The notes beneath the pieces are model-generated. The model was not told the origin of the DNA. It saw only the letters and a list, made by a program, of their open reading frames with translations, and did no database searches. This document shows, piece by piece, positions 1 to 64,000 of a stretch of DNA of 64,000 bases (position 1 is its first letter; every line of letters starts with the position of its first letter). The DNA is from Peptococcaceae bacterium (GTDB taxonomy: Bacteria > Bacillota > Dehalobacteriia > UBA4068 > JAAVYR01), in contig JAAVYR010000016.1 in NCBI GenBank assembly GCA_022791255.1, positions 1 through 64,000 on the forward strand, written 5' to 3'. The translations under genes were made by a program, and so were the position numbers.

Positions 1-492
1 GTAGAGCCATTCTGCCATATCTTCATCATAGACGCCGTTTGGCTGGCCGCCTAGTTTAGACTGGAGCAGCTTCATAGCCGTTTGGTATCTATCATTATTA
101 TAAGAGTTTCCAAACCCGAAAACAATACCGCTGGGCGGTTGTACTGGCGTTAATAATTCGACAGCTCTCGACAATGTCAAATTGTATTCATCCTGCCAAA
201 ATTTCGGCAGAGAGATAATTCGCTTCTCTATTAAAAACTCCCAATACAACTCCGGATTTACACTGAAATAATTATTACCCAGTATCTCCTTTCGTTCTTC
301 GATTGCCTGATAATCGTTATCACCATCTGTAATTAAGTTACGGATATAGGTGTTATCGAAATGACGACTTTGCCGAACCCAATCCCATAAGTCATTTTCC
401 ATCCAAGGATAAAAATCCCGTTTCAGTGTTCTCTCGTAATCATAAGGTCTGATAAAATCCAACATTTCCTGTGCTTTGCTAAAAACTAACAT
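1..492 (-). CDS. Hypothetical protein, C-terminus beyond window edge
   Basis: An open reading frame of 164 codons runs leftward off the window. It starts at ATG 490-492, with a strong AAGGAGG ribosome-binding site 8 bases upstream. The visible protein is acidic and rich in aromatic residues, with no signal peptide or membrane segment. Its last visible part (GNSYNNDRYQTAMKLLQ, then a Gly/Asn-rich turn) loosely recalls a peptidoglycan-binding-like helical repeat, but this is weak. I do not recognise the family. Upstream lies the hairpin/mini-ORF locus at 553-712, which may be its leader. The coding call rests on the clean frame and ribosome-binding site. Confidence 0.7.
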   Translation of the reverse strand, partial: MLVFSKAQEMLDFIRPYDYERTLKRDFYPWMENDLWDWVRQSRHFDNTYIRNLITDGDNDYQAIEERKEILGNNYFSVNPELYWEFLIEKRIISLPKFWQDEYNLTLSRAVELLTPVQPPSGIVFGFGNSYNNDRYQTAMKLLQSKLGGQPNGVYDEDMAEWLY

Positions 493-552
493 AATAAAAT
501 GCCTCCTTGTAAATAAAAATTCCTTGTTTTTGTTTTGACTTACTGCATCAAA

Positions 553-583
553 AAAGCGTTTTCTCTCCATAAGAGAAACGCTT
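553..583 (-). terminator. Terminator-like hairpin between mini-ORF and upstream unknown gene
   Basis: On the minus strand, AGCGTTTCTC pairs with GAGAGAAACGCT (one bulge) around a short loop and is followed by a run of six T. It lies after the three-codon ORF at 589-600 and before the gene starting at 492, so it could attenuate transcription into that gene. Confidence 0.5.
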
Positions 584-588
584 TGCCG

Positions 589-600
589 CTATGTTTTCAT
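589..600 (-). other. Three-codon mini-ORF (Met-Lys-Thr-stop) with strong RBS
   Basis: Reading leftward, AGAGGAGG at about 609-616 sits 8 bases before ATG AAA ACA TAG. The ribosome-binding site is as good as that of real genes nearby, but the frame stops after three codons. It is flanked on both sides by terminator-like hairpins. It could be a leader or stalling peptide, or the scar of a decayed small toxin gene. Confidence 0.4.
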
Positions 601-626
601 CTGCCTTACCTCCTCTTAGCCAAAAG

Positions 627-660
627 AAAAAGCACACCGGCTTGAAGCCAGAGTGCTTTT
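627..660 (-). terminator. Two-part hairpin with U-rich tail in leader region
   Basis: AAAAGCAC pairs with GTGCTTTT, enclosing an inner GGCT/AGCC stem. On the minus strand it is followed by TTTTTCTTTT, typical of an intrinsic terminator. An extended -10-like TGGTAAAAT lies just upstream on the minus strand (about 700-712), so a short RNA could be made and terminated here. Confidence 0.5.
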
Positions 661-888
661 CTTTTATCAATTTTTAGTGGTACTTACACTTCCACACATA
701 CTAATTTTACCAGAAATTTGGTACCTCGTTTCACCATCTTTTTAAAAAAATCTAATTAGCTCCCTTTTCCTCGCCTCTTTTACCTGGTTTTCTTTTTGTA
801 TTAAAAATACATTATACAAACATGGGTAATTTTATCGGCTTAAGCTGGCTCTTTCGATAAAAAATATTTAAATGTTCAAAATTTTTTC

Positions 889-917
889 TTGCCAAATGTT
901 TTTCTATCCTCTATAAT
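889..917 (+). promoter_or_regulatory. Sigma-A type promoter of gdhA
   Basis: TTGCCA (889-894) and TATAAT (912-917) are separated by exactly 17 bases. Transcription would start near 924, giving a leader of about 95 bases before gdhA. Confidence 0.75.
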
Positions 918-1017
918 ATTTTCATAAAACAAATTGCCGCGACACTAGCCGCAGCAATCAAGTATCAAGCATCATTGCATTTTATATTTAGGAATACATT
1001 AAGAAAGGGGCAATCAT

Positions 1018-2358
1018 ATGTCATATGTAAATGAGATTATCGAAAAAGTAAAACAAAGAGACCCAAACGAAAAAGAATTTCACCAAACAGTGACGGAAGT
1101 TTTGGGAACCTTGGAAGTATTATTAGCAAAAAGACCCGAATATGAAAAAGCTGGTATCCTGGAACGCATCGTTGAACCAGAACGGGTAATTAGTTTCCGT
1201 GTGCCTTGGGTAGACGATAATGGCAAAGTACAAGTAAACAGAGGTTTCCGCGTACAGTTTAACAGCGCCATTGGGCCATACAAAGGTGGGCTTCGCTTCC
1301 ACCCATCTGTAAACTTAGGGATTATTAAATTCTTAGGTTTTGAACAAACCTTCAAAAATAGCTTAACAGGACTACCTATCGGCGGCGGCAAAGGTGGTTC
1401 CGACTTTAACCCAGAAGGTAAATCTGATAGAGAAGTAATGGCCTTCTGCCAAAGCTTCATGACAGAACTTTACCGTCATATCGGCCCAAATGTAGATGTT
1501 CCTGCAGGGGACATCGGCGTTGGCGGCAGAGAAATCGGCTTCCTCTATGGCCAATACAAACGGATTACCAAACAATATGAAGGAGTTCTCACCGGGAAAG
1601 ATTTAACATACGGCGGCTCTCTCATTCGTCCAGAAGCTACCGGTTATGGTGCTGTTTATTATACCGTAGAAATGTTAGAATATTTCGGCGACAGCATTAA
1701 GGGCAAAACCTTCGCTGTATCTGGCTTTGGTAATGTTGCTTGGGGCACTATTAAAAAAGTCAATGAATTAGGCGGCAAAGTCGTAACCATCTCTGGTCCT
1801 GACGGTTATATCTATGACAAAGATGGTATCAGCACCGACGAAAAGGTAGACTATCTCTTAGAAATGCGCGCCTCCTGCCGCAACAAAGTACAAGACTATG
1901 CAGATAAATTCGGCGTACCTTTCTACCCTGGGGAAAAACCATGGGGCGTGAAAGCCGACATCATGATGCCTTGCGCAACCCAAAATGAAGTAGATATGGC
2001 AGAAGCAAAACAAATGGTAGCCAATGGTATCAAATATTATGTAGAAGTATCCAACATGCCGACGACCAACGAAGCTATCGCTTTCCTCAAAGAAAACGGT
2101 GTAGTAGTTGCTCCTTCTAAGGCTGTTAATGCCGGCGGCGTAGCAGTATCCGGCTTAGAAATGAGCCAAAACTCTATGCGTTACAGCTGGACAGCAGAAG
2201 AAGTAGATGCCAAGTTAAAAGGCATCATGGTAAACATCTTCAAAAGCTCTCTTGACGCCGCTCACGAATATGGCTTAGGCGACGACCTTATTGCAGGTGC
2301 AAATATCGCTGGCTTTGAAAAGGTTGCCAAAGCTATGATGGCCCAAGGTATTGTATAA
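1018..2358 (+). CDS. gdhA: Glutamate dehydrogenase
   Basis: This 446-residue protein matches the usual length of hexameric bacterial glutamate dehydrogenases. It interconverts 2-oxoglutarate plus ammonium and glutamate using NAD(P)H in the cytoplasm. The substrate-binding domain has the GGGKGG active-site motif with Lys125; the nucleotide-binding Rossmann fold carries SGFGNVAWG at about 234-242. The start follows an AAGAAAGGGG ribosome-binding site, with its own promoter upstream and a strong terminator at 2400, so it is monocistronic. It can receive 2-oxoglutarate from the Re-citrate synthase, aconitase and isocitrate dehydrogenase encoded at 49.1-53.6 kb, or run catabolically in amino-acid fermentation. 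Cofactor preference cannot be read from the sequence. Confidence 0.96.
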   Translation: MSYVNEIIEKVKQRDPNEKEFHQTVTEVLGTLEVLLAKRPEYEKAGILERIVEPERVISFRVPWVDDNGKVQVNRGFRVQFNSAIGPYKGGLRFHPSVNLGIIKFLGFEQTFKNSLTGLPIGGGKGGSDFNPEGKSDREVMAFCQSFMTELYRHIGPNVDVPAGDIGVGGREIGFLYGQYKRITKQYEGVLTGKDLTYGGSLIRPEATGYGAVYYTVEMLEYFGDSIKGKTFAVSGFGNVAWGTIKKVNELGGKVVTISGPDGYIYDKDGISTDEKVDYLLEMRASCRNKVQDYADKFGVPFYPGEKPWGVKADIMMPCATQNEVDMAEAKQMVANGIKYYVEVSNMPTTNEAIAFLKENGVVVAPSKAVNAGGVAVSGLEMSQNSMRYSWTAEEVDAKLKGIMVNIFKSSLDAAHEYGLGDDLIAGANIAGFEKVAKAMMAQGIV

Positions 2359-2396
2359 GATAAAAGCCAAACTCTCCAATTATCATATCCTCCAGA

Positions 2397-2430
2397 AAAG
2401 GGTGTTGTTCATAAGAACAACACCCTTTTT
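2397..2430 (+). terminator. Intrinsic terminator of gdhA
   Basis: A perfect 11-base-pair stem (GGGTGTTGTTC / GAACAACACCC) with a four-base loop is followed by five T. Confidence 0.9.
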
Positions 2431-2451
2431 ATTTTATTCATCTGGATTTAA

Positions 2452-2487
2452 AATTAAAATGGCTCGTTCCATATAGAAACGAGCCAT
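2452..2487 (-). terminator. Terminator of sigma/anti-sigma operon
   Basis: AATGGCTCGTT pairs with AACGAGCCATT. Read leftward it is followed by TTTTAATTTT, which suits the minus-strand anti-sigma gene ending at 2537. Confidence 0.8.
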
Positions 2488-2536
2488 TATCTTACCCTGC
2501 CGCGCACGACAAAGTAATCAGATAAACAAATCATTA

Positions 2537-3820
2537 CTAAGGCAACATGGCACTATACACAGCACTGTAGTTAGAGTCTGCAGTTGTTGCAGAAAAAGCA
2601 ATCATTCTGCTATCCCCACCCCAAGAAACGCTAGTAACTTTGCCTTCAAATACCAACATGACAACTTCTTCTGTAGGATATACCACATACAGATTACCGT
2701 CTCTGTCAGTATAAATTGCCTTTGTACCATCAGGAGACCAGCTTAAGATATTCCCACCAGAAGCCTGATGCAATAATTTCGGTTCTGTATCCTGACTAGT
2801 TACCATCTTCCACAAGCCACCATCACGACTCATGCTATTGAGGAGCGTCATATCTCCCAAGGGAGAAATAGCTTCTGTATAGGCACTGTCAGTCAACCAT
2901 TCCGCCTTTGTTACAGTGTTTACGCTTTGGGCTGCGCCTAATTTTGCGCTATCATCTAAGAGGACCGGCTCATCTCCTGCCGATGGATTACTCTGCCATT
3001 TACTCGTCCCATAAGCGGAGCGAATGAAATATTCTACAGTATCACCATTTATTACGACCGGGTTGAGCACATCCCCGTCTTCGGAAGCAGCCAATAACAG
3101 CAAAGAATAGATACCGGATTTTTCCTTACCAGCAGCTACCTTCGGCAGCATTACTTCACCACTGCCGGAAACAGTCTGCTCCTTTATCGGTTCCGAATGA
3201 TTTGACGGAGAAGGCGGTTCGCTAACCCTGGGTCGTGAAGTTTCCACATTTTCTCCTGCAGGGATTACAGGGTCAGCAGGCTCTTTTGGGCTTACAGGGT
3301 CTGGGATATTTCCATTATTTTCCTCAGCAACAGGCTGTGAAATAACATCTGAGGAGGGTAATTTTTCTCCTCCCTGCGGCTGATAATTTGCCACAGACAG
3401 TCCATCCTGTGGAGAAGGAATAGTCCCAGGACCAGCTTGGTCCGGCAGCTGGCCTACGCCTACAGCAGCAACTAGAAAGGCTGCTGCAACTGCCGTGCCC
3501 CAACGAGCAAACCGCTTTCCATCTACATTCTTCTTCTTTAAAGGAACAACTGTTTGCCGTTTCGGTTGCGTAACTTTTTCTTCTTGGGTCTGCCAAGCAT
3601 CTTTTGGAAGGTTAGCCATCACACCAGCAGCAAACCCTTCAGGAGGAGCCGCCAGTGCCGCTTCTTCTCTCAGCAAACCATTGATAGTTTCTACTTCAGC
3701 AAGCAGCTTAGCACAACTTTCACATTGGTGGATATGGGCCAAAAGAATTTGGGCTTCTTCTTCAGCAAGAAGACCATCAGCATAGAGATAGATTTGTTCT
3801 TCCCATTTTACACAGGTCAA
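2537..3820 (-). CDS. Membrane anti-sigma factor with zinc-finger and propeller-like C-terminus
   Basis: The N-terminal 45 residues form a ZAS/zf-HC2 anti-sigma domain: Cys3 and the H29-x3-C33-x2-C36 motif bind zinc and should hold the neighbouring ECF sigma factor. A membrane segment lies near residues 105-125, so the rest is outside the cytoplasm. It begins with a Pro/Ser/Glu-rich linker. The last 80 residues contain TolB-like beta-propeller blades (WSPDGTKAIYTDRDGNLY), probably a sensing surface. The start is TTG: its bases overlap the sigma stop (TTGA), with GGAAAGGGGG upstream, so translation is coupled. The inducing signal is unknown. Confidence 0.85.
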   Translation of the reverse strand: MTCVKWEEQIYLYADGLLAEEEAQILLAHIHQCESCAKLLAEVETINGLLREEAALAAPPEGFAAGVMANLPKDAWQTQEEKVTQPKRQTVVPLKKKNVDGKRFARWGTAVAAAFLVAAVGVGQLPDQAGPGTIPSPQDGLSVANYQPQGGEKLPSSDVISQPVAEENNGNIPDPVSPKEPADPVIPAGENVETSRPRVSEPPSPSNHSEPIKEQTVSGSGEVMLPKVAAGKEKSGIYSLLLLAASEDGDVLNPVVINGDTVEYFIRSAYGTSKWQSNPSAGDEPVLLDDSAKLGAAQSVNTVTKAEWLTDSAYTEAISPLGDMTLLNSMSRDGGLWKMVTSQDTEPKLLHQASGGNILSWSPDGTKAIYTDRDGNLYVVYPTEEVVMLVFEGKVTSVSWGGDSRMIAFSATTADSNYSAVYSAMLP

Positions 3821-4389
3821 TTCTTTTGCCCCCTTTCCAATAAGATTTTGAGCTTCTTTTGCAGCATTTGCCGCCCACGGAATAACCTTGTTTCAATCGT
3901 AGAGACCGGCACTTCCAATTTATCGGCAATTTCTTGGTAGGATAAATCTTCTAAGAAACGATACATCACCGGCAGCCTGTAGTTTTCAGGTAACTCACTG
4001 ATAGCCTCGCGAATGATACTGCCTGTTTCTGCTTGAAGAAAGGTCTCTTCCGGACTATCCATCCGACCCTCTTCACCAAAATCAAAACTAGCAAAATCCT
4101 CAATAGGCACCGTTTCTTTGGGCCTTTTAGTTAAGGTATTAACACAAACATTATGCGCTACCCGATACATCCAAGGAAAAAACTTCCTGTCGTCAGAAAA
4201 TTTATTCAAGACTCGATAGATGTGTAAGAAAGCTTCCTGCGCCAAATCCCCGGCCTCATCATAATCGCCGCATAGACGATAGGCAAGACTGAAGATTTGC
4301 TTTTCGTACCGTTTTACCAGTACTTCAAAGGCAGCCTCCTCACCGGATAAGCATTTTTTTACTAATTCCTCATCTAAAAGATGCTTCAT
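3817..4389 (-). CDS. ECF RNA polymerase sigma factor
   Basis: This 190-residue protein has the two-domain layout of RpoE/SigW-like extracytoplasmic-function sigma factors. Region 2 (about 22-90) binds core and the -10 element (AGDLAQEAFLHIYR); region 4 (about 125-180) is a helix-turn-helix for the -35 element (LSYQEIADKLEVPVSTIETR). There is no extra C-terminal domain. It overlaps the downstream anti-sigma gene by four bases, the normal arrangement for a membrane stress-response pair. No clear ECF-type autoregulatory promoter was recognised upstream. Confidence 0.93.
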   Translation of the reverse strand: MKHLLDEELVKKCLSGEEAAFEVLVKRYEKQIFSLAYRLCGDYDEAGDLAQEAFLHIYRVLNKFSDDRKFFPWMYRVAHNVCVNTLTKRPKETVPIEDFASFDFGEEGRMDSPEETFLQAETGSIIREAISELPENYRLPVMYRFLEDLSYQEIADKLEVPVSTIETRLFRGRQMLQKKLKILLERGQKN

Positions 4390-4703
4390 GTCAATTCATC
4401 CTTATGCTTACATAATAAATACAAAAACTTCCTGGCAAAACTTGCATAAAAAACCAAGATTTCAAAAGAAATTTTTTCTTTCTTGCCTGCTGTTTTCTAT
4501 ATTCTACAAGCGGTTTTATTTTCCTATGAAACGAGATGGATAAGTTTTCCTTTTTCCTGTCGAAAGATTACCTTTTTTCTTATTATGAGAAAAATATCGT
4601 CATCTTATACAGGGATTTTGTCGGAAAGAAAAACTCCACAACAGACTCTTTTTTCGCTAAAATAAAGATAAGATTTTATGAAAAAACAAGAGGTGTATTT
4701 CCC

Positions 4704-5759
4704 ATGGCCCATCATCTTCCCATCATTGAAAAAAATCAGCTGCCCGGCATGGACCGTCTCACGGGCATTTCAGACAGAAATATACTGCATCGGCAGATTT
4801 ATGCACTGCAACAGCAAGGTACACCCTTTGCACTATTACTCATTGATATAGAAAATTTCGCCTTATTTAATCAAGAATTAGGACCGATCCAAGCAGACCA
4901 AATCCTAAAGCGTTTTGCTGCCTTTTTAGGCCAGCAATTACCACCTGGCGGCAAACTAGGCCGTTGGCAAGGAAACTGCTTTGCCATTGTTCTACCAGAA
5001 TATAATCTTAAAGCCTGCGAAACCTTTTGCTGTGAATTTAACAGCCTCCTAAAAACAGCCCCTTGGCAAATGCAGGAACTGCCAATCCGCATTCACACAT
5101 CCATAGCCTGCTGCCCACCGGGAGATGCCGCTACACTAATCGCCCAAGCAGAATACCAGCTAAACCAAGACAAACAACAAAAAAAGCTGCCTGCCTGGAT
5201 ACAAGAAGGCCAGCCCGCACTCCATAACCAATTGCTGCTATCCTTCCTCACCACTAGAGACGGTTATTATCAAAAATTCATTTTAAAAACCATGGAAACT
5301 GCTGCCAAAATGGGTCAAGCCCTAGATATGAGCAACACCATGATACAAAGCCTGGAAACAGCCGCACTTTGGCAAGATACCGGCATGGTAGAAATCCCCG
5401 GCGCCATCCTTCTACACCCTGGTCCTCTGCCAGAAAAATATTGGCAGACGATCCGGCGTCATCCCCTCCACAGCAGCATCATCGCTGAAAAAATGGGATT
5501 AGCAACCCCTATCGTCAAAGCCATCCTACACCACCATGAAAAATGGGATGGCAGCGGCTATCCCCACCACTTGCAAGGTACGGAAATTCCATTGCTAGCC
5601 CGCATCTTGCAAATCGCCGGTAGTTGGAGCGCTATGCAATTCCCCCGCCCCTACCGCAAGCAGTTATCCCACAGTGCGGCCCTAGAGGAAATCTATTTAG
5701 GACGAGGAAAAGCCTTTGATCCGCATCTTGTCAGCATTTTCCGAAAGGCTATCCTTTAG
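4704..5759 (+). CDS. Degenerate GGDEF / HD-GYP signalling protein
   Basis: The chosen ATG follows AGAGGTG and gives 351 residues; the frame is open 56 codons further upstream, but without a ribosome-binding site and in AT-rich DNA. Residues about 15-155 resemble a GGDEF domain (MDRLTGISDRNILHRQI, LLLIDIENFALFNQ), but the signature loop reads GRWQGNCF instead of GG[DE]EF, so cyclase activity is unlikely. Residues about 180-350 resemble HD-GYP. The HHHEKWDGSGYP block is present, but the leading HD motif reads WQDTG where LHDIG is expected, removing a metal ligand. It has no membrane segment. It may be a c-di-GMP effector or a crippled phosphodiesterase. Confidence 0.82.
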   Translation: MAHHLPIIEKNQLPGMDRLTGISDRNILHRQIYALQQQGTPFALLLIDIENFALFNQELGPIQADQILKRFAAFLGQQLPPGGKLGRWQGNCFAIVLPEYNLKACETFCCEFNSLLKTAPWQMQELPIRIHTSIACCPPGDAATLIAQAEYQLNQDKQQKKLPAWIQEGQPALHNQLLLSFLTTRDGYYQKFILKTMETAAKMGQALDMSNTMIQSLETAALWQDTGMVEIPGAILLHPGPLPEKYWQTIRRHPLHSSIIAEKMGLATPIVKAILHHHEKWDGSGYPHHLQGTEIPLLARILQIAGSWSAMQFPRPYRKQLSHSAALEEIYLGRGKAFDPHLVSIFRKAIL

Positions 5760-5813
5760 ATTTTACCAGAAAGTTCCTTATTTTTCCAGTCTCTGCGTAC
5801 ATAAACCTTATTT

Positions 5814-7028
5814 TTATAGATAGCCCGCAAAAATCTTCTCTGCTAAAGACTGATAATAGGAAATGTCAATCTTTGCCCCCAGGCCATTGGCTAAATGTTT
5901 CTTTGCCAACTCTGGTGTATAATCAGATAGCAAATAGATGCGATAGTTACGATAGCCCTTTTCATAATGCTGTACCAGCGGTAGCGCCTTGATATTGCTG
6001 ATAGATAAGCTTTCCGGCTGACCCTCTACGCCACTGATGGTGATTTCAACCATAGCACCTAAGAGAGTATCTGTCTTTTTCTGGCTGGAGATAAAATTTC
6101 CCAAAGAATAAACCACCGGTACCGTCCGTCCATCTGCAGTAGTCACATTTTCAATAGGCTGAATAACATGAGGATGTCCCCCCAAGATAAGATCAGCCCC
6201 CGCATCAGCCGTTTGCTGGGCGATAGAAGTCTGATTACTATTGGGACTTAAGTGATATTCGTCACCCCAGTGATAGTTGACAATAACAAAATCCGCCTGC
6301 GCTTTCGCTCGAGTAATATCACTTTTGATGGCGTCCATATCAATTAAAGCGACTTGCCAAGGCTGCTTCACAGGTATTCCATTGGTACCATAGGTGTAAC
6401 TTAAGAAAGCAAAACGGAAGCCTTCCCGCTCCTCAATAACGATTTTGCTGTTACGCTCTTCTTCGTCCCCAAAAATACCGGTAATCTGCACCGTCGGGTG
6501 ATTGGCCCATACTTCATAAGTTGCAGCAACCCCCTTAGCCCCCGTATCCATAATGTGATTATTGGCAAAATTCACCACATCAAAGCCAGCGTCAATTAAA
6601 GCGTCTACCGCTGATGGTGGCGCATTAAAAGAAGGATAACCAGAAGGTCCCCTGTTTGGATTAGTAGGGGTTTCCTGGTTTACGAAGGCAATGTCAGCAC
6701 CACTAATACGCTCCTTGACAAATTGATAAATTGGCTTGTAATCATAGGTGCCGTCAGCCTGTTTTGCAGCTTTGCTAATAGTATCATGAAGCAAATTATC
6801 CCCAGCAGCTAAAATGGTAATCTCCACTGGCTGCGGGGCAGGTTCTACGATAGGCAGCTCATCTGCAGCCTGGCCCACACCATCACGCAAGGCACCAATG
6901 CCCATAGAGATAAAATACCCGCCAACAAAACAACATAACAAGAGCAGCCCCCTGGCTATTTTTTGTGAAGGAACGAGACTAAATAGTTTATCAAAAAAAT
7001 CTGAAAGGCTCGATTGAAATTGCTGCAT
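5814..7028 (-). CDS. CapA-family poly-gamma-glutamate synthesis-like protein
   Basis: The protein has 404 residues from ATG 7028, preceded by AGAGGG. A membrane anchor lies at about 27-46. A PGA_cap metallophosphatase-like domain follows from about residue 70 to 380, with blocks AAGDNLLHD, FVNQETPTN, VVNFANNHIMDTG, VNYHWGDEYH and LGGHPHVIQ that form the metal-binding face. Family members include CapA/PgsA of poly-gamma-glutamate capsule systems, but no CapB or CapC ligase lies nearby, so the true substrate is unknown. It probably acts outside the cytoplasmic membrane as a stand-alone envelope protein. Confidence 0.87.
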   Translation of the reverse strand: MQQFQSSLSDFFDKLFSLVPSQKIARGLLLLCCFVGGYFISMGIGALRDGVGQAADELPIVEPAPQPVEITILAAGDNLLHDTISKAAKQADGTYDYKPIYQFVKERISGADIAFVNQETPTNPNRGPSGYPSFNAPPSAVDALIDAGFDVVNFANNHIMDTGAKGVAATYEVWANHPTVQITGIFGDEEERNSKIVIEEREGFRFAFLSYTYGTNGIPVKQPWQVALIDMDAIKSDITRAKAQADFVIVNYHWGDEYHLSPNSNQTSIAQQTADAGADLILGGHPHVIQPIENVTTADGRTVPVVYSLGNFISSQKKTDTLLGAMVEITISGVEGQPESLSISNIKALPLVQHYEKGYRNYRIYLLSDYTPELAKKHLANGLGAKIDISYYQSLAEKIFAGYL

Positions 7029-7090
7029 CAAATATCCCTCTTTCCTGCTTTCTTATGATAATGCAAACGAAAGAAAGCCTCATAAACAGA

Positions 7091-7125
7091 AAAAACCGTG
7101 GGTGCTTCACGACGCCACGGTTTTT
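7091..7125 (-). terminator. Terminator of Cys/His-repeat protein gene
   Basis: AAAAACCGTGG pairs with CCACGGTTTTT around a 13-base loop and has T-runs on both sides. It lies just downstream of the minus-strand gene ending at 7141. Confidence 0.75.
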
Positions 7126-7140
7126 ACTACTTTGCTAATC

Positions 7141-7557
7141 TCAGTGATGACCTCTATGCCCATGGTGCCGTCCAGTATTTGCCGGCGCAGGCGTGGCTGT
7201 CTGTACCTGACAACTGCCATCACAGAAGCCAGCCTCGTGATGACTGCCACAATAAGCATGATTATCATGGGTATGATATCCCGTAATATCGCAGTCTTCT
7301 ACCGGACAAAGAGCGCGACAGGTACCATCACAGATGCCATCTGCATGCTGATACCCGCAATAAAGCGTACCTTCGTGACTATGACGGCCAGTTATTTGAC
7401 AATCTTCTACAGTGCAAACAGCACATGCCGTCACATTTGTATCCGCCGGCTCACTTGCAGCTACACGGCCATGACCACCGCAAGCATAAGCTACCGGAAC
7501 TAATAATGCTATTGATAGAACAGCAGCAGCACTTGCCGCAATATATTTTTTTTGCAT
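7141..7557 (-). CDS. Secreted Cys/His-rich repeat protein, possible metal binder
   Basis: The start chosen is the ATG after AGGAGATGATAGAGAT, giving 138 residues; an upstream in-frame ATG lacks a ribosome-binding site. A signal peptide of about 26 residues ends at VAYA, just before CGGHG. The mature protein holds two copies of a Cys/His unit of the form VEDCxITGxHxH-x4-YCG-x2-H-x2-G-x-CDG-x-C, then a His/Gly-rich tail (GRHHGHRGHH). The regular Cys and His spacing suggests metal binding or disulfide knots. No family is recognised. It is monocistronic and sits between a CapA-like gene and an amino-acid transporter, so context does not help. Confidence 0.72.
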   Translation of the reverse strand: MQKKYIAASAAAVLSIALLVPVAYACGGHGRVAASEPADTNVTACAVCTVEDCQITGRHSHEGTLYCGYQHADGICDGTCRALCPVEDCDITGYHTHDNHAYCGSHHEAGFCDGSCQVQTATPAPANTGRHHGHRGHH

Positions 7558-7660
7558 ATCTCTATCATCTCCTATTTTCGCATCGTTTATGAAACACCTA
7601 CTCATATAATATTATCTTATCACAAAAATTTATCAGAAGAAAGCATTTCTCAGAAAAAAT

Positions 7661-7698
7661 AAGAGGACTGCAATGAAAATTGCAGCCCTCTTTTTATT
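7661..7698 (-). terminator. Terminator of liv operon
   Basis: AGAGGACTGCAAT pairs with ATTGCAGCCCTCT (one mismatch). It is T-rich on both sides and lies immediately downstream of livM. Confidence 0.8.
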
Positions 7699-7718
7699 TA
7701 TATAATCCAATATCACCA

Positions 7719-8939
7719 TTATTCTGAGACAGATAACACCGTCTCATCTTTTTTATCATGAGAAATACTTGCCTTTTTATGAAAGATTAGTTCATAGTTA
7801 CGCACCCGTTTAGGGAGTAATCCCTGGGGCCGCAGCAAGAGAGCAATCATTAAAATCAGTCCGTAAATCAACATTTGATAATCTGCAAAGTCCCGCAGCT
7901 TTTCATTAACGCCAATGAGCAGGAAAGCGCCTACCGCAACGCCCAGCGGGTTATCCATACCGCCTAAAATTACCATGCAGATAATCATTAACGATTTAGA
8001 AAAGTCATAATCATCCGGACCAACAAAGGACATGTAGTGCCCATAGAAAGCCCCCGCAATGCCGCAAAAAGCACCGCCAATACAAAAGGCAAACAGTTTC
8101 TCTTTGTTGATATTGATACCCAGACACCCTGCTACTACCTCATCCTGCCCGATATTATTGAGCGCCAGCCCCTTGCTGGAGAGGTTTACCCGATAAGCTA
8201 CAAATAATAACACAGCAAGAAGCAGTAAAGCAAGATAAAGATAATTAGCCTGGTAAGGCAAACGAAGTCCCAAGAAATCATGAGCCTGGTGGAAAGAAAA
8301 GCTGCCAATGGTAAAGCCAGGCAGCCCCGGCATACCATTGGGACCACCTACCGCCTTGATATTCACAATGACCAACGAAAAGATAAGCTGCAGCGCCATG
8401 GTAACCAGAGATAAATAATAACCTTTGGTCCTAAGAGTCGGCGCCCCAACAAAGCCCCCTAAAACACAAGTAATTGCTGCAGCAATCATAACCCCCAACC
8501 AAGGAGAAATGCCCAGCTTCATGGTGAGCACCCCAGTGGTGTATGCCCCAATACCAAAGAAAGCAGCTGGCGCAAAGTTTACCATATCCGCACTGCCCAT
8601 TTGGAAGTTGAGCCCCAGAGCAAGGATGGCATAGACGCACACCAAGACGCCGATGTGAAGCGCATAAGGCTTACCGGAAAGGGCAAGAGGTAAGAGCAGC
8701 GCACCTATTAGCACCGCGAGAAAAAATAGTTTTCGCTCTTTGATGCAAGCTATATAGGTACGGTCGATAATGCCTTTTTTCTCCAGCGTAAGGATAGCAA
8801 TAACAATCACCGCCAGCAAAGGCAAGCTATAGGTATAGTTTAAATACAATGTGAAAAAGACAGCCAGCCAAATCACTGCTGCAGTCAGGAGTGGAATACC
8901 AAGATTTCGTTTTTCTGCTGTCTTTCCTTTATTCATCAT
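7719..8939 (-). CDS. livM: Branched-chain amino acid ABC transporter permease LivM
   Basis: This is an integral membrane permease of about 406 residues. It is largely hydrophobic, with the LivM-typical segment LALGLNFQMGSADMVNFAPAAFFGIGAY in its middle (quoted in pieces: LALGLNFQMG, DMVNFAP) and the EAA-like loop VVAGCLGINI that contacts the ATPase. It would pair with LivH to form the channel for leucine, isoleucine, valine or related amino acids. It is the last gene of the livG-F-K-H-M operon, and the start follows AGAGGTG. A charged cytosolic tail of about 30 residues follows the last membrane helix. Confidence 0.92.
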   Translation of the reverse strand: MMNKGKTAEKRNLGIPLLTAAVIWLAVFFTLYLNYTYSLPLLAVIVIAILTLEKKGIIDRTYIACIKERKLFFLAVLIGALLLPLALSGKPYALHIGVLVCVYAILALGLNFQMGSADMVNFAPAAFFGIGAYTTGVLTMKLGISPWLGVMIAAAITCVLGGFVGAPTLRTKGYYLSLVTMALQLIFSLVIVNIKAVGGPNGMPGLPGFTIGSFSFHQAHDFLGLRLPYQANYLYLALLLLAVLLFVAYRVNLSSKGLALNNIGQDEVVAGCLGININKEKLFAFCIGGAFCGIAGAFYGHYMSFVGPDDYDFSKSLMIICMVILGGMDNPLGVAVGAFLLIGVNEKLRDFADYQMLIYGLILMIALLLRPQGLLPKRVRNYELIFHKKASISHDKKDETVLSVSE

Positions 8940-8971
8940 CAAACTACACCTCTTTTAGCTTCTTACTCTTT

Positions 8972-9907
8972 TTAGACTTTTTCCACAGTTTTTTCACCCA
9001 GGATACCTTCAGGCTTTGCCACCATGAAGATAACCACTACGATGAAGGCCACTGCACTAGCATAAGCTGCCCCACCAGGAAGAATAGAAACAAACACCTC
9101 TATAAAGGCCAGGAGCATGCCGCCAATAATGGCCCCATATACATTGCTAAGGCCGCCTACCACGGCAGCACTGAAGCCTTTGATACCATATAAAGAACCG
9201 TTATCAAAGCGCACTGTACCATAATAAGCCCCAATGAGGAACCCTGCTACGGAAAGAAGCAATCCACCTAAAACAAAAGTAGTAATGGCCACAGAGCGAA
9301 TATTAATGCCGGAAATAGCCGCCAACCGTTTGTTTTGGGCCATAGCTTGCATGGCATTGCCCATTTTACTTTTCCGCAGGAAGAAGAAGACCGCCAAAAG
9401 CACTAAGAATGTAACACAAATAATGGTCACATTGCGATAAGAAAGCAGTGCATGACCACCAAAAGAACCATTGGGGATTAGCCGTGGAAACCGCTGAGGA
9501 TTACGTCCCAAGGGGAAAAACAAACCGATAGCTTCTCGGATAACCACCCCCAGCGCAATAGTGCTTAAAAGAGGCATTAACGAAGAAGACTTCTCAAAAG
9601 GACGAATAGAGGATAGATAAGTAAACACCCCTAGCCCTGCACAGAGAATAGCAGCTACCCCCATGAGAAGCATCATCCACACTGGCGTGGGCAGCATAGA
9701 GGTAAGGCCTGCCGTCTCAAAAATCATATAAGCCCCCATTAGGGAGAAGGTACCAAAGACGGCAATATCCCCAGAGCAAAATACAACCACATCCAAAACA
9801 CCAAAAAAGAGGGAAAAACCCACTGCTACCAAGGTATAAATACACCCCAGCATAATGGCATTCATTAATTGCTCTATTAAAAAACTACCGTTTCCTAATA
9901 ATTCCAT
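8972..9907 (-). CDS. livH: Branched-chain amino acid ABC transporter permease LivH
   Basis: This 311-residue permease has about eight hydrophobic segments and the LivH signatures NAIMLGCIYTLVAVGFSLFF (residues about 16-35) and AMAQNKRLAAISGINI near the ATPase contact loop. It forms the membrane channel with LivM. It sits 32 bases upstream of livM in the same operon and 63 bases downstream of the binding-protein gene, with a TAGGAAC ribosome-binding site. The exact amino-acid specificity cannot be read from the permease. Confidence 0.93.
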   Translation of the reverse strand: MELLGNGSFLIEQLMNAIMLGCIYTLVAVGFSLFFGVLDVVVFCSGDIAVFGTFSLMGAYMIFETAGLTSMLPTPVWMMLLMGVAAILCAGLGVFTYLSSIRPFEKSSSLMPLLSTIALGVVIREAIGLFFPLGRNPQRFPRLIPNGSFGGHALLSYRNVTIICVTFLVLLAVFFFLRKSKMGNAMQAMAQNKRLAAISGINIRSVAITTFVLGGLLLSVAGFLIGAYYGTVRFDNGSLYGIKGFSAAVVGGLSNVYGAIIGGMLLAFIEVFVSILPGGAAYASAVAFIVVVIFMVAKPEGILGEKTVEKV

Positions 9908-9970
9908 AAGAACCGTTCCTATCTGTCTGACTTATTTCCGTTACCTGTAAAAAGGGGAAAGCCGGGAGAG

Positions 9971-11188
9971 TTATTTTCTCCCCGGCAATGTTCTTTCCCC
10001 AGTAGCATATAAAGACTCTTCCCATGGCACCCATTTACCATCTTGGACCACAAGACCATAAGAAGCAGGGTTCGTCGTTTGACCAATTTCATCAAATTGG
10101 GTTTCGCCCAATAAGCCGTTGGCTTTTACTGCAGCGATTTTTTCTATCATTTGTTCAGCGGTGATTTCCCCTTCACAGTCCTTCATGGCTTGGATAATAA
10201 CTTGAGCTGCGTCATAAGAATAAGGGGTGAAGGCGCCTACCGGCACAGAATAATTTTTTGCTTCATAGTCAGCTAAGAATTTTTGCCCAACTTCTGTTTT
10301 CGTGGGGTCAGTACCAGGTTTGGTAGAAAAAGTACCTTCTGCATTTTCAGCACCAGCTGCGATAATATAGTCTTCAGAGCAAATACCAGAAATACCGCAA
10401 AGAAGAATATCGTCCATATTCGCGTCTACCATTTGGCTTTTTACAAGGCCCGCTCCCATAGCTACCCCGCCAAAGAAGATAGCGTCAGGGTTTGCTTGTT
10501 TTACTTTGCTGAGAATAGCCCGGAAATCATTTTGCGTGTCAGGCACTTCATCAATGCCAACTAAGTTTGCATTATACTTGGTCATCTGTTCCCGGAAGGC
10601 TTGCGTGTTGGATTGCCCATAAGAAGTAGTATCAGAGATAATATAAATATTTTTATAGCCTAAATCTTCTAATACATATTTGGCTAATTTTTCATTTTCT
10701 TGTCTGTCAGTAGGACATACTCTAGTAACGATAGGATAATTTTCCGGAGAGGTCAATGTTTCGCCAATAGCACCCCAGATAACCAAGGGAATATTATTGG
10801 ATTTGCAAATTGGGATAGTCGCTTCTGCTACTGGAGAATTCCAGTGTCCGGAAATGGCTACGATACCGTCGGTAGTTACCAACCGTTGTACGGCAGAAGT
10901 GCCTGTTTCTGGCTTAGAGCCATCATCCATTGCTACTACTTCTACAAAGTAAGGCAATTCACCGCTTTCATTAAGCTGGTCAAAAGCCATAGTAAAACCG
11001 TTTCTAGCAGCAGAACCTTCAGAGGCATTTCCCCCAGTAAGAGGTCCCATAAAGCCTACTTTGATGACAGGTCTGTCATCTGCACCACCCACTGGGGTGC
11101 CACCGTTATCATCTTTGCCACAACCACTAAATAAAGTACCAACAGCAAGCAATGCTGCTAAACATACACCTAATCTTTTTCTATTCAT
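9971..11188 (-). CDS. livK: Branched-chain amino acid ABC transporter substrate-binding lipoprotein
   Basis: The protein has 405 residues when started at the ATG that follows AAGGAG at 8 bases; a GTG three codons earlier lacks that spacing. The N-terminus is a lipoprotein signal with lipobox LFSGC at about residue 21-25. The rest is a type I periplasmic binding fold (Peripla_BP_6): VGFMGPLTGGNASEGSAARN at the start, then GHWNSPVAEA and CPTDRQENEKLAKY. It captures leucine-type amino acids outside the membrane and delivers them to LivH/LivM. Placing it between the ATPase and permease genes is common. Confidence 0.92.
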   Translation of the reverse strand: MNRKRLGVCLAALLAVGTLFSGCGKDDNGGTPVGGADDRPVIKVGFMGPLTGGNASEGSAARNGFTMAFDQLNESGELPYFVEVVAMDDGSKPETGTSAVQRLVTTDGIVAISGHWNSPVAEATIPICKSNNIPLVIWGAIGETLTSPENYPIVTRVCPTDRQENEKLAKYVLEDLGYKNIYIISDTTSYGQSNTQAFREQMTKYNANLVGIDEVPDTQNDFRAILSKVKQANPDAIFFGGVAMGAGLVKSQMVDANMDDILLCGISGICSEDYIIAAGAENAEGTFSTKPGTDPTKTEVGQKFLADYEAKNYSVPVGAFTPYSYDAAQVIIQAMKDCEGEITAEQMIEKIAAVKANGLLGETQFDEIGQTTNPASYGLVVQDGKWVPWEESLYATGERTLPGRK

Positions 11189-11235
11189 TATCAACACTCC
11201 TTAAATCTTTTTGCTTTTTGTTTTTCTTTTCGTTT

Positions 11236-11949
11236 TTATGAGATGGGATGCTGCAAATATGCAGACGCCCGTAATGTTTCGCTATCGCCGCCTAAGATAA
11301 TCCGGCCATTATCCAGAATATATCCCGTTTTGCAAAGGGACAGGGCCCGTTCGGCATTTTGTTCTACCAAAAGAATGGTCATACCAGATTTCCGATTAAG
11401 CTGCTCAATCATGGTAAATGTTTCCTGGACCATAATAGGCGCTAGCCCCAGAGAAGGTTCATCCAGCAGCAGAACTTGCGGGTTACTAATAATGGCCCTA
11501 CCGATGGTTAGCATGGTCCGCTCCCCACCAGAAAGAGTGCCTGCTTTTTGGTTTGCTCGTTCTTTGATAACGGGGAACACCTCATAAACCATAGCCATCT
11601 GTTGCTGTATCAACTTTTTATCCTGCATATGATAAGCGCCAAAGAGCAGATTTTGCGCTACAGTCATCTTGGGGAAAGTTCCCGCCGCAGCCGCCGCCAT
11701 GCCGATGCCGGAAGCAACAATCTTATGACTGGGAAGTCCGGTAATGGGTTTGCCGTCAAAGAGGATTTCCCCTTTATCCGGCTTAATCATGCCAAGGATT
11801 GTCTCTAAGATTGTGGTTTTCCCGGCACCGTTTGCCCCCAGAATGCAAGTAATCTCGCCTTTTGGCAGCACGAAGCTGACATCTAAGAGCTTTGGCACCT
11901 TGCCGTGATGGGTATAAACCCCAGAGACTTCTAAGATATTTTCCGTCAT
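11236..11949 (-). CDS. livF: Branched-chain amino acid ABC transporter ATPase LivF
   Basis: This 237-residue ABC ATPase has complete motifs: Walker A GANGAGKTT (about 37-45), signature LSGGERTML, Walker B VLLLDEPSLGL and the switch His in LLVEQNAERA. It energises the LivHM channel with LivG. Its start overlaps the end of livG by four bases, indicating coupled translation. Unlike LivG, every nucleotide-site motif is intact. Confidence 0.94.
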   Translation of the reverse strand: MTENILEVSGVYTHHGKVPKLLDVSFVLPKGEITCILGANGAGKTTILETILGMIKPDKGEILFDGKPITGLPSHKIVASGIGMAAAAAGTFPKMTVAQNLLFGAYHMQDKKLIQQQMAMVYEVFPVIKERANQKAGTLSGGERTMLTIGRAIISNPQVLLLDEPSLGLAPIMVQETFTMIEQLNRKSGMTILLVEQNAERALSLCKTGYILDNGRIILGGDSETLRASAYLQHPIS

Positions 11950-12722
11950 ACAGCCGCACCTCCTAGGTATGCGCTGATAACCCCTTCATCTTGGATGATA
12001 GCCTCATAGGGACCTTCTGCTATCTTTTCCCCTGCATTAAATACAACGATTTTATTAGGGATAGACTGCATGACATTCATATCATGTTCAATGATAATCA
12101 TGCCAATGTCCGGCAGCCAACTTTTCACTTTTTTGATATCGTCCATAATGCGCAAAGTCTCTTCTTGGTTTAACCCTGCCGTTAATTCATCAATCAGTAT
12201 AACCTTTGGTTCTGACACTAGAATACGGCTTAGCTCCACCCGACGCCGATCGATGTGGGTTATATTCTGGGCCAGTTCATATTTTTTATCAACTAATTGA
12301 GGGTTAAAGTAGTCCAGCAATTCCAATGCTTTCTCAAAATGTCGGAATATCTCCGCATCGCTTCTTTTCGCCCGAAAAACATTGTTCCAAAAGCCCATCT
12401 CATGCTTACTGTTTACCCCTAAGAGCACATTATCAATGACGCTTAAGTTCCAACAGAGCCGACTGCTTTGATAAGTCCTGCCGATACCTTTACGGAAAAT
12501 CTCATAAGGTTTTAAGGATGAAATATCCTCGCCATTTAAGAGAATGTTACCGCGAGTAGGACGATAAAGACCGCTGATTAAGTTCAAAAAAGTGGTTTTC
12601 CCAGAGCCATTAGGCCCAATAAGACCCACCACATCACCGGCTTCCATCTGAAAGTCCACGCCGTTTACTGCCCACAGGCCGCCAAAAGCAACAGATAATC
12701 CTTTCGTTTCTAATAATGACAT
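11946..12722 (-). CDS. livG: Branched-chain amino acid ABC transporter ATPase LivG
   Basis: This 258-residue ATPase is the first gene of the liv operon, started after GGAGG at 9 bases. Walker A GPNGSGKTT (about 36-44) and Walker B VILIDELTAGL are intact, as is the LivG-specific extension after the Q-loop (GRTYQSSRL) and the switch His in IIIEHDMNVM. The ABC signature is abnormal: LAQNITHIDRRRVELSR stands where LSYGxQRRLEIAR is expected, so one of the two composite ATP sites may be weak. CodY-like palindromes lie just upstream. Confidence 0.92.
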   Translation of the reverse strand: MSLLETKGLSVAFGGLWAVNGVDFQMEAGDVVGLIGPNGSGKTTFLNLISGLYRPTRGNILLNGEDISSLKPYEIFRKGIGRTYQSSRLCWNLSVIDNVLLGVNSKHEMGFWNNVFRAKRSDAEIFRHFEKALELLDYFNPQLVDKKYELAQNITHIDRRRVELSRILVSEPKVILIDELTAGLNQEETLRIMDDIKKVKSWLPDIGMIIIEHDMNVMQSIPNKIVVFNAGEKIAEGPYEAIIQDEGVISAYLGGAAV

Positions 12723-13090
12723 GCTGCGCTACCTCCTTCCCCCGAATATCTCATATCCAGATTTTCCAGAAAATCTTCCGTAAAGTTTCAAGAAATTCTC
12801 AGAAAAACATCAGGAAATTTCCAAGAAATGCTCACTGGATTTTCATTTACTGGTATCATAGCATATCTTTTCCATCATTACTGGATACAAAGACTGGATA
12901 CAAATATACAAAAGCTGTTTTCACATAAAAACCCCTGATAAAAATATAGATTATCAAGAACAAAAAATATTTTTGCGCATAAACTTAAGAGAGTGATACC
13001 CCGACCGAAAGATATGAAAGATTTTTCCTACTCCAGACAGTAACTTTTATATAGGAAGAAAATTTTTCAACTTTTTTTCAGATACAACGG
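12723..13090. other. Divergent intergenic region between livG and the antiporter gene
   Basis: Apart from the palindromes near livG, this is AT-rich DNA without a plausible gene. A possible minus-strand -10 (TATGAT, about 12855-12860) was seen without a convincing -35. A direct repeat of CTGGATACAAA occurs at about 12880-12905. Confidence 0.4.
12755..12825 (-). promoter_or_regulatory. Cluster of CodY-like palindromes upstream of livG
   Basis: Three AT-rich palindromes lie within 75 bases of livG: GATTTTCCAGAAAATC (12760-12775; arms of seven around a two-base centre), AATTCTCAGAAA (about 12794-12805) and GGAAATTTCC (12813-12822). They resemble the CodY box AATTTTCWGAAAATT with three or four mismatches each. 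CodY commonly controls branched-chain amino-acid transport in Firmicutes; whether this organism has CodY is not shown here. Confidence 0.35.
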
Positions 13091-13118
13091 TTGACATCGT
13101 TAGAAAATGTTGTAAAAT
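13091..13118 (+). promoter_or_regulatory. Promoter of antiporter gene
   Basis: TTGACA (13091-13096) and TAAAAT (13113-13118) are spaced by 16 bases. Transcription would start near 13125, leaving a leader of about 210 bases before the ATG at 13337. Confidence 0.75.
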
Positions 13119-13136
13119 AGGATAAGTTATGTCAGA

Positions 13137-13243
13137 TAGTTGGGAAAAGATTAAGAAATTTCCAGCATTTTCCTAATCCTACCCGCCATCCGGCAACTAC
13201 ATAAAAAGTGAATGCAGGGCTGCTCCGATAACAGTCGCTTTTT
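13137..13243 (+). promoter_or_regulatory. Structured 5' leader with terminator-like hairpin; class unassigned
   Basis: TAGTTG (13137-13142) pairs with CAACTA (13194-13199), enclosing GATTA (13149-13153) with TAATC (13174-13178) and a stem extending it. About 60 bases of closed structure are followed by a second hairpin, AAAAAGTGA (13203-13211) with TCGCTTTTT (13235-13243), ending in five T. An aptamer-like domain followed by a terminator, well upstream of the gene, is the layout of a riboswitch or attenuator. I could not match it to a known class, including ion-sensing ones. Confidence 0.45.
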
Positions 13244-13336
13244 AATTCCATTTCAGTCTGCTTTGTCGGCTGCGCTACTTTCTGCAAACACCTTTTTCAT
13301 TCAAATATTTTATTTTGTGAGGAAAGGATGTCTTTT

Positions 13337-14785
13337 ATGAAAAAAATGACGAAAATACTTCTGTGTGCACTATGCTTGTTCCTTTTATGCACACAGGCTG
13401 TTTTTGCCGACGAAGCTGCCCACGAAGCGGTCAATGAGTCTTTACCGCTCTGGAGCATGATCCCATTTGCTTGTATGTTGCTTTCTATTGCAGTGTTCCC
13501 TTTGGTAAAACCAGAATGGTGGGAAAAGAATATGCTCAAAGTTGCCCTCGGCTGGTCTTTGCTGTTCTTAGTGCCATTTGCCGCTGCTTATGGTGTAGGC
13601 GAAGCCATGTTCCGCATTTTAGAGTCTATTCTCCTTGACTACATTCCCTTCTTAGTGTTATTACTTGGTTTGTTCGTTGCTGCCGGTGGTATCGCTGTAA
13701 AAGGTACCTTGGTAGGCACCACCTTTATGAACATTATCATCTTAGCAATCGGCACCGCCCTTGCCAGCTGGATTGGCACCACCGGTGCTGCTATGCTCAT
13801 GATCCGTCCTTTAATCAAAGCCAATGCTTGGCGGGCCCGAAAGGCACACATCGTGGTGTTCTTCATTTTCACCGTTGCCAACATGGGCGGTTGTCTCACC
13901 CCACTTGGTGACCCACCGTTATTCATGGGTTTCAACCGTGGCGTACCTTTTATGTGGACCATGAAATTATTGCCGTTAATGGCATTTAACTTTGTTCTCC
14001 TGATGGTACTTTTCGCGATTATCGACCACATCCGCTGCAAACAAGAATACGCAGCCGGTCGTTCTCCAAAAGATATGGTAGGCAATGAAAACGCCAAAGA
14101 AAAAATCTCCATTGAAGGCGGTCACAATGTTATCTTCATCGCTATGGTTATTTTAGGCGTTATCCTCTCCGGCGTATTGCCACTGAAAGTAGACTTCTTT
14201 GCTAATGGCAATGGTATCACCGTATTCCCGGATGTGGTATTCCCATATGCTACCTTACTGGAAATCATCATCATCTTGCTGGCAAGCTACCTCTCCATGA
14301 AAACCACCAAGCGTTCTACCCGTCAATTGAATGGGTTTAATTTTGGTCCTATCGAAGAAGTAGCAAAACTCTTTATCGGTATCTTCCTCACCATGATCCC
14401 TGCTATCGGTATCTTGAAAGTACATGGTGCAGAACTGGGTATCACCGAACCTTGGCAGATGTTCTGGGCTACCGGGTTATTATCTTCCTTCTTGGATAAC
14501 ACCCCAACTTATCTGGTATTCTTACAAACTGCCGGTACTTTAGGCGCAACTACAGGTGTTGCTACCTCCGTTGGTATGGTAGCCGAACAAATCCTCATTG
14601 CTATCTCTGCCGGTGCTGTATTCATGGGTGCCAACACCTACATCGGTAATGCACCAAACTTCATGGTAAAAGCCATTGCAGAAGAAAACGGCGTAAAAAT
14701 GCCATCCTTCTTTGGTTATATGGCTTGGTCCTTCGGTCTTCTTGTACCAGTGCTCATTGTAGATACATTTGTATTCTTCCTATAA
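13337..14785 (+). CDS. Sodium:proton antiporter / CitMHS_2-family ion transporter
   Basis: From the ATG that follows AAGGA at 8 bases the protein has 482 residues. A cleavable signal peptide (about 24 residues, ending VFADEA) precedes 11 or so hydrophobic segments. The conserved loop NMGGCLTPLGDPPLFMGF and the second-half motif SSFLDNTPTYLVFLQTAG are typical of the NhaD/ArsB/CitMHS_2 ion transporter superfamily, often annotated as sodium:proton antiporter. The transported ion is inferred from the family only. It is monocistronic, with its own promoter, a long structured leader and a strong terminator. Citrate transport is the main alternative. Confidence 0.82.
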   Translation: MKKMTKILLCALCLFLLCTQAVFADEAAHEAVNESLPLWSMIPFACMLLSIAVFPLVKPEWWEKNMLKVALGWSLLFLVPFAAAYGVGEAMFRILESILLDYIPFLVLLLGLFVAAGGIAVKGTLVGTTFMNIIILAIGTALASWIGTTGAAMLMIRPLIKANAWRARKAHIVVFFIFTVANMGGCLTPLGDPPLFMGFNRGVPFMWTMKLLPLMAFNFVLLMVLFAIIDHIRCKQEYAAGRSPKDMVGNENAKEKISIEGGHNVIFIAMVILGVILSGVLPLKVDFFANGNGITVFPDVVFPYATLLEIIIILLASYLSMKTTKRSTRQLNGFNFGPIEEVAKLFIGIFLTMIPAIGILKVHGAELGITEPWQMFWATGLLSSFLDNTPTYLVFLQTAGTLGATTGVATSVGMVAEQILIAISAGAVFMGANTYIGNAPNFMVKAIAEENGVKMPSFFGYMAWSFGLLVPVLIVDTFVFFL

Positions 14786-14828
14786 GAAACAAATTAGATT
14801 TCCTAAAAAATAACAACCATTTCACAAT

Positions 14829-14868
14829 AAAACCTCTGCCTGACGCTTCATCAGGCAGAGGTTTTTTG
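14829..14868. terminator. Bidirectional terminator between antiporter and rnhA
   Basis: A perfect 13-base-pair stem (AACCTCTGCCTGA / TCAGGCAGAGGTT) has T-runs on both strands. It serves the converging antiporter and rnhA genes. Confidence 0.9.
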
Positions 14869-14871
14869 TAG

Positions 14872-15312
14872 CTAATTTTGGTGTTCTTTGATGGCCAGAC
14901 GGGCCAGGAAGTCGCAGCGATTATTTTCCACATTATCGGCATGTCCCGCGACCTTATGCCAGATAATGTCATGATACTGGGATAATTTTAAAAGAGCCTT
15001 CCATAAATCCTGATTTTCTACAGGATTTTTTTTACTGTTGACCCAACCGTTTTTACTCCAATTGGCAACCCAGCCTTTGGTAAAACCATTAATGAGATAG
15101 GCACTGTCACTGTATAAATCCACCCTGCAAGGCTCTTTAAGCAACGAAAGCCCTTCAACGGCTGCAGAGAGCTCCATTTTCTGATTGGTACTCATAGGCG
15201 CATAACCAGATATTTCTTTCCGATGAGGCCCAAACATCAGCACTGCCCCCCAGCCGCCAGGGCCAGGGTTTCCGGAACATGCCCCATCTGTATAAATCGT
15301 CACTTGTTTCAA
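14872..15312 (-). CDS. rnhA: Ribonuclease HI
   Basis: This 146-residue enzyme degrades the RNA strand of RNA-DNA hybrids. The catalytic carboxylates are present: Asp9 (YTDGACSGNPGPGGWG), Glu47 (NQKMELSAA), Asp69 (YSDSAY) and Asp134, with His124 in VAGHADN. The basic protrusion that helps bind hybrids is present (WSKNGWVNSKKNPVEN). The start codon is TTG, seven bases after GGAGG; no ATG in frame has a comparable ribosome-binding site. Length fits the family. Confidence 0.95.
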   Translation of the reverse strand: MKQVTIYTDGACSGNPGPGGWGAVLMFGPHRKEISGYAPMSTNQKMELSAAVEGLSLLKEPCRVDLYSDSAYLINGFTKGWVANWSKNGWVNSKKNPVENQDLWKALLKLSQYHDIIWHKVAGHADNVENNRCDFLARLAIKEHQN

Positions 15313-15453
15313 AACCGTTCCTCCATTCTATCCTTTGAATATTCTGCCTGAAAGAAAAATCTCCTGCCTGCCAAAAGAGAAAGAAGTGCCAGCATCTTTA
15401 TGAACTCTTAAGAACTTTTATAAAGAAACAACAAAAGTGGACAGTTTTTTTCT

Positions 15454-15482
15454 TTGTAACCTGGGCCCAGAAATGATATACT
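15454..15482 (+). promoter_or_regulatory. Promoter of signal peptidase/metK unit
   Basis: TTGTAA (15454-15459) and TATACT (15477-15482) are 17 bases apart, about 30 bases before the signal peptidase start. Confidence 0.6.
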
Positions 15483-15513
15483 AGAAGAAATCACAGACAA
15501 GGTCGGTGAAAAA

Positions 15514-16896
15514 ATGACACATCATGACGAACAACTAGAACCCATAGAACCAAATCAAGATAAAAATGCTCCTACTGATTGGGAGCTGGATTTACAGGGA
15601 GATTTACCGCTGCAGCAAATCAATAATCTCTCCTTTGACCAGTTAAGGGAGATTGCCGCCCGCGCCCAGCAAACAGCCGAGGAAGCAAACGAAATCGCTG
15701 CCCAAAAAGAAGCGGCCGCACAGGAAGCAGAAAGGGCCGCCCAAATGGCACGGCTAGCCTCTGCTGACGCAGACCAGGCTAAGCAATCTGCAGCAGAAGC
15801 TACCAGCAAGGCAGAACTGCTCTTAAACAAGCTAAAGGAAGAAGAAGCCAAGGAACTAGCCCAAGAAGCAGCCGCTCTTGCTCAAGAAAAACAAGCTCGC
15901 CTCACCCAGATAGAACAGGAAATGACCGCCCTCCAAGAGAAGCTGGCCCTAGCTCAACAGGAGGCTGAGACCGCCCAGGAGCAAGCAAAAGCTGCCCGGA
16001 TTAACCCAGCAGATTTCTGGCAGGAAGCAGAGGACGCACCAGAACCAGACCGACAAAAGGTGATTGCAGCTGAAGCTGCCATGGCCGCCGCTGTTTCTGC
16101 TACGACCATCGCCGAAGAAGCACAGAAAAAAGCAGAAGACCTGCAGCAGGAATACCAGGCAGGGAAAAAGGAACAGGCAATTCTCGCTACCGAAATAGAA
16201 AAATGGCTAGCAAAAGAAGAAAACGCCCAGTCTGCGATGACCATGGCCCAGAGAAAGCAAGAAGTCTTAGCAAAAAAAATAGCGGACAAGCAGTTTTTCG
16301 ATAAGGATGAGGATGTCTTTGCAGAGCGACAAGACAACTTCGCTTCTATTACCAAGGAAGAGGTCCCTATCTTCCAGAAAAAGAAATCCCACCCAATCCT
16401 AAGCTTTTGCGTCTTTTTGATTGTCGTCATTGGCGCTGCTCTGGCTATTAAGACCTTTGTACTGCAGGTCGCCAATATTTCTGGTGAGTCTATGTCCCCA
16501 ACGCTCCATGATAATGATAAAGTGCTGGTTAGCATGATTAGCTATCACTTGGGCGCCCCAGAACGAGGCGATATTGTCATTATTGCTTCTGCAGAACGGT
16601 TTAGCGATAAATATATCAAACGCATTATCGCCCTGCCAGGAGAACACATCGTTATCAAAAACAATCAAGTTTTCATCAATGATACGCTGCTAACAGAGGA
16701 TTACCTAAGCAATACTTATACCAATGGCAGCATTGACACCATCGTGCCGGCAGAAAGTTACTTTGTCATGGGGGATAACCGAACCAAAAGCTCTGACAGC
16801 AGAAGCGGCTCCATTAGCTTTATCAAACGAGAGGAAATCGTCGGCAAAGCATTCTGCATTATCTACCCCAAAGATAACTGGGCAAAGCTGGACTAA
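15514..16896 (+). CDS. lepB: Signal peptidase I with long N-terminal coiled-coil extension
   Basis: The 460-residue protein is about 270 residues longer than a typical Gram-positive type I signal peptidase. Residues about 45-265 are almost entirely Ala/Glu/Gln/Lys heptad-like sequence, predicted here by eye to be a cytosolic coiled coil. One membrane segment follows (about 293-312), then a complete S26 catalytic domain: nucleophile Ser326 in SGESMSPT, general base Lys369 in YIKRIIALPGE, and box E GDNRTKSSDSR. It should cleave signal peptides of exported proteins. metK follows 53 bases downstream and may be cotranscribed. The coiled coil may scaffold the enzyme. Confidence 0.9.
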   Translation: MTHHDEQLEPIEPNQDKNAPTDWELDLQGDLPLQQINNLSFDQLREIAARAQQTAEEANEIAAQKEAAAQEAERAAQMARLASADADQAKQSAAEATSKAELLLNKLKEEEAKELAQEAAALAQEKQARLTQIEQEMTALQEKLALAQQEAETAQEQAKAARINPADFWQEAEDAPEPDRQKVIAAEAAMAAAVSATTIAEEAQKKAEDLQQEYQAGKKEQAILATEIEKWLAKEENAQSAMTMAQRKQEVLAKKIADKQFFDKDEDVFAERQDNFASITKEEVPIFQKKKSHPILSFCVFLIVVIGAALAIKTFVLQVANISGESMSPTLHDNDKVLVSMISYHLGAPERGDIVIIASAERFSDKYIKRIIALPGEHIVIKNNQVFINDTLLTEDYLSNTYTNGSIDTIVPAESYFVMGDNRTKSSDSRSGSISFIKREEIVGKAFCIIYPKDNWAKLD

Positions 16897-16949
16897 CGCT
16901 ATTAAGATAAGCAAAACGAAATACCGTAAAATTATGGAGGATAACATAT

Positions 16950-18137
16950 ATGTCTAGATATTTATTCACATCTGAGTCTGTGACGGAAGGACACCCGGAT
17001 AAAATATGCGACCAAATCTCCGACGCTGTGTTAGATGAGATTTTAACGAAAGACCCGAAAGCCCGGGTCGCCTGCGAGACTTGCTGCACCACCGGCATGG
17101 TCATGGTCATGGGGGAAATCACTACCAGCTGCTATGTGGATATTCCCAGCATTGCACGGCAGGTCATCTTAGATATTGGCTACGACCGTGCCAAATACGG
17201 CTTTGATGGCAACACCTGCGCCATCATCACTGCTATCGACGAGCAGTCTCCCGACATTGCTTTAGGGGTAGACCAAGCCTTCGAATACCGGGAACAACAA
17301 GAAGAAGAAAAACTCTTTACCACCGGCGCCGGCGACCAGGGCCTGATGTTTGGCTTTGCCTGTGACGAGACAAAAGAGCTCATGCCGCTGCCTATTTCCC
17401 TGGCCCACAAACTAGCCCGCAAGCTAACAGCCGTGAGAAAGTCCGGCACTCTTGCCTACTTACGCCCCGACGGGAAAACACAAGTCACCGTCGAATACGA
17501 AGACAGCAAACCACTCCGAGTAGACACCGTGGTTATCTCTTCTCAGCATGCAGCAGAAATCTCTCTGGAACAAATCCGCAAGGATATCAAAGCGCATGTC
17601 ATCGACACCACCATTCCCCAGGAACTGATGGACGCTGACACAAAAATCTTTATTAACCCCACTGGTCGCTTTGTCATCGGCGGACCCCAGGGAGACAGCG
17701 GCCTCACCGGCCGGAAAATCATCGTCGATACTTACGGCGGCTATTCCCGCCACGGCGGCGGTGCTTTCTCCGGGAAAGACGCCACCAAAGTAGACCGTTC
17801 TGCAGCCTATGCCGCCCGCTATGTAGCAAAAAACATTGTAGCAGCCGGTCTTGCTAAAAAGTGTGAAGTCCAGCTGGCCTATGCTATCGGGGTGGCCAAG
17901 CCCGTCTCCATCATGGTAGACTCCTTTGGCACCGGCACCATACCGGATGAAACCATCGCCCAGGCAGTAGAACAAGTCTTTGACTTACGGCCAGAAGCTA
18001 TCATCCACACACTGGATTTAAGAAAGCCCATTTACCGGCAGCTGGCAGCATATGGGCACATGGGCCGAGAAGATTTAAATATCCCCTGGGAAAAGACAGA
18101 TATGACCGAAGACCTCCTACAAGCCATCCCCAAATAA
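16950..18137 (+). CDS. metK: S-adenosylmethionine synthetase
   Basis: This 395-residue enzyme makes S-adenosylmethionine from methionine and ATP. Family blocks are present in order: [20 protein letters not shown], the ATP loop [13 protein letters not shown], the P-loop-like [20 protein letters not shown] (quoted within limits) and [20 protein letters not shown]. Start ATG follows TGGAGG at 9 bases. No SAM riboswitch is visible in the short upstream gap, so expression probably depends on the signal peptidase promoter or on a weak local one. Confidence 0.97.
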
Positions 18138-18301
18138 CGGATAGTGCACCATATTACGAAAGCATTACATACTACTACCGGATAGTGCTCCATTCTACAA
18201 AAGAACTACCTACTACTTCCGGATAGTGCTCCATTCTACAAAAGAACTACCTACTACTTCCGGATAGTGCCACATATTACGAAAGCATGACTTACTACTA
18301 C
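18138..18301. repeat. Four tandem 41-bp repeats
   Basis: Four contiguous 41-base units begin at 18138, 18179, 18220 and 18261, each opening CGGATAGTGC and ending CTACTACT[TA]C or TACTACTAC. Units 2 and 3 are identical; units 1 and 4 share the variant CATATTACGAAAGCAT centre. The unit resembles dispersed hairpin repeats at 19622-19680 and 63530-63600. It is noncoding and begins right after the metK stop. Confidence 0.9.
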
Positions 18302-18364
18302 CGACAAACACTTTTCCCTTTGTCAGAGGCAGTAAGTATATCTCTTGCACTTCGTGGCACCATC

Positions 18365-18398
18365 TGTCATCCTGAGGAATGTAATGACGAAGGAACTT
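18365..18398. repeat. Dispersed TGTCATYCTGAG-family palindromic repeat
   Basis: TGTCATCCTGAGGAATGTAATGACGAAGGAAC-type element, quoted by its ends TGTCATCCTGAGG and GACGAAGGAACTT. The same family recurs at seven other places in this window, always between genes. Confidence 0.8.
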
Positions 18399-18399
18399 A

Positions 18400-18430
18400 A
18401 AAAGAGAACGGAAAAATCCGTTCTCTTTTC
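18400..18430. terminator. Terminator between metK and XRE gene
   Basis: AAAAGAGAACGGA pairs with TCCGTTCTCTTTT with a four-base loop. It is bidirectional and touches the stop codon of the minus-strand XRE gene. Confidence 0.8.
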
Positions 18431-18674
18431 ATTTTAAATCGTCCATAATCTCATTCTTAAGAATAGGAATATCAAAAAACTCTGATAAAGTCATATTAAA
18501 ATAACTTGCCACTTTGTATATGATAACAATATTCGGCTTCTTACTATTTCCATGTATAATATTATTAAGAGTAGACTGGGGAATATCAGCGTTTTTAGCT
18601 AACTTGTTTATAGTGATTTTCCTCTTTCTACAAAGTTCTACAATACGAATGCCAATCACTTCTTGCAAAGTCAT
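18429..18674 (-). CDS. XRE-family transcriptional regulator (module 1)
   Basis: This 81-residue protein is one helix-turn-helix domain: residues about 8-65 carry ITINKLAKNADIPQSTLNNI as the HTH core. Start ATG follows GGGAGGGG. It is divergent from a small Cys protein at 18818 and paralogous to the regulator at 19031 (shared RIVELCRKRxIT start and FMT-type end). A GGG-N4-CCC palindrome between the divergent genes is its likely operator. It probably represses its partner and perhaps itself. Confidence 0.88.
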   Translation of the reverse strand: MTLQEVIGIRIVELCRKRKITINKLAKNADIPQSTLNNIIHGNSKKPNIVIIYKVASYFNMTLSEFFDIPILKNEIMDDLK

Positions 18675-18746
18675 AGATATTCCCCTCCCTTCTCATATAC
18701 TTACTCAAAACATATCACGGATTTTAAAATAGTTACCTATCGTTGG

Positions 18747-18775
18747 TTGACTTTTTAATTATTTTTAATTAAAAT
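18747..18775 (+). promoter_or_regulatory. Promoter of small Cys protein, module 1
   Basis: TTGACT (18747-18752) and TAAAAT (18770-18775) are 17 bases apart. The palindromic operator at 18780 lies at the expected transcription start. Confidence 0.7.
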
Positions 18776-18779
18776 TATT

Positions 18780-18794
18780 ACGGGAATACCCTTA
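18780..18794. promoter_or_regulatory. Candidate operator ACGGG-N4-CCCTTA, module 1
   Basis: ACGGGAATACCCTTA contains the palindrome GGG-AATA-CCC. The same motif occurs twice in the matching intergenic region of module 2 (19331 and 19350). Confidence 0.55.
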
Positions 18795-18817
18795 ACTAAA
18801 GAAGGAGCGGCATAGCT

Positions 18818-18994
18818 TTGATAAACTGTTATCGAAAATTTTGTATTTACAGTCAAGATAATAAATGTCAAAAAGATATTATTTTAGTAGACCAAACAGG
18901 TGCTTGTGCTGATTTTATAGATATCCGCTCAGATAATCTTTTAATCATAAAAAATCGAGTGCGAAAAAAGTGGGCAAAAGAAGAAAAAAAGTAA
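18818..18994 (+). CDS. Small Cys-motif protein (module 1)
   Basis: A 58-residue protein starts at TTG 18818 after GAAGGAG; no ATG start is available. Its cysteines are C4-x4-C9-x7-C17-x12-C30, exactly the spacing of the 63-residue protein at 19395 (C7, C12, C20, C33), and both share CxY and IxL-x4-GxC around them, so they are paralogs. The C-terminus is basic and helical. A zinc-binding mini-protein is likely. No family is recognised. Being divergent to an XRE gene suggests a two-gene module. Confidence 0.7.
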   Translation: MINCYRKFCIYSQDNKCQKDIILVDQTGACADFIDIRSDNLLIIKNRVRKKWAKEEKK

Positions 18995-19022
18995 CAGAGC
19001 TTATCGTATACTCTGTTACTTT
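18991..19022. terminator. Terminator between modules 1 and 2
   Basis: GTAACAGAG (18991-18999) pairs with CTCTGTTAC (19011-19019). It overlaps the stop codon of the small Cys gene and precedes the end of the next, opposite XRE gene. Confidence 0.7.
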
Positions 19023-19030
19023 ATCTCATT

Positions 19031-19291
19031 TTATTCATCTTCATTTTTCTCATCTTCTTCAAATTCGCCCTCATTCATTTCAGGAAAATCTAAAAATTGA
19101 GATACCGTCATACAAAAACCACGAGCAATTTTATTTACCGTCCGAAATTCCGGACTTCCAATCCTTAAAGTCATAATATCACTAATTGTTCCTTGAGGTA
19201 CACCTGACATTTTTGCAAGAGCATTTGGAGTAATATTTCTTTTTCGACACAATTCAGCAATTCGCATTTTCAAAACTTCACAATAGGTCAT
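19031..19291 (-). CDS. XRE-family transcriptional regulator (module 2)
   Basis: This 86-residue single-domain HTH protein starts after AAAGGAG. The HTH core is ITPNALAKMSGVPQGTISDI (about 20-39), followed by the usual helix pair and an acidic tail rich in Glu/Asp. It is paralogous to the regulator at 18429 and likewise divergent to a small Cys protein (19395). Two GGG-N4-CCC-type sites lie between it and its partner. Confidence 0.88.
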   Translation of the reverse strand: MTYCEVLKMRIAELCRKRNITPNALAKMSGVPQGTISDIMTLRIGSPEFRTVNKIARGFCMTVSQFLDFPEMNEGEFEEDEKNEDE

Positions 19292-19330
19292 GAAACATTG
19301 CTCCTTTCTCCAGCTTTTCTATATCATACA

Positions 19331-19364
19331 ACGGAATACCCCTAATCTTACGGGTAAACCCTTA
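19331..19364. promoter_or_regulatory. Two candidate operators, module 2
   Basis: ACGGAATACCCCTA (19331-19344) and ACGGGTAAACCCTTA (19350-19364) are one helical turn or two apart in the divergent promoter region. They match the single site of module 1. Confidence 0.55.
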
Positions 19365-19394
19365 ATATGAAAAATTTTTAAAAGGAGATATTTT

Positions 19395-19586
19395 ATGCGC
19401 AAAATAATTACTTGTAACAATGAAATGTGTCTTTATGAAGAAGACGGCACCTGCACCCAAAAGGAAATTACCTTGGACCACCGTGGCCGTTGTCGACAAT
19501 GCATGAATATTATTTTAGAACCCGAACTAATTAAGGAGAAAAAACAAAAGTTCTGGGAAATGGTATCAAGAGACGACGAGGAATAG
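19395..19586 (+). CDS. Small Cys-motif protein (module 2)
   Basis: This 63-residue protein starts 8 bases after AAGGAG. Cysteines C7-x4-C12-x7-C20-x12-C33-x2-C36 match the spacing of the paralog at 18818, with an extra CxxC at the end. Conserved non-Cys features are LYE/IYS after the second Cys and ITLDHRGRC. The tail is charged and helical. It is probably a small zinc-binding or redox protein controlled by the divergent XRE regulator; its function is unknown. Confidence 0.8.
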   Translation: MRKIITCNNEMCLYEEDGTCTQKEITLDHRGRCRQCMNIILEPELIKEKKQKFWEMVSRDDEE

Positions 19587-19590
19587 TTTT

Positions 19591-19680
19591 AAGATCCTTC
19601 GCTTTGCTCAGGATGACAAATAATGCCACGCGCTACAAAAGACTACAAACTACTTCCGACAGTTACTTTTACCTAGTGAG
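19591..19680. repeat. Compound dispersed repeat (AGATCCTTCG unit plus CTACTTCC unit)
   Basis: AGATCCTTCGCTTTGCTCAGG-type element (19591-19619; ends AAGATCCTTCG and GGATGACAA) is joined to ATGCCACGCGCTACAAAAG and ACTACTTCCGACAGTTAC. The same two-part composite recurs at 63495-63600. Confidence 0.75.
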
Positions 19681-19705
19681 TAATTTTGAAAGTTCATATG
19701 TAGTT

Positions 19706-19888
19706 TTATTTTACGAGATGAAGTTTGGTCCGTTTCTTGTCGATAACCCGCTCGTTTTGCTCCCGGTAGACATCAGTGATAAGGCCGGCATAGGTTAGGT
19801 CCTTGCCGCAATAAGGGCAATACCAGATACCCCTGTCATGGGCAGAATAAGACACCTGGTTGCAGTTTTCACAGCGTTTATAAGACAT
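19706..19888 (-). CDS. Small zinc-ribbon protein
   Basis: The start chosen (ATG 19888) follows AAAAGGGGG at 9 bases and gives 60 residues. Two CxxC pairs, CENC near the N-terminus and CPYC after WY, form a rubredoxin-like zinc ribbon of about 20 residues (YKRCENCNQVSY, IWYCPYCGKDL). The rest is a charged helix. Such stand-alone ribbons are often nucleic-acid or protein adaptors. No partner is visible. Confidence 0.75.
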   Translation of the reverse strand: MSYKRCENCNQVSYSAHDRGIWYCPYCGKDLTYAGLITDVYREQNERVIDKKRTKLHLVK

Positions 19889-20024
19889 AATAAAGAGCCC
19901 CCTTTTCCGCAAAGTATCTCCTATCTTCTACTTTTAGTTTACTCTTTGCAGATGGAAAAGATTGCCGCTTCTTGTCTCGCCCACCAGGAAATATTCCCCA
20001 ATACTTCTCCTTTATTCCCTTTTT

Positions 20025-20215
20025 CCTGCATAAAAAAACTCACTACCTCTTACGCAAAAATAATCGCATAGGAAGTAGTATCATCCGCCACTTTTCACAT
20101 AAAAAAACTTCCTACCTCTCACACAATGTCAGAAGCAGGAAAAATATCTCTACTCCCTGCATAAAAAAACTCACTACCTCTTACGCAAAAATAATTGCAT
20201 AGGAAGTAGTGAGTT
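20025..20215. repeat. Two direct copies of a CTCACTACCTC hairpin repeat; second copy a terminator
   Basis: A near-identical sequence of about 54 bases occurs at 20025-20079 and 20156-20210, beginning CCTGCATAAAAAAACTCACT and ending GCATAGGAAGTAGT. A related, diverged copy lies between them (about 20098-20140). In the second copy AACTCACTAC pairs with GTAGTGAGTT; read leftward it is followed by seven T, so it can terminate the SH3 gene ending at 20242. Confidence 0.8.
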
Positions 20216-20241
20216 ATTATTCCTTTCAGAGTGGATATATC

Positions 20242-20769
20242 CTAGTTTACTTTGGCATATTGGGAGGATACCCAGCCTTCTTTGCCGTCGCTCAGTTTGA
20301 TTTTGTACCAGCTACCATCAGTACCAGATTTAGTTTCTAATAAAGTGTATTTTTCACCTTTCTTTACAGAGCCCACTTTCGCATAGGTAGTGCCTGCACC
20401 GCCCCGCACATTGAGACTTTCTGCATTGATGGTTACCGTCTTATTAGTTGTGGTAGTCGTATTTCCGTTGTTATTGGAGGTCGTCGTATTACCACCGTTG
20501 TTAGGAGTGGTTGTATTGCCACCATTATTTGGGGTCGTGGTATTGCTGCCGCCTTTATTTGCATTGGCCTTCAATTCATCTAATTGGGTTTGAATAGCAG
20601 CGGTCCGTTCACCGACAATTTTTTCCACATAGCTTTGAGATACCAGCGGGTCGTCAGCAGAGCCAGGCATAGCAGTCACAGCTTGTACCACTTGCCCTAA
20701 TACAAAACCAACCGTCAAGCAAACCAAAGAACCCAAGGATAAGAGTATCATTCCTTTTTTATTATTCAT
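20242..20769 (-). CDS. Membrane-anchored SH3b-domain envelope protein
   Basis: This 175-residue protein has an N-terminal signal anchor (about 7-30), then the motif [15 protein letters not shown] (38-52) and a short helix. A low-complexity Thr/Asn/Gly linker follows with repeats of [11 protein letters not shown]-terminal bacterial SH3 domain (about 108-175; [29 protein letters not shown]) typically binds peptidoglycan. It lies beside tagO and murJ, which supports a cell-wall role. The same N-terminal DDPLV motif is found in the protein at 40264. Confidence 0.85.
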
Positions 20770-20808
20770 ACCAGTTCCCCCTTAACTAAACTATGATTAA
20801 TGAAATAT

Positions 20809-21846
20809 TTATTTATTTTCACTGGCTGCCACCGGGCTCCGCGAAAGGATACCCAGCTTATAGGCGCCAAAGGAAATAATCACCGCCATGCAGCAGAGAA
20901 TTAAGAGCGCTTGCGAAGAACCAACCAAGCTCATTAATACCGCACACAGGCTAAAGGCTCCCGTAATGCCATAGATGACCAGCACCGCCTTGGTCTGAGT
21001 CAAGCCTCTAGCCAAAAGACAGTGGTGCAGATGGCCTTTGTCCGCTTTAAAGATCGGCTGATGATTTTTCATACGGCGCACAATGGCAAAGAAAGTATCT
21101 AAAATAGGGATACCTAAAATCGCCACCACCACGAATACAGAAATCACTGTTGCCGTCTTTGCCACACTGATAACGGAAAGCCCTCCTAAGACAAAGCCCA
21201 AAAATAGCGAACCGCAATCCCCCATAAAGATTTGCGCAGGGTGGAAATTATACCGCAGGAAGGCAATAGCAGCACATGCTAGGAATAGAGCAAGGGCTGC
21301 TGCCGCCATCTGCCCCCGCCACAGAGAGATTACCACCATGGTCAGTGCAGAAATAGCGGAAACACCTGCAGCCAGTCCATCTAAGCCATCAATGAGATTG
21401 ACCGCATTGCTGACCCCCATGAGCCAGATAACCGTTAGCGGCCAGCCCCAGATACCCAGAGAAATCATTTGGTTATTAAATGGATTGGTAATAAACTCCA
21501 CTGGAGATACCATCGCACAGAAAATCAGCGAGGCTAACAGCTGCCCGGCAAGCTTCATCCAAGGAGAGATGCAATAAATATCATCAATAATCCCGATGAG
21601 CACTACCACCGAACCAGAAATAACCAACCCTATCCCCGGCCCTTCCATATAACCAGAGCCTAGCACTGCAAGAACAAAGCCCAGATAGATGGCAATACCA
21701 CCCATGCGAGGGATGAGTCCTTTATGGACTTTCCGCGGGTCCGGCTTATCTACCACACCCAGCTTGATAGCTAACTTTTTGACAAACGGCGTTGCAATCA
21801 GCGTTACCAAGATTGCAATGACCATTCCCTTTATTATAGGAAGCAT
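20809..21846 (-). CDS. tagO: Undecaprenyl-phosphate N-acetylglucosamine-1-phosphate transferase (TagO/WecA)
   Basis: The chosen ATG follows GGGAG at 6 bases and gives 345 residues; the frame extends seven codons upstream from a GTG without such support. About ten membrane helices carry the polyprenyl-phosphate sugar transferase motifs VDKPDPRKVHKGLIPRMGG, the catalytic NAVNLIDGLDGLAAG, GDCGSLFLGF and the C-terminal HLHH loop. It transfers GlcNAc-1-phosphate to undecaprenyl phosphate, the first step of cell-wall glycopolymer or O-antigen synthesis. TagA at 38264 would act next. Confidence 0.93.
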   Translation of the reverse strand: MLPIIKGMVIAILVTLIATPFVKKLAIKLGVVDKPDPRKVHKGLIPRMGGIAIYLGFVLAVLGSGYMEGPGIGLVISGSVVVLIGIIDDIYCISPWMKLAGQLLASLIFCAMVSPVEFITNPFNNQMISLGIWGWPLTVIWLMGVSNAVNLIDGLDGLAAGVSAISALTMVVISLWRGQMAAAALALFLACAAIAFLRYNFHPAQIFMGDCGSLFLGFVLGGLSVISVAKTATVISVFVVVAILGIPILDTFFAIVRRMKNHQPIFKADKGHLHHCLLARGLTQTKAVLVIYGITGAFSLCAVLMSLVGSSQALLILCCMAVIISFGAYKLGILSRSPVAASENK

Positions 21847-22094
21847 TTTTTTCTCCCACCAAATCACGAATTCATATTACCATTCGGTTTTATTGCCCTT
21901 GACAATCTACATCATGGTCAATTAGTAATAGTTTAATCTTTTTATACACAAAATGCAATATTTATCTGAATTCTGTCTTATTATATCAAAATTCATCTCT
22001 ATTTGCACTATCTATTTTCAGGAAAAGTATCCCTTTGCAAACCATTTCTACTTTTTTAGACAGAAAAAGACTGTCTTTTGTTCCCGCCTAGTTT

Positions 22095-23663
22095 TTATTT
22101 GCGTGCCAGTTTTTTCTTTACCACGGCTAAGGCGTCTGTCACATATTCCACCTGGAGAAATAGAGCAGCAAGGAAATAGCACAAACCACCTACGCCAATA
22201 TCGCCGCATACTCTCAGGAGCAGGCGCATACCGCCGTGCCCTGCAAATACTCTACCAAAGACCATATCTGCTCCCAGAACGGCAACCCCCATGACGACTG
22301 CGGCTATGGTAATCTTTACCACCCCGTAGTAGAGGTTTTTCCCTTGCCACTCTGGGTTTTTCTTCAGCCAAGCCAGATAAAGCAGGGCTGTATTACCGAT
22401 AGCTGCAATGGAGTTTGCCAGTGCCAAGCCCCCATGGGAAAAAGGCCCAACCAAAAGGAAACTGCATACCACATTTAAGACGATAGACCAAAAACCCAAA
22501 ATAACCGGGGTCCTGGTATCATTAAGCGCGTAAAAGGCCCGCGTCAGCACCATATTGCAAGCGACTGCTACCAGACCGATGGAAAAATAGAACAACGCCT
22601 GGGCCGTAATGAGCGTTGCGGTATGGTCAAAAGCCCCCCGTTCAAACAATAACTGTACAATGGGCACCCGCAGTACCATTAAGCCAACTGCAGCAGGAAT
22701 AGAAATCAGAAATACCATCCCCAAGCCCTTTTCTAAAGAACTGCACATAGCGTTGCGATTTTTCTCTAAAGCAAAAGTTGCAAGAGCAGGATAGATAGCA
22801 GAAGCTACTGCTGCAACAAAAATGCCCACTGGCAAATTCATCAGTTTGCTGGCATAGTTCAACGCCGAGATACTGCCCTCTGCCAGCCCAGAAGCAAAAA
22901 TACGGTTAATGGCAAAATAAATCTGGTTTACCGCTACCCCTAGGACAATGGGCATAATAGCCTTTAGGACTTGCTGCACATCAGGATGACGCCAATCCAT
23001 GGCAAAGGAATAACGAAAGCCCATTTTCTTTAAGAAGGGCAGCTGGATGAGTAAAAGCCCCGCAAAGCTAATGAGCGTGCCATAAGCAAGCCCCTCTACC
23101 CCAAAAGCAGAAGTGCAAAAAATAACGGTTAAAATGATAATAATATTGGAAAAACCAGGCGCAAACGCACCGATGGCAAAGCGATATCCAGCATTCAAAA
23201 TACCGGTTGCTACCATGCCTACCCCCATGAAAACCACCGCAGGAAACATAATACGGCTAAGTTCCGTGGTCAGCCGAGCTTGTTCTGCTTCAAAGCCAGG
23301 CGCCGTCAATGCAACCAATATCGGTGCAATCATAATGCCAATGAGAGAAATCCCCGACAAAAGGATTGCCATGATATTCATAATGGAGCTGCCCACTTTC
23401 GAAGCTTCCTCATAGTTGCCTGCCACAAAATGCTTGGTGATAACCGGCACCACAGCCGTCACCAGCGCCGAGCCTAAAATGGCCTGCAGGAAATAGGGCA
23501 GCGTGTAGGCCGCAAGATAAGCGTCAGAAATACCGCTGGCACCATATGCCCCGGCAATGAAAGTCTCTCGCAAGAAACCTAACATTTTCACAACCAAATT
23601 AATGATTAAAATAATGCCAGTAGCTTTGGCAACATTTGCCACCATTTTTTTATTTTCACCCAT
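22095..23663 (-). CDS. murJ: Lipid II flippase MurJ
   Basis: This 522-residue polytopic protein of the MOP superfamily has about 14 hydrophobic segments. It flips lipid II across the cytoplasmic membrane for peptidoglycan synthesis. Signatures include FLRETFIAGAYG near the N-terminus, SRIMFPAV, ALNYASKLMNLPVGIFVAAV and AFYALNDTRTPV. It starts 10 bases after the csaB stop, so the two are cotranscribed. Length agrees with Firmicute MurJ/MviN proteins. Confidence 0.94.
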   Translation of the reverse strand: MGENKKMVANVAKATGIILIINLVVKMLGFLRETFIAGAYGASGISDAYLAAYTLPYFLQAILGSALVTAVVPVITKHFVAGNYEEASKVGSSIMNIMAILLSGISLIGIMIAPILVALTAPGFEAEQARLTTELSRIMFPAVVFMGVGMVATGILNAGYRFAIGAFAPGFSNIIIILTVIFCTSAFGVEGLAYGTLISFAGLLLIQLPFLKKMGFRYSFAMDWRHPDVQQVLKAIMPIVLGVAVNQIYFAINRIFASGLAEGSISALNYASKLMNLPVGIFVAAVASAIYPALATFALEKNRNAMCSSLEKGLGMVFLISIPAAVGLMVLRVPIVQLLFERGAFDHTATLITAQALFYFSIGLVAVACNMVLTRAFYALNDTRTPVILGFWSIVLNVVCSFLLVGPFSHGGLALANSIAAIGNTALLYLAWLKKNPEWQGKNLYYGVVKITIAAVVMGVAVLGADMVFGRVFAGHGGMRLLLRVCGDIGVGGLCYFLAALFLQVEYVTDALAVVKKKLARK

Positions 23664-23673
23664 AATGATTATC

Positions 23674-24741
23674 CTATTCCTTTTCCCAGAGATTTACCAC
23701 ATCGCGGTTGGTTTTTTCATAGGCAGCCTGCCACTGCTGTTTCTTCTCTGCTAAGATTGCCTTTTTCACATCTAAGCTGTTCAGAACGTCTTCACAGCAA
23801 GCGAGCAATTCCTCTGCCGTAATACCTTCCAGCTTTTCTATAATGGGCATCTGAGCATTGTGAGCAAAGCTGGTCACTTTCGGGTCATAGCTAATAGCCA
23901 CAGCAGGCACTTCTTCATTAGCTGCCATGATAAGGCCATGGAGCCGCATACTGACCATCATTTCCATCTGACGAATGGTAGCAAACATCGTCTGCGGAGC
24001 CAGACATTGGTCCACGAGAAGCGCCATATCCTGGTGCTGCATCGCCTCCATTACCTGCAGTGCAAAGTCTCTATCTTGCGGCCAATGAAAAGGCAAGAAA
24101 ATAATGCGATAGCCCTTTTCTGCTAAAGCGTCCGCTACCGCTGCAAATATTTTAGCGTCTGCCCCCTTCCACTTTCTTAGGGAGATACCGATTTTCGTTC
24201 CCTCTGGTAAGTCAATCGGCGCACATTTATACTGCCAGGCAAGACAGGGGTCTGCTGTTATTTGGATTTTATTTTGCGGCACCCCCATATCAGCAAGGTC
24301 CCGGGCTGAGTTTTCGTCTCGGACAGATATATATGCCGCTTTCTTCAAAACCAGACCAGTCAGTCTGCGACCAAAACGAGAACGGACCGGACCAATGCCC
24401 TGGGCATAGATGGCCACCTTGTTGTGGCGCAGCCGCGCCAGGACCATAATGCCTAAATAATATAACAGGCTCTTTATCCCCGTCACATCCTGGAGCAGAC
24501 TGCCGCCGCCACTGACAAGCACAGAGCTCTCGCCAAAAAGACGCCATACCGCTTTATAATCCCAACGGTTAACAGCCTCTACTTGCCAATCTCGCGCTGT
24601 TTTTTCTGGCTGGTTAGACAGCACTACTAAAGGAATATCAGGCTCTACAGCCTTTAGGCCTTGAATGATAGCCCCCATTACACCTTCATCCCCAGCATTA
24701 TCAAAACCATAATAACCAGATAAAACGATTTTCTTTTTCAT
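23674..24741 (-). CDS. csaB: Polysaccharide pyruvyl transferase CsaB
   Basis: This 355-residue protein has the polysaccharide pyruvyl transferase fold: GYYGFDNAGDEGVM at the N-terminus, SGGGSLLQDVTG in the first half and SMRLHGLIMAANEEVPAVAISYD in the second (quoted as SMRLHGLIMA). CsaB adds ketal pyruvate to a secondary cell-wall polymer, the ligand of SLH domains in many Firmicutes. SLH proteins are encoded at 26869 and 34804, so the context fits. It sits between DUF5693 and murJ genes with gaps of 25 and 10 bases. Confidence 0.92.
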   Translation of the reverse strand: MKKKIVLSGYYGFDNAGDEGVMGAIIQGLKAVEPDIPLVVLSNQPEKTARDWQVEAVNRWDYKAVWRLFGESSVLVSGGGSLLQDVTGIKSLLYYLGIMVLARLRHNKVAIYAQGIGPVRSRFGRRLTGLVLKKAAYISVRDENSARDLADMGVPQNKIQITADPCLAWQYKCAPIDLPEGTKIGISLRKWKGADAKIFAAVADALAEKGYRIIFLPFHWPQDRDFALQVMEAMQHQDMALLVDQCLAPQTMFATIRQMEMMVSMRLHGLIMAANEEVPAVAISYDPKVTSFAHNAQMPIIEKLEGITAEELLACCEDVLNSLDVKKAILAEKKQQWQAAYEKTNRDVVNLWEKE

Positions 24742-24766
24742 AATAGACCCTCAATGTTCCTCGTTT

Positions 24767-26713
24767 TTATTTATGTTCCCCTTGGGCTGCAATGGTATCC
24801 ATGGCCTTCTGATATACCTTCATCACCATCGTCCAGCCAACGATAAAAATAAGACCAATCACAATGCCAATCCATAAGCCATTTAATGTGCGCAAGACGG
24901 AAATAAAGATTGGCGTATGAATATGAGCAAAGGTATTTACCAAGGAGACTTGTCCGATAGAAGCAATGAGCAAGAAGGGCAAATATTCCTTTTTATACCC
25001 CACATAGCAAAGCAACATGAGGAACGGCTGTCCTAATAAAAATTCTTTGGTACGAGGCCGCACATACAAGAGATTGTCCAGCCAAGAACGAATGGAAATT
25101 TCCAAGTCGGAAACAGTCACCGCGTCATTACCAGTACGCATCAGGAAAATAGCCACCACGCCAAGAGCTACCACACCAAGAGCCGCATATTTCACAGAAA
25201 TATGACTATCCATTACCTCTTTGATTTTCACCAACCAGTGCTTGTCCCTCTCTGCAAAGAGGAAAAAAGCGCCTAACACCAAAAGAATAGGCAATGCATG
25301 GGCCAACTTTACCCCCATAAACTGGTGGATATGCAGCATATAACTGCTCTGGGAAAGAACACCTGCCATGAGCACTGCACCTAAGAGAGAAAAGGCAGTG
25401 ATTTCAATGGTACGGAAAACGCACTGATACCAAGGCAGCGGCGTCCGCGGCACGAGTATCCAGAGAGAAAGGGTCGGGAATAGCACCACTGCACCAAAAG
25501 CAGTAATCTTCTGCACAATGGCTTGTTGGCCCATAACAAGAAGACCTAAAAGACCAGCAGCACCTAAAACAGCCCCCACAAGCCCTATACGCCCCCAACC
25601 AATAGCAGCAAGCAATAAATAACCACAAGCAGCCACTGCAAGGATAGCGGTAACAATGGTTATAAAATCCGGTGCAATGCCGCCCACATGAACAGTAGGA
25701 ATACCCCGAGAAATTCCTTTTTGCACCATAGCCGCTGTAATATGGTCTAAGTAAGCAATATTGGTATCTACATCTGCTTTTGGGAAAAAGCGTACCATGA
25801 TTAAACTAATATTCCGCTCTGAGGTCGCCAGCTGGAAACGATCTACAGCCTTTTGCTCCTGCATGGTAGCCATGTCTTTTTCTACGATACTATGGAGACG
25901 CAATACCTGATAATCCATAGCAGCGGCCAAGCTTTCAATTCCCTTTTGTGCAGAAAACTCAATAGCTACCATAGGCAAATCGCGTTCGCCTAAGTATGCG
26001 GCAATTATTTTTCTGGTATCTGTCCAAGTAGCTGTATCTGCTACACCAGGCAGATTTGCATCGTTAAACGCCACGGCGATGACTTGATTTTGAGATAATT
26101 CACTTAAAATTAATTCTAATCCTGCCGTGGTAAAAGGGTCCCAACTACGAATTTGTGGTACAATGGCTAAATCTAATTCTTTTAAAATGGCAAGTTCTGC
26201 CGTATCAAAGCCAAACCCCATAGCAGATAAATCCGTCTTTACCGCAGAAGTCCCCAATACATAACGAGGCAAACCTGCACCGGTCAAGGGTTCACAAACA
26301 GTTTCCTTACTGCTTTTTGCCTGGATATGTTGAGCTACCCGCTCCATGGTAGCTTCGTCCTGAAAAATAAGATAATTCCATTTGCTGTTCATTCGTCCAG
26401 CAGCAGCAGGATAGAGCATCTGCATTTCCAGTCCTGTTTTTAAAGTTCCTGTACCTTGGGCTTCTAAATCTGCCAGGTTTTTTTCTTTATAGACGACTCC
26501 ATCTATATGAGAAGAAAATTTCGTCAGCACCTGTTCTAACGGCTGATTATTCTTTTGGGCTGCATCTATCACTTGGTTTAAGTCGACAAGGACTGCCGCT
26601 GTCTTACTTTCCCTTTCTGCAGACATGCGCTCCTGCAGGCTCCACAACCCACAAGCAACACCAATGCTGATAATCATCACTGCCAAAAGCAAGGGTAACT
26701 TCTCTTTTTTCAT
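24767..26713 (-). CDS. DUF5693 membrane protein
   Basis: The protein has 648 residues. A membrane helix at about 8-25 leads into an outside-facing domain (about 30-340), followed by eight or so membrane segments. The soluble part has alternating beta/alpha character, and the whole matches DUF5693, a family typically encoded next to csaB. It starts after GGAGATATGAG and ends 25 bases before csaB. Its role is unknown; context suggests moving or modifying a lipid-linked polymer precursor that CsaB pyruvylates (inference). Confidence 0.75.
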   Translation of the reverse strand: MKKEKLPLLLAVMIISIGVACGLWSLQERMSAERESKTAAVLVDLNQVIDAAQKNNQPLEQVLTKFSSHIDGVVYKEKNLADLEAQGTGTLKTGLEMQMLYPAAAGRMNSKWNYLIFQDEATMERVAQHIQAKSSKETVCEPLTGAGLPRYVLGTSAVKTDLSAMGFGFDTAELAILKELDLAIVPQIRSWDPFTTAGLELILSELSQNQVIAVAFNDANLPGVADTATWTDTRKIIAAYLGERDLPMVAIEFSAQKGIESLAAAMDYQVLRLHSIVEKDMATMQEQKAVDRFQLATSERNISLIMVRFFPKADVDTNIAYLDHITAAMVQKGISRGIPTVHVGGIAPDFITIVTAILAVAACGYLLLAAIGWGRIGLVGAVLGAAGLLGLLVMGQQAIVQKITAFGAVVLFPTLSLWILVPRTPLPWYQCVFRTIEITAFSLLGAVLMAGVLSQSSYMLHIHQFMGVKLAHALPILLVLGAFFLFAERDKHWLVKIKEVMDSHISVKYAALGVVALGVVAIFLMRTGNDAVTVSDLEISIRSWLDNLLYVRPRTKEFLLGQPFLMLLCYVGYKKEYLPFLLIASIGQVSLVNTFAHIHTPIFISVLRTLNGLWIGIVIGLIFIVGWTMVMKVYQKAMDTIAAQGEHK

Positions 26714-26807
26714 CTCATATCTCCATTCATTTTGTCTTATTTGTCTTATTTAGCAATCTTCTCAAACCATAAGAAAAAACTAATAAAACGAAGAAAACCT
26801 AGTAAAG

Positions 26808-26854
26808 GATTGCAGATATGGAAAATATTTCCGGTCTCTGCAATCCTTTTTCAG
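26808..26854 (-). terminator. Terminator of SLH protein gene
   Basis: AAAGGATTGCAGA pairs with TCTGCAATCCTTT around a structured loop. It lies between the SLH gene stop (26869) and the DUF5693 start (26713), separating the two transcripts. Confidence 0.7.
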
Positions 26855-26868
26855 TCAATCTATTACTT

Positions 26869-28188
26869 TTATTTATTGATATACTTGCAGAAACGGCTAA
26901 TCATAGCAGCAGCTTCTCCACGAGTAGTTTTCCCGCTAGGACTAAAGGTAGTATCCGTAGTACCACCAATAAGACCTGTATTGACTGCAGCCATAGCACC
27001 ATCTTTTGCCCAGGTAGCAATAGATTTTGCATCTGCAAATTTATTCAGTTTGGTCATATCATTGCCGCCAGCAGATACCCCGGCTTTGTCCATTGCCCGT
27101 AAGAACATGACAGCCATTTCTTGTCTGGTGATAGGGTCTTCTGGCGCAAAAGAAGTATCACTCTTCCCAGAGACTACCCCATGATAAGCAGCAGTCAGCG
27201 CTGGTTTATAATAATCTTTTGCCGTAGATAAATCTTTAAATTTTCCGGCAAGGCTGGTGTTTTCTTCTAAGCCAAGGGCATTTACCAGATACACTGCAAA
27301 TTCAGCCCGGGTGATGTTTCTCTTTGGATAGAAGTTAATATTTTTATCATTGATAACCCCGATGGATTGTAAATAAAGAATATCATCCTTTGCCCAGTGG
27401 TTTGTAATATCACTAAATGCCCCTTGAGAAACAGCATTATTATTCTGAGTGTTGCTGCTGGTAGCAGCATGGTCTTTAGAGCCAACTAAGCAATATACCC
27501 CAGCTTTACTAATATTTGCGGTAACCATTTTCTTGGTGGTATCAACACTACCGCCAACTAAGCTCCACACATAGGTAGTTACATGATTAGCAGTATCCAA
27601 ATCAAAATAATACATTCTTAATTTATCAGCAGGCACACCGCCAGTAGGTACTTCCCAATTGGTGCCCCATTCATAGTAATCATTTACTTTGATGCTGCCA
27701 CCAAAATCTTTCACATCTGCAACATGTCTGCCACCAGCACGAAGTTCTGCTTTCAATGTAAACGTGGAGGCAGGTTCCCGGTACATCCCTTTGGTATTAT
27801 AGGTACCATCAGAGAAATATTTACCAGACTTATCCATATCTTTTACCACAAAGGTAATATCCATTTCTAAAGGTTCTGCACCGCTTTCCCGGCTTTTCCA
27901 TTCAGAAGTGTTTTTAATGGCATTGGGGTCAATGGTCACATCGATAAATTTCATATCGATAAAAAGCTGCTTTTTATTTTCAATCATATATTTGACAGCA
28001 TCTTGTTCCAGTTTGATATCTTTGGTTTTCGGTGTGCCGGTTAATTTTAATTTCACTAAATCACCGGATACATTGTTTTTGGCCATTTCCCTGTCGATTG
28101 TAATGCTATCAGTAGTTGCAGCAAAGCTAACAGCAGACAAGGAAAATACAGTAAAACAAATAAGAAGTAATGCGACAAGTTTTTTCAT
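26869..28188 (-). CDS. SLH-domain surface protein
   Basis: From ATG 28188 the protein has 439 residues, after AAAGGGTG; a GTG three codons earlier lacks better support. A signal peptide ends near VSFAAT. Residues about 30-245 are a beta-rich domain I do not recognise. Three C-terminal SLH repeats (about 255-435) show the FSDITNHWAKDDI, FKDLSTAKDYYKPAL and FADAKSIATWAKDGA starts and TRAE/TRQE/TRGE ends. SLH domains anchor proteins to peptidoglycan-linked polymer. csaB is nearby, consistent with a pyruvylated ligand. Confidence 0.9.
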   Translation of the reverse strand: MKKLVALLLICFTVFSLSAVSFAATTDSITIDREMAKNNVSGDLVKLKLTGTPKTKDIKLEQDAVKYMIENKKQLFIDMKFIDVTIDPNAIKNTSEWKSRESGAEPLEMDITFVVKDMDKSGKYFSDGTYNTKGMYREPASTFTLKAELRAGGRHVADVKDFGGSIKVNDYYEWGTNWEVPTGGVPADKLRMYYFDLDTANHVTTYVWSLVGGSVDTTKKMVTANISKAGVYCLVGSKDHAATSSNTQNNNAVSQGAFSDITNHWAKDDILYLQSIGVINDKNINFYPKRNITRAEFAVYLVNALGLEENTSLAGKFKDLSTAKDYYKPALTAAYHGVVSGKSDTSFAPEDPITRQEMAVMFLRAMDKAGVSAGGNDMTKLNKFADAKSIATWAKDGAMAAVNTGLIGGTTDTTFSPSGKTTRGEAAAMISRFCKYINK

Positions 28189-28244
28189 TTTTAGCACCCT
28201 TTCCCTTTTTCTATCACAGAATAAGACATCTTGTAGCTAATCAG

Positions 28245-28273
28245 ATTATACCACCGAACGCCCAGACAGGCAA
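28245..28273 (-). promoter_or_regulatory. Promoter of SLH protein gene
   Basis: On the minus strand TTGCCT (28268-28273) and TATAAT (28245-28250) are 17 bases apart. The start would fall about 50 bases before the ATG. Confidence 0.75.
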
Positions 28274-28371
28274 CAACCGACAGCGTCTTTATCACTACCA
28301 GATGCTACCACCAGAGGAAACCATACATAGCTATTGTTATTTTACAAGAAAAAAGCTAAAAATATCTGAAA

Positions 28372-28413
28372 AAAAACAGGCGATTGCCATGTTATGACAA
28401 TCACCCGTTTTTT
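28372..28413 (-). terminator. Terminator of RND efflux operon
   Basis: A long stem (ACGGGTGATTGTCAT with ATGGCAATCGCCTGT, two mismatches) is followed on the minus strand by eight T. It overlaps the tetR stop codon. Confidence 0.85.
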
Positions 28414-29047
28414 ATTGATAAATACCTTTTTGTATAAACAGTTCCATCTCCTGGAGCATTTTTGAGAAGGACTCTTTTTCTGCATAGAAGTGCACATGAG
28501 CAGAAAGAAGAACTCCTGTGATAATCTGCGCTGTCACATGAACATCCATTGTACGGAAGACTTTCTTTGCCATCCCTGATGCCAGCACCCCTTCAATTAA
28601 TTCATTACTCTTCTGCCACAGTTGCAAAATATCTTCTTTCCGTTCATTAGGGAAGTCTTCTAGATTAGCAAATACTTCTGTCAAACGGCTCAAAATTTTA
28701 CAAAAAGTCAAATGGGCCATAATGATAATTTCTAACTGCCGCTCCGGGTCGTCTTCTTGTTGGATTTGTGATTGCAGATTTAAGTAAAAGCGCTCTTGCA
28801 CATAGAAAATGGTTTCATAGAAAAGCTGCTGCTTACTGGTAAAATACTCATAAATAGTACTTTTACCGATGCCTACTTTCTGGGCAATCATTTCCATTTT
28901 TGCTTTATAATAGCCCTTATCCATAAAGACATGGATCGCCTCTCGGATAATCTGTTCATGCTTATCACAGGGAGCTTCCGCCCCCCCCCAGAAAAGTTCC
29001 TTGGCAAAAGCAAAATCCTCATGTTTTTTTAGCTCTGGGATGCTCAT
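28412..29047 (-). CDS. TetR-family regulator of the efflux operon, with in-frame G9 tract
   Basis: ATG 29047 follows GGAGG at 8 bases and one base after the tolC stop, giving 211 residues; the open frame extends further upstream inside tolC. An N-terminal TetR HTH (about 30-80; QKVGIGKSTIYEYFTSKQQL) is followed by an alpha-helical ligand domain. It is the last gene of the RND operon, whose promoter carries a perfect 9-base-arm palindrome. It probably represses that operon in response to a pump substrate. Nine consecutive G at 28981-28989 encode part of FWGGAEA near residue 20; slippage there would destroy the protein. Confidence 0.9.
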   Translation of the reverse strand: MSIPELKKHEDFAFAKELFWGGAEAPCDKHEQIIREAIHVFMDKGYYKAKMEMIAQKVGIGKSTIYEYFTSKQQLFYETIFYVQERFYLNLQSQIQQEDDPERQLEIIIMAHLTFCKILSRLTEVFANLEDFPNERKEDILQLWQKSNELIEGVLASGMAKKVFRTMDVHVTAQIITGVLLSAHVHFYAEKESFSKMLQEMELFIQKGIYQ

Positions 29048-29048
29048 A

Positions 29049-30173
29049 TTACATGCCTCCAGAATAAACACCATAAGTAAATTTTGCATTGGCTAAGTTG
29101 TTATTGTAGATAGCGTCTAACCAGCCCAGCTCTGCTTGACGCAGGCTAGCTTCTGCATTTTGTACATCATAGGTAGTAGCCATGCCCATATCATATTGGA
29201 GCAAAGTCAGCCGATAGCTTTCCTTGGCCAGCTCCAAGGATTTATTCAAGCCTTCCATATTGCCGGCAGTGGTCGCTAGGTTGTTATAAGCGTTGCGCAC
29301 ATTTTTCTCTAAGGTTTTTTTCGCTTCATCATACTGGATGACATTGCTCTTATGGGTCGCTTCATCCTTCATATAGTTATAGGATTTACTAGCATAGGTA
29401 TAACCCGTATGCTGCAAGTCTAACTCACTGTTGGTCATGTTTAGTTTCGCAGTGGCCACGCTGACATCTGTTTCCAATCCTTTTTCGATGGCAGCACCTA
29501 AATCAATATTTCCAGCTGTCCGTGGCGTAAGGCCAGTGGTTAAGGTCAACTCTGTCGTTAATGGTACACCCATCAACTGCGCTAATTCCATCTTGGCAGA
29601 AGTCACGCCATTTTCTGCTTGCTTTACGGTTACCTCAGCAGTTTTTACATTAGCTTCTGCACTAAGTACATCCAACTTTGCCACAGAACCTTTCTTAAAG
29701 CTTGCTTGCGCGTTCTTATATTGGGTGTTGGTCCGTTCTAAAGAAGCTTTGGCAAACTCCAAGTTTTTCTCAGCTTTTAAGACCCCATAATAAGCAGACT
29801 CTACGCCAAAAGCAATACTGTTTTTCGTATAATCCAAGGCTTTTACCGCCATTTCTCGAGAAGCTTTTGCCTTTGCCGGGGCGATTTCTGTGGCCATATA
29901 ATAATCCTGGTTTTGATAGGCAAAATCTACTCTGCCTAAACTTCTGATTTTACTTTCGATTTCTTCGATAGAAACATCCAGCGCCTCAACTTGCAATTGT
30001 TGCACACCGATTTGCGCATTATTTTTCATTGCGGTATCAATTGCATCCTGCAAGGAAAGCTTCATTGGCTGTCCGGCAGCATTGACTGGTTCATCTGCAA
30101 ATGCCATACCAGAACAAGCAAACACAAGCGCAGTTGTAAGCACTGCTAACCATTTGCATGTTTTTTGCTTCAT
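29049..30173 (-). CDS. tolC: TolC-family outer membrane efflux protein
   Basis: The protein has 374 residues from ATG 30173, which lies one base after the RND pump stop and uses AGGAAGG as its ribosome-binding site. A signal peptide ends near MAFADEP. Two related long helical halves with OEP repeats follow (LSLQDAIDTAMKNNAQIGVQ; YNQ-like periodic helices such as TYDVQNAEASLRQAELGWLD), typical of the trimeric outer-membrane exit duct. It is shorter than E. coli TolC but within the wider family. Its presence is direct evidence for an outer membrane. Confidence 0.92.
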   Translation of the reverse strand: MKQKTCKWLAVLTTALVFACSGMAFADEPVNAAGQPMKLSLQDAIDTAMKNNAQIGVQQLQVEALDVSIEEIESKIRSLGRVDFAYQNQDYYMATEIAPAKAKASREMAVKALDYTKNSIAFGVESAYYGVLKAEKNLEFAKASLERTNTQYKNAQASFKKGSVAKLDVLSAEANVKTAEVTVKQAENGVTSAKMELAQLMGVPLTTELTLTTGLTPRTAGNIDLGAAIEKGLETDVSVATAKLNMTNSELDLQHTGYTYASKSYNYMKDEATHKSNVIQYDEAKKTLEKNVRNAYNNLATTAGNMEGLNKSLELAKESYRLTLLQYDMGMATTYDVQNAEASLRQAELGWLDAIYNNNLANAKFTYGVYSGGM

Positions 30174-30174
30174 C

Positions 30175-33100
30175 TTACACACCTTCCTGCTGCATTTTTT
30201 TATTTTTTCTAGCTAGTTTCCGTGCTAAGCGTTTTGCTTTGCGTTTTTCTTCTTTATCAACGGTAATGCTGTAAACAACCGGTACAAAGACCATGGTAAA
30301 GATGGTAGAGATGGTTAACCCCCCAGCAACGACTGTTCCCAGAGGCGCAGTCATAGAACCACCATCCCCAGCACCGATAGCCATTGGCAACATACCAAGT
30401 ACAGTGGTCAAAGTGGACATGAGTACCGGACGAAGACGAGTTGGACTGCCCGTAACAATAGCCTCATCCTTATTCATCCCCTGAGCACGGAGCTGGTTAA
30501 TATAGTCTACCAATACAATCCCATTGTTTACAACGATACCGGCCAGCATAATACAACCCATTAAAGCAGGCATACTAAGTGCCCGACCAGTAAGGGCTAA
30601 GGAGAAAATAACCCCAATTAACGCTGTTGGTAAAGAGAAGAGAATAACAAAAGGATAGATAAAAGACTCATAAAGAGCCGCCATAATCATGTATACCAAA
30701 ACAATGGCAAGGATTAACGCTAACCCTAAACTACCAAAGGACTCCATCATGGTTTCATAGGAACCGCCTTGGACCACACTATAACCTTCTGGCATTGGAT
30801 ACTGGGCGATTTTTTTATTAATATCAGAGATAACGCTGTTTAAGTCTCTGTCATAAATAGAAGCAGATACCGTTACTTGACGGATTTGGTTTTCACGGCT
30901 AATGCTGTCAGGACCAGCTTCTAAAGAAAACTCTGCAATATCGCCTAACGGCACTTGGCTGCCACTGGCAGTAGATACCATGATGTTTTCCATATCAGTT
31001 ACACTCTGACGGTATTCTTCCGGTAAGATGACCCGAATATCATATTCATTACCATCTACCCGGTATACAGAGGCCACATTGCCGCTAAAGCCACTTCTAG
31101 CAGCCGTTGCGATTTGAGCTAAGTTCAAACCGTATTGACTAGCTTTCAGGCGATTGACACGGATAACATATTCCGGTTGAGCGTCTGCCAAGCTGCTATC
31201 GGCTTCTCGGACGCCTTCTACCCCTTCGATAAGACCGACGATATCATTTGCTACGTTCTGCAGTGTTTCCAGGTCATCCCCTTGAAGCTGGATGGAAACA
31301 CCGCCGCCGCCCATGCCTCCCATACCGGAAGAGCTGGCACCAGATACGGAAATATCAGCACCAGGCACCATAGCCAGCCGTTTCCGCAAGTCTTCTGCTA
31401 CATCATCGCTGCTGACCTTTCTATCTTCCAAAGGTACTAACATCACTGTGATGCTGCCGCTAGAGCCGCTGACATTGGTGAAGACAATATCAATCACATC
31501 TCCATAAGCTAAAATGATTTCTTCTGCTTGTTTAACTACTTCATTGGTGGTTTCCAGTGTGGTCCCATCCTCTAAAGATATATTGATAGAGATTTGGCCT
31601 TCATCCGACGCCGGCATTAATTCCATACCGATAACCGGAATGAGGAAGAAACTTACCACAAAGGCAAGGACAACACCGAGCACTACCTTTTTGCGGTGGT
31701 GCAATGCCCAATTTAACAACTGCTTGTATTTCTCTTCAAACTTCATAAACCAGTTGTTAAATTTTTCGCCCATACGGACAAAGAAATTTTGCTTTTCTCC
31801 AGAGGAGCGTCTCGCTTCGATTTCGTCCAGTTCTTCTTTACTGATAAGCTTAGAGCAGAGCATTGGCACCAAAGTCAATGCCACCACTAAGGACATCAAA
31901 AGGGAGAAGCTTACAGTCAGGGACATATCCCGCATCATCATAGAGGCAATACCTTCGGTAAATACCATCGGCAGGAATACAGCCACCGTCGTTAAGGTAG
32001 AAGCGATTACCGCCAACCCCATTTCCGAGGCACCTTTAATAGCCGCCGTTTCCCTGTCTTCGCCTAATTCATTATGACGATACACATTTTCAAGGACTAC
32101 GATAGAGGAGTCTACCATCATCCCCAGGCCTAGCGATAAGCCCCCTAAGGACATAATGTTTAAGGTTACATCGTTAAAGAACATCAAAACAAATGTCCCA
32201 ATCAAGGAAATCGGAATAGACAATGCAATAACGATGGTACTCTTAATGCTTCTCAAGAACAACAGCAATACTAAGATAGAGAGAATAGACCCGGTAATCA
32301 ATGTCTGTACCAAGTTATCAATGGTACCATTAATGTAATCTGCACTGTCCATAATCACATTCAGCGAAACATTTTCCGGTAATTCTCGTTCCAGTTGGGC
32401 AACAGCCCGTTTTACATTGTTAGACACTTCTACCGTATTCGCATCACTTTGCTTGCTGATAGAAATGGCTAGGCCGTCTTCCCCGTTAATTCTGCCATAG
32501 CCAGTGACTTCCGCATTGGTTTCTACGATTTGGGCAATTTCAGATAAATTTACAGTGCCACTGCCCGTCGGGATTTGTACCATGCCCAAGTCTTCCAGAG
32601 AGGCGAAGCGACCTACCGCCCGGACGATAATGTCTTTCCCAGCTGTTTCTACCGTACCGGTAGAGAAGTTGCTGTTGTCAGACTGTATCATCTGAGAAAT
32701 AGAAGCAATGGTTAAGTTGTACGCCCGCATTTTTACCGGGTCTGGAATAACCTGGATTTCCTTGCTATAACCACCCTGGATTTCTACAGAAGCCACTCCG
32801 TTTTGCCGTTCTAATCTCGGCTGGATGGTGTCCTCTGCTAAAGTTTTTAAGTAAGATAAATCCTTCCCGCCAGAAAGACTCATATAGATAACCGGCATCA
32901 TAGAGGGGTCCGCCTGGATAATCATAGGGTTATCTGCGTCATCTGGCAGCATCCCTTTTACCAAATCTACCTTTTCCCGCATTCTGAGGGTGGCAAAGTT
33001 CATATCCGTTCCCCAGTTAAAGGTAGCCATTACCATAGAAGAGCCGCGAGAAGACTGAGAAGAAATGGTATCAATGCCGCTTACCGCACCCAAAGCATTT

Positions 33101-33303
33101 TCCATGGGGATGGTAACATTGTTTTCTACTTCTTCAGGCCCTGCATCAGAATAACTGGTAATAACGATAGCCATCGGGTAAGTAATATTTGGCATCAAGT
33201 CCAATGCCAGCTTAGAAAGGGATACCACACCCAAAAGGATCACACATAAAAAGGCCATGGCAATGGTGACTGGTCTTTTTACGGATACTTCAGTCATTTT
33301 CAT
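30175..33303 (-). CDS. RND efflux transporter, AcrB/HAE1 family
   Basis: This 1042-residue inner-membrane pump has the duplicated RND layout: 12 membrane helices and two large outside loops (about 35-335 and 565-865). Motifs include PVTIAMAFL at the start, GLGLGMMVDSSIVVLEN in helix 4 and GIVVNNGIVLVDYINQLR in helix 10. Helix 4 keeps one Asp of the usual AcrB Asp-Asp pair, and helix 10 has Asn where AcrB has its key Lys, so proton coupling differs from AcrB. It lies between the adaptor gene (2-base gap) and tolC. Substrates are likely drugs, bile acids or lipophilic compounds. Confidence 0.95.
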   Translation of the reverse strand: MKMTEVSVKRPVTIAMAFLCVILLGVVSLSKLALDLMPNITYPMAIVITSYSDAGPEEVENNVTIPMENALGAVSGIDTISSQSSRGSSMVMATFNWGTDMNFATLRMREKVDLVKGMLPDDADNPMIIQADPSMMPVIYMSLSGGKDLSYLKTLAEDTIQPRLERQNGVASVEIQGGYSKEIQVIPDPVKMRAYNLTIASISQMIQSDNSNFSTGTVETAGKDIIVRAVGRFASLEDLGMVQIPTGSGTVNLSEIAQIVETNAEVTGYGRINGEDGLAISISKQSDANTVEVSNNVKRAVAQLERELPENVSLNVIMDSADYINGTIDNLVQTLITGSILSILVLLLFLRSIKSTIVIALSIPISLIGTFVLMFFNDVTLNIMSLGGLSLGLGMMVDSSIVVLENVYRHNELGEDRETAAIKGASEMGLAVIASTLTTVAVFLPMVFTEGIASMMMRDMSLTVSFSLLMSLVVALTLVPMLCSKLISKEELDEIEARRSSGEKQNFFVRMGEKFNNWFMKFEEKYKQLLNWALHHRKKVVLGVVLAFVVSFFLIPVIGMELMPASDEGQISINISLEDGTTLETTNEVVKQAEEIILAYGDVIDIVFTNVSGSSGSITVMLVPLEDRKVSSDDVAEDLRKRLAMVPGADISVSGASSSGMGGMGGGGVSIQLQGDDLETLQNVANDIVGLIEGVEGVREADSSLADAQPEYVIRVNRLKASQYGLNLAQIATAARSGFSGNVASVYRVDGNEYDIRVILPEEYRQSVTDMENIMVSTASGSQVPLGDIAEFSLEAGPDSISRENQIRQVTVSASIYDRDLNSVISDINKKIAQYPMPEGYSVVQGGSYETMMESFGSLGLALILAIVLVYMIMAALYESFIYPFVILFSLPTALIGVIFSLALTGRALSMPALMGCIMLAGIVVNNGIVLVDYINQLRAQGMNKDEAIVTGSPTRLRPVLMSTLTTVLGMLPMAIGAGDGGSMTAPLGTVVAGGLTISTIFTMVFVPVVYSITVDKEEKRKAKRLARKLARKNKKMQQEGV

Positions 33304-33305
33304 GC

Positions 33306-34403
33306 TTATTCCCCTCCTGCAACGAATACAGGATCATTATCTTGTAATTTATGTTGTCCCAGCGTTACGACGGTATCACCTGCCGCAACCCCAGAGAGGA
33401 TTTCCACATAATCGCCATTATTTAACCCTGTTTCTACTTCTACATAGTGGGCAATATTATCTTTCACTACAAATACAGAGGATACGCCATTGGTATCTAC
33501 GATCGCTTCTACCGGGATGATAATCGCGTCTTCTTTTTGTTTGGTAGATACTTTTGCCTCTGCAAACATCCCTGGTTTAATCACATGGTCTTTATTGCTA
33601 ATCGTGATTTCCAGAGGATAAGTCATAGTCTGAAGATTTGCCGCCGGTGCGATAGCTGTCACCACGCCGGTAAAAGGCTCAACACCAGCAGAGGAAATAT
33701 CCACTAATACTTCCTGACCTTTGGCTACATCGTTGATGCGGCGTTCGGTCACATCTGTTTTTACCACCACAGAGTCCATATTTACCACGCTTGCGATAAC
33801 GCTGCTGCCGGCTATTTCACCGACTACAGCACTGCAGGACGCTACCTGACCATCAATAGGAGATTTAATAATGGTATTGTCATATTGTAGCTGCAATAAT
33901 TCCACATTGGCCACAGCAGATTGAGGGTTGTTGCTTTCTACATTTAACCGAGCTTGTTCTAATTGTTGCAAAGAAACTGCGCCTTCATTATAAAGCTCTT
34001 CTGTACGCTGCAAATTGGTTTTTGCATTGTTATAGGCAGTGCGTGCTGTATTGAGACCGGCTTGTGCTTGCCGCAATTGCGCTTGGATTTCACTAGACTC
34101 TAAGCGCACCAGCACCTGACCTTTTTTCACATTGTCGCCGACAGATACCAATACTTCAGACACTCTACCAGAAGCTTTCGGCACAATGTTAATATTGTCT
34201 TTTGCTTCTACTTTCCCTTTTACCACGGTGCTTTCCACGATTTTCCCTTGGGTAGCAGCTACCGCGTTTACCGGGATACCCGTTGGTTCCTCGCCATTTA
34301 CCTCAGTCGCGTCTCCGCCGCCGCCCCCGCAGCCACAAAGAAGACTTGCAAATAACAGCAAGGAAATGCCCATCATCAGATACTTTCTGTTGTTTTTTGC
34401 CAT
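33306..34403 (-). CDS. RND periplasmic adaptor lipoprotein (HlyD/AcrA family)
   Basis: The start chosen gives 365 residues and places a lipoprotein signal (lipobox LLCGC, then a Gly run) at the N-terminus. Order: beta-barrel/lipoyl half (GRVSEVLVSVGDNVKKGQVL), coiled-coil hairpin (about 95-160, Ala/Gln/Leu-rich), second lipoyl half (IKSPIDGQVASC) and membrane-proximal domain. It links the RND pump to TolC in the periplasm. It is first in the operon, whose promoter carries the TetR-type palindrome. Confidence 0.93.
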   Translation of the reverse strand: MAKNNRKYLMMGISLLLFASLLCGCGGGGGDATEVNGEEPTGIPVNAVAATQGKIVESTVVKGKVEAKDNINIVPKASGRVSEVLVSVGDNVKKGQVLVRLESSEIQAQLRQAQAGLNTARTAYNNAKTNLQRTEELYNEGAVSLQQLEQARLNVESNNPQSAVANVELLQLQYDNTIIKSPIDGQVASCSAVVGEIAGSSVIASVVNMDSVVVKTDVTERRINDVAKGQEVLVDISSAGVEPFTGVVTAIAPAANLQTMTYPLEITISNKDHVIKPGMFAEAKVSTKQKEDAIIIPVEAIVDTNGVSSVFVVKDNIAHYVEVETGLNNGDYVEILSGVAAGDTVVTLGQHKLQDNDPVFVAGGE

Positions 34404-34504
34404 GAATTTTCTCACTCCTCTTTCTCTTCCCAACAGATAATAAAAAACAATCTACTGTTTCATCTTCTGTACTTATTCACCGTCTGCATCAAACAGAAAA
34501 TCAC

Positions 34505-34524
34505 CCGACCGACTGGTCGGTCGG
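34505..34524. promoter_or_regulatory. TetR-type operator
   Basis: CCGACCGAC (34505-34513) and GTCGGTCGG (34516-34524) form a perfect palindrome with a two-base centre. It begins 8 bases downstream of the -10 box of the RND operon promoter, over the start site, where a repressor would block transcription. Confidence 0.8.
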
Positions 34525-34531
34525 TAAGGTA

Positions 34532-34560
34532 ATTATAGCAAGTTGCAAAAAATAAGTCAA
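34532..34560 (-). promoter_or_regulatory. Promoter of RND efflux operon
   Basis: On the minus strand TTGACT (34555-34560) and TATAAT (34532-34537) are separated by 17 bases. It drives adaptor, pump, tolC and tetR. Confidence 0.85.
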
Positions 34561-34721
34561 CAAACAAATCCTAGCAAATTATTTTTTATCTTGCCGGCAC
34601 CCAGTGCAACCCCTGCAAGGGCCAGCTATCTGCTTGGCTCCTATAGATTTATGCAGTTAATACATGGTTATTACAACATACCTAGATAAAAATAACCTGA
34701 AAAAGATAGTGCCTCAATATA

Positions 34722-34758
34722 TAAAAAAAGAAGCCCTCCGAAGAGGACTTCTTTTTAT
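34722..34758 (-). terminator. Terminator of S-layer protein gene
   Basis: GAAGxCCTC pairs with GAGGxCTTC around CGAA, flanked by A and T runs; seven T follow on the minus strand. A short palindrome CCATAACAGTTATGG lies between it and the gene. The remaining 34561-34721 shows nothing recognisable. Confidence 0.8.
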
Positions 34759-34803
34759 AATCTAGCCATAACAGTTATGGTAGATTTTATTCTGTAAGGA
34801 TAA

Positions 34804-37800
34804 TTATTTGTTAACAATTACGATTACAGATACAGAACCGGAAGTTCTAGCATATTTAATGGTCATATCGGTGTCAACTGCATCGAGGTCAGCCATTTTG
34901 CCAGTTTTTTCGTTGTATACAGCTACTTTGCTGGAGATTGGGTAGTCAATGGTCTTAGCAGCAGCAGCATTGGAGGTAATGTACAATCTACCATCTGCTA
35001 CTTTTTCTACTACGAATTCAGTAGCATCTTCCAAGTTGTTAGCTTCATCTACAGCTTTAGCAACAGTAATGTCAGTACCTTTGATGGTTAATTTGTTCCA
35101 ACCAGCTTCGATAGCTACTTTAGCAGTGAGTTCAACATCGTTGATGGTAACTTTAGCGTCTTTGTCAACATCAGCTGCCATCAAGTATACACCATTGTCT
35201 ACAGTTGCAGTAGGATCTTCTTCAGAAGCTGCATCAGTAGCATAGTTGTGAACTACAATGTATTCAGCTTCGATGATTTCAAAGTTATCTAAGCCACTTT
35301 CAACTAAACCAGCAGTAACATTATCATCATAATCACTGCCATTTTCTTCTCTACCTCTGGTTTGGATGTTAACCAAATCACCACGGCCTACAGAAGAGAT
35401 AGCTTTGATGTCATAGATCTTTTTATCTTTGTCATAAGTGATTTCAAAGATTTTGGTGTTGTCTTCAACAGTGAATTCACTGCCGTCAGTCAATTTATAT
35501 ACACCGTTGTTTACTTTATCGATTTTCTTAGCATTAGCCAAAGTAATTGCTTCTACTTTGTCTGCGCCTTCATCTTTGTTTTCGATAAAGGTTACTTTAT
35601 CGCCAGAGAGTTCATAACGATAGAATTTGTCTTTTTCAAGAGCAGCCATTACTTGAGCAGGAGTAGCTTCGTTATCACCGGTCAAAGCAGCTACTTCATA
35701 TACTTTGCTGTCGTCATAGAATTTAACACCATAGTCGATGTCAGCATTCTTAACATTCAAAGTTTTGATGAAGCCGAAGTGGGTGTTACCACTGGAAGTA
35801 AAGTCTTGTACTGCGATACCAGCCAAGTCTTTATCGGTATCCAAGATAAAGGAGATACCACCAGTTTTACCGGATTTTACATCCCCGCTTACCAATTCTT
35901 CTCTGGTAATCAAAGCAACTTTGTCTACTTTGCTGCCATCCATTTTTACATCAAATGCAGCGATTTTGTTAGGTACAGCATAAGTTTTGTTACCTAAGTC
36001 AATACGTTCGTTCTTGGTATCAACATCAGCTTTCTTGTCATTAGCAATTGCTGTAGAACCAAGTTCAGTTCCAGGAGCGTAAATTCTATGGATTTCGCCT
36101 TCTTTAGTCAAGCGAGCTTTTACCAAGTCGCCAGCATGTAAGAATGCAGCGGTACCACCATCTTCACTTTGACCAGAAGCTACTTCATTGTTTTCGTCAT
36201 CCAAGTATTGGATTTCTTCATCTTCTACATCATATTTTACAGTTTTACCATCTTGGTTGAAGATAGTAATGGTGTTGTAATATAATGCATATCTGGTTCC
36301 TTGAGTAAAGGATTTGTCAGCAGCAGCGTTTACAACGATACCGTAGATGTTGTTGCCCAAACCGCTTTCGGTGTAGATAACACCTACTACTTCGTTAGCA
36401 GCGTTCAAAGCATATTTTACTTTGGTGCCGATGTAGTCTTCATCTGGGTTGTCATAATCTTCATCGTCATCGAAGAATCTAGCATTTTCTACATAGCTGG
36501 TGCCATCAATGTTTAATTTGTCACCATCAGCAGAGTTCCAGGTGCCTTCAGCCCAATCTTCAACGAAGATTACTTTGTCAGCATCGCCTTTGTTGCCATC
36601 ATAAACTTTGATGATGTCTTTGTCTTTCAAGTCAGTAGGTTCGATAGCTTTACCGTTTTGGTCGAAGATCATTACATCGTCGCCTTTTAAGGTAATGCTC
36701 TTGTTGTTGTAGGTATCAATTCTTTGGCTGGAAGCCAAGTATTCATCTACAACATAGCTTTCGCTGGAAGGATTTTGGTCGTTTTTAACCAAGTATACGA
36801 TGTTGTCTTCATTTACATAAGCGGTAAAGAAGGTATTCTTTTCGGTTGGCAAGGTGTTTACAGCTTCTTTAGTAGCAGTGTAAGTTTTGTCGCCAACTTT
36901 TACTTTAGTAGCACCATCAGCAGCTACTTTAGTAGCTTTTACTTTGGTAGATTTAACATCAACATATTTTACTACATCTTTGTCTAAATCTTTGTCGCGT
37001 TTGTAGATAATATCAGCTTGCATGTCGTTGATACCATATACAGTGTTGCCACCGCTGATTACAGTAGCGTCAGTTACAACATAACCACCAGCAGATTTAC
37101 CATCTTCATCTTCAAAAGCAAGTTTCAAGTTGCCTTTGGTGAAGCTGTCAACAGACCAGTCAACAACAGTCAAATCTTCACGAGTTTGACCTTTGAAGCT
37201 GTCAGCCAACAAGGTAACTTCTCTGTTTTGATATTTGTCATCGAAGTCGTCGATATCGTTGTTCCAAACAACTACATTTTCTTCCAAAGCGTTGTCGATC
37301 ATGCGAGCAACATCACCACGAACAGCGTTAGCGTTTGTGGAAGTAACGATACCAGTGGTAATTTCTAAGTTACCAGCTTTTGCAACATAATCTACTGGCC
37401 ATGGACCAGGGAGATTATCGTTGTAACCTAAAATACGCATGATAACGGTGATAACTTCAGCGTTAGTAATGGTATTGTTAGGTTTGAAGGTACCATCTGG
37501 ATAACCTTTAACATAGCCTTGAGATACAGCTAAGTTAATGTAACCGGTGTACCATTCGTTAGCTTTTACGTCGCTGAATTGAGAAGTGGTGCCGCCTAAG
37601 ATATCAGCGGATTCGCTCATACCACCAGCTACGCAAGCCATTTTTGCGAATTCAGCACGAGTAATGGTAGCACTTGGTTTGAAAGTGCCATCTGGGTAAC
37701 CACCAATGATTTCCAAAGCGCTCAATTTGCTGATAGCATCTTGTGCTTCTTTGGACAGGTCAGCAATATCAGTGAACTGACCAGCTGCAAATGCGGTTGT

Positions 37801-37854
37801 TGCGAAAGCAAAAACCATCATTGCGGAGAGAAGAACTACTAAAAATTTCTTCAC
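34804..37854 (-). CDS. Large S-layer protein with N-terminal SLH domains
   Basis: The real start is probably GTG 37854, 9 bases after AAGGAGG, giving 1016 residues and a clean signal peptide ending FATTAFAAG; an upstream in-frame ATG lacks a ribosome-binding site. Three SLH repeats follow (about 25-200; AISKLSALEIIGGYPDGTFK, INLAVSQGYVKGYPDGTFK). The remaining 800 residues are Asp/Lys/Thr/Val-rich, beta-strand-like and low in Cys, as in S-layer proteins. Strong ribosome-binding site, own promoter and terminator suggest high expression. It should coat the cell, anchored through SLH to wall polymer. Confidence 0.92.
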   Translation of the reverse strand: MKKFLVVLLSAMMVFAFATTAFAAGQFTDIADLSKEAQDAISKLSALEIIGGYPDGTFKPSATITRAEFAKMACVAGGMSESADILGGTTSQFSDVKANEWYTGYINLAVSQGYVKGYPDGTFKPNNTITNAEVITVIMRILGYNDNLPGPWPVDYVAKAGNLEITTGIVTSTNANAVRGDVARMIDNALEENVVVWNNDIDDFDDKYQNREVTLLADSFKGQTREDLTVVDWSVDSFTKGNLKLAFEDEDGKSAGGYVVTDATVISGGNTVYGINDMQADIIYKRDKDLDKDVVKYVDVKSTKVKATKVAADGATKVKVGDKTYTATKEAVNTLPTEKNTFFTAYVNEDNIVYLVKNDQNPSSESYVVDEYLASSQRIDTYNNKSITLKGDDVMIFDQNGKAIEPTDLKDKDIIKVYDGNKGDADKVIFVEDWAEGTWNSADGDKLNIDGTSYVENARFFDDDEDYDNPDEDYIGTKVKYALNAANEVVGVIYTESGLGNNIYGIVVNAAADKSFTQGTRYALYYNTITIFNQDGKTVKYDVEDEEIQYLDDENNEVASGQSEDGGTAAFLHAGDLVKARLTKEGEIHRIYAPGTELGSTAIANDKKADVDTKNERIDLGNKTYAVPNKIAAFDVKMDGSKVDKVALITREELVSGDVKSGKTGGISFILDTDKDLAGIAVQDFTSSGNTHFGFIKTLNVKNADIDYGVKFYDDSKVYEVAALTGDNEATPAQVMAALEKDKFYRYELSGDKVTFIENKDEGADKVEAITLANAKKIDKVNNGVYKLTDGSEFTVEDNTKIFEITYDKDKKIYDIKAISSVGRGDLVNIQTRGREENGSDYDDNVTAGLVESGLDNFEIIEAEYIVVHNYATDAASEEDPTATVDNGVYLMAADVDKDAKVTINDVELTAKVAIEAGWNKLTIKGTDITVAKAVDEANNLEDATEFVVEKVADGRLYITSNAAAAKTIDYPISSKVAVYNEKTGKMADLDAVDTDMTIKYARTSGSVSVIVIVNK

Positions 37855-38026
37855 TTTTTTATTCCTCCTTAAAATTTTATTGAGTATTAAACTTTTCATA
37901 CTCTCTTACATAAATAAATACAGATATCCCTTTCACTTTCTTGCAACTTTTTTTACAAAAATCGCAAAAAGTTTTCCAGGCCTGTCTTATTCATAAAAGA
38001 AAATAGAAAACTCCATACTCTCGCTT
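37855..38026 (-). other. Leader and upstream region of the S-layer gene
   Basis: AT-rich, likely the 5' untranslated region. No riboswitch was recognised. GCAAAAAGTTTTCCAGGCC and similar short A/T runs could give mRNA stability structures. Between 38055 and 38247 there is no convincing gene. Confidence 0.35.
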
Positions 38027-38054
38027 GTTATACCATACCCCTTGGCATGATTAA
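38027..38054 (-). promoter_or_regulatory. Extended -10 promoter of S-layer gene
   Basis: On the minus strand TTAATC (38049-38054), a 16-base spacer and TGGTATAAC give an extended -10 promoter. The leader would be about 160 bases. A second possible start lies near TTGCAA at about 37941-37946. Confidence 0.45.
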
Positions 38055-38248
38055 AAGCCCTTTTTTATCTTTTTGCAGACATTTTTTCACCCAGCGCCAA
38101 AAAGGAAAAAGTTTTTCTGCCTGCGGCCTCCTTTCTTCCTTATTACATATTCGCGGTGATTTCGTCTACACTAATAATACAAAGAGAAAAAAGAAAACCT
38201 TGCGCATGGTTTTTTGCTTTCTTTTAAAAAAGGAAAAGGCTAACAACA

Positions 38249-38282
38249 AAAAAAGCAGCGTCTTTACAAACGCTGCTTTTTC
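38249..38282 (-). terminator. Terminator overlapping the end of tagA
   Basis: AAAAAGCAGCG pairs with CGCTGCTTTTT. Its 5' arm on the minus strand encodes the last residues of TagA and contains the stop codon in its loop. Confidence 0.8.
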
Positions 38283-39043
38283 TTGGTTTTCTTTACCAAA
38301 CGAACAAATCTGGGTAAGTTCATCATCCGTTTCCAACGGCTTGGCTGACACAAAAGCCGCCAAAGCCATTCGATACCCATCTTCTGCATAAAGACAGGCG
38401 CTCTCTTTACGGCTCCCGCCACTACATCAAAGCTGCCGCCCACGCCGATAGCTACCTTCACACCAAAGTCCGCACCATAGTCCTCTATAAAATATTCTTG
38501 TCTTGGCGCACCCATAGCGATGAAAATAACATCTGCTGCGGCTAACTGCACATCTTTGAGAATATCCCGAACTTCTTCCTCATTATTAATATTGAAGTAA
38601 CCATTCCTTACCCCTACAATAGAAATGCCCGGGTATTTATTTTTTAGGTTTTCAGCGGCTTTATCTGCAATACCAGGTGCTGCACCCAGGAGATAAATAC
38701 GCCAGCCTTTTTCTGGAGCTAGGCGACAAATCTCCCAAAGCAAGTCAATACCACTAACTCTTTCTTTTAGCGGCATACCCAGATAATCCGCACCCCAAAC
38801 AATACCGCTACCATCCGGTGTTACTAAATCCGCTTTATTAATCAAGGCCAATAACCGTTCATTGGTTTGCGCTTGATAAAGGATTTCTGCATTCAAAGTA
38901 ATCACCTGGTGCAAGCCATCCTCTTTTATAAAACCATCTATTGCACTCAAAGCCTCTTGCATCGTGACATTATGGATGTCTGCGCCAAGCATTGAAATTT
39001 TTTTCTGCATGGTTTTTTCAACAATTTGTCGTTTTTCTTCCAT
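38264..39043 (-). CDS. tagA: WecG/TagA/CpsF-family glycosyltransferase
   Basis: The protein has about 259 residues from ATG 39043; the upstream ribosome-binding site is weak and a later ATG is possible. The family core is clear: TLNAEILYQA, ADLVTPDGSGIVWGA, the glycine-rich YLLGAAPGIADKAAENL and GAPRQEYFI, VAIGVGGSFDVVAGAVKRAP. It transfers ManNAc or a related sugar to undecaprenyl-PP-GlcNAc, the product of the TagO homolog at 20809, to build a wall glycopolymer linkage unit. A hairpin at 39075 separates it from the LCP gene upstream. Confidence 0.92.
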   Translation of the reverse strand: MEEKRQIVEKTMQKKISMLGADIHNVTMQEALSAIDGFIKEDGLHQVITLNAEILYQAQTNERLLALINKADLVTPDGSGIVWGADYLGMPLKERVSGIDLLWEICRLAPEKGWRIYLLGAAPGIADKAAENLKNKYPGISIVGVRNGYFNINNEEEVRDILKDVQLAAADVIFIAMGAPRQEYFIEDYGADFGVKVAIGVGGSFDVVAGAVKRAPVFMQKMGIEWLWRLLCQPSRWKRMMNLPRFVRLVKKTKKKQRL

Positions 39044-39074
39044 ATTATATAGCAACCACTCTTCCTGATTTTAT

Positions 39075-39115
39075 AAAAGCGAAAGAGAAACCTATCAGCT
39101 TCTGCTTTCGCTTTT
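39075..39115 (-). terminator. Hairpin between LCP gene and tagA
   Basis: AAAAGCGAAAG (39075-39085) pairs with CTTTCGCTTTT (39105-39115). The following minus-strand sequence is T-rich but interrupted, so it may be a partial terminator. Confidence 0.6.
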
Positions 39116-39164
39116 CTTGTCAATTATGATAGCTTTTTCTACGGTAGCAGTTTCGCCTCCGCTG

Positions 39165-40154
39165 TTAAGCAGCAGGTTCAGTTACATTCGGTATCACCGG
39201 TGTCGGTGCCGGTGGGTTCAGCATCGTATCCATAATGGTACTTATTTGTGCTTGATCCCCAATCCAATAGCTGATGCCGTTGATGTATTCGCCTTTACCC
39301 GGTATCATTTGTAGGTTCAATGTAGATAAATCAATATCCTTAAATGTGTTATACAGAGAGAGTAGTTCCCCCACAGATAAGTTAGTTTCTACATTTTCCA
39401 TGAAAATATCCGCAAGCTTCGGTATCTTCCAAGCGGTACTAACACTCATAAGCTTGCCAGCCAACTCTTTTAAGAAATGCTGCTGGCGCTCTACGCGACC
39501 GATATCGCCCAAGCCATCTTTACGGAACCGCACATAACCCAGCGCGTCTTTCCCATTGAGTACTTGCAGCCCCGGCTGGATATCAATACCCTCTTCTGGT
39601 GTCAGCATCCGTTTTTCTACATCAATTTCAATACCACCCAAAGCGTCTACCAGCTGGATAAAGCCATTAAAGTTCACAGATACATAATAGTCAATGGATA
39701 CCCCTAGATACTGTTCTAATGTCTCATCTAAAAGGGGAATACCGCCATAAGCATAGGCATGGTTTACTTTGGTCTTTTCACCACTGCGAGGGATGGTCAC
39801 ATAAGTATCCCGTGGTACAGATAATATTTGCACGCGCTGATTTTTCACATCTAAGAAACAAAGAAGGATGGTATCAGAACGGCCCACATCATTGGGACGC
39901 TTGTCCGCCCCTACCACCAGTACCGTAATCATATCTTCTAGTTGTTCGGGCGGAGCGTCCACCACTAAATCATCTCCGGTAATGTAGTTCAAATCTGGTT
40001 CTTCAGCCATGAGACATGCTGCTGTAAAACCAATATAGAAAAATACAGCAAAGGCAAATGCTACAAACATTCCCAGCCATATCATCTGTTCTCCTTGAAA
40101 GCTGCCGTTGCCGCCTCTTCTCTTTTGCCAAAAGGACTTTTCCAAATCCGCCAC
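39165..40154 (-). CDS. LytR-CpsA-Psr (LCP) family glycopolymer ligase
   Basis: This 329-residue protein starts at GTG after AGAGGTAG. A single membrane helix (about 25-47) leads to an extracytoplasmic LCP domain with motifs VVGADKRPNDVGRSDTILL, SVPRDTYVTIP, NHAYAYGG and YVRFRKDGLGDIGRVERQQ. LCP enzymes attach undecaprenyl-linked polymers to peptidoglycan. It would act after TagO and TagA homologs in this window. The C-terminus is a short Pro/Thr-rich tail. Confidence 0.93.
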   Translation of the reverse strand: MADLEKSFWQKRRGGNGSFQGEQMIWLGMFVAFAFAVFFYIGFTAACLMAEEPDLNYITGDDLVVDAPPEQLEDMITVLVVGADKRPNDVGRSDTILLCFLDVKNQRVQILSVPRDTYVTIPRSGEKTKVNHAYAYGGIPLLDETLEQYLGVSIDYYVSVNFNGFIQLVDALGGIEIDVEKRMLTPEEGIDIQPGLQVLNGKDALGYVRFRKDGLGDIGRVERQQHFLKELAGKLMSVSTAWKIPKLADIFMENVETNLSVGELLSLYNTFKDIDLSTLNLQMIPGKGEYINGISYWIGDQAQISTIMDTMLNPPAPTPVIPNVTEPAA

Positions 40155-40263
40155 CTGTCTACCTCTTTTCTGTAAACATATTCTTTTTTACTTTTAAGGA
40201 TTATCTGCCAGTCTTTTATGCAATCATTTTTACGGAATATTTATCAGATTTTTTACCGATTTT

Positions 40264-40818
40264 TTACCGAATAGTAATCATTTTTGTTGTATTATCCCAT
40301 TGGGTCTTGGCAGAAAGCGCATTGGCAATAAAGGCCAGCGGCACCATAGTTCTGCCGTTTTCCACATAGACAGCCGCGTCCATGGCCACAGCTTTCTCAT
40401 TAATCGTAGCAGATTTTTGGCCCACAATCATGCGCACTTTCGTGTCTCCCTTTTTATAAGAAACCTCTTTTTTAGTGTTGTCCCAGTTTACCGTCGCACC
40501 TAAGGATTGACTGACGAAAGCCAACGGCACCATGGTCCGTCCATCTTTGATGACAGGCGCCACGTCCAAGGTTACAGTTTTGCCACCAACTTGCGCCTGT
40601 TTATTACCAATCCAAAGTTTAATATCATAGCCGCCACTAGCGATATCACTTTTCGCCTGAGCGATTTGCTTTTCCATTTTTAAGAAAGAAGACTCTACAT
40701 AGTCATCTACCCAGCTTTTGGTTACCAGAGGGTCGTCTGCTCCACCGCCGGCACCGCATAAAATCCCCGCACTGATAATCACTGCACAAGAAAGCAACAT
40801 ATATTTCATTGGTTTCAA
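40264..40818 (-). CDS. Copper-amine-oxidase-stalk (CuAO_N1) envelope protein
   Basis: TTG 40818 is preferred over the ATG three codons later because AAGGAGG lies 8 bases before it. The 184-residue protein has a signal anchor (about 8-24), the motif ADDPLVTKSWVDDY (27-40), a short helix, then a stalk domain with two repeats of GRTMVPLAF (about 85-180; KLWIGNKQAQVGGKTVTLDV, WDNTKKEVSY). The stalk domain is common on Firmicute surfaces and is not an oxidase. Its N-terminal motif is shared with the SH3 protein at 20242. Confidence 0.87.
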   Translation of the reverse strand: MKPMKYMLLSCAVIISAGILCGAGGGADDPLVTKSWVDDYVESSFLKMEKQIAQAKSDIASGGYDIKLWIGNKQAQVGGKTVTLDVAPVIKDGRTMVPLAFVSQSLGATVNWDNTKKEVSYKKGDTKVRMIVGQKSATINEKAVAMDAAVYVENGRTMVPLAFIANALSAKTQWDNTTKMITIR

Positions 40819-40987
40819 AGGATATCCCTCCTTCTATCCATTTCCCTTAAAAAGTCTTTAACAGGATTATTATACTCTATTCTTTGCCATTTGCAAAGCA
40901 TGGAAATCATGGCTTTCCGCATAAAAATATGACACAATTTTGTTTATATTCTACAAGGAAGCAGGTATTCCTTTCCTGAAAAAAACA

Positions 40988-41015
40988 AAAAATAGGCAAT
41001 ATTGCCTATTTTTTA
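40988..41015 (-). terminator. Terminator of mbl
   Basis: AAAAAATAGGCAA pairs with TTGCCTATTTTTT, just downstream of the mbl stop at 41021. Confidence 0.85.
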
Positions 41016-41020
41016 AGTCT

Positions 41021-42052
41021 TTAATCAAATTGTTTGGTCGCAAAGGAACGGGTATTCTGCAGCGCATTTAAATGCTGCAAAGCAACGCCGGTACCTCTTG
41101 CTACACAGAAGATAGGGTCTTCCGCTACATACATAGGTAGTCCCGTTTCTCGGGAAAGGAGCTTGTCCATACCTCGCAGGAGCGCTCCGCCACCAGTGAG
41201 CACTACACCTTTGTTGATAATATCTGCAGCAAGCTCTGGCGGCGTCACTTCTAATACTTCTTTTACCGCTGCAACGATGGCCTCTAACGGCTCCTGCAAC
41301 GCGTCATATACATCAAAAGCAGAGAACACAACACTATTAGGTAGCCCTGTGATTAAGTCTCTCCCTCGCACCTCAATGGTTCTGTTTTCTGGCAAATCAT
41401 CTATAAAGGCAGTGCCTACTTCGATTTTGATTTCCTCTGCAAAACGCTCCCCAATCAACAGATTGTGTTCTTTTCGGGCAAAACGAACAATCGCCTCATC
41501 AAATTTATCCCCGCCAATACGCAAAGACTTAGAGCAAACAATGCCATTTAGGGAAAGGACTGCAATATCTGTGGTGCCGCCGCCAATATCTACAATCATG
41601 TTACCACCAGGTTCCGAGATATCTAGCCCTGCGCCAAGAGCTGCAGCCAAAGGTTCTTCCATGAGGAAGGCTTTCCGGGCACCAGCCTGCTCTGCTGCTT
41701 GGCGCACTGCCCGTTCTTCGACTTCCGTTACCCCAGAGGGAATACAGATCATCACCCGCGGACGGAAAAACAATCGATTGTGACAGATTTTCTTGATGAA
41801 GTAACGCAGCATTTTCTCAGTAATATCATAGTCGGCAATGACCCCTTCTCGCAGAGGCCGTACTGCTACAATATCTCCCGGCGTCCGTCCTAACATCCGC
41901 TGTGCCTCTACCCCCACGGCAATAACATCACCGCTTCTTTGATTGATAGCCACTACAGAAGGCTCGTGGAGCACGATGCCTTTGCCTTTTTCATAAATCA
42001 GCACGCTTGCCGTACCTAAATCGATGCCAATATCCGTTCCAAAATTTAACAC
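41021..42052 (-). CDS. mbl: Rod-shape determining protein of the MreB/Mbl family
   Basis: This 343-residue bacterial actin starts at GTG seven bases after AAGGAG. Phosphate-binding loops are visible: GIDLGTASVLIYEKGKGIV, VDIGGGTTDIAVLSL and VVLTGGGALLRGMDKLL. It polymerises under the membrane and guides cell-wall synthesis. It lies directly downstream of spoIIID, the order found in Bacillus (spoIIID-mbl), which favours the Mbl subtype over MreB. No mreC/mreD follow. Confidence 0.93.
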   Translation of the reverse strand: MLNFGTDIGIDLGTASVLIYEKGKGIVLHEPSVVAINQRSGDVIAVGVEAQRMLGRTPGDIVAVRPLREGVIADYDITEKMLRYFIKKICHNRLFFRPRVMICIPSGVTEVEERAVRQAAEQAGARKAFLMEEPLAAALGAGLDISEPGGNMIVDIGGGTTDIAVLSLNGIVCSKSLRIGGDKFDEAIVRFARKEHNLLIGERFAEEIKIEVGTAFIDDLPENRTIEVRGRDLITGLPNSVVFSAFDVYDALQEPLEAIVAAVKEVLEVTPPELAADIINKGVVLTGGGALLRGMDKLLSRETGLPMYVAEDPIFCVARGTGVALQHLNALQNTRSFATKQFD

Positions 42053-42170
42053 AGCCTATCTCCTTACAACTCAATCTATCTTTTATATTGCCAATTTTAA
42101 CAAATTCTATGAAAACCACCATAAAGAAACATAAATACTTTTGATGGCTTGTCCATGTTTATAGGAATAA

Positions 42171-42197
42171 AATACGAAGAAATATCTTCGTATTTAT
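42171..42197 (-). terminator. Hairpin downstream of spoIIID
   Basis: AATACGAAGA (42171-42180) pairs with TCTTCGTATT (42185-42194). Minus-strand T-rich sequence follows. It would separate spoIIID from mbl transcription. Confidence 0.65.
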
Positions 42198-42256
42198 AAA
42201 TACTCTTAAACCTTATTTTAGCTTTACAGGTATTCTACAAAATCCCTTATTTTCCT

Positions 42257-42520
42257 CTATTTTCCTTCTTCTTTTTCGTGTTTATATTTTTTTCTGGTGG
42301 CTTCCCCACCGCGCAGATGCCGCTCAGCTTTGTTATTTTCCAGAATATCCCGTACTTGTTTGGCCACGATTTCATTAATGACTGGCAGTCTTTCAGTCAA
42401 ATCTTTATGGACTGTAGATTTGGAGACGCCAAAAATCGTGGCGGTTTGCCTTACCGTTGCCTGACTTTCCAATATATAGTTACTAATGTCCATCACTCTT
42501 TTTTGGATATAATCCTGCAT
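42257..42520 (-). CDS. spoIIID: Sporulation transcriptional regulator SpoIIID
   Basis: ATG 42520 follows AAGGGGG at 9 bases and gives 87 residues, the usual SpoIIID size. The HTH is QTATIFGVSKSTVHKDLTER (about 25-44), preceded by MQDYIQKRVMDISNYI, and a basic C-terminal tail follows. In Bacillus SpoIIID controls mother-cell genes together with sigma-K or sigma-E. Its retention next to mbl is a conserved arrangement, but no other sporulation gene is seen here, so it may serve another role. Confidence 0.93.
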   Translation of the reverse strand: MQDYIQKRVMDISNYILESQATVRQTATIFGVSKSTVHKDLTERLPVINEIVAKQVRDILENNKAERHLRGGEATRKKYKHEKEEGK

Positions 42521-42587
42521 ATGTATAAGCCCCCTTAAGCCCTTTTCTGTTTTATTCATATATATGGGGAGCCTATTTTGCCTAGAA

Positions 42588-44426
42588 CTAAGAAAATAAA
42601 AAACCCTGAAAAAATTGCCGCTGATTGTATTTTTTCTCTTGGCTTCGGTTCAAAATCTTTTCCAACAACAACGGTCGGTCCGTAATAACCCCATCTACTT
42701 CATAAGCAGATAGTTTTGCAGTTGCTGCTGCATCATTAATCGTCCACACCCATAGTTTTTTCCCTTTTTCTTTGATTTCCCTATAAACATGAGGAGAAAG
42801 CGCCGAGATTTCGATGCTGTAGCCATCTGCTGCCGGCAAATCCCCTACATAACTACTAACAAACGGCAAGAGATACAGCGTCTCGAAGTCTGGGTTTTCG
42901 TTCTTCACCAACTGCAATACCTCATAATCTAATGAAGAGATTATTACCCGCCCCTGCATCCTTTCTTCTGTTAGTAAAGAAACAACCCTGGCTACCATCT
43001 CTCTTTTTCTATGCTGCCACGGTCCAAAGGCATCCTCATCCTGCCTACCTAAAAAACCAAAAGACATAGGACTATCTAGTCGAAAATATCCCCATATAGT
43101 TTGCCATGGGTGGGTTTTGATTTCGATATTCCAAACCATCTCTTTCCCCCCAGCAGCCAACGCGTCTTTTAATAAGGGAAAGGGCCGCGTCTCCGGAGCA
43201 TCAGAGGCATATTGTTGGCTCACTAACGCCATTACTTCATCATAATTCAACTCCCCAACCGTTTTAGATACCCCCAGTACCCGGCATAAATCTCTATCAT
43301 GAAAGAGAACCAATTGGCCGTCTTTGGTCATCTGCACATCTATCTCGATACATGCTACCCCTATATCTGCTGCTCCACCAATAGCAGCCAGTGTATTTTC
43401 CGGTGCCGCTGCAGTATCGCCTCGGTGAGCAGCAATCATCGGCATAACAGGATTAGGTGCAATGCTACTGCCATCCTTCCCGCCCCCATGATAAAGGAAC
43501 CCACCGCCCAAAAGCCCGACACCTATACAACACAGCACAAATACCAATGTACGCTTCCTCAAAGTCAGCCAGGGCGAACAAGAAGACATCATTTCGCTCT
43601 GCATAAACAGCAAATAACAGCTATGCACAATGCCAATGCTAATCGGGACAAATAGCAACTTCTGCAGCTGCAACAAGCTCCAGACAATACCATCAACTAA
43701 TAACAATGCATACTCACTAGACGGCAGCAAAAAGGCTATCGCCACCACCCCCAAGTAAAACAAAAAAGTCCCAAAAGACCAAAGCACATCCCAGCAGCAT
43801 AACCAAAGACAAGTCTTCCCCAGACGCCATAGTCCCATGTTTCGGCTACTGGCCCATGCTTCCGGAGCAGATTTGCCCCGTAAAAAAAGAAAATGGAAGA
43901 AAAATACACCCTCAATACCTAAAACCTGCACCCCCAACAAGAGCAGATTTGCCCCAGCCAAGAGGAAAGGCGCTTTTCCTAAAAAGTCCAGAATAAAATG
44001 GGGAATTTCTACTGAAAGATATAGTCCCGACCACGTCATGACCACCTGAAAAGGTAGCACCAGCAAGAGATACGGCAACAACATCCCATTTCTTAGCCGG
44101 CATACCCCTAGTGCCTGCCTTGCCCCCTCTATCACCATGGCCAGAAATGCCGCTAACCGACTTTTATAACAAACCTGATACAACAAAAGATAAGCGGCAA
44201 TTTCCCAAAGAACAAAGAGACTAACATAAATACCTAAAAACAATAGCCGTAGGCCTACCATAAGGAGCGGTACCCCTTGCCCAAAAACAACACTGCTACC
44301 TCCCCATAACAGATAGAAAATATATAATCCTCCATAAAATAAACTACCATGGAGACATGCAAACCCAAGGAGCGGAAAAAAGTTCCTTCTATAAATTTGT
44401 CCTACTATTTTCAACTGTTGCCGCAT
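42588..44426 (-). CDS. Glycerophosphodiester phosphodiesterase with N-terminal membrane domain
   Basis: The 612-residue protein has about eight membrane segments (residues 15-330; GDPD membrane domain) followed by a GDPD catalytic domain (about 350-600). Motifs are IAAHRGDTAAAPENTLAAI (His/Arg and Glu ligands), ACIEIDVQMTKDGQLVLFHD and WNIEIKTH. It should hydrolyse glycerophosphodiesters, or polyglycerol-phosphate chains, on the outside of the membrane. It ends 67 bases after spoIIID starts, in tandem on the same strand, but no functional link is evident. Start follows AGAGGTAG. Confidence 0.9.
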   Translation of the reverse strand: MRQQLKIVGQIYRRNFFPLLGFACLHGSLFYGGLYIFYLLWGGSSVVFGQGVPLLMVGLRLLFLGIYVSLFVLWEIAAYLLLYQVCYKSRLAAFLAMVIEGARQALGVCRLRNGMLLPYLLLVLPFQVVMTWSGLYLSVEIPHFILDFLGKAPFLLAGANLLLLGVQVLGIEGVFFFHFLFLRGKSAPEAWASSRNMGLWRLGKTCLWLCCWDVLWSFGTFLFYLGVVAIAFLLPSSEYALLLVDGIVWSLLQLQKLLFVPISIGIVHSCYLLFMQSEMMSSCSPWLTLRKRTLVFVLCCIGVGLLGGGFLYHGGGKDGSSIAPNPVMPMIAAHRGDTAAAPENTLAAIGGAADIGVACIEIDVQMTKDGQLVLFHDRDLCRVLGVSKTVGELNYDEVMALVSQQYASDAPETRPFPLLKDALAAGGKEMVWNIEIKTHPWQTIWGYFRLDSPMSFGFLGRQDEDAFGPWQHRKREMVARVVSLLTEERMQGRVIISSLDYEVLQLVKNENPDFETLYLLPFVSSYVGDLPAADGYSIEISALSPHVYREIKEKGKKLWVWTINDAAATAKLSAYEVDGVITDRPLLLEKILNRSQEKKYNQRQFFQGFLFS

Positions 44427-44587
44427 AAAGATAACTACCTCTCTTCTTCAGATAACATAATCAATAGCATATCAATAAAACCATACAAAAGATTGCTATG
44501 GTTAGCATATGAAAGACCCTAATGTAACAGAAGAAAAGCAGGAAATACAAAACGGGTTTATATGTATAAAGAATACATAAATTGCTA
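44427..44587. other. Intergenic region between GDPD and hyd operon
   Basis: Divergent upstream DNA. It is AT-rich, with no recognised RNA or gene, and the -35/-10 for the GDPD gene could not be fixed. The hyd promoter follows at 44588. Confidence 0.35.
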
Positions 44588-44616
44588 TTGCAAAAACCGC
44601 AATTAACTGGTACTAT
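44588..44616 (+). promoter_or_regulatory. Promoter of hyd operon
   Basis: TTGCAA (44588-44593) and TACTAT (44611-44616) are 17 bases apart. The leader to hydC is about 130 bases. Confidence 0.65.
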
Positions 44617-44755
44617 AGAACAATAACCGACAAAAAAAACTCTTTTTGCCAGATTTTGTTTTTTTATCTTATTGAAAATTTTATCTTATTAAAAACTTGT
44701 AAAAAACAAAACCAATTGTGCAAAGGAAAATTGAAAAGATATGGAGGTACCCGAA

Positions 44756-45259
44756 ATGGCAAATACCATACCGAATTCCAACACTCCGCCAGCACAGCTA
44801 GTGGAAGTAGCAGCCATTGCTTCCCGTTACAAGGGACAGCAAGACCAACTCATGCGCGTGCTCTTGGAATGTCAAAAAGTAGTCAACACCTTTTCCGAGG
44901 ATGTCGCCGCTATCATTGCGAGAGAAATGGGCTTATCCCAGACCCATGTTTATGGGTTTATCACCTTTTACGCCATGCTCTCCACCAAACCAAGGGGGAA
45001 ATATATCATCCGCATGTGCAAGAGCGCACCTTGCCATGTCCGCGGCGCTCGAGAAGTGGTCAAAGCCATGGAAGATTTTCTCCATATTAAGATGGGCGAA
45101 ACCACTGAAGATAACCGTTTCACCTTGGAATACTGCGAATGCTTAGGTATTTGCGATATTTCTCCCGCCATTATGATTAACGATAAAACCTATGGCAACT
45201 TAACACCAGACTCCGCCCGCGAGTTGTTAAAACTATATATCAGAGAGGAGGGCAAATAA
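44756..45259 (+). CDS. hydC: [FeFe]-hydrogenase NuoE-like subunit
   Basis: ATG 44756 follows GGAGG at 8 bases and gives 167 residues. This is the thioredoxin-like [2Fe-2S] subunit: helical N-terminus, then ligands in MCKSAPCHVRGA and YCECLGICDISPAI (C-x4-C and C-x3-C), as in NuoE/HydC. It relays electrons between the flavin subunit and the hydrogenase subunit. It is the first of three genes in a tight operon; the gap to hydB is one base. Confidence 0.93.
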   Translation: MANTIPNSNTPPAQLVEVAAIASRYKGQQDQLMRVLLECQKVVNTFSEDVAAIIAREMGLSQTHVYGFITFYAMLSTKPRGKYIIRMCKSAPCHVRGAREVVKAMEDFLHIKMGETTEDNRFTLEYCECLGICDISPAIMINDKTYGNLTPDSARELLKLYIREEGK

Positions 45260-45260
45260 G

Positions 45261-46547
45261 ATGGAAGAAATGCGTGTATTACTGAGAAATGTCGGTCATA
45301 TTAATCCCACTAGCGTCAAGGAATATATGGCAGCAGGCGGCTATCAAGCACTGAAAAAAGCCATCGCCATGAAACCGGAAGAGATTTTAGCAGAAGTAAA
45401 AGCAGCAGGCCTCCGAGGCAGAGGCGGCGCAGGCTTCCCTACCGCCCTCAAATGGCAGTTTGTCCTCTCTGAAGACGCCGCGGAAAAGTATATCGTTTGC
45501 AATGCCGACGAAGGCGAACCAGGTACCAATAAAGACCGTATCCTGCTTTCCGGCGACCCCCACAGCATTTTTGAGGGCATGGCCATTGCAGGGAAAGCTG
45601 TTGGCTCTAATAAAGGCTTTATCTACCTGCGGGCAGAATACCCCTACCTGTTTCCTATTTTAGAGGAAGCATTGGCAGAAGCAAGAGCTGCCGGATGCCT
45701 TGGGAATAGCATTATGGATACCGACTTTGATTTCGACATTGAAATCCGTTCCGGTGCCGGCGCTTATGTATGCGGCGAAGAAACGGCACTCTTAGAGTCT
45801 ATCGAAGGTAAACGAGGCGAACCTCGTTTCCGTCCGCCATATCCTGGGGTAAAAGGGTTATTTGGCAAACCAACTGTTATTAATAATGTAGAAACTTTTG
45901 CCAATGTAGGGGTGATTATGGATAAAGGTGCTCAATGGTACCGCTCCATCGGCACAGAAAATAGCCCCGGCACCAAGCTTTTTACCCTTTGCGGCAATGT
46001 TGTAAACCGCGGTGTTTATGAGTTCCCCATGGGTGTAAACTTAAAAGATATTATCTTTGATATCGGCGGCGGCATTCCAGATGGCAAAAATCTCTTGGCC
46101 GTGCAGACTGGTGGCAGCTCTGGTGCTATCATTAATGCCGACCAAATTGATATGCCGCTAGATATCGACCATGTTTCCGCTTCCGGCGGGAAATTGGGCT
46201 GCGGCACCATTTTAGTCATCGACGATACCAATTGCATCGTTGATATTGTAAAGAATAACCTTTCCTTCTTTGAGCATGAATGCTGCGGTCAATGCACGCC
46301 ATGCCGGGAAGGGGGCACCAGACTTTTAGAATTAGTACAGCGGTTTATTGACGGCACCGCCAAACTCTCAGACTTTGATACGATTATGGATTTATCGGAA
46401 ACAATGTCTTTGGCCTCTTTGTGCGGGCTAGGTCAATCTACCCCAACGCCGGTAGTGACCAGCATCAATAACTTCCGCGACGCTTATAATAAACACTTAG
46501 ACGGCGACTATTGTCCCGTTTGCAGCAAAGAAAGGGGGCGCGATTAA
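45261..46547 (+). CDS. hydB: [FeFe]-hydrogenase NADH-binding NuoF-like subunit
   Basis: This 428-residue subunit carries the FMN/NADH site (GRGGAGFPTALKW, CNADEGEPGTNKDR, GAYVCGEETALLESIEGKRG), a SLBB linker and the N3 [4Fe-4S] motif CCGQCTPCREGG with a later Cys. It oxidises or reduces NAD(H). It lacks the extra N-terminal thioredoxin-like and C-terminal ferredoxin domains of Thermotoga-type HydB, so it is a core NuoF form. The stop overlaps the hydA start as TAATG. Confidence 0.94.
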   Translation: MEEMRVLLRNVGHINPTSVKEYMAAGGYQALKKAIAMKPEEILAEVKAAGLRGRGGAGFPTALKWQFVLSEDAAEKYIVCNADEGEPGTNKDRILLSGDPHSIFEGMAIAGKAVGSNKGFIYLRAEYPYLFPILEEALAEARAAGCLGNSIMDTDFDFDIEIRSGAGAYVCGEETALLESIEGKRGEPRFRPPYPGVKGLFGKPTVINNVETFANVGVIMDKGAQWYRSIGTENSPGTKLFTLCGNVVNRGVYEFPMGVNLKDIIFDIGGGIPDGKNLLAVQTGGSSGAIINADQIDMPLDIDHVSASGGKLGCGTILVIDDTNCIVDIVKNNLSFFEHECCGQCTPCREGGTRLLELVQRFIDGTAKLSDFDTIMDLSETMSLASLCGLGQSTPTPVVTSINNFRDAYNKHLDGDYCPVCSKERGRD

Positions 46548-48301
46548 TGGCAAATCAAGAAACCGTAAAAACCGTGAAAATGGTTAATATCAATATTGAC
46601 GGTCAGGATATCCAGGTAGAAGCAGGCTCTACCATTTTACAAGCAGCTAAAAAAGCCAATATCTACATCCCGACCTTGTGTAACCACCCTGACCAAAAGG
46701 TGAAATCCAACTGCCGTATCTGTCTGGTAGAAATCGAAGGACAACGGTTGTTGCAACCGGCTTGCAGCTTCCCTGTAGCGGAAGGCATGGTCATTAAGAC
46801 CGCCTCTCCAACAGCAAGAAAAGTTCGTCACAATATCTTAGAACTCATCTTGTCCCACCATCCCCAGGATTGCTTAGTTTGCTCCCGCAGCGGCAATTGT
46901 GAATTACAAAAAGTCACCCAAGAATTACACTTGACCCGGTCCCTCCGTTATGACATCCGCCCGCGGGAACATGGCAAAGATACTTCTTCTCCTTCTATCG
47001 TACGGGACTCCAATAAATGTATCTTATGCGGTCGTTGCGTATACGCTTGTAACGAAATCCAAACAGTAGGCGTTCTGTCTAAAGAAAACCGCGGTTTCCA
47101 TACGGTAGTAGTCCCCCCTTACGAAAAACAATTGGCAGACTCTACCTGTATTAATTGCGGGCAGTGCGTACAAGCTTGTCCTGTAGGCGCCCTTACCATT
47201 CATGATGATACAGAAAAATTATTCGACGCCATCCGCGCCGGTAAGAAAATCGTGGGCCAAGTAGCCCCTGCCGTACGCATCACCCTGGCAGAAGCATTAG
47301 GCGAAAAACCAGGTACCATCAGCACCGGCCGCATGGTTACCGCTATGAAGAAGCTTGGCTTTGATATGGTATTCGACACCAACTTCTCTGCGGACCTTAC
47401 CATCATGGAGGAAGGCTACGAGCTGTTAGACCGTATCCAAAATGGCGGCACCCTGCCCATGATTACCTCTTGCAGCCCTGGCTGGGTAAAATTCTGCGAA
47501 ACCTTCTTCCCAAAACAAATCCCGCACCTCTCCACCTGTAAATCTCCACAGCAAATGTTTGGCGCAGTGCTAAAGACTTACTATGCAGAGAAGTCCGGTG
47601 AAGACCCGGCAAATATTTTCAGCGTTTCCATTATGCCTTGCACCGCGAAAAAATACGAATGTAAGCGTCCAGAAATGGACAGCAGCGGTTATCAGGATGT
47701 AGATATCGTCCTCACCGTTCAAGAGCTGGCAAACCTCATTAAATCTGCCGGCATCAGCTTTGCCGATTTACCAGATACGGACTTTGATTTGCCATTCGGT
47801 CTAGGGAGCGGCGCAGGGGAAATCTTCGGTGTTACTGGCGGCGTTATGGAAGCAGCCTTGCGTACCGTTTACGAAGTGCTCACCGGCAAAACATTAGAAA
47901 AATTAGAATTCCATGATGTCCGCGGCTTTGAAGGCATCAAAGAAGCTATGATCGACATTAACGGCACTGCAGTAAAAGTTGCTATCGTTCACGGCTTAGG
48001 CAATGCTCGGAAGATTATGAACGATGTGAAAGCAGGCACAGCCGACTATCACTTCATCGAAATCATGGCGTGCCCCGGCGGCTGCATCGGCGGCGGCGGT
48101 AACCCTATCAAGACTTGGGCAAAAATGGCAGAACGGTACAAAGCCATTTATGAGCTGGATAAAGACTTGCCTATCCGCAAATCCCATGAAAACCCAGCGA
48201 TCAAACAAATCTATGAGGAGTTCTTAGGAAAACCTCTCGGTGAAAAATCTCACCACTTATTACACACTCATTATGTAAATAGAAAAGATTTGCTCAGATA
48301 A
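46547..48301 (+). CDS. hydA: [FeFe]-hydrogenase catalytic subunit
   Basis: ATG 46547 overlaps the hydB stop by one base and gives 584 residues. Domains: [2Fe-2S] ferredoxin (about 15-90), His-Cys3 [4Fe-4S] (HHPQDCLVCSRSGNC), two [4Fe-4S] motifs (CILCGRCVYAC, CINCGQCVQACPVGA), then the H-cluster: TSCSPGWVKFCE, MPCTAKKYECKRPE and MACPGGCIGGGGNP. It makes or consumes H2, linked to NAD(H) and perhaps ferredoxin through HydB and HydC. It needs HydEFG maturases, not present in this window. A terminator follows at once. Confidence 0.95.
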   Translation: MANQETVKTVKMVNINIDGQDIQVEAGSTILQAAKKANIYIPTLCNHPDQKVKSNCRICLVEIEGQRLLQPACSFPVAEGMVIKTASPTARKVRHNILELILSHHPQDCLVCSRSGNCELQKVTQELHLTRSLRYDIRPREHGKDTSSPSIVRDSNKCILCGRCVYACNEIQTVGVLSKENRGFHTVVVPPYEKQLADSTCINCGQCVQACPVGALTIHDDTEKLFDAIRAGKKIVGQVAPAVRITLAEALGEKPGTISTGRMVTAMKKLGFDMVFDTNFSADLTIMEEGYELLDRIQNGGTLPMITSCSPGWVKFCETFFPKQIPHLSTCKSPQQMFGAVLKTYYAEKSGEDPANIFSVSIMPCTAKKYECKRPEMDSSGYQDVDIVLTVQELANLIKSAGISFADLPDTDFDLPFGLGSGAGEIFGVTGGVMEAALRTVYEVLTGKTLEKLEFHDVRGFEGIKEAMIDINGTAVKVAIVHGLGNARKIMNDVKAGTADYHFIEIMACPGGCIGGGGNPIKTWAKMAERYKAIYELDKDLPIRKSHENPAIKQIYEEFLGKPLGEKSHHLLHTHYVNRKDLLR

Positions 48302-48308
48302 AACTACA

Positions 48309-48346
48309 TAAAAAAGGAGCTTAGCGAAAGGCTAAGCTCCTTTTTC
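48309..48346 (+). terminator. Terminator of hyd operon
   Basis: AAAAAGGAGCTTAGC pairs with GCTAAGCTCCTTTTT around a GAAAG loop. Confidence 0.9.
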
Positions 48347-48355
48347 TTTTGCTGC

Positions 48356-48799
48356 TTATTTGATTTCAATAAATTCCCCTTCTTGGACCAGCTCTGCCCC
48401 ACATTGGGTGCAGAAGTCTTCTTCTGCTTCGCTGTAGCCGCAATTAGGACAAGTCCGTTCTGTGTTTTGCGGTTTGGCAGTTGTTTCTACAGGCGGCGCT
48501 GCCGGCGCACTGACAGTAACACCGTCATTTTTGATTGCCTCTATTTTCTTGGTTAGCTCCAATACTTTTTGTTGTTCGGCAAGGATTGCGTTGCATTGCT
48601 GATAAACAGGCCCATCTGTATTATATTTTTCCTGCTCAAAGAAAATTTTCCCGATTTCCTCGTATAAGTTACGCACTTTCTTTTCTGATTTACTAATTTC
48701 ATTATTCAGCTTTGCCACTTCCGTTAACTCTTTGGTTTTATCTGCAACAGCCCCTGCCGCGGTGCTCAGTTTCTTGCCAATATCATCAAAAAATGCCAT
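48356..48799 (-). CDS. Zinc-ribbon protein with coiled-coil
   Basis: ATG 48799 follows AAGGAGGG and gives 147 residues. An Ala/Lys/Glu-rich helical N-terminus (about 10-85) probably forms a coiled coil. A Pro/Ala linker leads to a zinc ribbon at the C-terminus, CPNC-x9-CTQC, in the form TCPNCGYSEAEEDFCTQCG. Many Firmicutes have such proteins and their role is unknown. It is monocistronic, between hyd and the isocitrate dehydrogenase gene. Confidence 0.8.
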   Translation of the reverse strand: MAFFDDIGKKLSTAAGAVADKTKELTEVAKLNNEISKSEKKVRNLYEEIGKIFFEQEKYNTDGPVYQQCNAILAEQQKVLELTKKIEAIKNDGVTVSAPAAPPVETTAKPQNTERTCPNCGYSEAEEDFCTQCGAELVQEGEFIEIK

Positions 48800-48920
48800 G
48801 GTCGAAACCCTCCTTGGTTTTCTCTTCTTATCTTTATTGTATCCATCTTTTCTGAAAAAAGCAATAAAATAGAAACTGCCTCTTACAGAAAACAAAACAC
48901 TAAAAGACCATAGCTCATCT

Positions 48921-49002
48921 TGTCATTCTGAGGAATAGGGAAAATTTTCATCCCCACCCCTGTCATTCTGAGCGAAGCCTTTGGGCGTAGTCGAAGCATC
49001 TT
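48921..49002. repeat. Two TGTCATTCTGAG-family repeats in tandem
   Basis: Elements start at 48921 and 48961 with TGTCATTCTGAG. The second runs to TCGAAGCATCTT with a TTTGGGCGTAG centre. They match the elements at 18365, 50144, 55415, 62977 and others. Confidence 0.8.
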
Positions 49003-49025
49003 ATGCTAGCCACTGCCACCATATC

Positions 49026-49077
49026 AAAAACCTGCTACTCCTTACACAAAACCATGCGCATAAGAAGTAGCAGGTCA
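49026..49077 (-). terminator. Hairpin terminator of isocitrate dehydrogenase gene (repeat family)
   Basis: ACCTGCTAC pairs with GTAGCAGGT, with an inner CTTAC/GTAAG-like stem. It resembles the hairpin repeat at 20162-20215. T-runs follow on both sides. Confidence 0.75.
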
Positions 49078-49102
49078 TTTTTTATTTTTCAGTGGTTTAT
49101 TT

Positions 49103-50101
49103 TTATTTGATTTCCGCAATAACAGCGTTAGCAAATTCCATAGTAGAAGCTGTGCCGCCTAAGTCAACAGTTACGGTTTTGCCATCTTTGATAACTTTTG
49201 CAACAGCCTGTTCTATCATATCCCCTTTGGCCTGCTCGCCAATATGTTTCAGCATTAAGCAAGAGGAGAGGATAGTAGCAGTAGGATTAGCAATGCCTTG
49301 CCCTACGATAGTAGGCGCCGTGCCATGGATTGGTTCAAAGAGCGCAATTTTTTCACCGATATTGGCCCCCGGTGCAATGCCAAGGCCCCCAACAAGACCG
49401 GCGCATAAGTCAGAAAGAATATCCCCGTATAAGTTAGGCATTACGAGAACATCATATTCTTCCGGTGCGTAAACAAGGCGCATGGACATGGCGTCAGCGA
49501 TGACGTCTTCTGCCTGGATTTGCGGGTATTCCGGCGCAATCTGACGGAAAATATCCAAGTACATCCCGTCGGTGCATTTCATAATGTTGGCCTTATGTAC
49601 AGCCGTTACCTTTTTCCGTCCTTCTTTGATGGCATATTCAAATGCCCAACGGATGATACGTTCGCAACCTTTACGAGTAAAGATTTTGATACTTTCTGCA
49701 GCGTCAGGCCCTACCATGTGTTCAATGCCGGCATACAAGTCTTCCGTGTTTTCCCGTACTACCACCAAGTCGATGTTGTCATAACGGGAATAAACGCCAG
49801 GATAAGTTTTTGCCGGACGAAGGTTCACATAGAGGTCGAAATGTTTGCGCATAGCTACATTTACGCTGCGGAAGCCTGTACCTACCGGTGTGGTAAGAGG
49901 TCCCTTAAAGGCAACGCCATTTTTTTCGATAGAAGCCAAAGTTTCTTCCGGTAACGGATTGCCACATTTTTGATACATGCAGTCCCCTGCATATTGTACA
50001 TCCCAGTCAATATTGGCGCCTGCTGCGTCTAATACCTTTACCGCCGCTTCCGTCACTTCCGGACCAATGCCGTCGCCAGGGATTAAAGTAATCTTATGCA
50101 T
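49103..50101 (-). CDS. NAD-type isocitrate dehydrogenase
   Basis: ATG 50101 follows AGGAGG and gives 332 residues, the size of short NAD-dependent isocitrate/isopropylmalate dehydrogenases. Motifs: LIPGDGIGPEVTEA at the N-terminus, substrate loop KGPLTTPVGTGFRSVNVAMR, VVRENTEDLYAG, and the metal-binding Asp pair in DILSDLCAG. Next to aconitase and Re-citrate synthase genes, isocitrate to 2-oxoglutarate is the most likely reaction; homoisocitrate or isopropylmalate activity are alternatives that context makes less likely. Confidence 0.9.
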   Translation of the reverse strand: MHKITLIPGDGIGPEVTEAAVKVLDAAGANIDWDVQYAGDCMYQKCGNPLPEETLASIEKNGVAFKGPLTTPVGTGFRSVNVAMRKHFDLYVNLRPAKTYPGVYSRYDNIDLVVVRENTEDLYAGIEHMVGPDAAESIKIFTRKGCERIIRWAFEYAIKEGRKKVTAVHKANIMKCTDGMYLDIFRQIAPEYPQIQAEDVIADAMSMRLVYAPEEYDVLVMPNLYGDILSDLCAGLVGGLGIAPGANIGEKIALFEPIHGTAPTIVGQGIANPTATILSSCLMLKHIGEQAKGDMIEQAVAKVIKDGKTVTVDLGGTASTMEFANAVIAEIK

Positions 50102-50143
50102 ATTGCTGCCTCCTAAATTTTTGAAATTATAAATTTTTAACCA

Positions 50144-50209
50144 TGTCATTCTGAGGAATGTAATGACGAAGAATCTTTTCAGATCCTTCACATTCGTTCA
50201 GGATGACAA
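50144..50209. repeat. Inverted pair of TGTCATTCTGAG repeats in aconitase-ICDH gap
   Basis: One element (TGTCATTCTGAGG to GAAGAATCT) is followed, after TTTC, by its inverted partner (AGATCCTTCACATTC to AGGATGACA), forming a hairpin of about 30-base arms. It lies inside the operon and could set the relative amount of isocitrate dehydrogenase mRNA. Confidence 0.8.
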
Positions 50210-50233
50210 TAAAGAACAAATAAGCGATGTTTT

Positions 50234-52171
50234 TTATTGGTTTTGCTTTTTGGTGTAGTTGAGTAATCCCCCTGCCAGCAAAATATCTTTTTGCCGTTCG
50301 GAGAGAGGCAACGTTACCTCGATTTCTTTGCCTTTGGTTTCGTTGGTAACGATGATGTTTTTGCCGTCTACAGCCTGTTCTAGCTGCTCCCGGATATTTT
50401 TCAGCGTCAAAATGTCCTCTTGGTCCATAGCATCATAATCTGCTTCGTTAACAAATGCCAATGGCAAGATACCGTTATTCATTAAGTTGGCCATATGGAT
50501 ACGGGCAAAGGATTTTGCCAATACCCCTTTAATGCCTAATTGCAGCGGAGCAAGAGCCGCATGTTCCCGGCTGGAGCCCTGCCCATAGTTTGCCCCAGCG
50601 ATGATGAAACCGCCACCGGCTTCTTTAGCACGAGCAGGAAAACCGGGGTCACATGGTGTGAGGCAATATTCTGCCAGATATGGCACATTAGAACGGTATG
50701 GCAAGAGTTTTGCATTAGATGGCATGATGTGGTCAGTGGTAATATTATCTACCACTTTAATCAGTGCTTTGCCAGTTAATTCTTGAGGAAGTTCTGTATT
50801 AACAGGAAATGGTTTGATGTTTGGTCCACGGACCACTTCCACTTTGTCATAGTCTTCGACAGGCGCTGGAGCAATGACCATGTTGTCGTTGATTTCAAAT
50901 GCTTCCGGCATGGTAACAGTAGGTACTTCCCCATATTCTCTAGGGTCGGTGAGCACACCTTTAATAGCACTGACTGCTGCCGCTTCTGGGCTGAGCAGAT
51001 AAACTTTTGCAGACCAGGTGCCGCTTCTGCCTTCAAAGTTTCGGTTAAAAGTACGCAGGGAGATGGCGTCTGTGGCAGGGGCTTGCCCCATACCGATGCA
51101 AGGACCGCAAGCAGACTCTAGGACTCTTGCGCCAGCATTGACCATATCAGCCAGCGCACCATTTTTGGCAATCATATTTAATACCTGTTTGGAACCGGGC
51201 GCAATGACAAGGCTTACCCCAGGCGCTACCGTTTTTCCTTTGAGGATAGCCGCTACTGTCATCATGTCCGCATAAGAAGCGTTGGTGCAGCTGCCGATGG
51301 CTACTTGGTCTACTTTGAGCCCTGCAATTTTGCTGATTTCCGTTACATTGTCAGGGCTGTGCGGTTGGGCCACCAGCGGTTCCAGTTCCGATAAATCAAT
51401 GGTGATTTCTTCATCATATTCCGCGTCAGCGTCAGCTTTTAACTCTACCCACTGTTCTTCTCTGCCTTGGGCTTTGAGGAACGCGCGGGTTACTTCATCA
51501 CTGGGGAAAATAGAGGTAGTCGCCCCTAATTCCGCTCCCATGTTGGTAATAGTTGCCCGTTGGGGTACAGAGAGACTTGCTACCCCCGGTCCACCGTATT
51601 CCATGATTTTACCAACGCCGCCTTTTACAGTCATCTTGCGAAGAACGGCTAAAATAATATCTTTGGCGGTCACCCAAGGGCCCAATTTCCCCACCAAGTT
51701 CACCTTGCAGATTTTCGGCATAATCAGATAATAAGGACCGCCGCCCATAGCTACCGCTACATCTAAGCCCCCTGCACCGATGGCCAGCATGCCGATACCG
51801 CCGCCAGTAGGGGTGTGGCTGTCAGAGCCAAGTAAGGTCATCCCCGGCGCGCCAAATCGTTCCAATTGCACCTGGTGACAGATACCGTTCCCTGGACGGG
51901 AAAAATAGATACCATGTTTAGAAGTAACCGTCTGGATATATTTGTGGTCATCAGCATTTTCAAAGCCAGCTTGCAGCATATTATGGTCGATATAGGCCAC
52001 AGATTTTTTGGTCTTTACTTGGGGGATACCCATGGCTTCAAACTGTAAATATGCCATGGTCCCAGTGGAGTCTTGGGTCAGCGTTTGGTCGATGCGGATG
52101 GAGATTTCACTGCCGGCAATCATCTTTCCGGACACCAAATGAGACTCAATAATTTTTCTTGCAATATTCAC
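50234..52171 (-). CDS. acn: Aconitate hydratase
   Basis: The protein has 645 residues and starts at GTG after AAAGGTG. Aconitase [4Fe-4S] ligands are visible in GSCTNASYADM and SACGPCIGMGQAP, and substrate residues in GSDSHTPTGGGIGMLA and QGSSREHAALAP. It isomerises citrate and isocitrate. It is the second gene of a three-gene run: Re-citrate synthase, aconitase, isocitrate dehydrogenase. The size matches the shorter clostridial aconitase type, not the 890-residue AcnA. Confidence 0.94.
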   Translation of the reverse strand: MNIARKIIESHLVSGKMIAGSEISIRIDQTLTQDSTGTMAYLQFEAMGIPQVKTKKSVAYIDHNMLQAGFENADDHKYIQTVTSKHGIYFSRPGNGICHQVQLERFGAPGMTLLGSDSHTPTGGGIGMLAIGAGGLDVAVAMGGGPYYLIMPKICKVNLVGKLGPWVTAKDIILAVLRKMTVKGGVGKIMEYGGPGVASLSVPQRATITNMGAELGATTSIFPSDEVTRAFLKAQGREEQWVELKADADAEYDEEITIDLSELEPLVAQPHSPDNVTEISKIAGLKVDQVAIGSCTNASYADMMTVAAILKGKTVAPGVSLVIAPGSKQVLNMIAKNGALADMVNAGARVLESACGPCIGMGQAPATDAISLRTFNRNFEGRSGTWSAKVYLLSPEAAAVSAIKGVLTDPREYGEVPTVTMPEAFEINDNMVIAPAPVEDYDKVEVVRGPNIKPFPVNTELPQELTGKALIKVVDNITTDHIMPSNAKLLPYRSNVPYLAEYCLTPCDPGFPARAKEAGGGFIIAGANYGQGSSREHAALAPLQLGIKGVLAKSFARIHMANLMNNGILPLAFVNEADYDAMDQEDILTLKNIREQLEQAVDGKNIIVTNETKGKEIEVTLPLSERQKDILLAGGLLNYTKKQNQ

Positions 52172-52201
52172 CCAAAATCACCTTTTTCTTTTTCTCTCAG
52201 A

Positions 52202-53590
52202 TTATTTCTCTTGTTTCAGTTCTAATAATTCTGGTGTTAAATCATGAATTAATTGTGCCAATTCCTCATCGCCAAAAGCTGTTACACGCCCTGCGTCATA
52301 TTGAGTATCAATCCAGTCTTTGAGCACAGCAAGTCTTGGGTCGCTCTTTTGCAATGCTTGGTCAGATTGATTAATGCCCAGGTAATCATTGACCCAGTGA
52401 GCAATGCCTGCAAGACCAGAAGTCTGATTAATGGCAACGCCTACGGGACGATTTAAGAGTTTTGCAGTATCGAAAATATTGTAGATTTCTTCGTCTTTTA
52501 AGAGACCATCAGCGTGGATACCAGCCTGGGTTACATTAAAGTTTTTCCCCACAAACGGTGTTTGCGGTGGAATATCATAACCGATTTCCTTTTGATAGTA
52601 GTCAGCGATTTCCGTAATTACCGGCATATCCATGCCATTGTGGGTACCCCGCAATTGGGCATATTCCATGAGCATGGCTTCTAACGGTGTATTCCCCGTC
52701 CGTTCGCCAATGCCCAAGAGAGAACAGTTGACACTGGAAGCCCCATAAAGCCAAGCGAAAGTGGAGTTAGTTACAGCTTTATAGAAGTCGTTGTGTCCAT
52801 GCCATTCCAGGAGTTCACTAGGGAACCCTGCATGGTGCTTAAAGCCATAGATAATCCCCGGAACACTCCGCGGTAACGCTGCCCCTGGATAAGGCACCCC
52901 ATAGCCCATGGTATCGCAAGCACGGATTTTAATAGGCACATGGCTTTCTTCCATCAGATTTCTCAATTCAATGGCAAACGGTACAACAAAGCCATAAAAG
53001 TCTGCTCGGGTAATATCTTCAAAGTGACAGCGCGGTTTCATACCGATTTCGATAGCTTGGCGCACTACTTCCAGATAGCCTTCCATTGCCTGCCGTCTGG
53101 TTTTCTTTAGCTTTTTGAAGATGTGATAGTCAGAACAGCTTACCAAAATACCACATTCTTGTAAGCCCATATCTTTAGCTAGCTTAAAGTCGTTTTTGGT
53201 AGCACGGATCCAACCGGTGATTTCCGGGAATTTATATCCCAGGTCCTGACATTTTCTTACCGCTTCTCTGTCTCGTTCACTGTATAAGAAAAATTCGCAT
53301 TGACGGATAACGCCATTAGGCCCGCTCAATTTATGCAATAACTTAAACAAATGAACAATTTGTTCTGTCGTATATGGCGCGCGAGATTGCTGCCCGTCAC
53401 GAAAGGTCGTGTCCGTGAGCCAAATATTATCGGGCACAGACATTGGTACCTTTCTATGGTTAAAGGTGCATTTTGGTACATCATCATAGGGAAAAATATC
53501 CCGGAATAAATTAGGCTCTGCAACATCCTGCAGGCTGTATTTATACTGTGATTGTTCCAGCACATTGGTTTTTCCGTTAAATTCAATCAT
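52202..53590 (-). CDS. Re-type citrate synthase
   Basis: The 462-residue protein is a DRE-TIM metallolyase related to homocitrate and isopropylmalate synthases: LTDTTFRDGQQSRAPYT near residue 60, metal ligands in HFEDITRAD and HGHNDFYKA, and a GIHADG motif (TQAGIHADGLLK). Similar proteins in Clostridium kluyveri are Re-citrate synthases, condensing acetyl-CoA with oxaloacetate. No Si-type gltA lies nearby and aconitase follows directly, which supports that role over homocitrate synthase. The start follows AAGGAGGGG. Confidence 0.85.
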   Translation of the reverse strand: MIEFNGKTNVLEQSQYKYSLQDVAEPNLFRDIFPYDDVPKCTFNHRKVPMSVPDNIWLTDTTFRDGQQSRAPYTTEQIVHLFKLLHKLSGPNGVIRQCEFFLYSERDREAVRKCQDLGYKFPEITGWIRATKNDFKLAKDMGLQECGILVSCSDYHIFKKLKKTRRQAMEGYLEVVRQAIEIGMKPRCHFEDITRADFYGFVVPFAIELRNLMEESHVPIKIRACDTMGYGVPYPGAALPRSVPGIIYGFKHHAGFPSELLEWHGHNDFYKAVTNSTFAWLYGASSVNCSLLGIGERTGNTPLEAMLMEYAQLRGTHNGMDMPVITEIADYYQKEIGYDIPPQTPFVGKNFNVTQAGIHADGLLKDEEIYNIFDTAKLLNRPVGVAINQTSGLAGIAHWVNDYLGINQSDQALQKSDPRLAVLKDWIDTQYDAGRVTAFGDEELAQLIHDLTPELLELKQEK

Positions 53591-53934
53591 CCTTTACCCC
53601 TCCTTAAATCATACTTTTGAAAACCGATTTTACTGCGTTTTTTAAATACATACGGTTATTTTCATACCCTCATTTTATCATACATGGCCGCAAAACACCC
53701 TTGCTAATTTAAATAAGATAAAAATAAGGTATTTTTTCTATCATACTGAAAAACCAGCTATCTGTCAATAAGTATACAAATAATTCTCTTTTTCGAGAGC
53801 GATTATACAAAATACAAAATTCTGTATTTTTAAAGGCGAGCGGCTTTTCGCTATTTTCTTTTTGTTTTTTCTATGATATACTTTTAAGCAATATTATTTT
53901 CCATGCTATTCATGAAAGGAGTGCACCTTAAGGT
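53591..53934. other. Divergent intergenic region between Re-citrate synthase and AGCS genes
   Basis: AT-rich, with no gene seen. A minus-strand -10-like TATGATAAAAT (about 53685) and a plus-strand TATGATATACT (about 53872) were seen without convincing -35 boxes. No riboswitch was recognised. Confidence 0.4.
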
Positions 53935-55368
53935 ATGATGAATGTAATCAACAGTATTGTCGGTTGGATGGGCGATTTTGCCTGGGGCCCCTTTACCATT
54001 GTATTTTTGGTAGGCACCGGCTTATATCTATCCATCATCACCAAGTTCGTTCAATTCCGCAAACTAGGCACCTCTTTTAAGCTATTATTTACCCATCGAG
54101 ATACTAAAGAAGCTGGGGATATTTCCCCTTTCTCAGCTCTTATGACCTCCCTTTCTGCCACCATCGGCACTGGGAATATTGTGGGCGTATCTACCGCCAT
54201 CGCTTCCGGTGGTCCGGGAGCAGTTTTCTGGATGTGGGTAACAGCGCTCGTTGGTGGTGCTAGCAAATATACAGAAGCACTCCTAGCTGTAAAATTCCGA
54301 GAAGTCAATGCCAAAGGCGAATACAGCGGCGGTCCCATGTATTACATTAAAAATGGCATGGGCAAGCGCTGGGCTTGGCTTGCCGCGCTCTTCGCTTTCT
54401 TTGGTTTCATTGCGTCCTTCGGTATCGGTAACTTAAGTCAGTCAAATTCTGTTGCCGGCGCCGTCCAAGATACCTTCGGCGTACCTACCTGGATTACCGG
54501 TATCATCATCGCTGTTGCTACCGCTCTGGTAATTATTGGCGGCGTAAAATCCATCGGTCGCGTTTCTGATAAAATCGTCCCCTTTATGTCCGTGGCTTAT
54601 ATTATCGTGGCAGTTACCGCCATCGTGATTAACTTCCATAAGTTACCAGAAGCATTCTCTTGGATTTTCGGCAATGCGTTTACTGGACAAGCCATCGGCG
54701 GCGGCTTACTTGGCAGCGTCATCCGTTTTGGCGTCGCCCGCGGCGTATTTTCCAATGAAGCAGGCATGGGGAGCGCAGCCATCGCTCACGGTGCAGCTTC
54801 CACCAATGACCCAGTGAAACAAGGCCTCATCGGTTCCCTGGGCTCCTTCATTGACTCCATCATCATTTGTTCTATGACAGCACTGATTATTCTTACATCC
54901 CCTGTCGTTAATATTGGCACCGACGGTCTGATGACGCTGCAAGCAGATGACGGCATGGCTTATCCTATCACCATGGCAGAAACCTTAGAAGCAGATGGCA
55001 TCAAGTTTTTAGAAGGCGCAGAAATCACCAATGCAGCCATGAACTCCGCCATTCCTGGCTGGGGCGGCACCATTATTTCCATTGCCCTTATCTTCTTCGC
55101 TTACTCTACCATTTTAGGCTGGTACTACTATGGCTCCAAATGCTTAGAATACCTAGCAGGGCTCAAGGCCGTGACCATTTACAAATGGGTTTTTGTTGGC
55201 TTTTGTTTGTTAGGTGCCACCACCAAAATCGACTTGGTTTGGAATTTATCAGATGCCTTTAACGGACTGATGGCCATCCCAAACCTCATTGCCATGTTAG
55301 CACTCTCACCTATTGTCATTAAAATGACCCGAGAATACGACCAAAAGCAAAAAGAAAAAAATAAATAA
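53935..55368 (+). CDS. Sodium:alanine/glycine symporter, AGCS family
   Basis: The 477-residue protein has about ten hydrophobic segments. AGCS signatures include SALMTSLSATIGTGNIVGVS (about 66-85), GGPMYYIKNGMG and GVFSNEAGMGSAAIAHGAAS. It imports alanine or glycine with Na+. AAAGGAG lies 13 bases before the first ATG, so the next ATG codon is also possible. It is monocistronic, with a strong terminator, and divergent from the Re-citrate synthase operon. Confidence 0.93.
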   Translation: MMNVINSIVGWMGDFAWGPFTIVFLVGTGLYLSIITKFVQFRKLGTSFKLLFTHRDTKEAGDISPFSALMTSLSATIGTGNIVGVSTAIASGGPGAVFWMWVTALVGGASKYTEALLAVKFREVNAKGEYSGGPMYYIKNGMGKRWAWLAALFAFFGFIASFGIGNLSQSNSVAGAVQDTFGVPTWITGIIIAVATALVIIGGVKSIGRVSDKIVPFMSVAYIIVAVTAIVINFHKLPEAFSWIFGNAFTGQAIGGGLLGSVIRFGVARGVFSNEAGMGSAAIAHGAASTNDPVKQGLIGSLGSFIDSIIICSMTALIILTSPVVNIGTDGLMTLQADDGMAYPITMAETLEADGIKFLEGAEITNAAMNSAIPGWGGTIISIALIFFAYSTILGWYYYGSKCLEYLAGLKAVTIYKWVFVGFCLLGATTKIDLVWNLSDAFNGLMAIPNLIAMLALSPIVIKMTREYDQKQKEKNK

Positions 55369-55380
55369 ACATCACAGATA

Positions 55381-55413
55381 AAAAAGGTCTGTTCTTTTAA
55401 GAACAGACCTTTT
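55381..55413 (+). terminator. Terminator of AGCS gene
   Basis: AAAAGGTCTGTTCTT pairs with AAGAACAGACCTTTT. A dispersed repeat follows immediately. Confidence 0.9.
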
Positions 55414-55414
55414 C

Positions 55415-55446
55415 AGATTCTTCGTCACATCACTCCTCAGAATGAC
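55415..55446. repeat. Dispersed TGTCATTCTGAG-family repeat (inverted copy)
   Basis: AGATTCTTCGTCACATCAC and CTCCTCAGAATGACA mark the ends. It is the reverse complement of the 50144 element. Confidence 0.8.
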
Positions 55447-55512
55447 AAAAACTAATATAATTGTCAGAGGCAGCAAGCAATGTTTCGCACAATGTGGCCT
55501 ATATGGCATAAT

Positions 55513-56769
55513 CTATTTTCGCATCATGATATCTACAATAGCGGCATTGGTATCTTTCATCCCTTGGTTAGAGAGGTATTCCATATTCTCAAAGAGTTCC
55601 TTCATATCGTAAGAGAGAATACCGTCCGATGAGGAAATCTCACTGCCGTGCATGGCAAGAAGAGCAGAGAGCACTGCCGAGGTAGAGGCGAGAGACACTT
55701 TGTTGGCGCAACCTTCTTTAGCTCCATCACAAATCATACCAGTGATACTGCCTAATACATTACGCATAGCGCCCATCATTTGAGAAGGGCCGCCGCCCAA
55801 GAGATAGACAATGCCCACTGACGCCCCTAAACCAGAAGCCACCCCACAAGCACAGATAGGCGATAAAGTACCAATAAACGATTTTGCATAGATATTTACC
55901 ACATTGGCAAGGGCTAATGCCCTTAATTTCTTTTCCCGGCAGCAGCCCATTTTTTCTGCTGCAGCATCAACTGTGAGAAATAGGGTAATGCCCTGATTGC
56001 CACTGCCTGTAGCCGTCATTACCGGCATGTCCACCCCAGACATGCGAGCAAAGGAAGCAGAACCAGTAATCAGCGGCACAAAAGACATAAGCGAGTCCTC
56101 CATGAGCGCATGGTCCCGCATATCCTGTAAAGACTTACCAAATCGCAGCTGGGAACCGCATCGAGCCACTTCTCGGTTCATGGCAATGCCGTCCTCCAAA
56201 AACTCAATTTTCTCTAAAGACACATAGTCTGCAAATTCTTTCATTTGCTCCAGCGTATATTTTTGGATTTCTGCCATATCAGCGCAGGCGTCTACTGTAA
56301 AGGCTGCAAAAGGCGGTCTGTCTACCACCACGATGTTATCATGAGAACCGTATGTGATGACCCGCACACAGTCCTCGTCCGTCTCTATAATAGTTTCAAT
56401 GTAAAGCACATCGGTATTACCCTTCACCCCTACCTCAATGAGAGGCAACAGTTCTTTGGCTAGCGGCTCATGTTCCGGACGCACATCCTGGAAAACATTC
56501 AAACCATAGTCAGCATTACCGCCGACAATGCCCAGCGCCGCACACATTTTGAGGCCTCGTTCCGAAGTACCAGGAATGCCTACCCCTAAAGCGTTTTTAT
56601 AGAGACCAATATCTGTTTCCATGGTTACTTTTTTAATATTACCTTTTACCTCTCGCCGAGCAGTAGCGCAGTTGAGCGCGATGGCTACCGGTTCCGTACA
56701 GCCGGTAGCAGGCTGGATGTGGCGTTTAATCTCCTCTATCAAAAAATCATATTCTTTTTTATCTACCAT
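55513..56769 (-). CDS. cyuA: L-cysteine desulfidase / serine dehydratase-like (CyuA/YhaM, UPF0597)
   Basis: The 418-residue protein matches the UPF0597 family: IQPATGCTEPVAIALNCATA at the N-terminus, SGNQGITLFL in the middle, and the Cys ligands of the [4Fe-4S] cluster near CACGVASGLGAS and ICDGAKEGCANK. CyuA breaks L-cysteine into pyruvate, ammonia and H2S, feeding amino-acid fermentation. It has its own promoter and is divergent from the WG-repeat lipoprotein gene. Confidence 0.87.
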   Translation of the reverse strand: MVDKKEYDFLIEEIKRHIQPATGCTEPVAIALNCATARREVKGNIKKVTMETDIGLYKNALGVGIPGTSERGLKMCAALGIVGGNADYGLNVFQDVRPEHEPLAKELLPLIEVGVKGNTDVLYIETIIETDEDCVRVITYGSHDNIVVVDRPPFAAFTVDACADMAEIQKYTLEQMKEFADYVSLEKIEFLEDGIAMNREVARCGSQLRFGKSLQDMRDHALMEDSLMSFVPLITGSASFARMSGVDMPVMTATGSGNQGITLFLTVDAAAEKMGCCREKKLRALALANVVNIYAKSFIGTLSPICACGVASGLGASVGIVYLLGGGPSQMMGAMRNVLGSITGMICDGAKEGCANKVSLASTSAVLSALLAMHGSEISSSDGILSYDMKELFENMEYLSNQGMKDTNAAIVDIMMRK

Positions 56770-56840
56770 GAAGATAACTCCTTCCCATGATATTTCTACT
56801 CAATATGAAAGACAAAAATAAAGACTGTTTCACTTCTTTT

Positions 56841-56870
56841 ATTATAACGAAAATATCATGTAAAAATCAA
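56841..56870 (-). promoter_or_regulatory. Promoter of cyuA
   Basis: On the minus strand TTGATT (56865-56870) and TATAAT (56841-56846) are separated by 18 bases. Confidence 0.65.
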
Positions 56871-56981
56871 TTCTTTGCTGACTTTTTAAGCGCAAAAGGC
56901 CTATAATAAAATAAAGGGAACAAAACATTTCAAAGAAAAGTCTAACAGGCAAGAAAGCCACCTAAGAAGGAGGAGGTTTCC

Positions 56982-58421
56982 ATGAAGAAGAAATTTCGTT
57001 ACTTACTCTTTTCCTTAAGTTTACTGACAATCGCTTTAGTTTTATGCAGCTGCAGCGCTGAAGAAAAACAGACCGCCACCGCCTATGATATCAAGGACAA
57101 TATCTATGTACTGGCTCGCAATAATCAATGGGGCGTCCTTAATAGCAAGGGTGAGTTTGTTATCGCACCGCAAGAATACTCATTAAATATTCTGCGCGAC
57201 TCCATCACCCACGCGCCAAAATACATCCAAGCCTCTAAAATCATTCCCGGGGAAAAGGATGAAGAATATGGCGTCTATTGGGAAGACAATCAATACTTAA
57301 ACGCCCTTTATGACGCAGAGGGCAATCTCATTTATGACTTTGCCGAAGGCTATTTCTCTGATGTATACGGCGACTACCTCCGTATGTACCGAGACGAAAA
57401 GGAACAGCTGGTCAATATGAAAACAGGCGAAGCGCGGGATTTGGAGAACACCAATATCAGTACCTATAACGGACTGCTGGTCATGAGCGACTACGAGAAG
57501 CCAGGTATCCGGTTTTATGATGAAAATATGGCGCTGGTAAAAGAGCTGCCCGATTATCACTTTAACTACACCACCAAAGATAATGGGAAGACTTATTTCA
57601 TCGTCCAGGATGCAGAACGACAAGCAGGACTGTTAGATGAGAACTTCAATCTAGTTGTCCCCTGTGAGTATCGCTGGATTAACGATGTCAACGGCAATTT
57701 CGTGCGGGCAGAGGACCAGAGCCAGTGCGATGTAGTCATCGACATTACCACAGGAGAGACTGTTATGGCACTAGACCCCTCAGAAAACCTGTATTACTAC
57801 GATGGTAATCTGGCCTTAATAGCAACCAATGACAAATATGGCAAGCGTGCTTATGATATGATCCACTTAAAGGAAGACAATCGTATCGATAGCTACCCCT
57901 ATCTCAGCGTCATTAACAAAAATACCTGGGGACAAGGGGCCGGCGGCTTCCTGATAAAGAATGAAGACGGTACCACCACCATTTTAGATAAAGAAGGCAA
58001 AGTATTCCTAGAGTTAGATGAGGAATGCTGGGCTTCCTGCAATGAAAACTATTTCATCATTGACTATTATGGCAATATAGACGGCACACGCCCTACGGAA
58101 ATGTACAAACTAGACGGCACCAAGTTAGACTTGCCCAAAGAATATGCGTCTATTTCCTCCATGTATCACTATGAACCATTGCCTTATCTGGAAGCGCGCT
58201 ATGAGGACCGCAGCGGCAACTGGAAAACAGACATCTTAGATGAAAACGGCAATCTCTTGGTAGAAAACCTGCAAATCTATACGGTCAATGATTTTGAGTC
58301 CGACTATTGCGACGGCTATCGCATTTTAGCCCGTCGAGGCTTCTCCCAAGGCATGATGGATATGGCAGGCAACTGGATTTACAAAGAAAGTGCATTTGAC
58401 AGCTTCGGCAATGAATTTTAA
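56982..58421 (+). CDS. WG-repeat lipoprotein 1
   Basis: The 479-residue protein has a lipoprotein signal (lipobox LVLCSC, Cys22 or 24). Short beta repeats of the WG type follow: NNQWGVLNSKGEFVIAPQ, YDAEGNLIYDF, QAGLLDENFNLVVPCEYRWI and GNWIYKESAFDSFGNEF at the end. WG repeats probably form a beta-propeller or solenoid for protein or ligand contact. The gene at 58451 is a paralog with the same C-terminus. It starts after AGGAGGAGG, with a -10 TATAAT at 56902. Function unknown. Confidence 0.85.
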   Translation: MKKKFRYLLFSLSLLTIALVLCSCSAEEKQTATAYDIKDNIYVLARNNQWGVLNSKGEFVIAPQEYSLNILRDSITHAPKYIQASKIIPGEKDEEYGVYWEDNQYLNALYDAEGNLIYDFAEGYFSDVYGDYLRMYRDEKEQLVNMKTGEARDLENTNISTYNGLLVMSDYEKPGIRFYDENMALVKELPDYHFNYTTKDNGKTYFIVQDAERQAGLLDENFNLVVPCEYRWINDVNGNFVRAEDQSQCDVVIDITTGETVMALDPSENLYYYDGNLALIATNDKYGKRAYDMIHLKEDNRIDSYPYLSVINKNTWGQGAGGFLIKNEDGTTTILDKEGKVFLELDEECWASCNENYFIIDYYGNIDGTRPTEMYKLDGTKLDLPKEYASISSMYHYEPLPYLEARYEDRSGNWKTDILDENGNLLVENLQIYTVNDFESDYCDGYRILARRGFSQGMMDMAGNWIYKESAFDSFGNEF

Positions 58422-58450
58422 GAAGATTTCAGCAAGAAAGGTCCCCAGCT

Positions 58451-59938
58451 ATGCATAACCGAAACAAGAATTTATTGCTCTACCTATGCTGCCTTTTCAG
58501 CTTAAGCATCCTGCTTTGTAGCTGTGGTAGACCGGATGACACCCAAACCATAACGGCAGAGGAAAACCAAAACCGCCTCTATATTTATGCTGTCAATGGA
58601 CAGTGGAGCGTTTTAAATACAGAGGGAGAATTTATCATCCCACCCCAACCCAACGAGTTACAGCTCATCTGCGACCGCTATACAAACGAACCCCGCTACA
58701 TTCATATGACCAAGCCCATTGCCGGGGAAAAAATCCCTTATACCATAGGCGACTCGGATAAAGTCTATCACTATTACGAAAATAACCGTTTTCTCTATGA
58801 TATTTATGACGCCCGCGGCAATCTCCTCTATGAAAATCTGGAAAATACCTATTGCAATACCATGGGAGATTTTTTGATTTTAACCAAGGAAGGAGAAGCC
58901 CTTATCACCATCGTCAACCGCAAAACAGGTGAAGAAACAACTACCGATGCCGACTGGGTCAGCTTTTGCGGCAATCTGTTCGTCTTTAACTGGGAAGACG
59001 AACCCTGCGCCCGCGTTTACGACCAAGATATGCAGTTCCTCAAAGAAATCCCCGGCTATGTCTTCCATTACAGCCGAGAACAAGACGGCAAACGGTATCT
59101 GGTGATGATTGGGGAAAACGACCGCATGGCCCTTTTTGACAATGATTTTAATCTGCTCCTGCCTGCTGAATACGCTTATTTTGAACAAATCAACGGAGAT
59201 TTCGTCCTGGCAAGAAATGCTAATCATCAGAGCGTGGTAATGAACCTTGACACAGGAGAGATAGTCTTACCGCCAGAAAAAAATAGAGATATTTATTATT
59301 GCGATGGTGAAATGGTGCTTTATGTCCTTTATGATGAAGCTGGTCAACGCACGTTTCAGTTAGTCAATCTGAAGGACGAAAGCAAGACTTGGACTGCACC
59401 AAATATCCAAACAATCCGCCTAATCCGCAACTATGAACAAGAGGACACCACCCTCGGCTTTTACATCGAAGCAGCAAATAGTGAAGCAATGATCGTCAAC
59501 ACCCAAGGAGAGGTCATCCTAGACTTACCTGCGCAAAGCTGGGTAGAAGATGTAAGCGAAAATGTTATCGCCATCAAACACAACCGAATGGAAAATCGCC
59601 CCGTTAAACTCTATACCAGGAACGGCAAAGAAATCCCCCTGGAAAAAAACTATTATCAAATCCGTACCTTATGGCATCAAGGACCATTGCCCTACCTTGC
59701 CGCCTACTATGAGACGCCCCAAGGAGCAAACCATATCGATTTACTGGATGAAAACGGTCGTATCCTCATAGAAAATCTCTGGGAAAATATCACCCTGGAA
59801 AACGATGACATCTTACCCTTTTTCTGCGACGGCTATCGCGTCTTAGGAAGGCGCGGCTTCTCCCAGGGCATGATGGATATACAAGGCAACTGGATATACA
59901 AAGAAAGCGTTTTTGATAGTTTTGCTAACGATTACTAA
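58451..59938 (+). CDS. WG-repeat lipoprotein 2
   Basis: The 495-residue paralog of the previous gene lies 29 bases downstream. It has lipobox LLCSC, then the same order of repeats (VNGQWSVLNTEGEFIIPPQ, YDARGNLLYENL, RMALFDNDFNLLLPAEY) and an almost identical C-terminus (RRGFSQGMMD, GNWIYKESVFDSFANDY). The middle is more diverged, suggesting different ligands. Both are probably on the outer face of the cytoplasmic membrane or in the periplasm, and are cotranscribed with the PstS-like gene. Confidence 0.85.
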   Translation: MHNRNKNLLLYLCCLFSLSILLCSCGRPDDTQTITAEENQNRLYIYAVNGQWSVLNTEGEFIIPPQPNELQLICDRYTNEPRYIHMTKPIAGEKIPYTIGDSDKVYHYYENNRFLYDIYDARGNLLYENLENTYCNTMGDFLILTKEGEALITIVNRKTGEETTTDADWVSFCGNLFVFNWEDEPCARVYDQDMQFLKEIPGYVFHYSREQDGKRYLVMIGENDRMALFDNDFNLLLPAEYAYFEQINGDFVLARNANHQSVVMNLDTGEIVLPPEKNRDIYYCDGEMVLYVLYDEAGQRTFQLVNLKDESKTWTAPNIQTIRLIRNYEQEDTTLGFYIEAANSEAMIVNTQGEVILDLPAQSWVEDVSENVIAIKHNRMENRPVKLYTRNGKEIPLEKNYYQIRTLWHQGPLPYLAAYYETPQGANHIDLLDENGRILIENLWENITLENDDILPFFCDGYRVLGRRGFSQGMMDIQGNWIYKESVFDSFANDY

Positions 59939-59977
59939 TACTAAAATAAATTTATCATACAGAAAGAAGGAATAACC

Positions 59978-60895
59978 ATGAACACCAAAACAAAGAAATT
60001 ACTAGCTTTAGGATTAACCTGCCTCACGGTAGCCTGCGCCTTCACCGGCTGCGGCAAGAAGGACGACGACCAGAAGGAACCAGATAAGACCGCCCTCTTT
60101 ACCATGGAAACTTATCCCATCATGGACGGCTCCACGGCAAATCTCCCCTTGATGGCAGAAGTGATGGCGCGCACTTGTGATATCACCCGTGAGCAGGCAG
60201 AAGAAGTAACCAGTTGCACCACCACCCCTACTGCCTGGGTGAGACTGGCTAATGGAGAAGCAGATATTTTGCTAGTCTATGAAGCAGCAGATGTAACCAA
60301 AAAAGAATTAGAGGCCATCGGCACCGAACTAGAAATCACCCCAATTGGCAGAGACGCCCTGGTCTTCATCAACAACAAAGACAACCCAGTAAATAACCTA
60401 ACCACCCAACAATTACTGGACATCTACACCGGGAAAATCACCAACTGGAAAGAAGTAGGCGGCAATGATGTAGAGCTAATTCCTTATCAAAGAGTAGAGT
60501 CCAGCGGCAGTCAATCCCTCTTTAAGAAACTCTTAATGAAGGATGTTACCCCCATGGACGCCCCTACCGAACTAAGACCGACCGCTATGGGCGAGCTCAT
60601 CGACGAACTAGCAAACTATAACAACACTGCTAACGCCCTAGGCTATTCTGTATACTACTATGCCAGCTATATGTATACCCAACCAGGTCTGCAGTTCATC
60701 TCTGTAGACGGCGTCGCCCCAAATGAAGAAACCATTGCTGCTGGCAGCTATCCTTATGTAAACGACTTCTTTGTGGCTATCCGCGCCGACGAACCAGCAG
60801 ATAGCCCCGCAAGACAGCTGAGAGACTGGATTTTAAGCGATGACGGTATCCAAGCGCTGAAGGACGCCGGTTACATCCCAGCTCCTCGTGAATAA
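59978..60895 (+). CDS. PstS-like substrate-binding lipoprotein
   Basis: The 305-residue protein has a lipoprotein signal (lipobox CAFTGC, Cys25) and a PBP-like_2 fold: IMDGSTANLPLMAE near the N-terminus, GRDALVFINNKDNPVNNLT, LLDIYTGKITNWKEVGG and QRVESSGSQSLFKKLLM, typical of phosphate-binding PstS proteins. No PstC, PstA or PstB genes are nearby, and it lies 39 bases after two WG-repeat lipoprotein genes. Its ligand is therefore uncertain: phosphate, or a related oxyanion or peptide, sensed rather than transported. Confidence 0.85.
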   Translation: MNTKTKKLLALGLTCLTVACAFTGCGKKDDDQKEPDKTALFTMETYPIMDGSTANLPLMAEVMARTCDITREQAEEVTSCTTTPTAWVRLANGEADILLVYEAADVTKKELEAIGTELEITPIGRDALVFINNKDNPVNNLTTQQLLDIYTGKITNWKEVGGNDVELIPYQRVESSGSQSLFKKLLMKDVTPMDAPTELRPTAMGELIDELANYNNTANALGYSVYYYASYMYTQPGLQFISVDGVAPNEETIAAGSYPYVNDFFVAIRADEPADSPARQLRDWILSDDGIQALKDAGYIPAPRE

Positions 60896-60935
60896 ATACG
60901 ACTCTTTCCCTTGCCCCTAAAAAAGGCAGTTAATA

Positions 60936-60978
60936 CAATAAAAGAGGACTTAGGTTTAACCTAGGTCCTCTTTTATTT
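60936..60978. terminator. Bidirectional terminator between PstS-like gene and queF
   Basis: AAAAGAGGACTTAGGTT pairs with AACCTAGGTCCTCTTTT, with T-runs both sides. Confidence 0.9.
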
Positions 60979-60994
60979 ATATTCGATTATTTGC

Positions 60995-61492
60995 TTATCT
61001 GTTATCTATCTTTTCCGGATAAAGGTCGTGATTTGCCAGACGCATCCAAGCCACCTCTTCCCACTTGGTACCGGCCTTGCCATAGTTGCAATAGGGGTCG
61101 ATGGAGATACCACCGCGAGGCGTAAACTTGCCCCACACTTCGATATATTTAGGCTCCATCAGTTTTATCAGGTCGTTCATGATAATATTTACACAATCCT
61201 CATGGAAATCCCCATGGTTGCGGAAGCTGAAAAGATAGAGCTTTAAGGATTTACTTTCTACCATTTTTTCATCTGGTACATAAGAAATGTAAATGGTAGC
61301 AAAGTCCGGCTGCCCTGTCATGGGGCAAAGGCTGGTAAACTCTGGACAATTAAACTTAACGAAGTAATCTCTATCCTGGTGCTTGTTGATGAAATATTCT
61401 AATACTTCCGGCGCATAGTCTGACGCATAGGTTGTCCCTGCACTGCCCAGCTTGGTAATGCCGGCTAATTCTTCTTTGCTTCTACCGCTCAT
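60995..61492 (-). CDS. queF: NADPH-dependent 7-cyano-7-deazaguanine reductase QueF
   Basis: ATG 61492, after GAGGTGG, gives 165 residues. This is the unimodular Que[17 protein letters not shown] carries the catalytic Cys, [20 protein letters not shown] the substrate/NADPH residues. It reduces preQ0 to preQ1 in queuosine synthesis. It overlaps queT by 11 bases and shares its preQ1-sensing leader. Confidence 0.96.
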
Positions 61493-61988
61493 AGGCCACC
61501 TCATGACTAATTTTTTTGTCTAATACCATCACAAGGATTGCCCCCACAATACCGGGCACTACCTGTCCAATGCAAAGGCTGGTCGCCATGGCCACATAAG
61601 GAATATGCAAAAGATAGCTCAGCCAAGTAGCTACCCCCAGACCAGGAATGAAGGTAATGGGTAAAACAATCCAAATAGGGCTGCAATGGTATTTCCGTAG
61701 TAAGTATACCACAGAAGCGGTAGCGATGCCAACCAGCCCCCCGCCAAACATATCGAAGAAGCCCAGGCCCCCAAAAAACAGATTAGAAAGTAAATTAGCA
61801 AGACCCAACGGTACAATCAAAAAAGGAAAGAGATAAGCTAGGGCATAAATGCTGGTAGCAATGCGGATTTGATAAGCACCAAAGGAAAAGGACTGGGTCA
61901 GCCCCATAATCACCACATAAAGCGCAATAACCATAGCCGAAAAAGTTAGCTTACGAATAGAATTAGATTGGTTTTTACTTGTTGTCAT
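61482..61988 (-). CDS. queT: QueT-family queuosine precursor transporter
   Basis: The 168-residue membrane protein has about five helices and matches the QueT family, ECF-type S components proposed to import preQ1 or preQ0 ([40 protein letters not shown]). It is the first gene of the queT-queF operon, downstream of a preQ1-I riboswitch. The ATG follows AGAAGGATACATCTG. Confidence 0.92.
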
Positions 61989-62040
61989 CAGATGTATCCT
62001 TCTTTCTGAAAATTAGATTTTTGTAAGTTGCAAGGGATAC

Positions 62041-62076
62041 AAAAAACAGGATGGGCAAGAATTATACCCATCCTGA
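62041..62076 (-). terminator. Riboswitch expression-platform terminator
   Basis: CAGGATGGG pairs with CCCATCCTG and is followed on the minus strand by six T. It lies between the preQ1 aptamer and queT and would fold when preQ1 is bound. Confidence 0.85.
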
Positions 62077-62109
62077 AAAGAGCCTAGTAAATCCCCTAGA
62101 CTGCATGTT

Positions 62110-62150
62110 CCCTAGTTTTGTTTATAGACAGGATGGTTTCGAACTGTCTC
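62110..62150 (-). promoter_or_regulatory. preQ1-I riboswitch aptamer
   Basis: The minus strand reads GACAGTTCGAAACCATCCTG, then TCTATAAACAAAACTAGG. This fits the preQ1-I pattern: a short stem (ACAG/CTGT), C-rich loop AACCATCC, and the A-rich pseudoknot tail ATAAA...AACTAGG. It is about 40 bases, the right size, and controls queT-queF, both in preQ1 metabolism. Confidence 0.88.
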
Positions 62151-62167
62151 TTTAATTTTCGCCCTTC

Positions 62168-62196
62168 ATTATACAAGGATTTTTACGACAACGCAA
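62168..62196 (-). promoter_or_regulatory. Promoter of queT-queF
   Basis: TTGCGT (62191-62196) and TATAAT (62168-62173) are 17 bases apart on the minus strand, just before the riboswitch. Confidence 0.75.
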
Positions 62197-62280
62197 GCAA
62201 AAAATAAATATATTCCCCCATTTTATCAACAGTCATATATTACTGACAGAGGCAGCAAGTGTTGCCGCCCACAAAAGAGG

Positions 62281-62850
62281 TTAGCCTAAGATATGTTCCA
62301 AGAAGATTTTTACCCCGATAGCAATGAGGATAACCCCGCCAAAGATTTCCGCTTTATCCTTGAGGAGCATGCCAAAGGATTTCCCCAGCACAGCCCCAAT
62401 GAGAGAGCAACAAAAAGTAATGAGAGCAATGACGGAAACGGCCTGCCAAATATTGATTTCCATGACGGCAAAGCCGATACCCACCGTCAGCGCGTCAATG
62501 CTGGTAGCAATGGCCTGGAGGAAAATCCCCTTCACCGAGAGCACCTTTCCGGTGACAGTCGCAAGCTCCTCATGGCTCTCCTTCAAGGCTCCCCATATCA
62601 TCTGCCCGCCAATGAAAGAGAGCAGCACCAGCGCTATCCAATGGTCTAAAAAAGCGATAGGCTTACGGAAGGCAAGACCGGCTAAGAAGCCAACCAAAGG
62701 CATGAAGCCCTGGAAGAAACCAAAAAATAATGCCGAAAGCAAGGCCGTTTTCTTCCCGGCATTTTGATAACACATACCATTGGTGATGGACACAGCAAAA
62801 GCATCCATAGCCAGGCCCAGTCCCAAAAGACACAACATCCCAAAAGACAT
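62281..62850 (-). CDS. mntP: Manganese efflux pump MntP
   Basis: The 189-residue protein has six membrane helices. Family motifs: LGLAMDAFAVSITNG with the conserved Asp, FGFFQGFMPLVGF, ATSIDALTVGIGFA and LGKSFGMLLKDKAEIFGG. It exports Mn2+. It is monocistronic, with a clear promoter but no yybP-ykoY Mn riboswitch in the short leader. A perfect AGAC-A-GTCT inverted repeat lies in the promoter spacer. Confidence 0.93.
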   Translation of the reverse strand: MSFGMLCLLGLGLAMDAFAVSITNGMCYQNAGKKTALLSALFFGFFQGFMPLVGFLAGLAFRKPIAFLDHWIALVLLSFIGGQMIWGALKESHEELATVTGKVLSVKGIFLQAIATSIDALTVGIGFAVMEINIWQAVSVIALITFCCSLIGAVLGKSFGMLLKDKAEIFGGVILIAIGVKIFLEHILG

Positions 62851-62889
62851 AGCAAACTCCTTTATGATACCGACTTCGCAAAGTAGTTT

Positions 62890-62918
62890 ATTTTACCACA
62901 AAGACAGTCTGTTTTCAA
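62890..62918 (-). promoter_or_regulatory. Promoter of mntP
   Basis: TTGAAA (62913-62918) and TAAAAT (62890-62895) are 17 bases apart on the minus strand. AGACAGTCT (62902-62910) lies in the spacer and could be an operator. Confidence 0.75.
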
Positions 62919-62976
62919 TCTCTCATTTTGTCGAATAATAACGAAGAACAACGCTCCCCTTCCCCTCTTGCCTTTA

Positions 62977-63010
62977 TGTCATCCTGAGGGGCTTTAGCCC
63001 CGAAGGATCT
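62977..63010. repeat. Dispersed TGTCATCCTGAG-family repeat
   Basis: TGTCATCCTGAGGGGC with TTTAGCCCCGAAGGATCT; the arms GGGGC and GCCCC make a strong small stem. Confidence 0.8.
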
Positions 63011-63460
63011 TTCTGTAAATGGGGAAGGCAATCTATATATGCCACTGGGGATGGTTCGTTTTATTTTCTGCTTTTCCCAGTGAAGAAGTACAGAAGAGTG
63101 CTTTGCTGATAGTGGCACAATTTAGATTGCGATTTTGGTTCTTTTCTTAAAAGAACAGGCAAAGCGAGCCCAAGGTAAGTTATTCGTACTTGCCCAGCTG
63201 TCAGCGGTAGATAATAACTATTTAATAATATAAGTTCTACTTTTTACAGAAGGGCAATTGCCATAAGTTCCTTTGGGTAAATCTTTAACTTCTTTTTGAA
63301 AAAGAAGCAAAACTGCCGCCTATAATCTGCCACTTTTAAAATAGGCACTGCCTAGTACTTCCGGATTGGGAAAAGCAGGATGTAGGCCAATATGTAAAAG
63401 TGGTATATCTAGGCGGCGGCTCCCCGATGAATTTTATTATTATTTGGAAAGATTTAATTA
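63011..63460. other. Gene-free, repeat-rich stretch
   Basis: No supported gene. Two inverted repeats, GTTCTTTTCTTAAAAGAAC (about 63139-63157) and CTTCTTTTTGAAAAAGAAG (about 63290-63308), recall other dispersed hairpins. The end (DEFYYYLERFN in one plus frame before a stop at about 63460) could be the tail of a decayed gene, but no start is seen. Confidence 0.4.
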
Positions 63461-63495
63461 AAAAGGACTTGCAAATAAAAATGCAAGTCCTTTTA
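63461..63495. terminator. Terminator-like hairpin
   Basis: AAAAGGACTTGCA pairs with TGCAAGTCCTTTT, with T-runs both sides. No intact gene precedes it on the plus strand. Confidence 0.7.
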
Positions 63496-63600
63496 GGATC
63501 CTTCGTCGTTACACTCCTCAGGATGACAAATAGTGCCACGCTGTACAAAAAACGACTTACTACTTCCGGCAGTTACTTTTGCCTAGGAAGTAGCGGGTTT
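63495..63600. repeat. Compound dispersed repeat
   Basis: An AGGATCCTTCG...GGATGACA element (63495-63528) is joined to GTGCCACGCTGTACAAAAA and a CTACTTCC...GGAAGTAG hairpin. Same composite as 19591-19680. Confidence 0.8.
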
Positions 63601-63626
63601 TGCTTTTGTACCAAGTGGAGGGTTCC

Positions 63627-63666
63627 TGTCATCCTGAGCAGAGCGTTAGCGAATGCGAAGGATCTT
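63627..63666. repeat. Dispersed TGTCATCCTGAG-family repeat
   Basis: TGTCATCCTGAGCAGAGCG to GAATGCGAAGGATCTT, ending just before the XRE gene. Confidence 0.8.
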
Positions 63667-63670
63667 GACA

Positions 63671-63883
63671 TTAACGATACAACTTTGGATTATCAGTTCT
63701 GCCTAGCAGATAGTCAATAGAACAATCCAAATAGTCTGCAATCTTAATCAATGCCTCACCATTAGGAATTGCGCCGTTTTTCCACTTTGTTGCCGTTGCC
63801 GAAGACATGCCAATAGCTCTTGCAACTGTATTCGGCTTGCAGTTTCTTTCTATGCACATCTGATAAAGATGCTCCCAAAACAT
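63671..63883 (-). CDS. XRE-family regulator
   Basis: This 70-residue protein is a single HTH domain (NTVARAIGMSSATATKWKNG, about 18-37), then IADYLDCSIDYLLGRTDNPKLY. It starts 5 bases after GAGGTG. A tandem copy with an almost identical C-terminus ends at 63911, so the two are duplicates. They probably regulate a nearby element outside the window. Confidence 0.9.
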   Translation of the reverse strand: MFWEHLYQMCIERNCKPNTVARAIGMSSATATKWKNGAIPNGEALIKIADYLDCSIDYLLGRTDNPKLYR

Positions 63884-63910
63884 AATAACACCTCAAAAAT
63901 GTTCTTAAAC

Positions 63911-64000
63911 TCAATGGTATAACTTCGGGTTATCTGTCCTGCCCAGCAAATAGTCAATAGAACAGTTCAAATAATCGGCAATCTTTGCAATAGACTCTAA
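63911..64000 (-). CDS. XRE-family regulator, N-terminus beyond window edge
   Basis: The last 29 residues are visible (SIAKIADYLNCSIDYLLGRT, then DNPKLYH) up to the stop at 63911. They are nearly identical to the end of the regulator at 63671, showing a tandem duplication. The gap between the two genes is 27 bases. Confidence 0.85.
   Translation of the reverse strand, partial: LESIAKIADYLNCSIDYLLGRTDNPKLYH

Follow-up and report, generated by a model that had tools for sequence, protein, structure and literature searches.

The window analyzed here is a 64,000-nucleotide stretch of DNA from a Peptococcaceae bacterium. It carries two adjoining two-gene units, and in both of them a gene for a small XRE regulator (- strand) lies divergent to a gene for a mini-protein with four cysteines, or mini (+ strand). 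The genes and the putative control sites are listed by window position.

18429-18674 (-): XRE-A, 81 aa, small Cro/C1-type HTH regulator; Pfam HTH_26 at 41.3 bits (cut-off 22)
18747-18775 (+): predicted sigma70-type promoter of mini-A, TTGACT - 17 nt - TAAAAT; 10/12 consensus matches
18778-18795 (+): putative operator A, TTACGGGAATACCCTTAA, immediately 3' of the -10 hexamer; genome-restricted 18-mer
18818-18994 (+): mini-A, 58-aa four-Cys protein with TTG start and GGAG ribosome-binding site at 18804-18807; family profile match
19031-19291 (-): XRE-B, 86 aa, small Cro/C1-type HTH regulator; Pfam HTH_26 at 32.2 bits (cut-off 22)
19328-19345 (+): putative, imperfect operator B1, ACAACGGAATACCCCTAA, read from the sequence
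19348-19365 (+): putative operator B2, TTACGGGTAAACCCTTAA; exact 18-mer match
19395-19586 (+): mini-B, 63-aa four-Cys protein, GGAG at 19384-19387; family profile match

The initial annotation described two adjacent pairs of the same layout, and all four reading frames are indeed open as given. Both regulators exceed the Pfam cut-offs for HTH_26/HTH_3 and, as had been proposed, are paralogs (43% identity, BLASTP E 1e-21). The minis are homologous to one another (31% identity, E 6e-8), and the C-x4-C-x7-C-x12-C spacing claimed for them is exact in both. The description of the locus as duplicated holds for the layout and the regulators; the two minis are not nearest neighbors in the mini tree, although this tree is poorly resolved. 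The TTG start of mini-A, flagged as easily missed, is supported by a congeneric homolog with TTG at the equivalent position and by the start position in the family, where the first cysteine follows one to two residues after the start in most members. We take all four genes to be real.

Several other features surround the block. Degenerate 41-nt tandem repeats (18138-18301, three to four units, CGGATAGTGC...) lie directly 3' of metK and 5' of both units. A dispersed repeat (TGTCATCCTGAG...CGAAGGATCTTAAAA) flanks the two units in inverted orientation at 18365-18402 and 19588-19618. Insertion of the block by a mobile element was considered on this basis and not adopted, because this repeat recurs commonly across the window, with further copies at, for example, 50144, 62977, 63528 and 63627; it is also common beside the other minis of this genome. 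A small zinc-ribbon protein (19706-19888, -), weakly similar to ribosomal L37ae-type ribbons, adjoins mini-B, and such a protein also adjoins XRE-B in the congener G002 (L003:2102-2293). Intergenic repeats of 64 and 29 nt (CATAAAAAAACTCACTACCTCTTACGCAA) occupy 20016-20210. Inspection of translations further pointed to a protein with S-layer homology and a TolC-like efflux protein of the outer membrane (26869-28197 and 29049-30182), hinting at a two-membrane Bacillota host.

Putative operator sites in the divergent gaps

GGG-N4-CCC palindromes had been noted in both divergent gaps. Exact copies occur at 18782-18791 and 19352-19361, whereas the third site, annotated at 19331, lies at about 19332-19341 and is imperfect (CGG-AATA-CCC). 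The short motif alone was not enriched in the window (5 found vs 11 expected by chance). With up to two mismatches allowed, the 18-bp near-palindrome TTAMGGGWAWNCCCTTAA matches in just two places across the 1.56-Mb genome, and these are the two mini promoters. This pattern was derived from the window sites and those of the congener, so that the informative result is the absence of further sites: no operator was found at additional target genes in the 1.56-Mb genome at this threshold. In a shuffle test the gap palindromes of both window units were weak, and across the family the best palindrome reached P 0.05 against shuffles in just 21 of 59 gaps. The match to the mini-A promoter is the best of its region, where the number of such sites about equals that in shuffled sequence, and it is hence given as a prediction only.

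Parts of this arrangement are conserved in G002. The counterpart of operator A is a perfect inverted repeat (17-bp arm) with the same core, located at a mini-A homolog that is 41% identical (pN/pS 0.36/0.68). The XRE-B ortholog is 79-80% identical, with a dN/dS of about 0.09, and the counterpart of operator B1 fits the 18-mer at two mismatches. G002 lacks the mini-B gene, yet XRE-B and its two sites are retained; DNA similarity ends five bases before the mini-B ATG and resumes past the gene. Also missing at the corresponding place is the rnhA-lepB-metK-XRE-A stretch, which in the window lies between a permease and mini-A.

The restriction of the operator bears on one function suggested in the initial annotation, a metal- or redox-sensing unit. 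In such a unit the cysteines would detect zinc or thiol stress and control a response jointly with the XRE protein. Four conserved cysteines in both minis, and a fifth three residues beyond the fourth in 60 of 84 family members, count in favor of this reading. A sensing regulon is disfavored because further strong operator sites are absent from the genome, and one mini family occurs with regulators of unrelated folds, which speaks against a specific interface between sensor and regulator; we consider this reading quite improbable. As judged from the sequence, the window operators look like a local circuit and not a regulon.

A recurring mini-protein family and its regulators

The initial annotation proposed searching for the pair in other genomes, and it was found in dozens. 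Profile searches identified four minis in all in the window's own genome and relatives in two congeners. In the small class to which the window belongs, 11 of 43 genomes were carriers; two large gut-clostridial orders also contained them, at 20/345 in one (18/245 in an overlapping sample of that order) and 20/295 in the other. The carrier share is thus about 7% of sampled genomes in these two orders (18/245, 20/295). Named cultured carriers are Clostridium methylpentosum DSM 5476 and Butyricicoccus faecihominis DFI.6.109. Neither tblastn (two minis each) nor two viral-contig scans detected phage or plasmid relatives of the minis, with sensitivity limited by the short queries, and a phage or plasmid origin was rejected on these results. 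No known RNA elements were found near the modules.

The cysteine pattern is exact in 74 of 84 family members, a count that excludes members without the pattern; starts were chosen by this pattern, so the invariance of the cysteines is partly by construction. Purifying selection acts on the minis (dN/dS mostly 0.1-0.4). An AlphaFold2 model of mini-B (mean pLDDT 90, pTM 0.57) predicts a Cys-rich knuckle followed by a C-terminal helix (43-62). There was no match to the mini in the PDB, either by sequence or by fold. Foldseek matched it to viral DUF1540 proteins with a probability of 0.80-0.96 but E values of 0.1-0.2, and weak Pfam matches to DUF1540 were obtained for 21 of 68 family members (best E 1.2e-5). 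The four conserved cysteines of the minis are a DUF1540 trait. No Pfam or NCBIfam model scored above its cut-off for the window minis; for DUF1540 (PF07561) mini-A reached 12.8 bits vs 22.1, and mini-B had no match. Among the same 68 members, 12 weakly matched phrog_4279 and none matched DUF397 (Pfam). On these weak Pfam and fold matches the mini is DUF1540-like, and from its four cysteines and presumed cytoplasmic location we infer that it probably binds one zinc ion through them.

The likeness to DUF1540 also suggests a role in structure or development, such as at the spore surface, for a protein that is only incidentally under local repressors: CdeA of Clostridioides difficile, which has a DUF1540 domain, four conserved cysteines and no assigned function, is an exosporium protein (PMC7677010). 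Against this, the window minis score under the DUF1540 cut-off, and there were no matches to the minis in 227 genomes of the order containing Clostridium sardiniense. Control by exchangeable local repressors is moreover unlike control by sporulation sigma factors, and we regard a structural role as very improbable.

Pairing was counted for the 83 distinct minis with sufficient upstream sequence, using a distance limit of 260 nt. A divergent gene for a small DNA-binding protein was present within this limit for 61 of them, comprising 42 XRE and 19 ribbon-helix-helix (RHH) genes; two minis had a co-directional RHH gene upstream, and up to 20 had no regulator within 260 nt. None of 941 genes from metK neighborhoods had such a partner at the same HMM cut-off, although this control is convenient rather than ideal because mini neighbors served as seeds for the HTH and RHH profiles and the controls are metK loci. 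Independent confirmation came from Pfam HTH_3, which matches 27 of 30 XRE partners. The RHH partner profile matches the structures of Arc (pArc E 3e-8), CopG and Mnt.

The regulator-mini pair therefore recurs across genomes, and the two-gene module is apparently undescribed and widespread in gut Clostridia. Of the initial proposal of an undescribed module, the divergent pair, the common operator and the TTG start are supported, whereas a sensing regulon and a toxin-antitoxin pair in protein contact are not.

Exchange of regulators and of their gap DNA

The clearest case of regulator exchange is found in genome G725, in which three tandem units encode minis that are 90-95% identical, each next to a different, unrelated XRE regulator.

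L192:1589-1762, 2375-2548 and 3171-3344 (-): the three tandem units of G725

Minis that are 75% identical in G388, and 77-81% identical in G373, are paired with either RHH or XRE proteins. Three closely related unit pairs between genomes have regulators that are 93-98% identical. The mini tree, built from 63 columns and 81 rows, implies 17 changes between XRE and RHH, a number that is only indicative since the tree is poorly resolved; a minimum of three to four is forced by well-supported branches.

We compared the gap DNA of units with similar regulators and dissimilar minis (55 pairs; median gap score 22) with that of units with dissimilar regulators (median 16). The resulting P of 2e-8 is too certain because the pairs are non-independent, although the direction is clear. 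Gaps with similar regulators contain recurring, subfamily-specific palindromes such as TGACATNTNGTAAATGTCA, and near-identical minis with unrelated regulators have gap scores that are mostly background. The gap DNA thus tracks the regulator, and these comparisons indicate that regulator and promoter/operator DNA are exchanged together, behaving as a single cassette.

These exchanges also bear on a toxin-antitoxin reading, in which the mini would act as toxin and the small DNA-binding protein as antitoxin. The genes are small, their spread is patchy and multi-copy with tandem copies, and the regulators are related to antitoxin folds. Toxin families are known to mix and match with antitoxins of differing folds (PMC6929052), and G002 retains XRE-B after losing mini-B. 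A classical type II system, in which the two proteins would be in contact, is nonetheless disfavored: 61 of the 63 regulator-linked pairs are divergent and not co-transcribed in one operon, and the regulators are minimal, their domain matches being followed by a median of 6 residues in RHH and 9 in XRE proteins, which may leave little space for a toxin-binding tail. Three unrelated XREs serve the nearly identical minis of G725, unrelated XRE and RHH proteins serve similar minis elsewhere, and up to 20 of the 83 minis have no adjoining regulator. PADLOC profiles gave zero matches among 68 minis. We consider it unlikely that the unit is a toxin-antitoxin pair.

Six regulator-less minis in three genomes are instead preceded by a leader RNA of ~170 nt. 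Its outer stem spans 15 bp and covaries; a conserved motif, GGTAAAAATGCA, has a potential pairing partner downstream, ATGCATTTTT, and the terminator ends ~20 nt before the start codon. In one clostridial order, 84 of 245 genomes scored for the leader, with up to 11 copies each; no copy was detected in the window. Thirty-six copies were aligned, among them:

L216:1501-1671, L217:1501-1670 and L188:1699-1871 (-): leader RNA copies
L189:1698-1870, L190:1695-1874 and L221:1501-1667 (-): leader RNA copies of the same 36-copy alignment, which holds 30 more

In this alignment, which was fitted to the model and is to that extent biased in favor of pairing, 97% of cells form pairs, and 19 of the 29 pairs carry compensatory changes. 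Even so, both figures greatly exceed those of shuffled controls and, likewise by a wide margin, those of slid ones. In 31 of 36 copies the terminator runs into a ribosome-binding site and then a start codon, and the downstream genes are varied (minis, zinc-ribbon proteins, lipoproteins). No Rfam 15 family reached its gathering score for the leader at the loci tested. On the evidence of covariation, the leader is a candidate new structured RNA and a possible riboswitch or attenuator.

A proposed local switch compared with known systems

We favor a model in which each unit is a local, self-contained and autoregulated switch, and think it fairly probable that the XRE protein represses both its own gene and that of the DUF1540-like mini. 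A small XRE repressor, probably dimeric, would bind the near-palindrome in the divergent gap: in unit A at the predicted mini transcription start, and in unit B at two operators between the genes, inside the region obliged to hold the XRE-B promoter. Since one operator is common to both units and the regulators are paralogs, units A and B probably cross-regulate. Once repression lifts, the mini would be made as a cytoplasmic, probably zinc-holding knuckle whose charged helix may touch a partner. Across the wider family the payload would remain constant while XRE and RHH cassettes, each a regulator with its promoter/operator, replace one another upstream of it; a few genomes have the structured RNA leader before the mini in place of a cassette. 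Homology, pairing, the restriction of the operator and the joint inheritance of regulator and gap are evident from the sequences, whereas repression, zinc binding and cross-regulation are proposed. More tentatively, and with less confidence than in the switch itself, we suggest that these loci might form a new class of small module, with a constant Cys-knuckle payload and repeated swaps of regulator-plus-operator cassettes of unrelated folds (XRE, RHH), perhaps so that paralogous copies evade cross-repression, and with the RNA leader instead in some genomes.

The mini family appears to be unannotated although it occurs in ~7% of the sampled genomes of two gut-clostridial orders. The module is a compact natural experiment in regulator replacement, with one payload under unrelated repressors within a single genome. 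Our searches found no paper on function, assigned function or solved structure for DUF1540, and the function of the mini, once found, would also inform on that family.

Divergent Cro/C1-type phage repressor regions have a small HTH repressor, divergent promoters and paired operators in the gap. The units described here share these traits, but their divergent product is a Cys knuckle and not an HTH protein. DUF1540 is likewise a small Cys-rich knuckle and its N-terminal C-x4-C-x7-C part aligns with the minis, which differ in the fixed x12 spacing to the fourth cysteine and in the C-terminal helix. Mix-and-match type II toxin-antitoxin systems (PMC6929052) similarly combine a constant small family with DNA-binding partners of several folds, whereas in the mini modules the genes are divergent, few partner residues lie outside the DNA-binding domain, and the regulator is accompanied by its gap DNA. 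The closest published analogue, in spirit, is the XRE-DUF397 (WhiJ/BldB) system of Streptomyces, once proposed to be a toxin-antitoxin system, in which WhiJ9 binds repeats within an intergenic region (PMC6262351, PMC10294661). In both cases an XRE regulator is paired with a small protein of unknown function, in many paralogous pairs. DUF397 lies downstream of its XRE gene, whereas the genes of the window module are divergent; the minis do not match DUF397, and in their family RHH can substitute for XRE.
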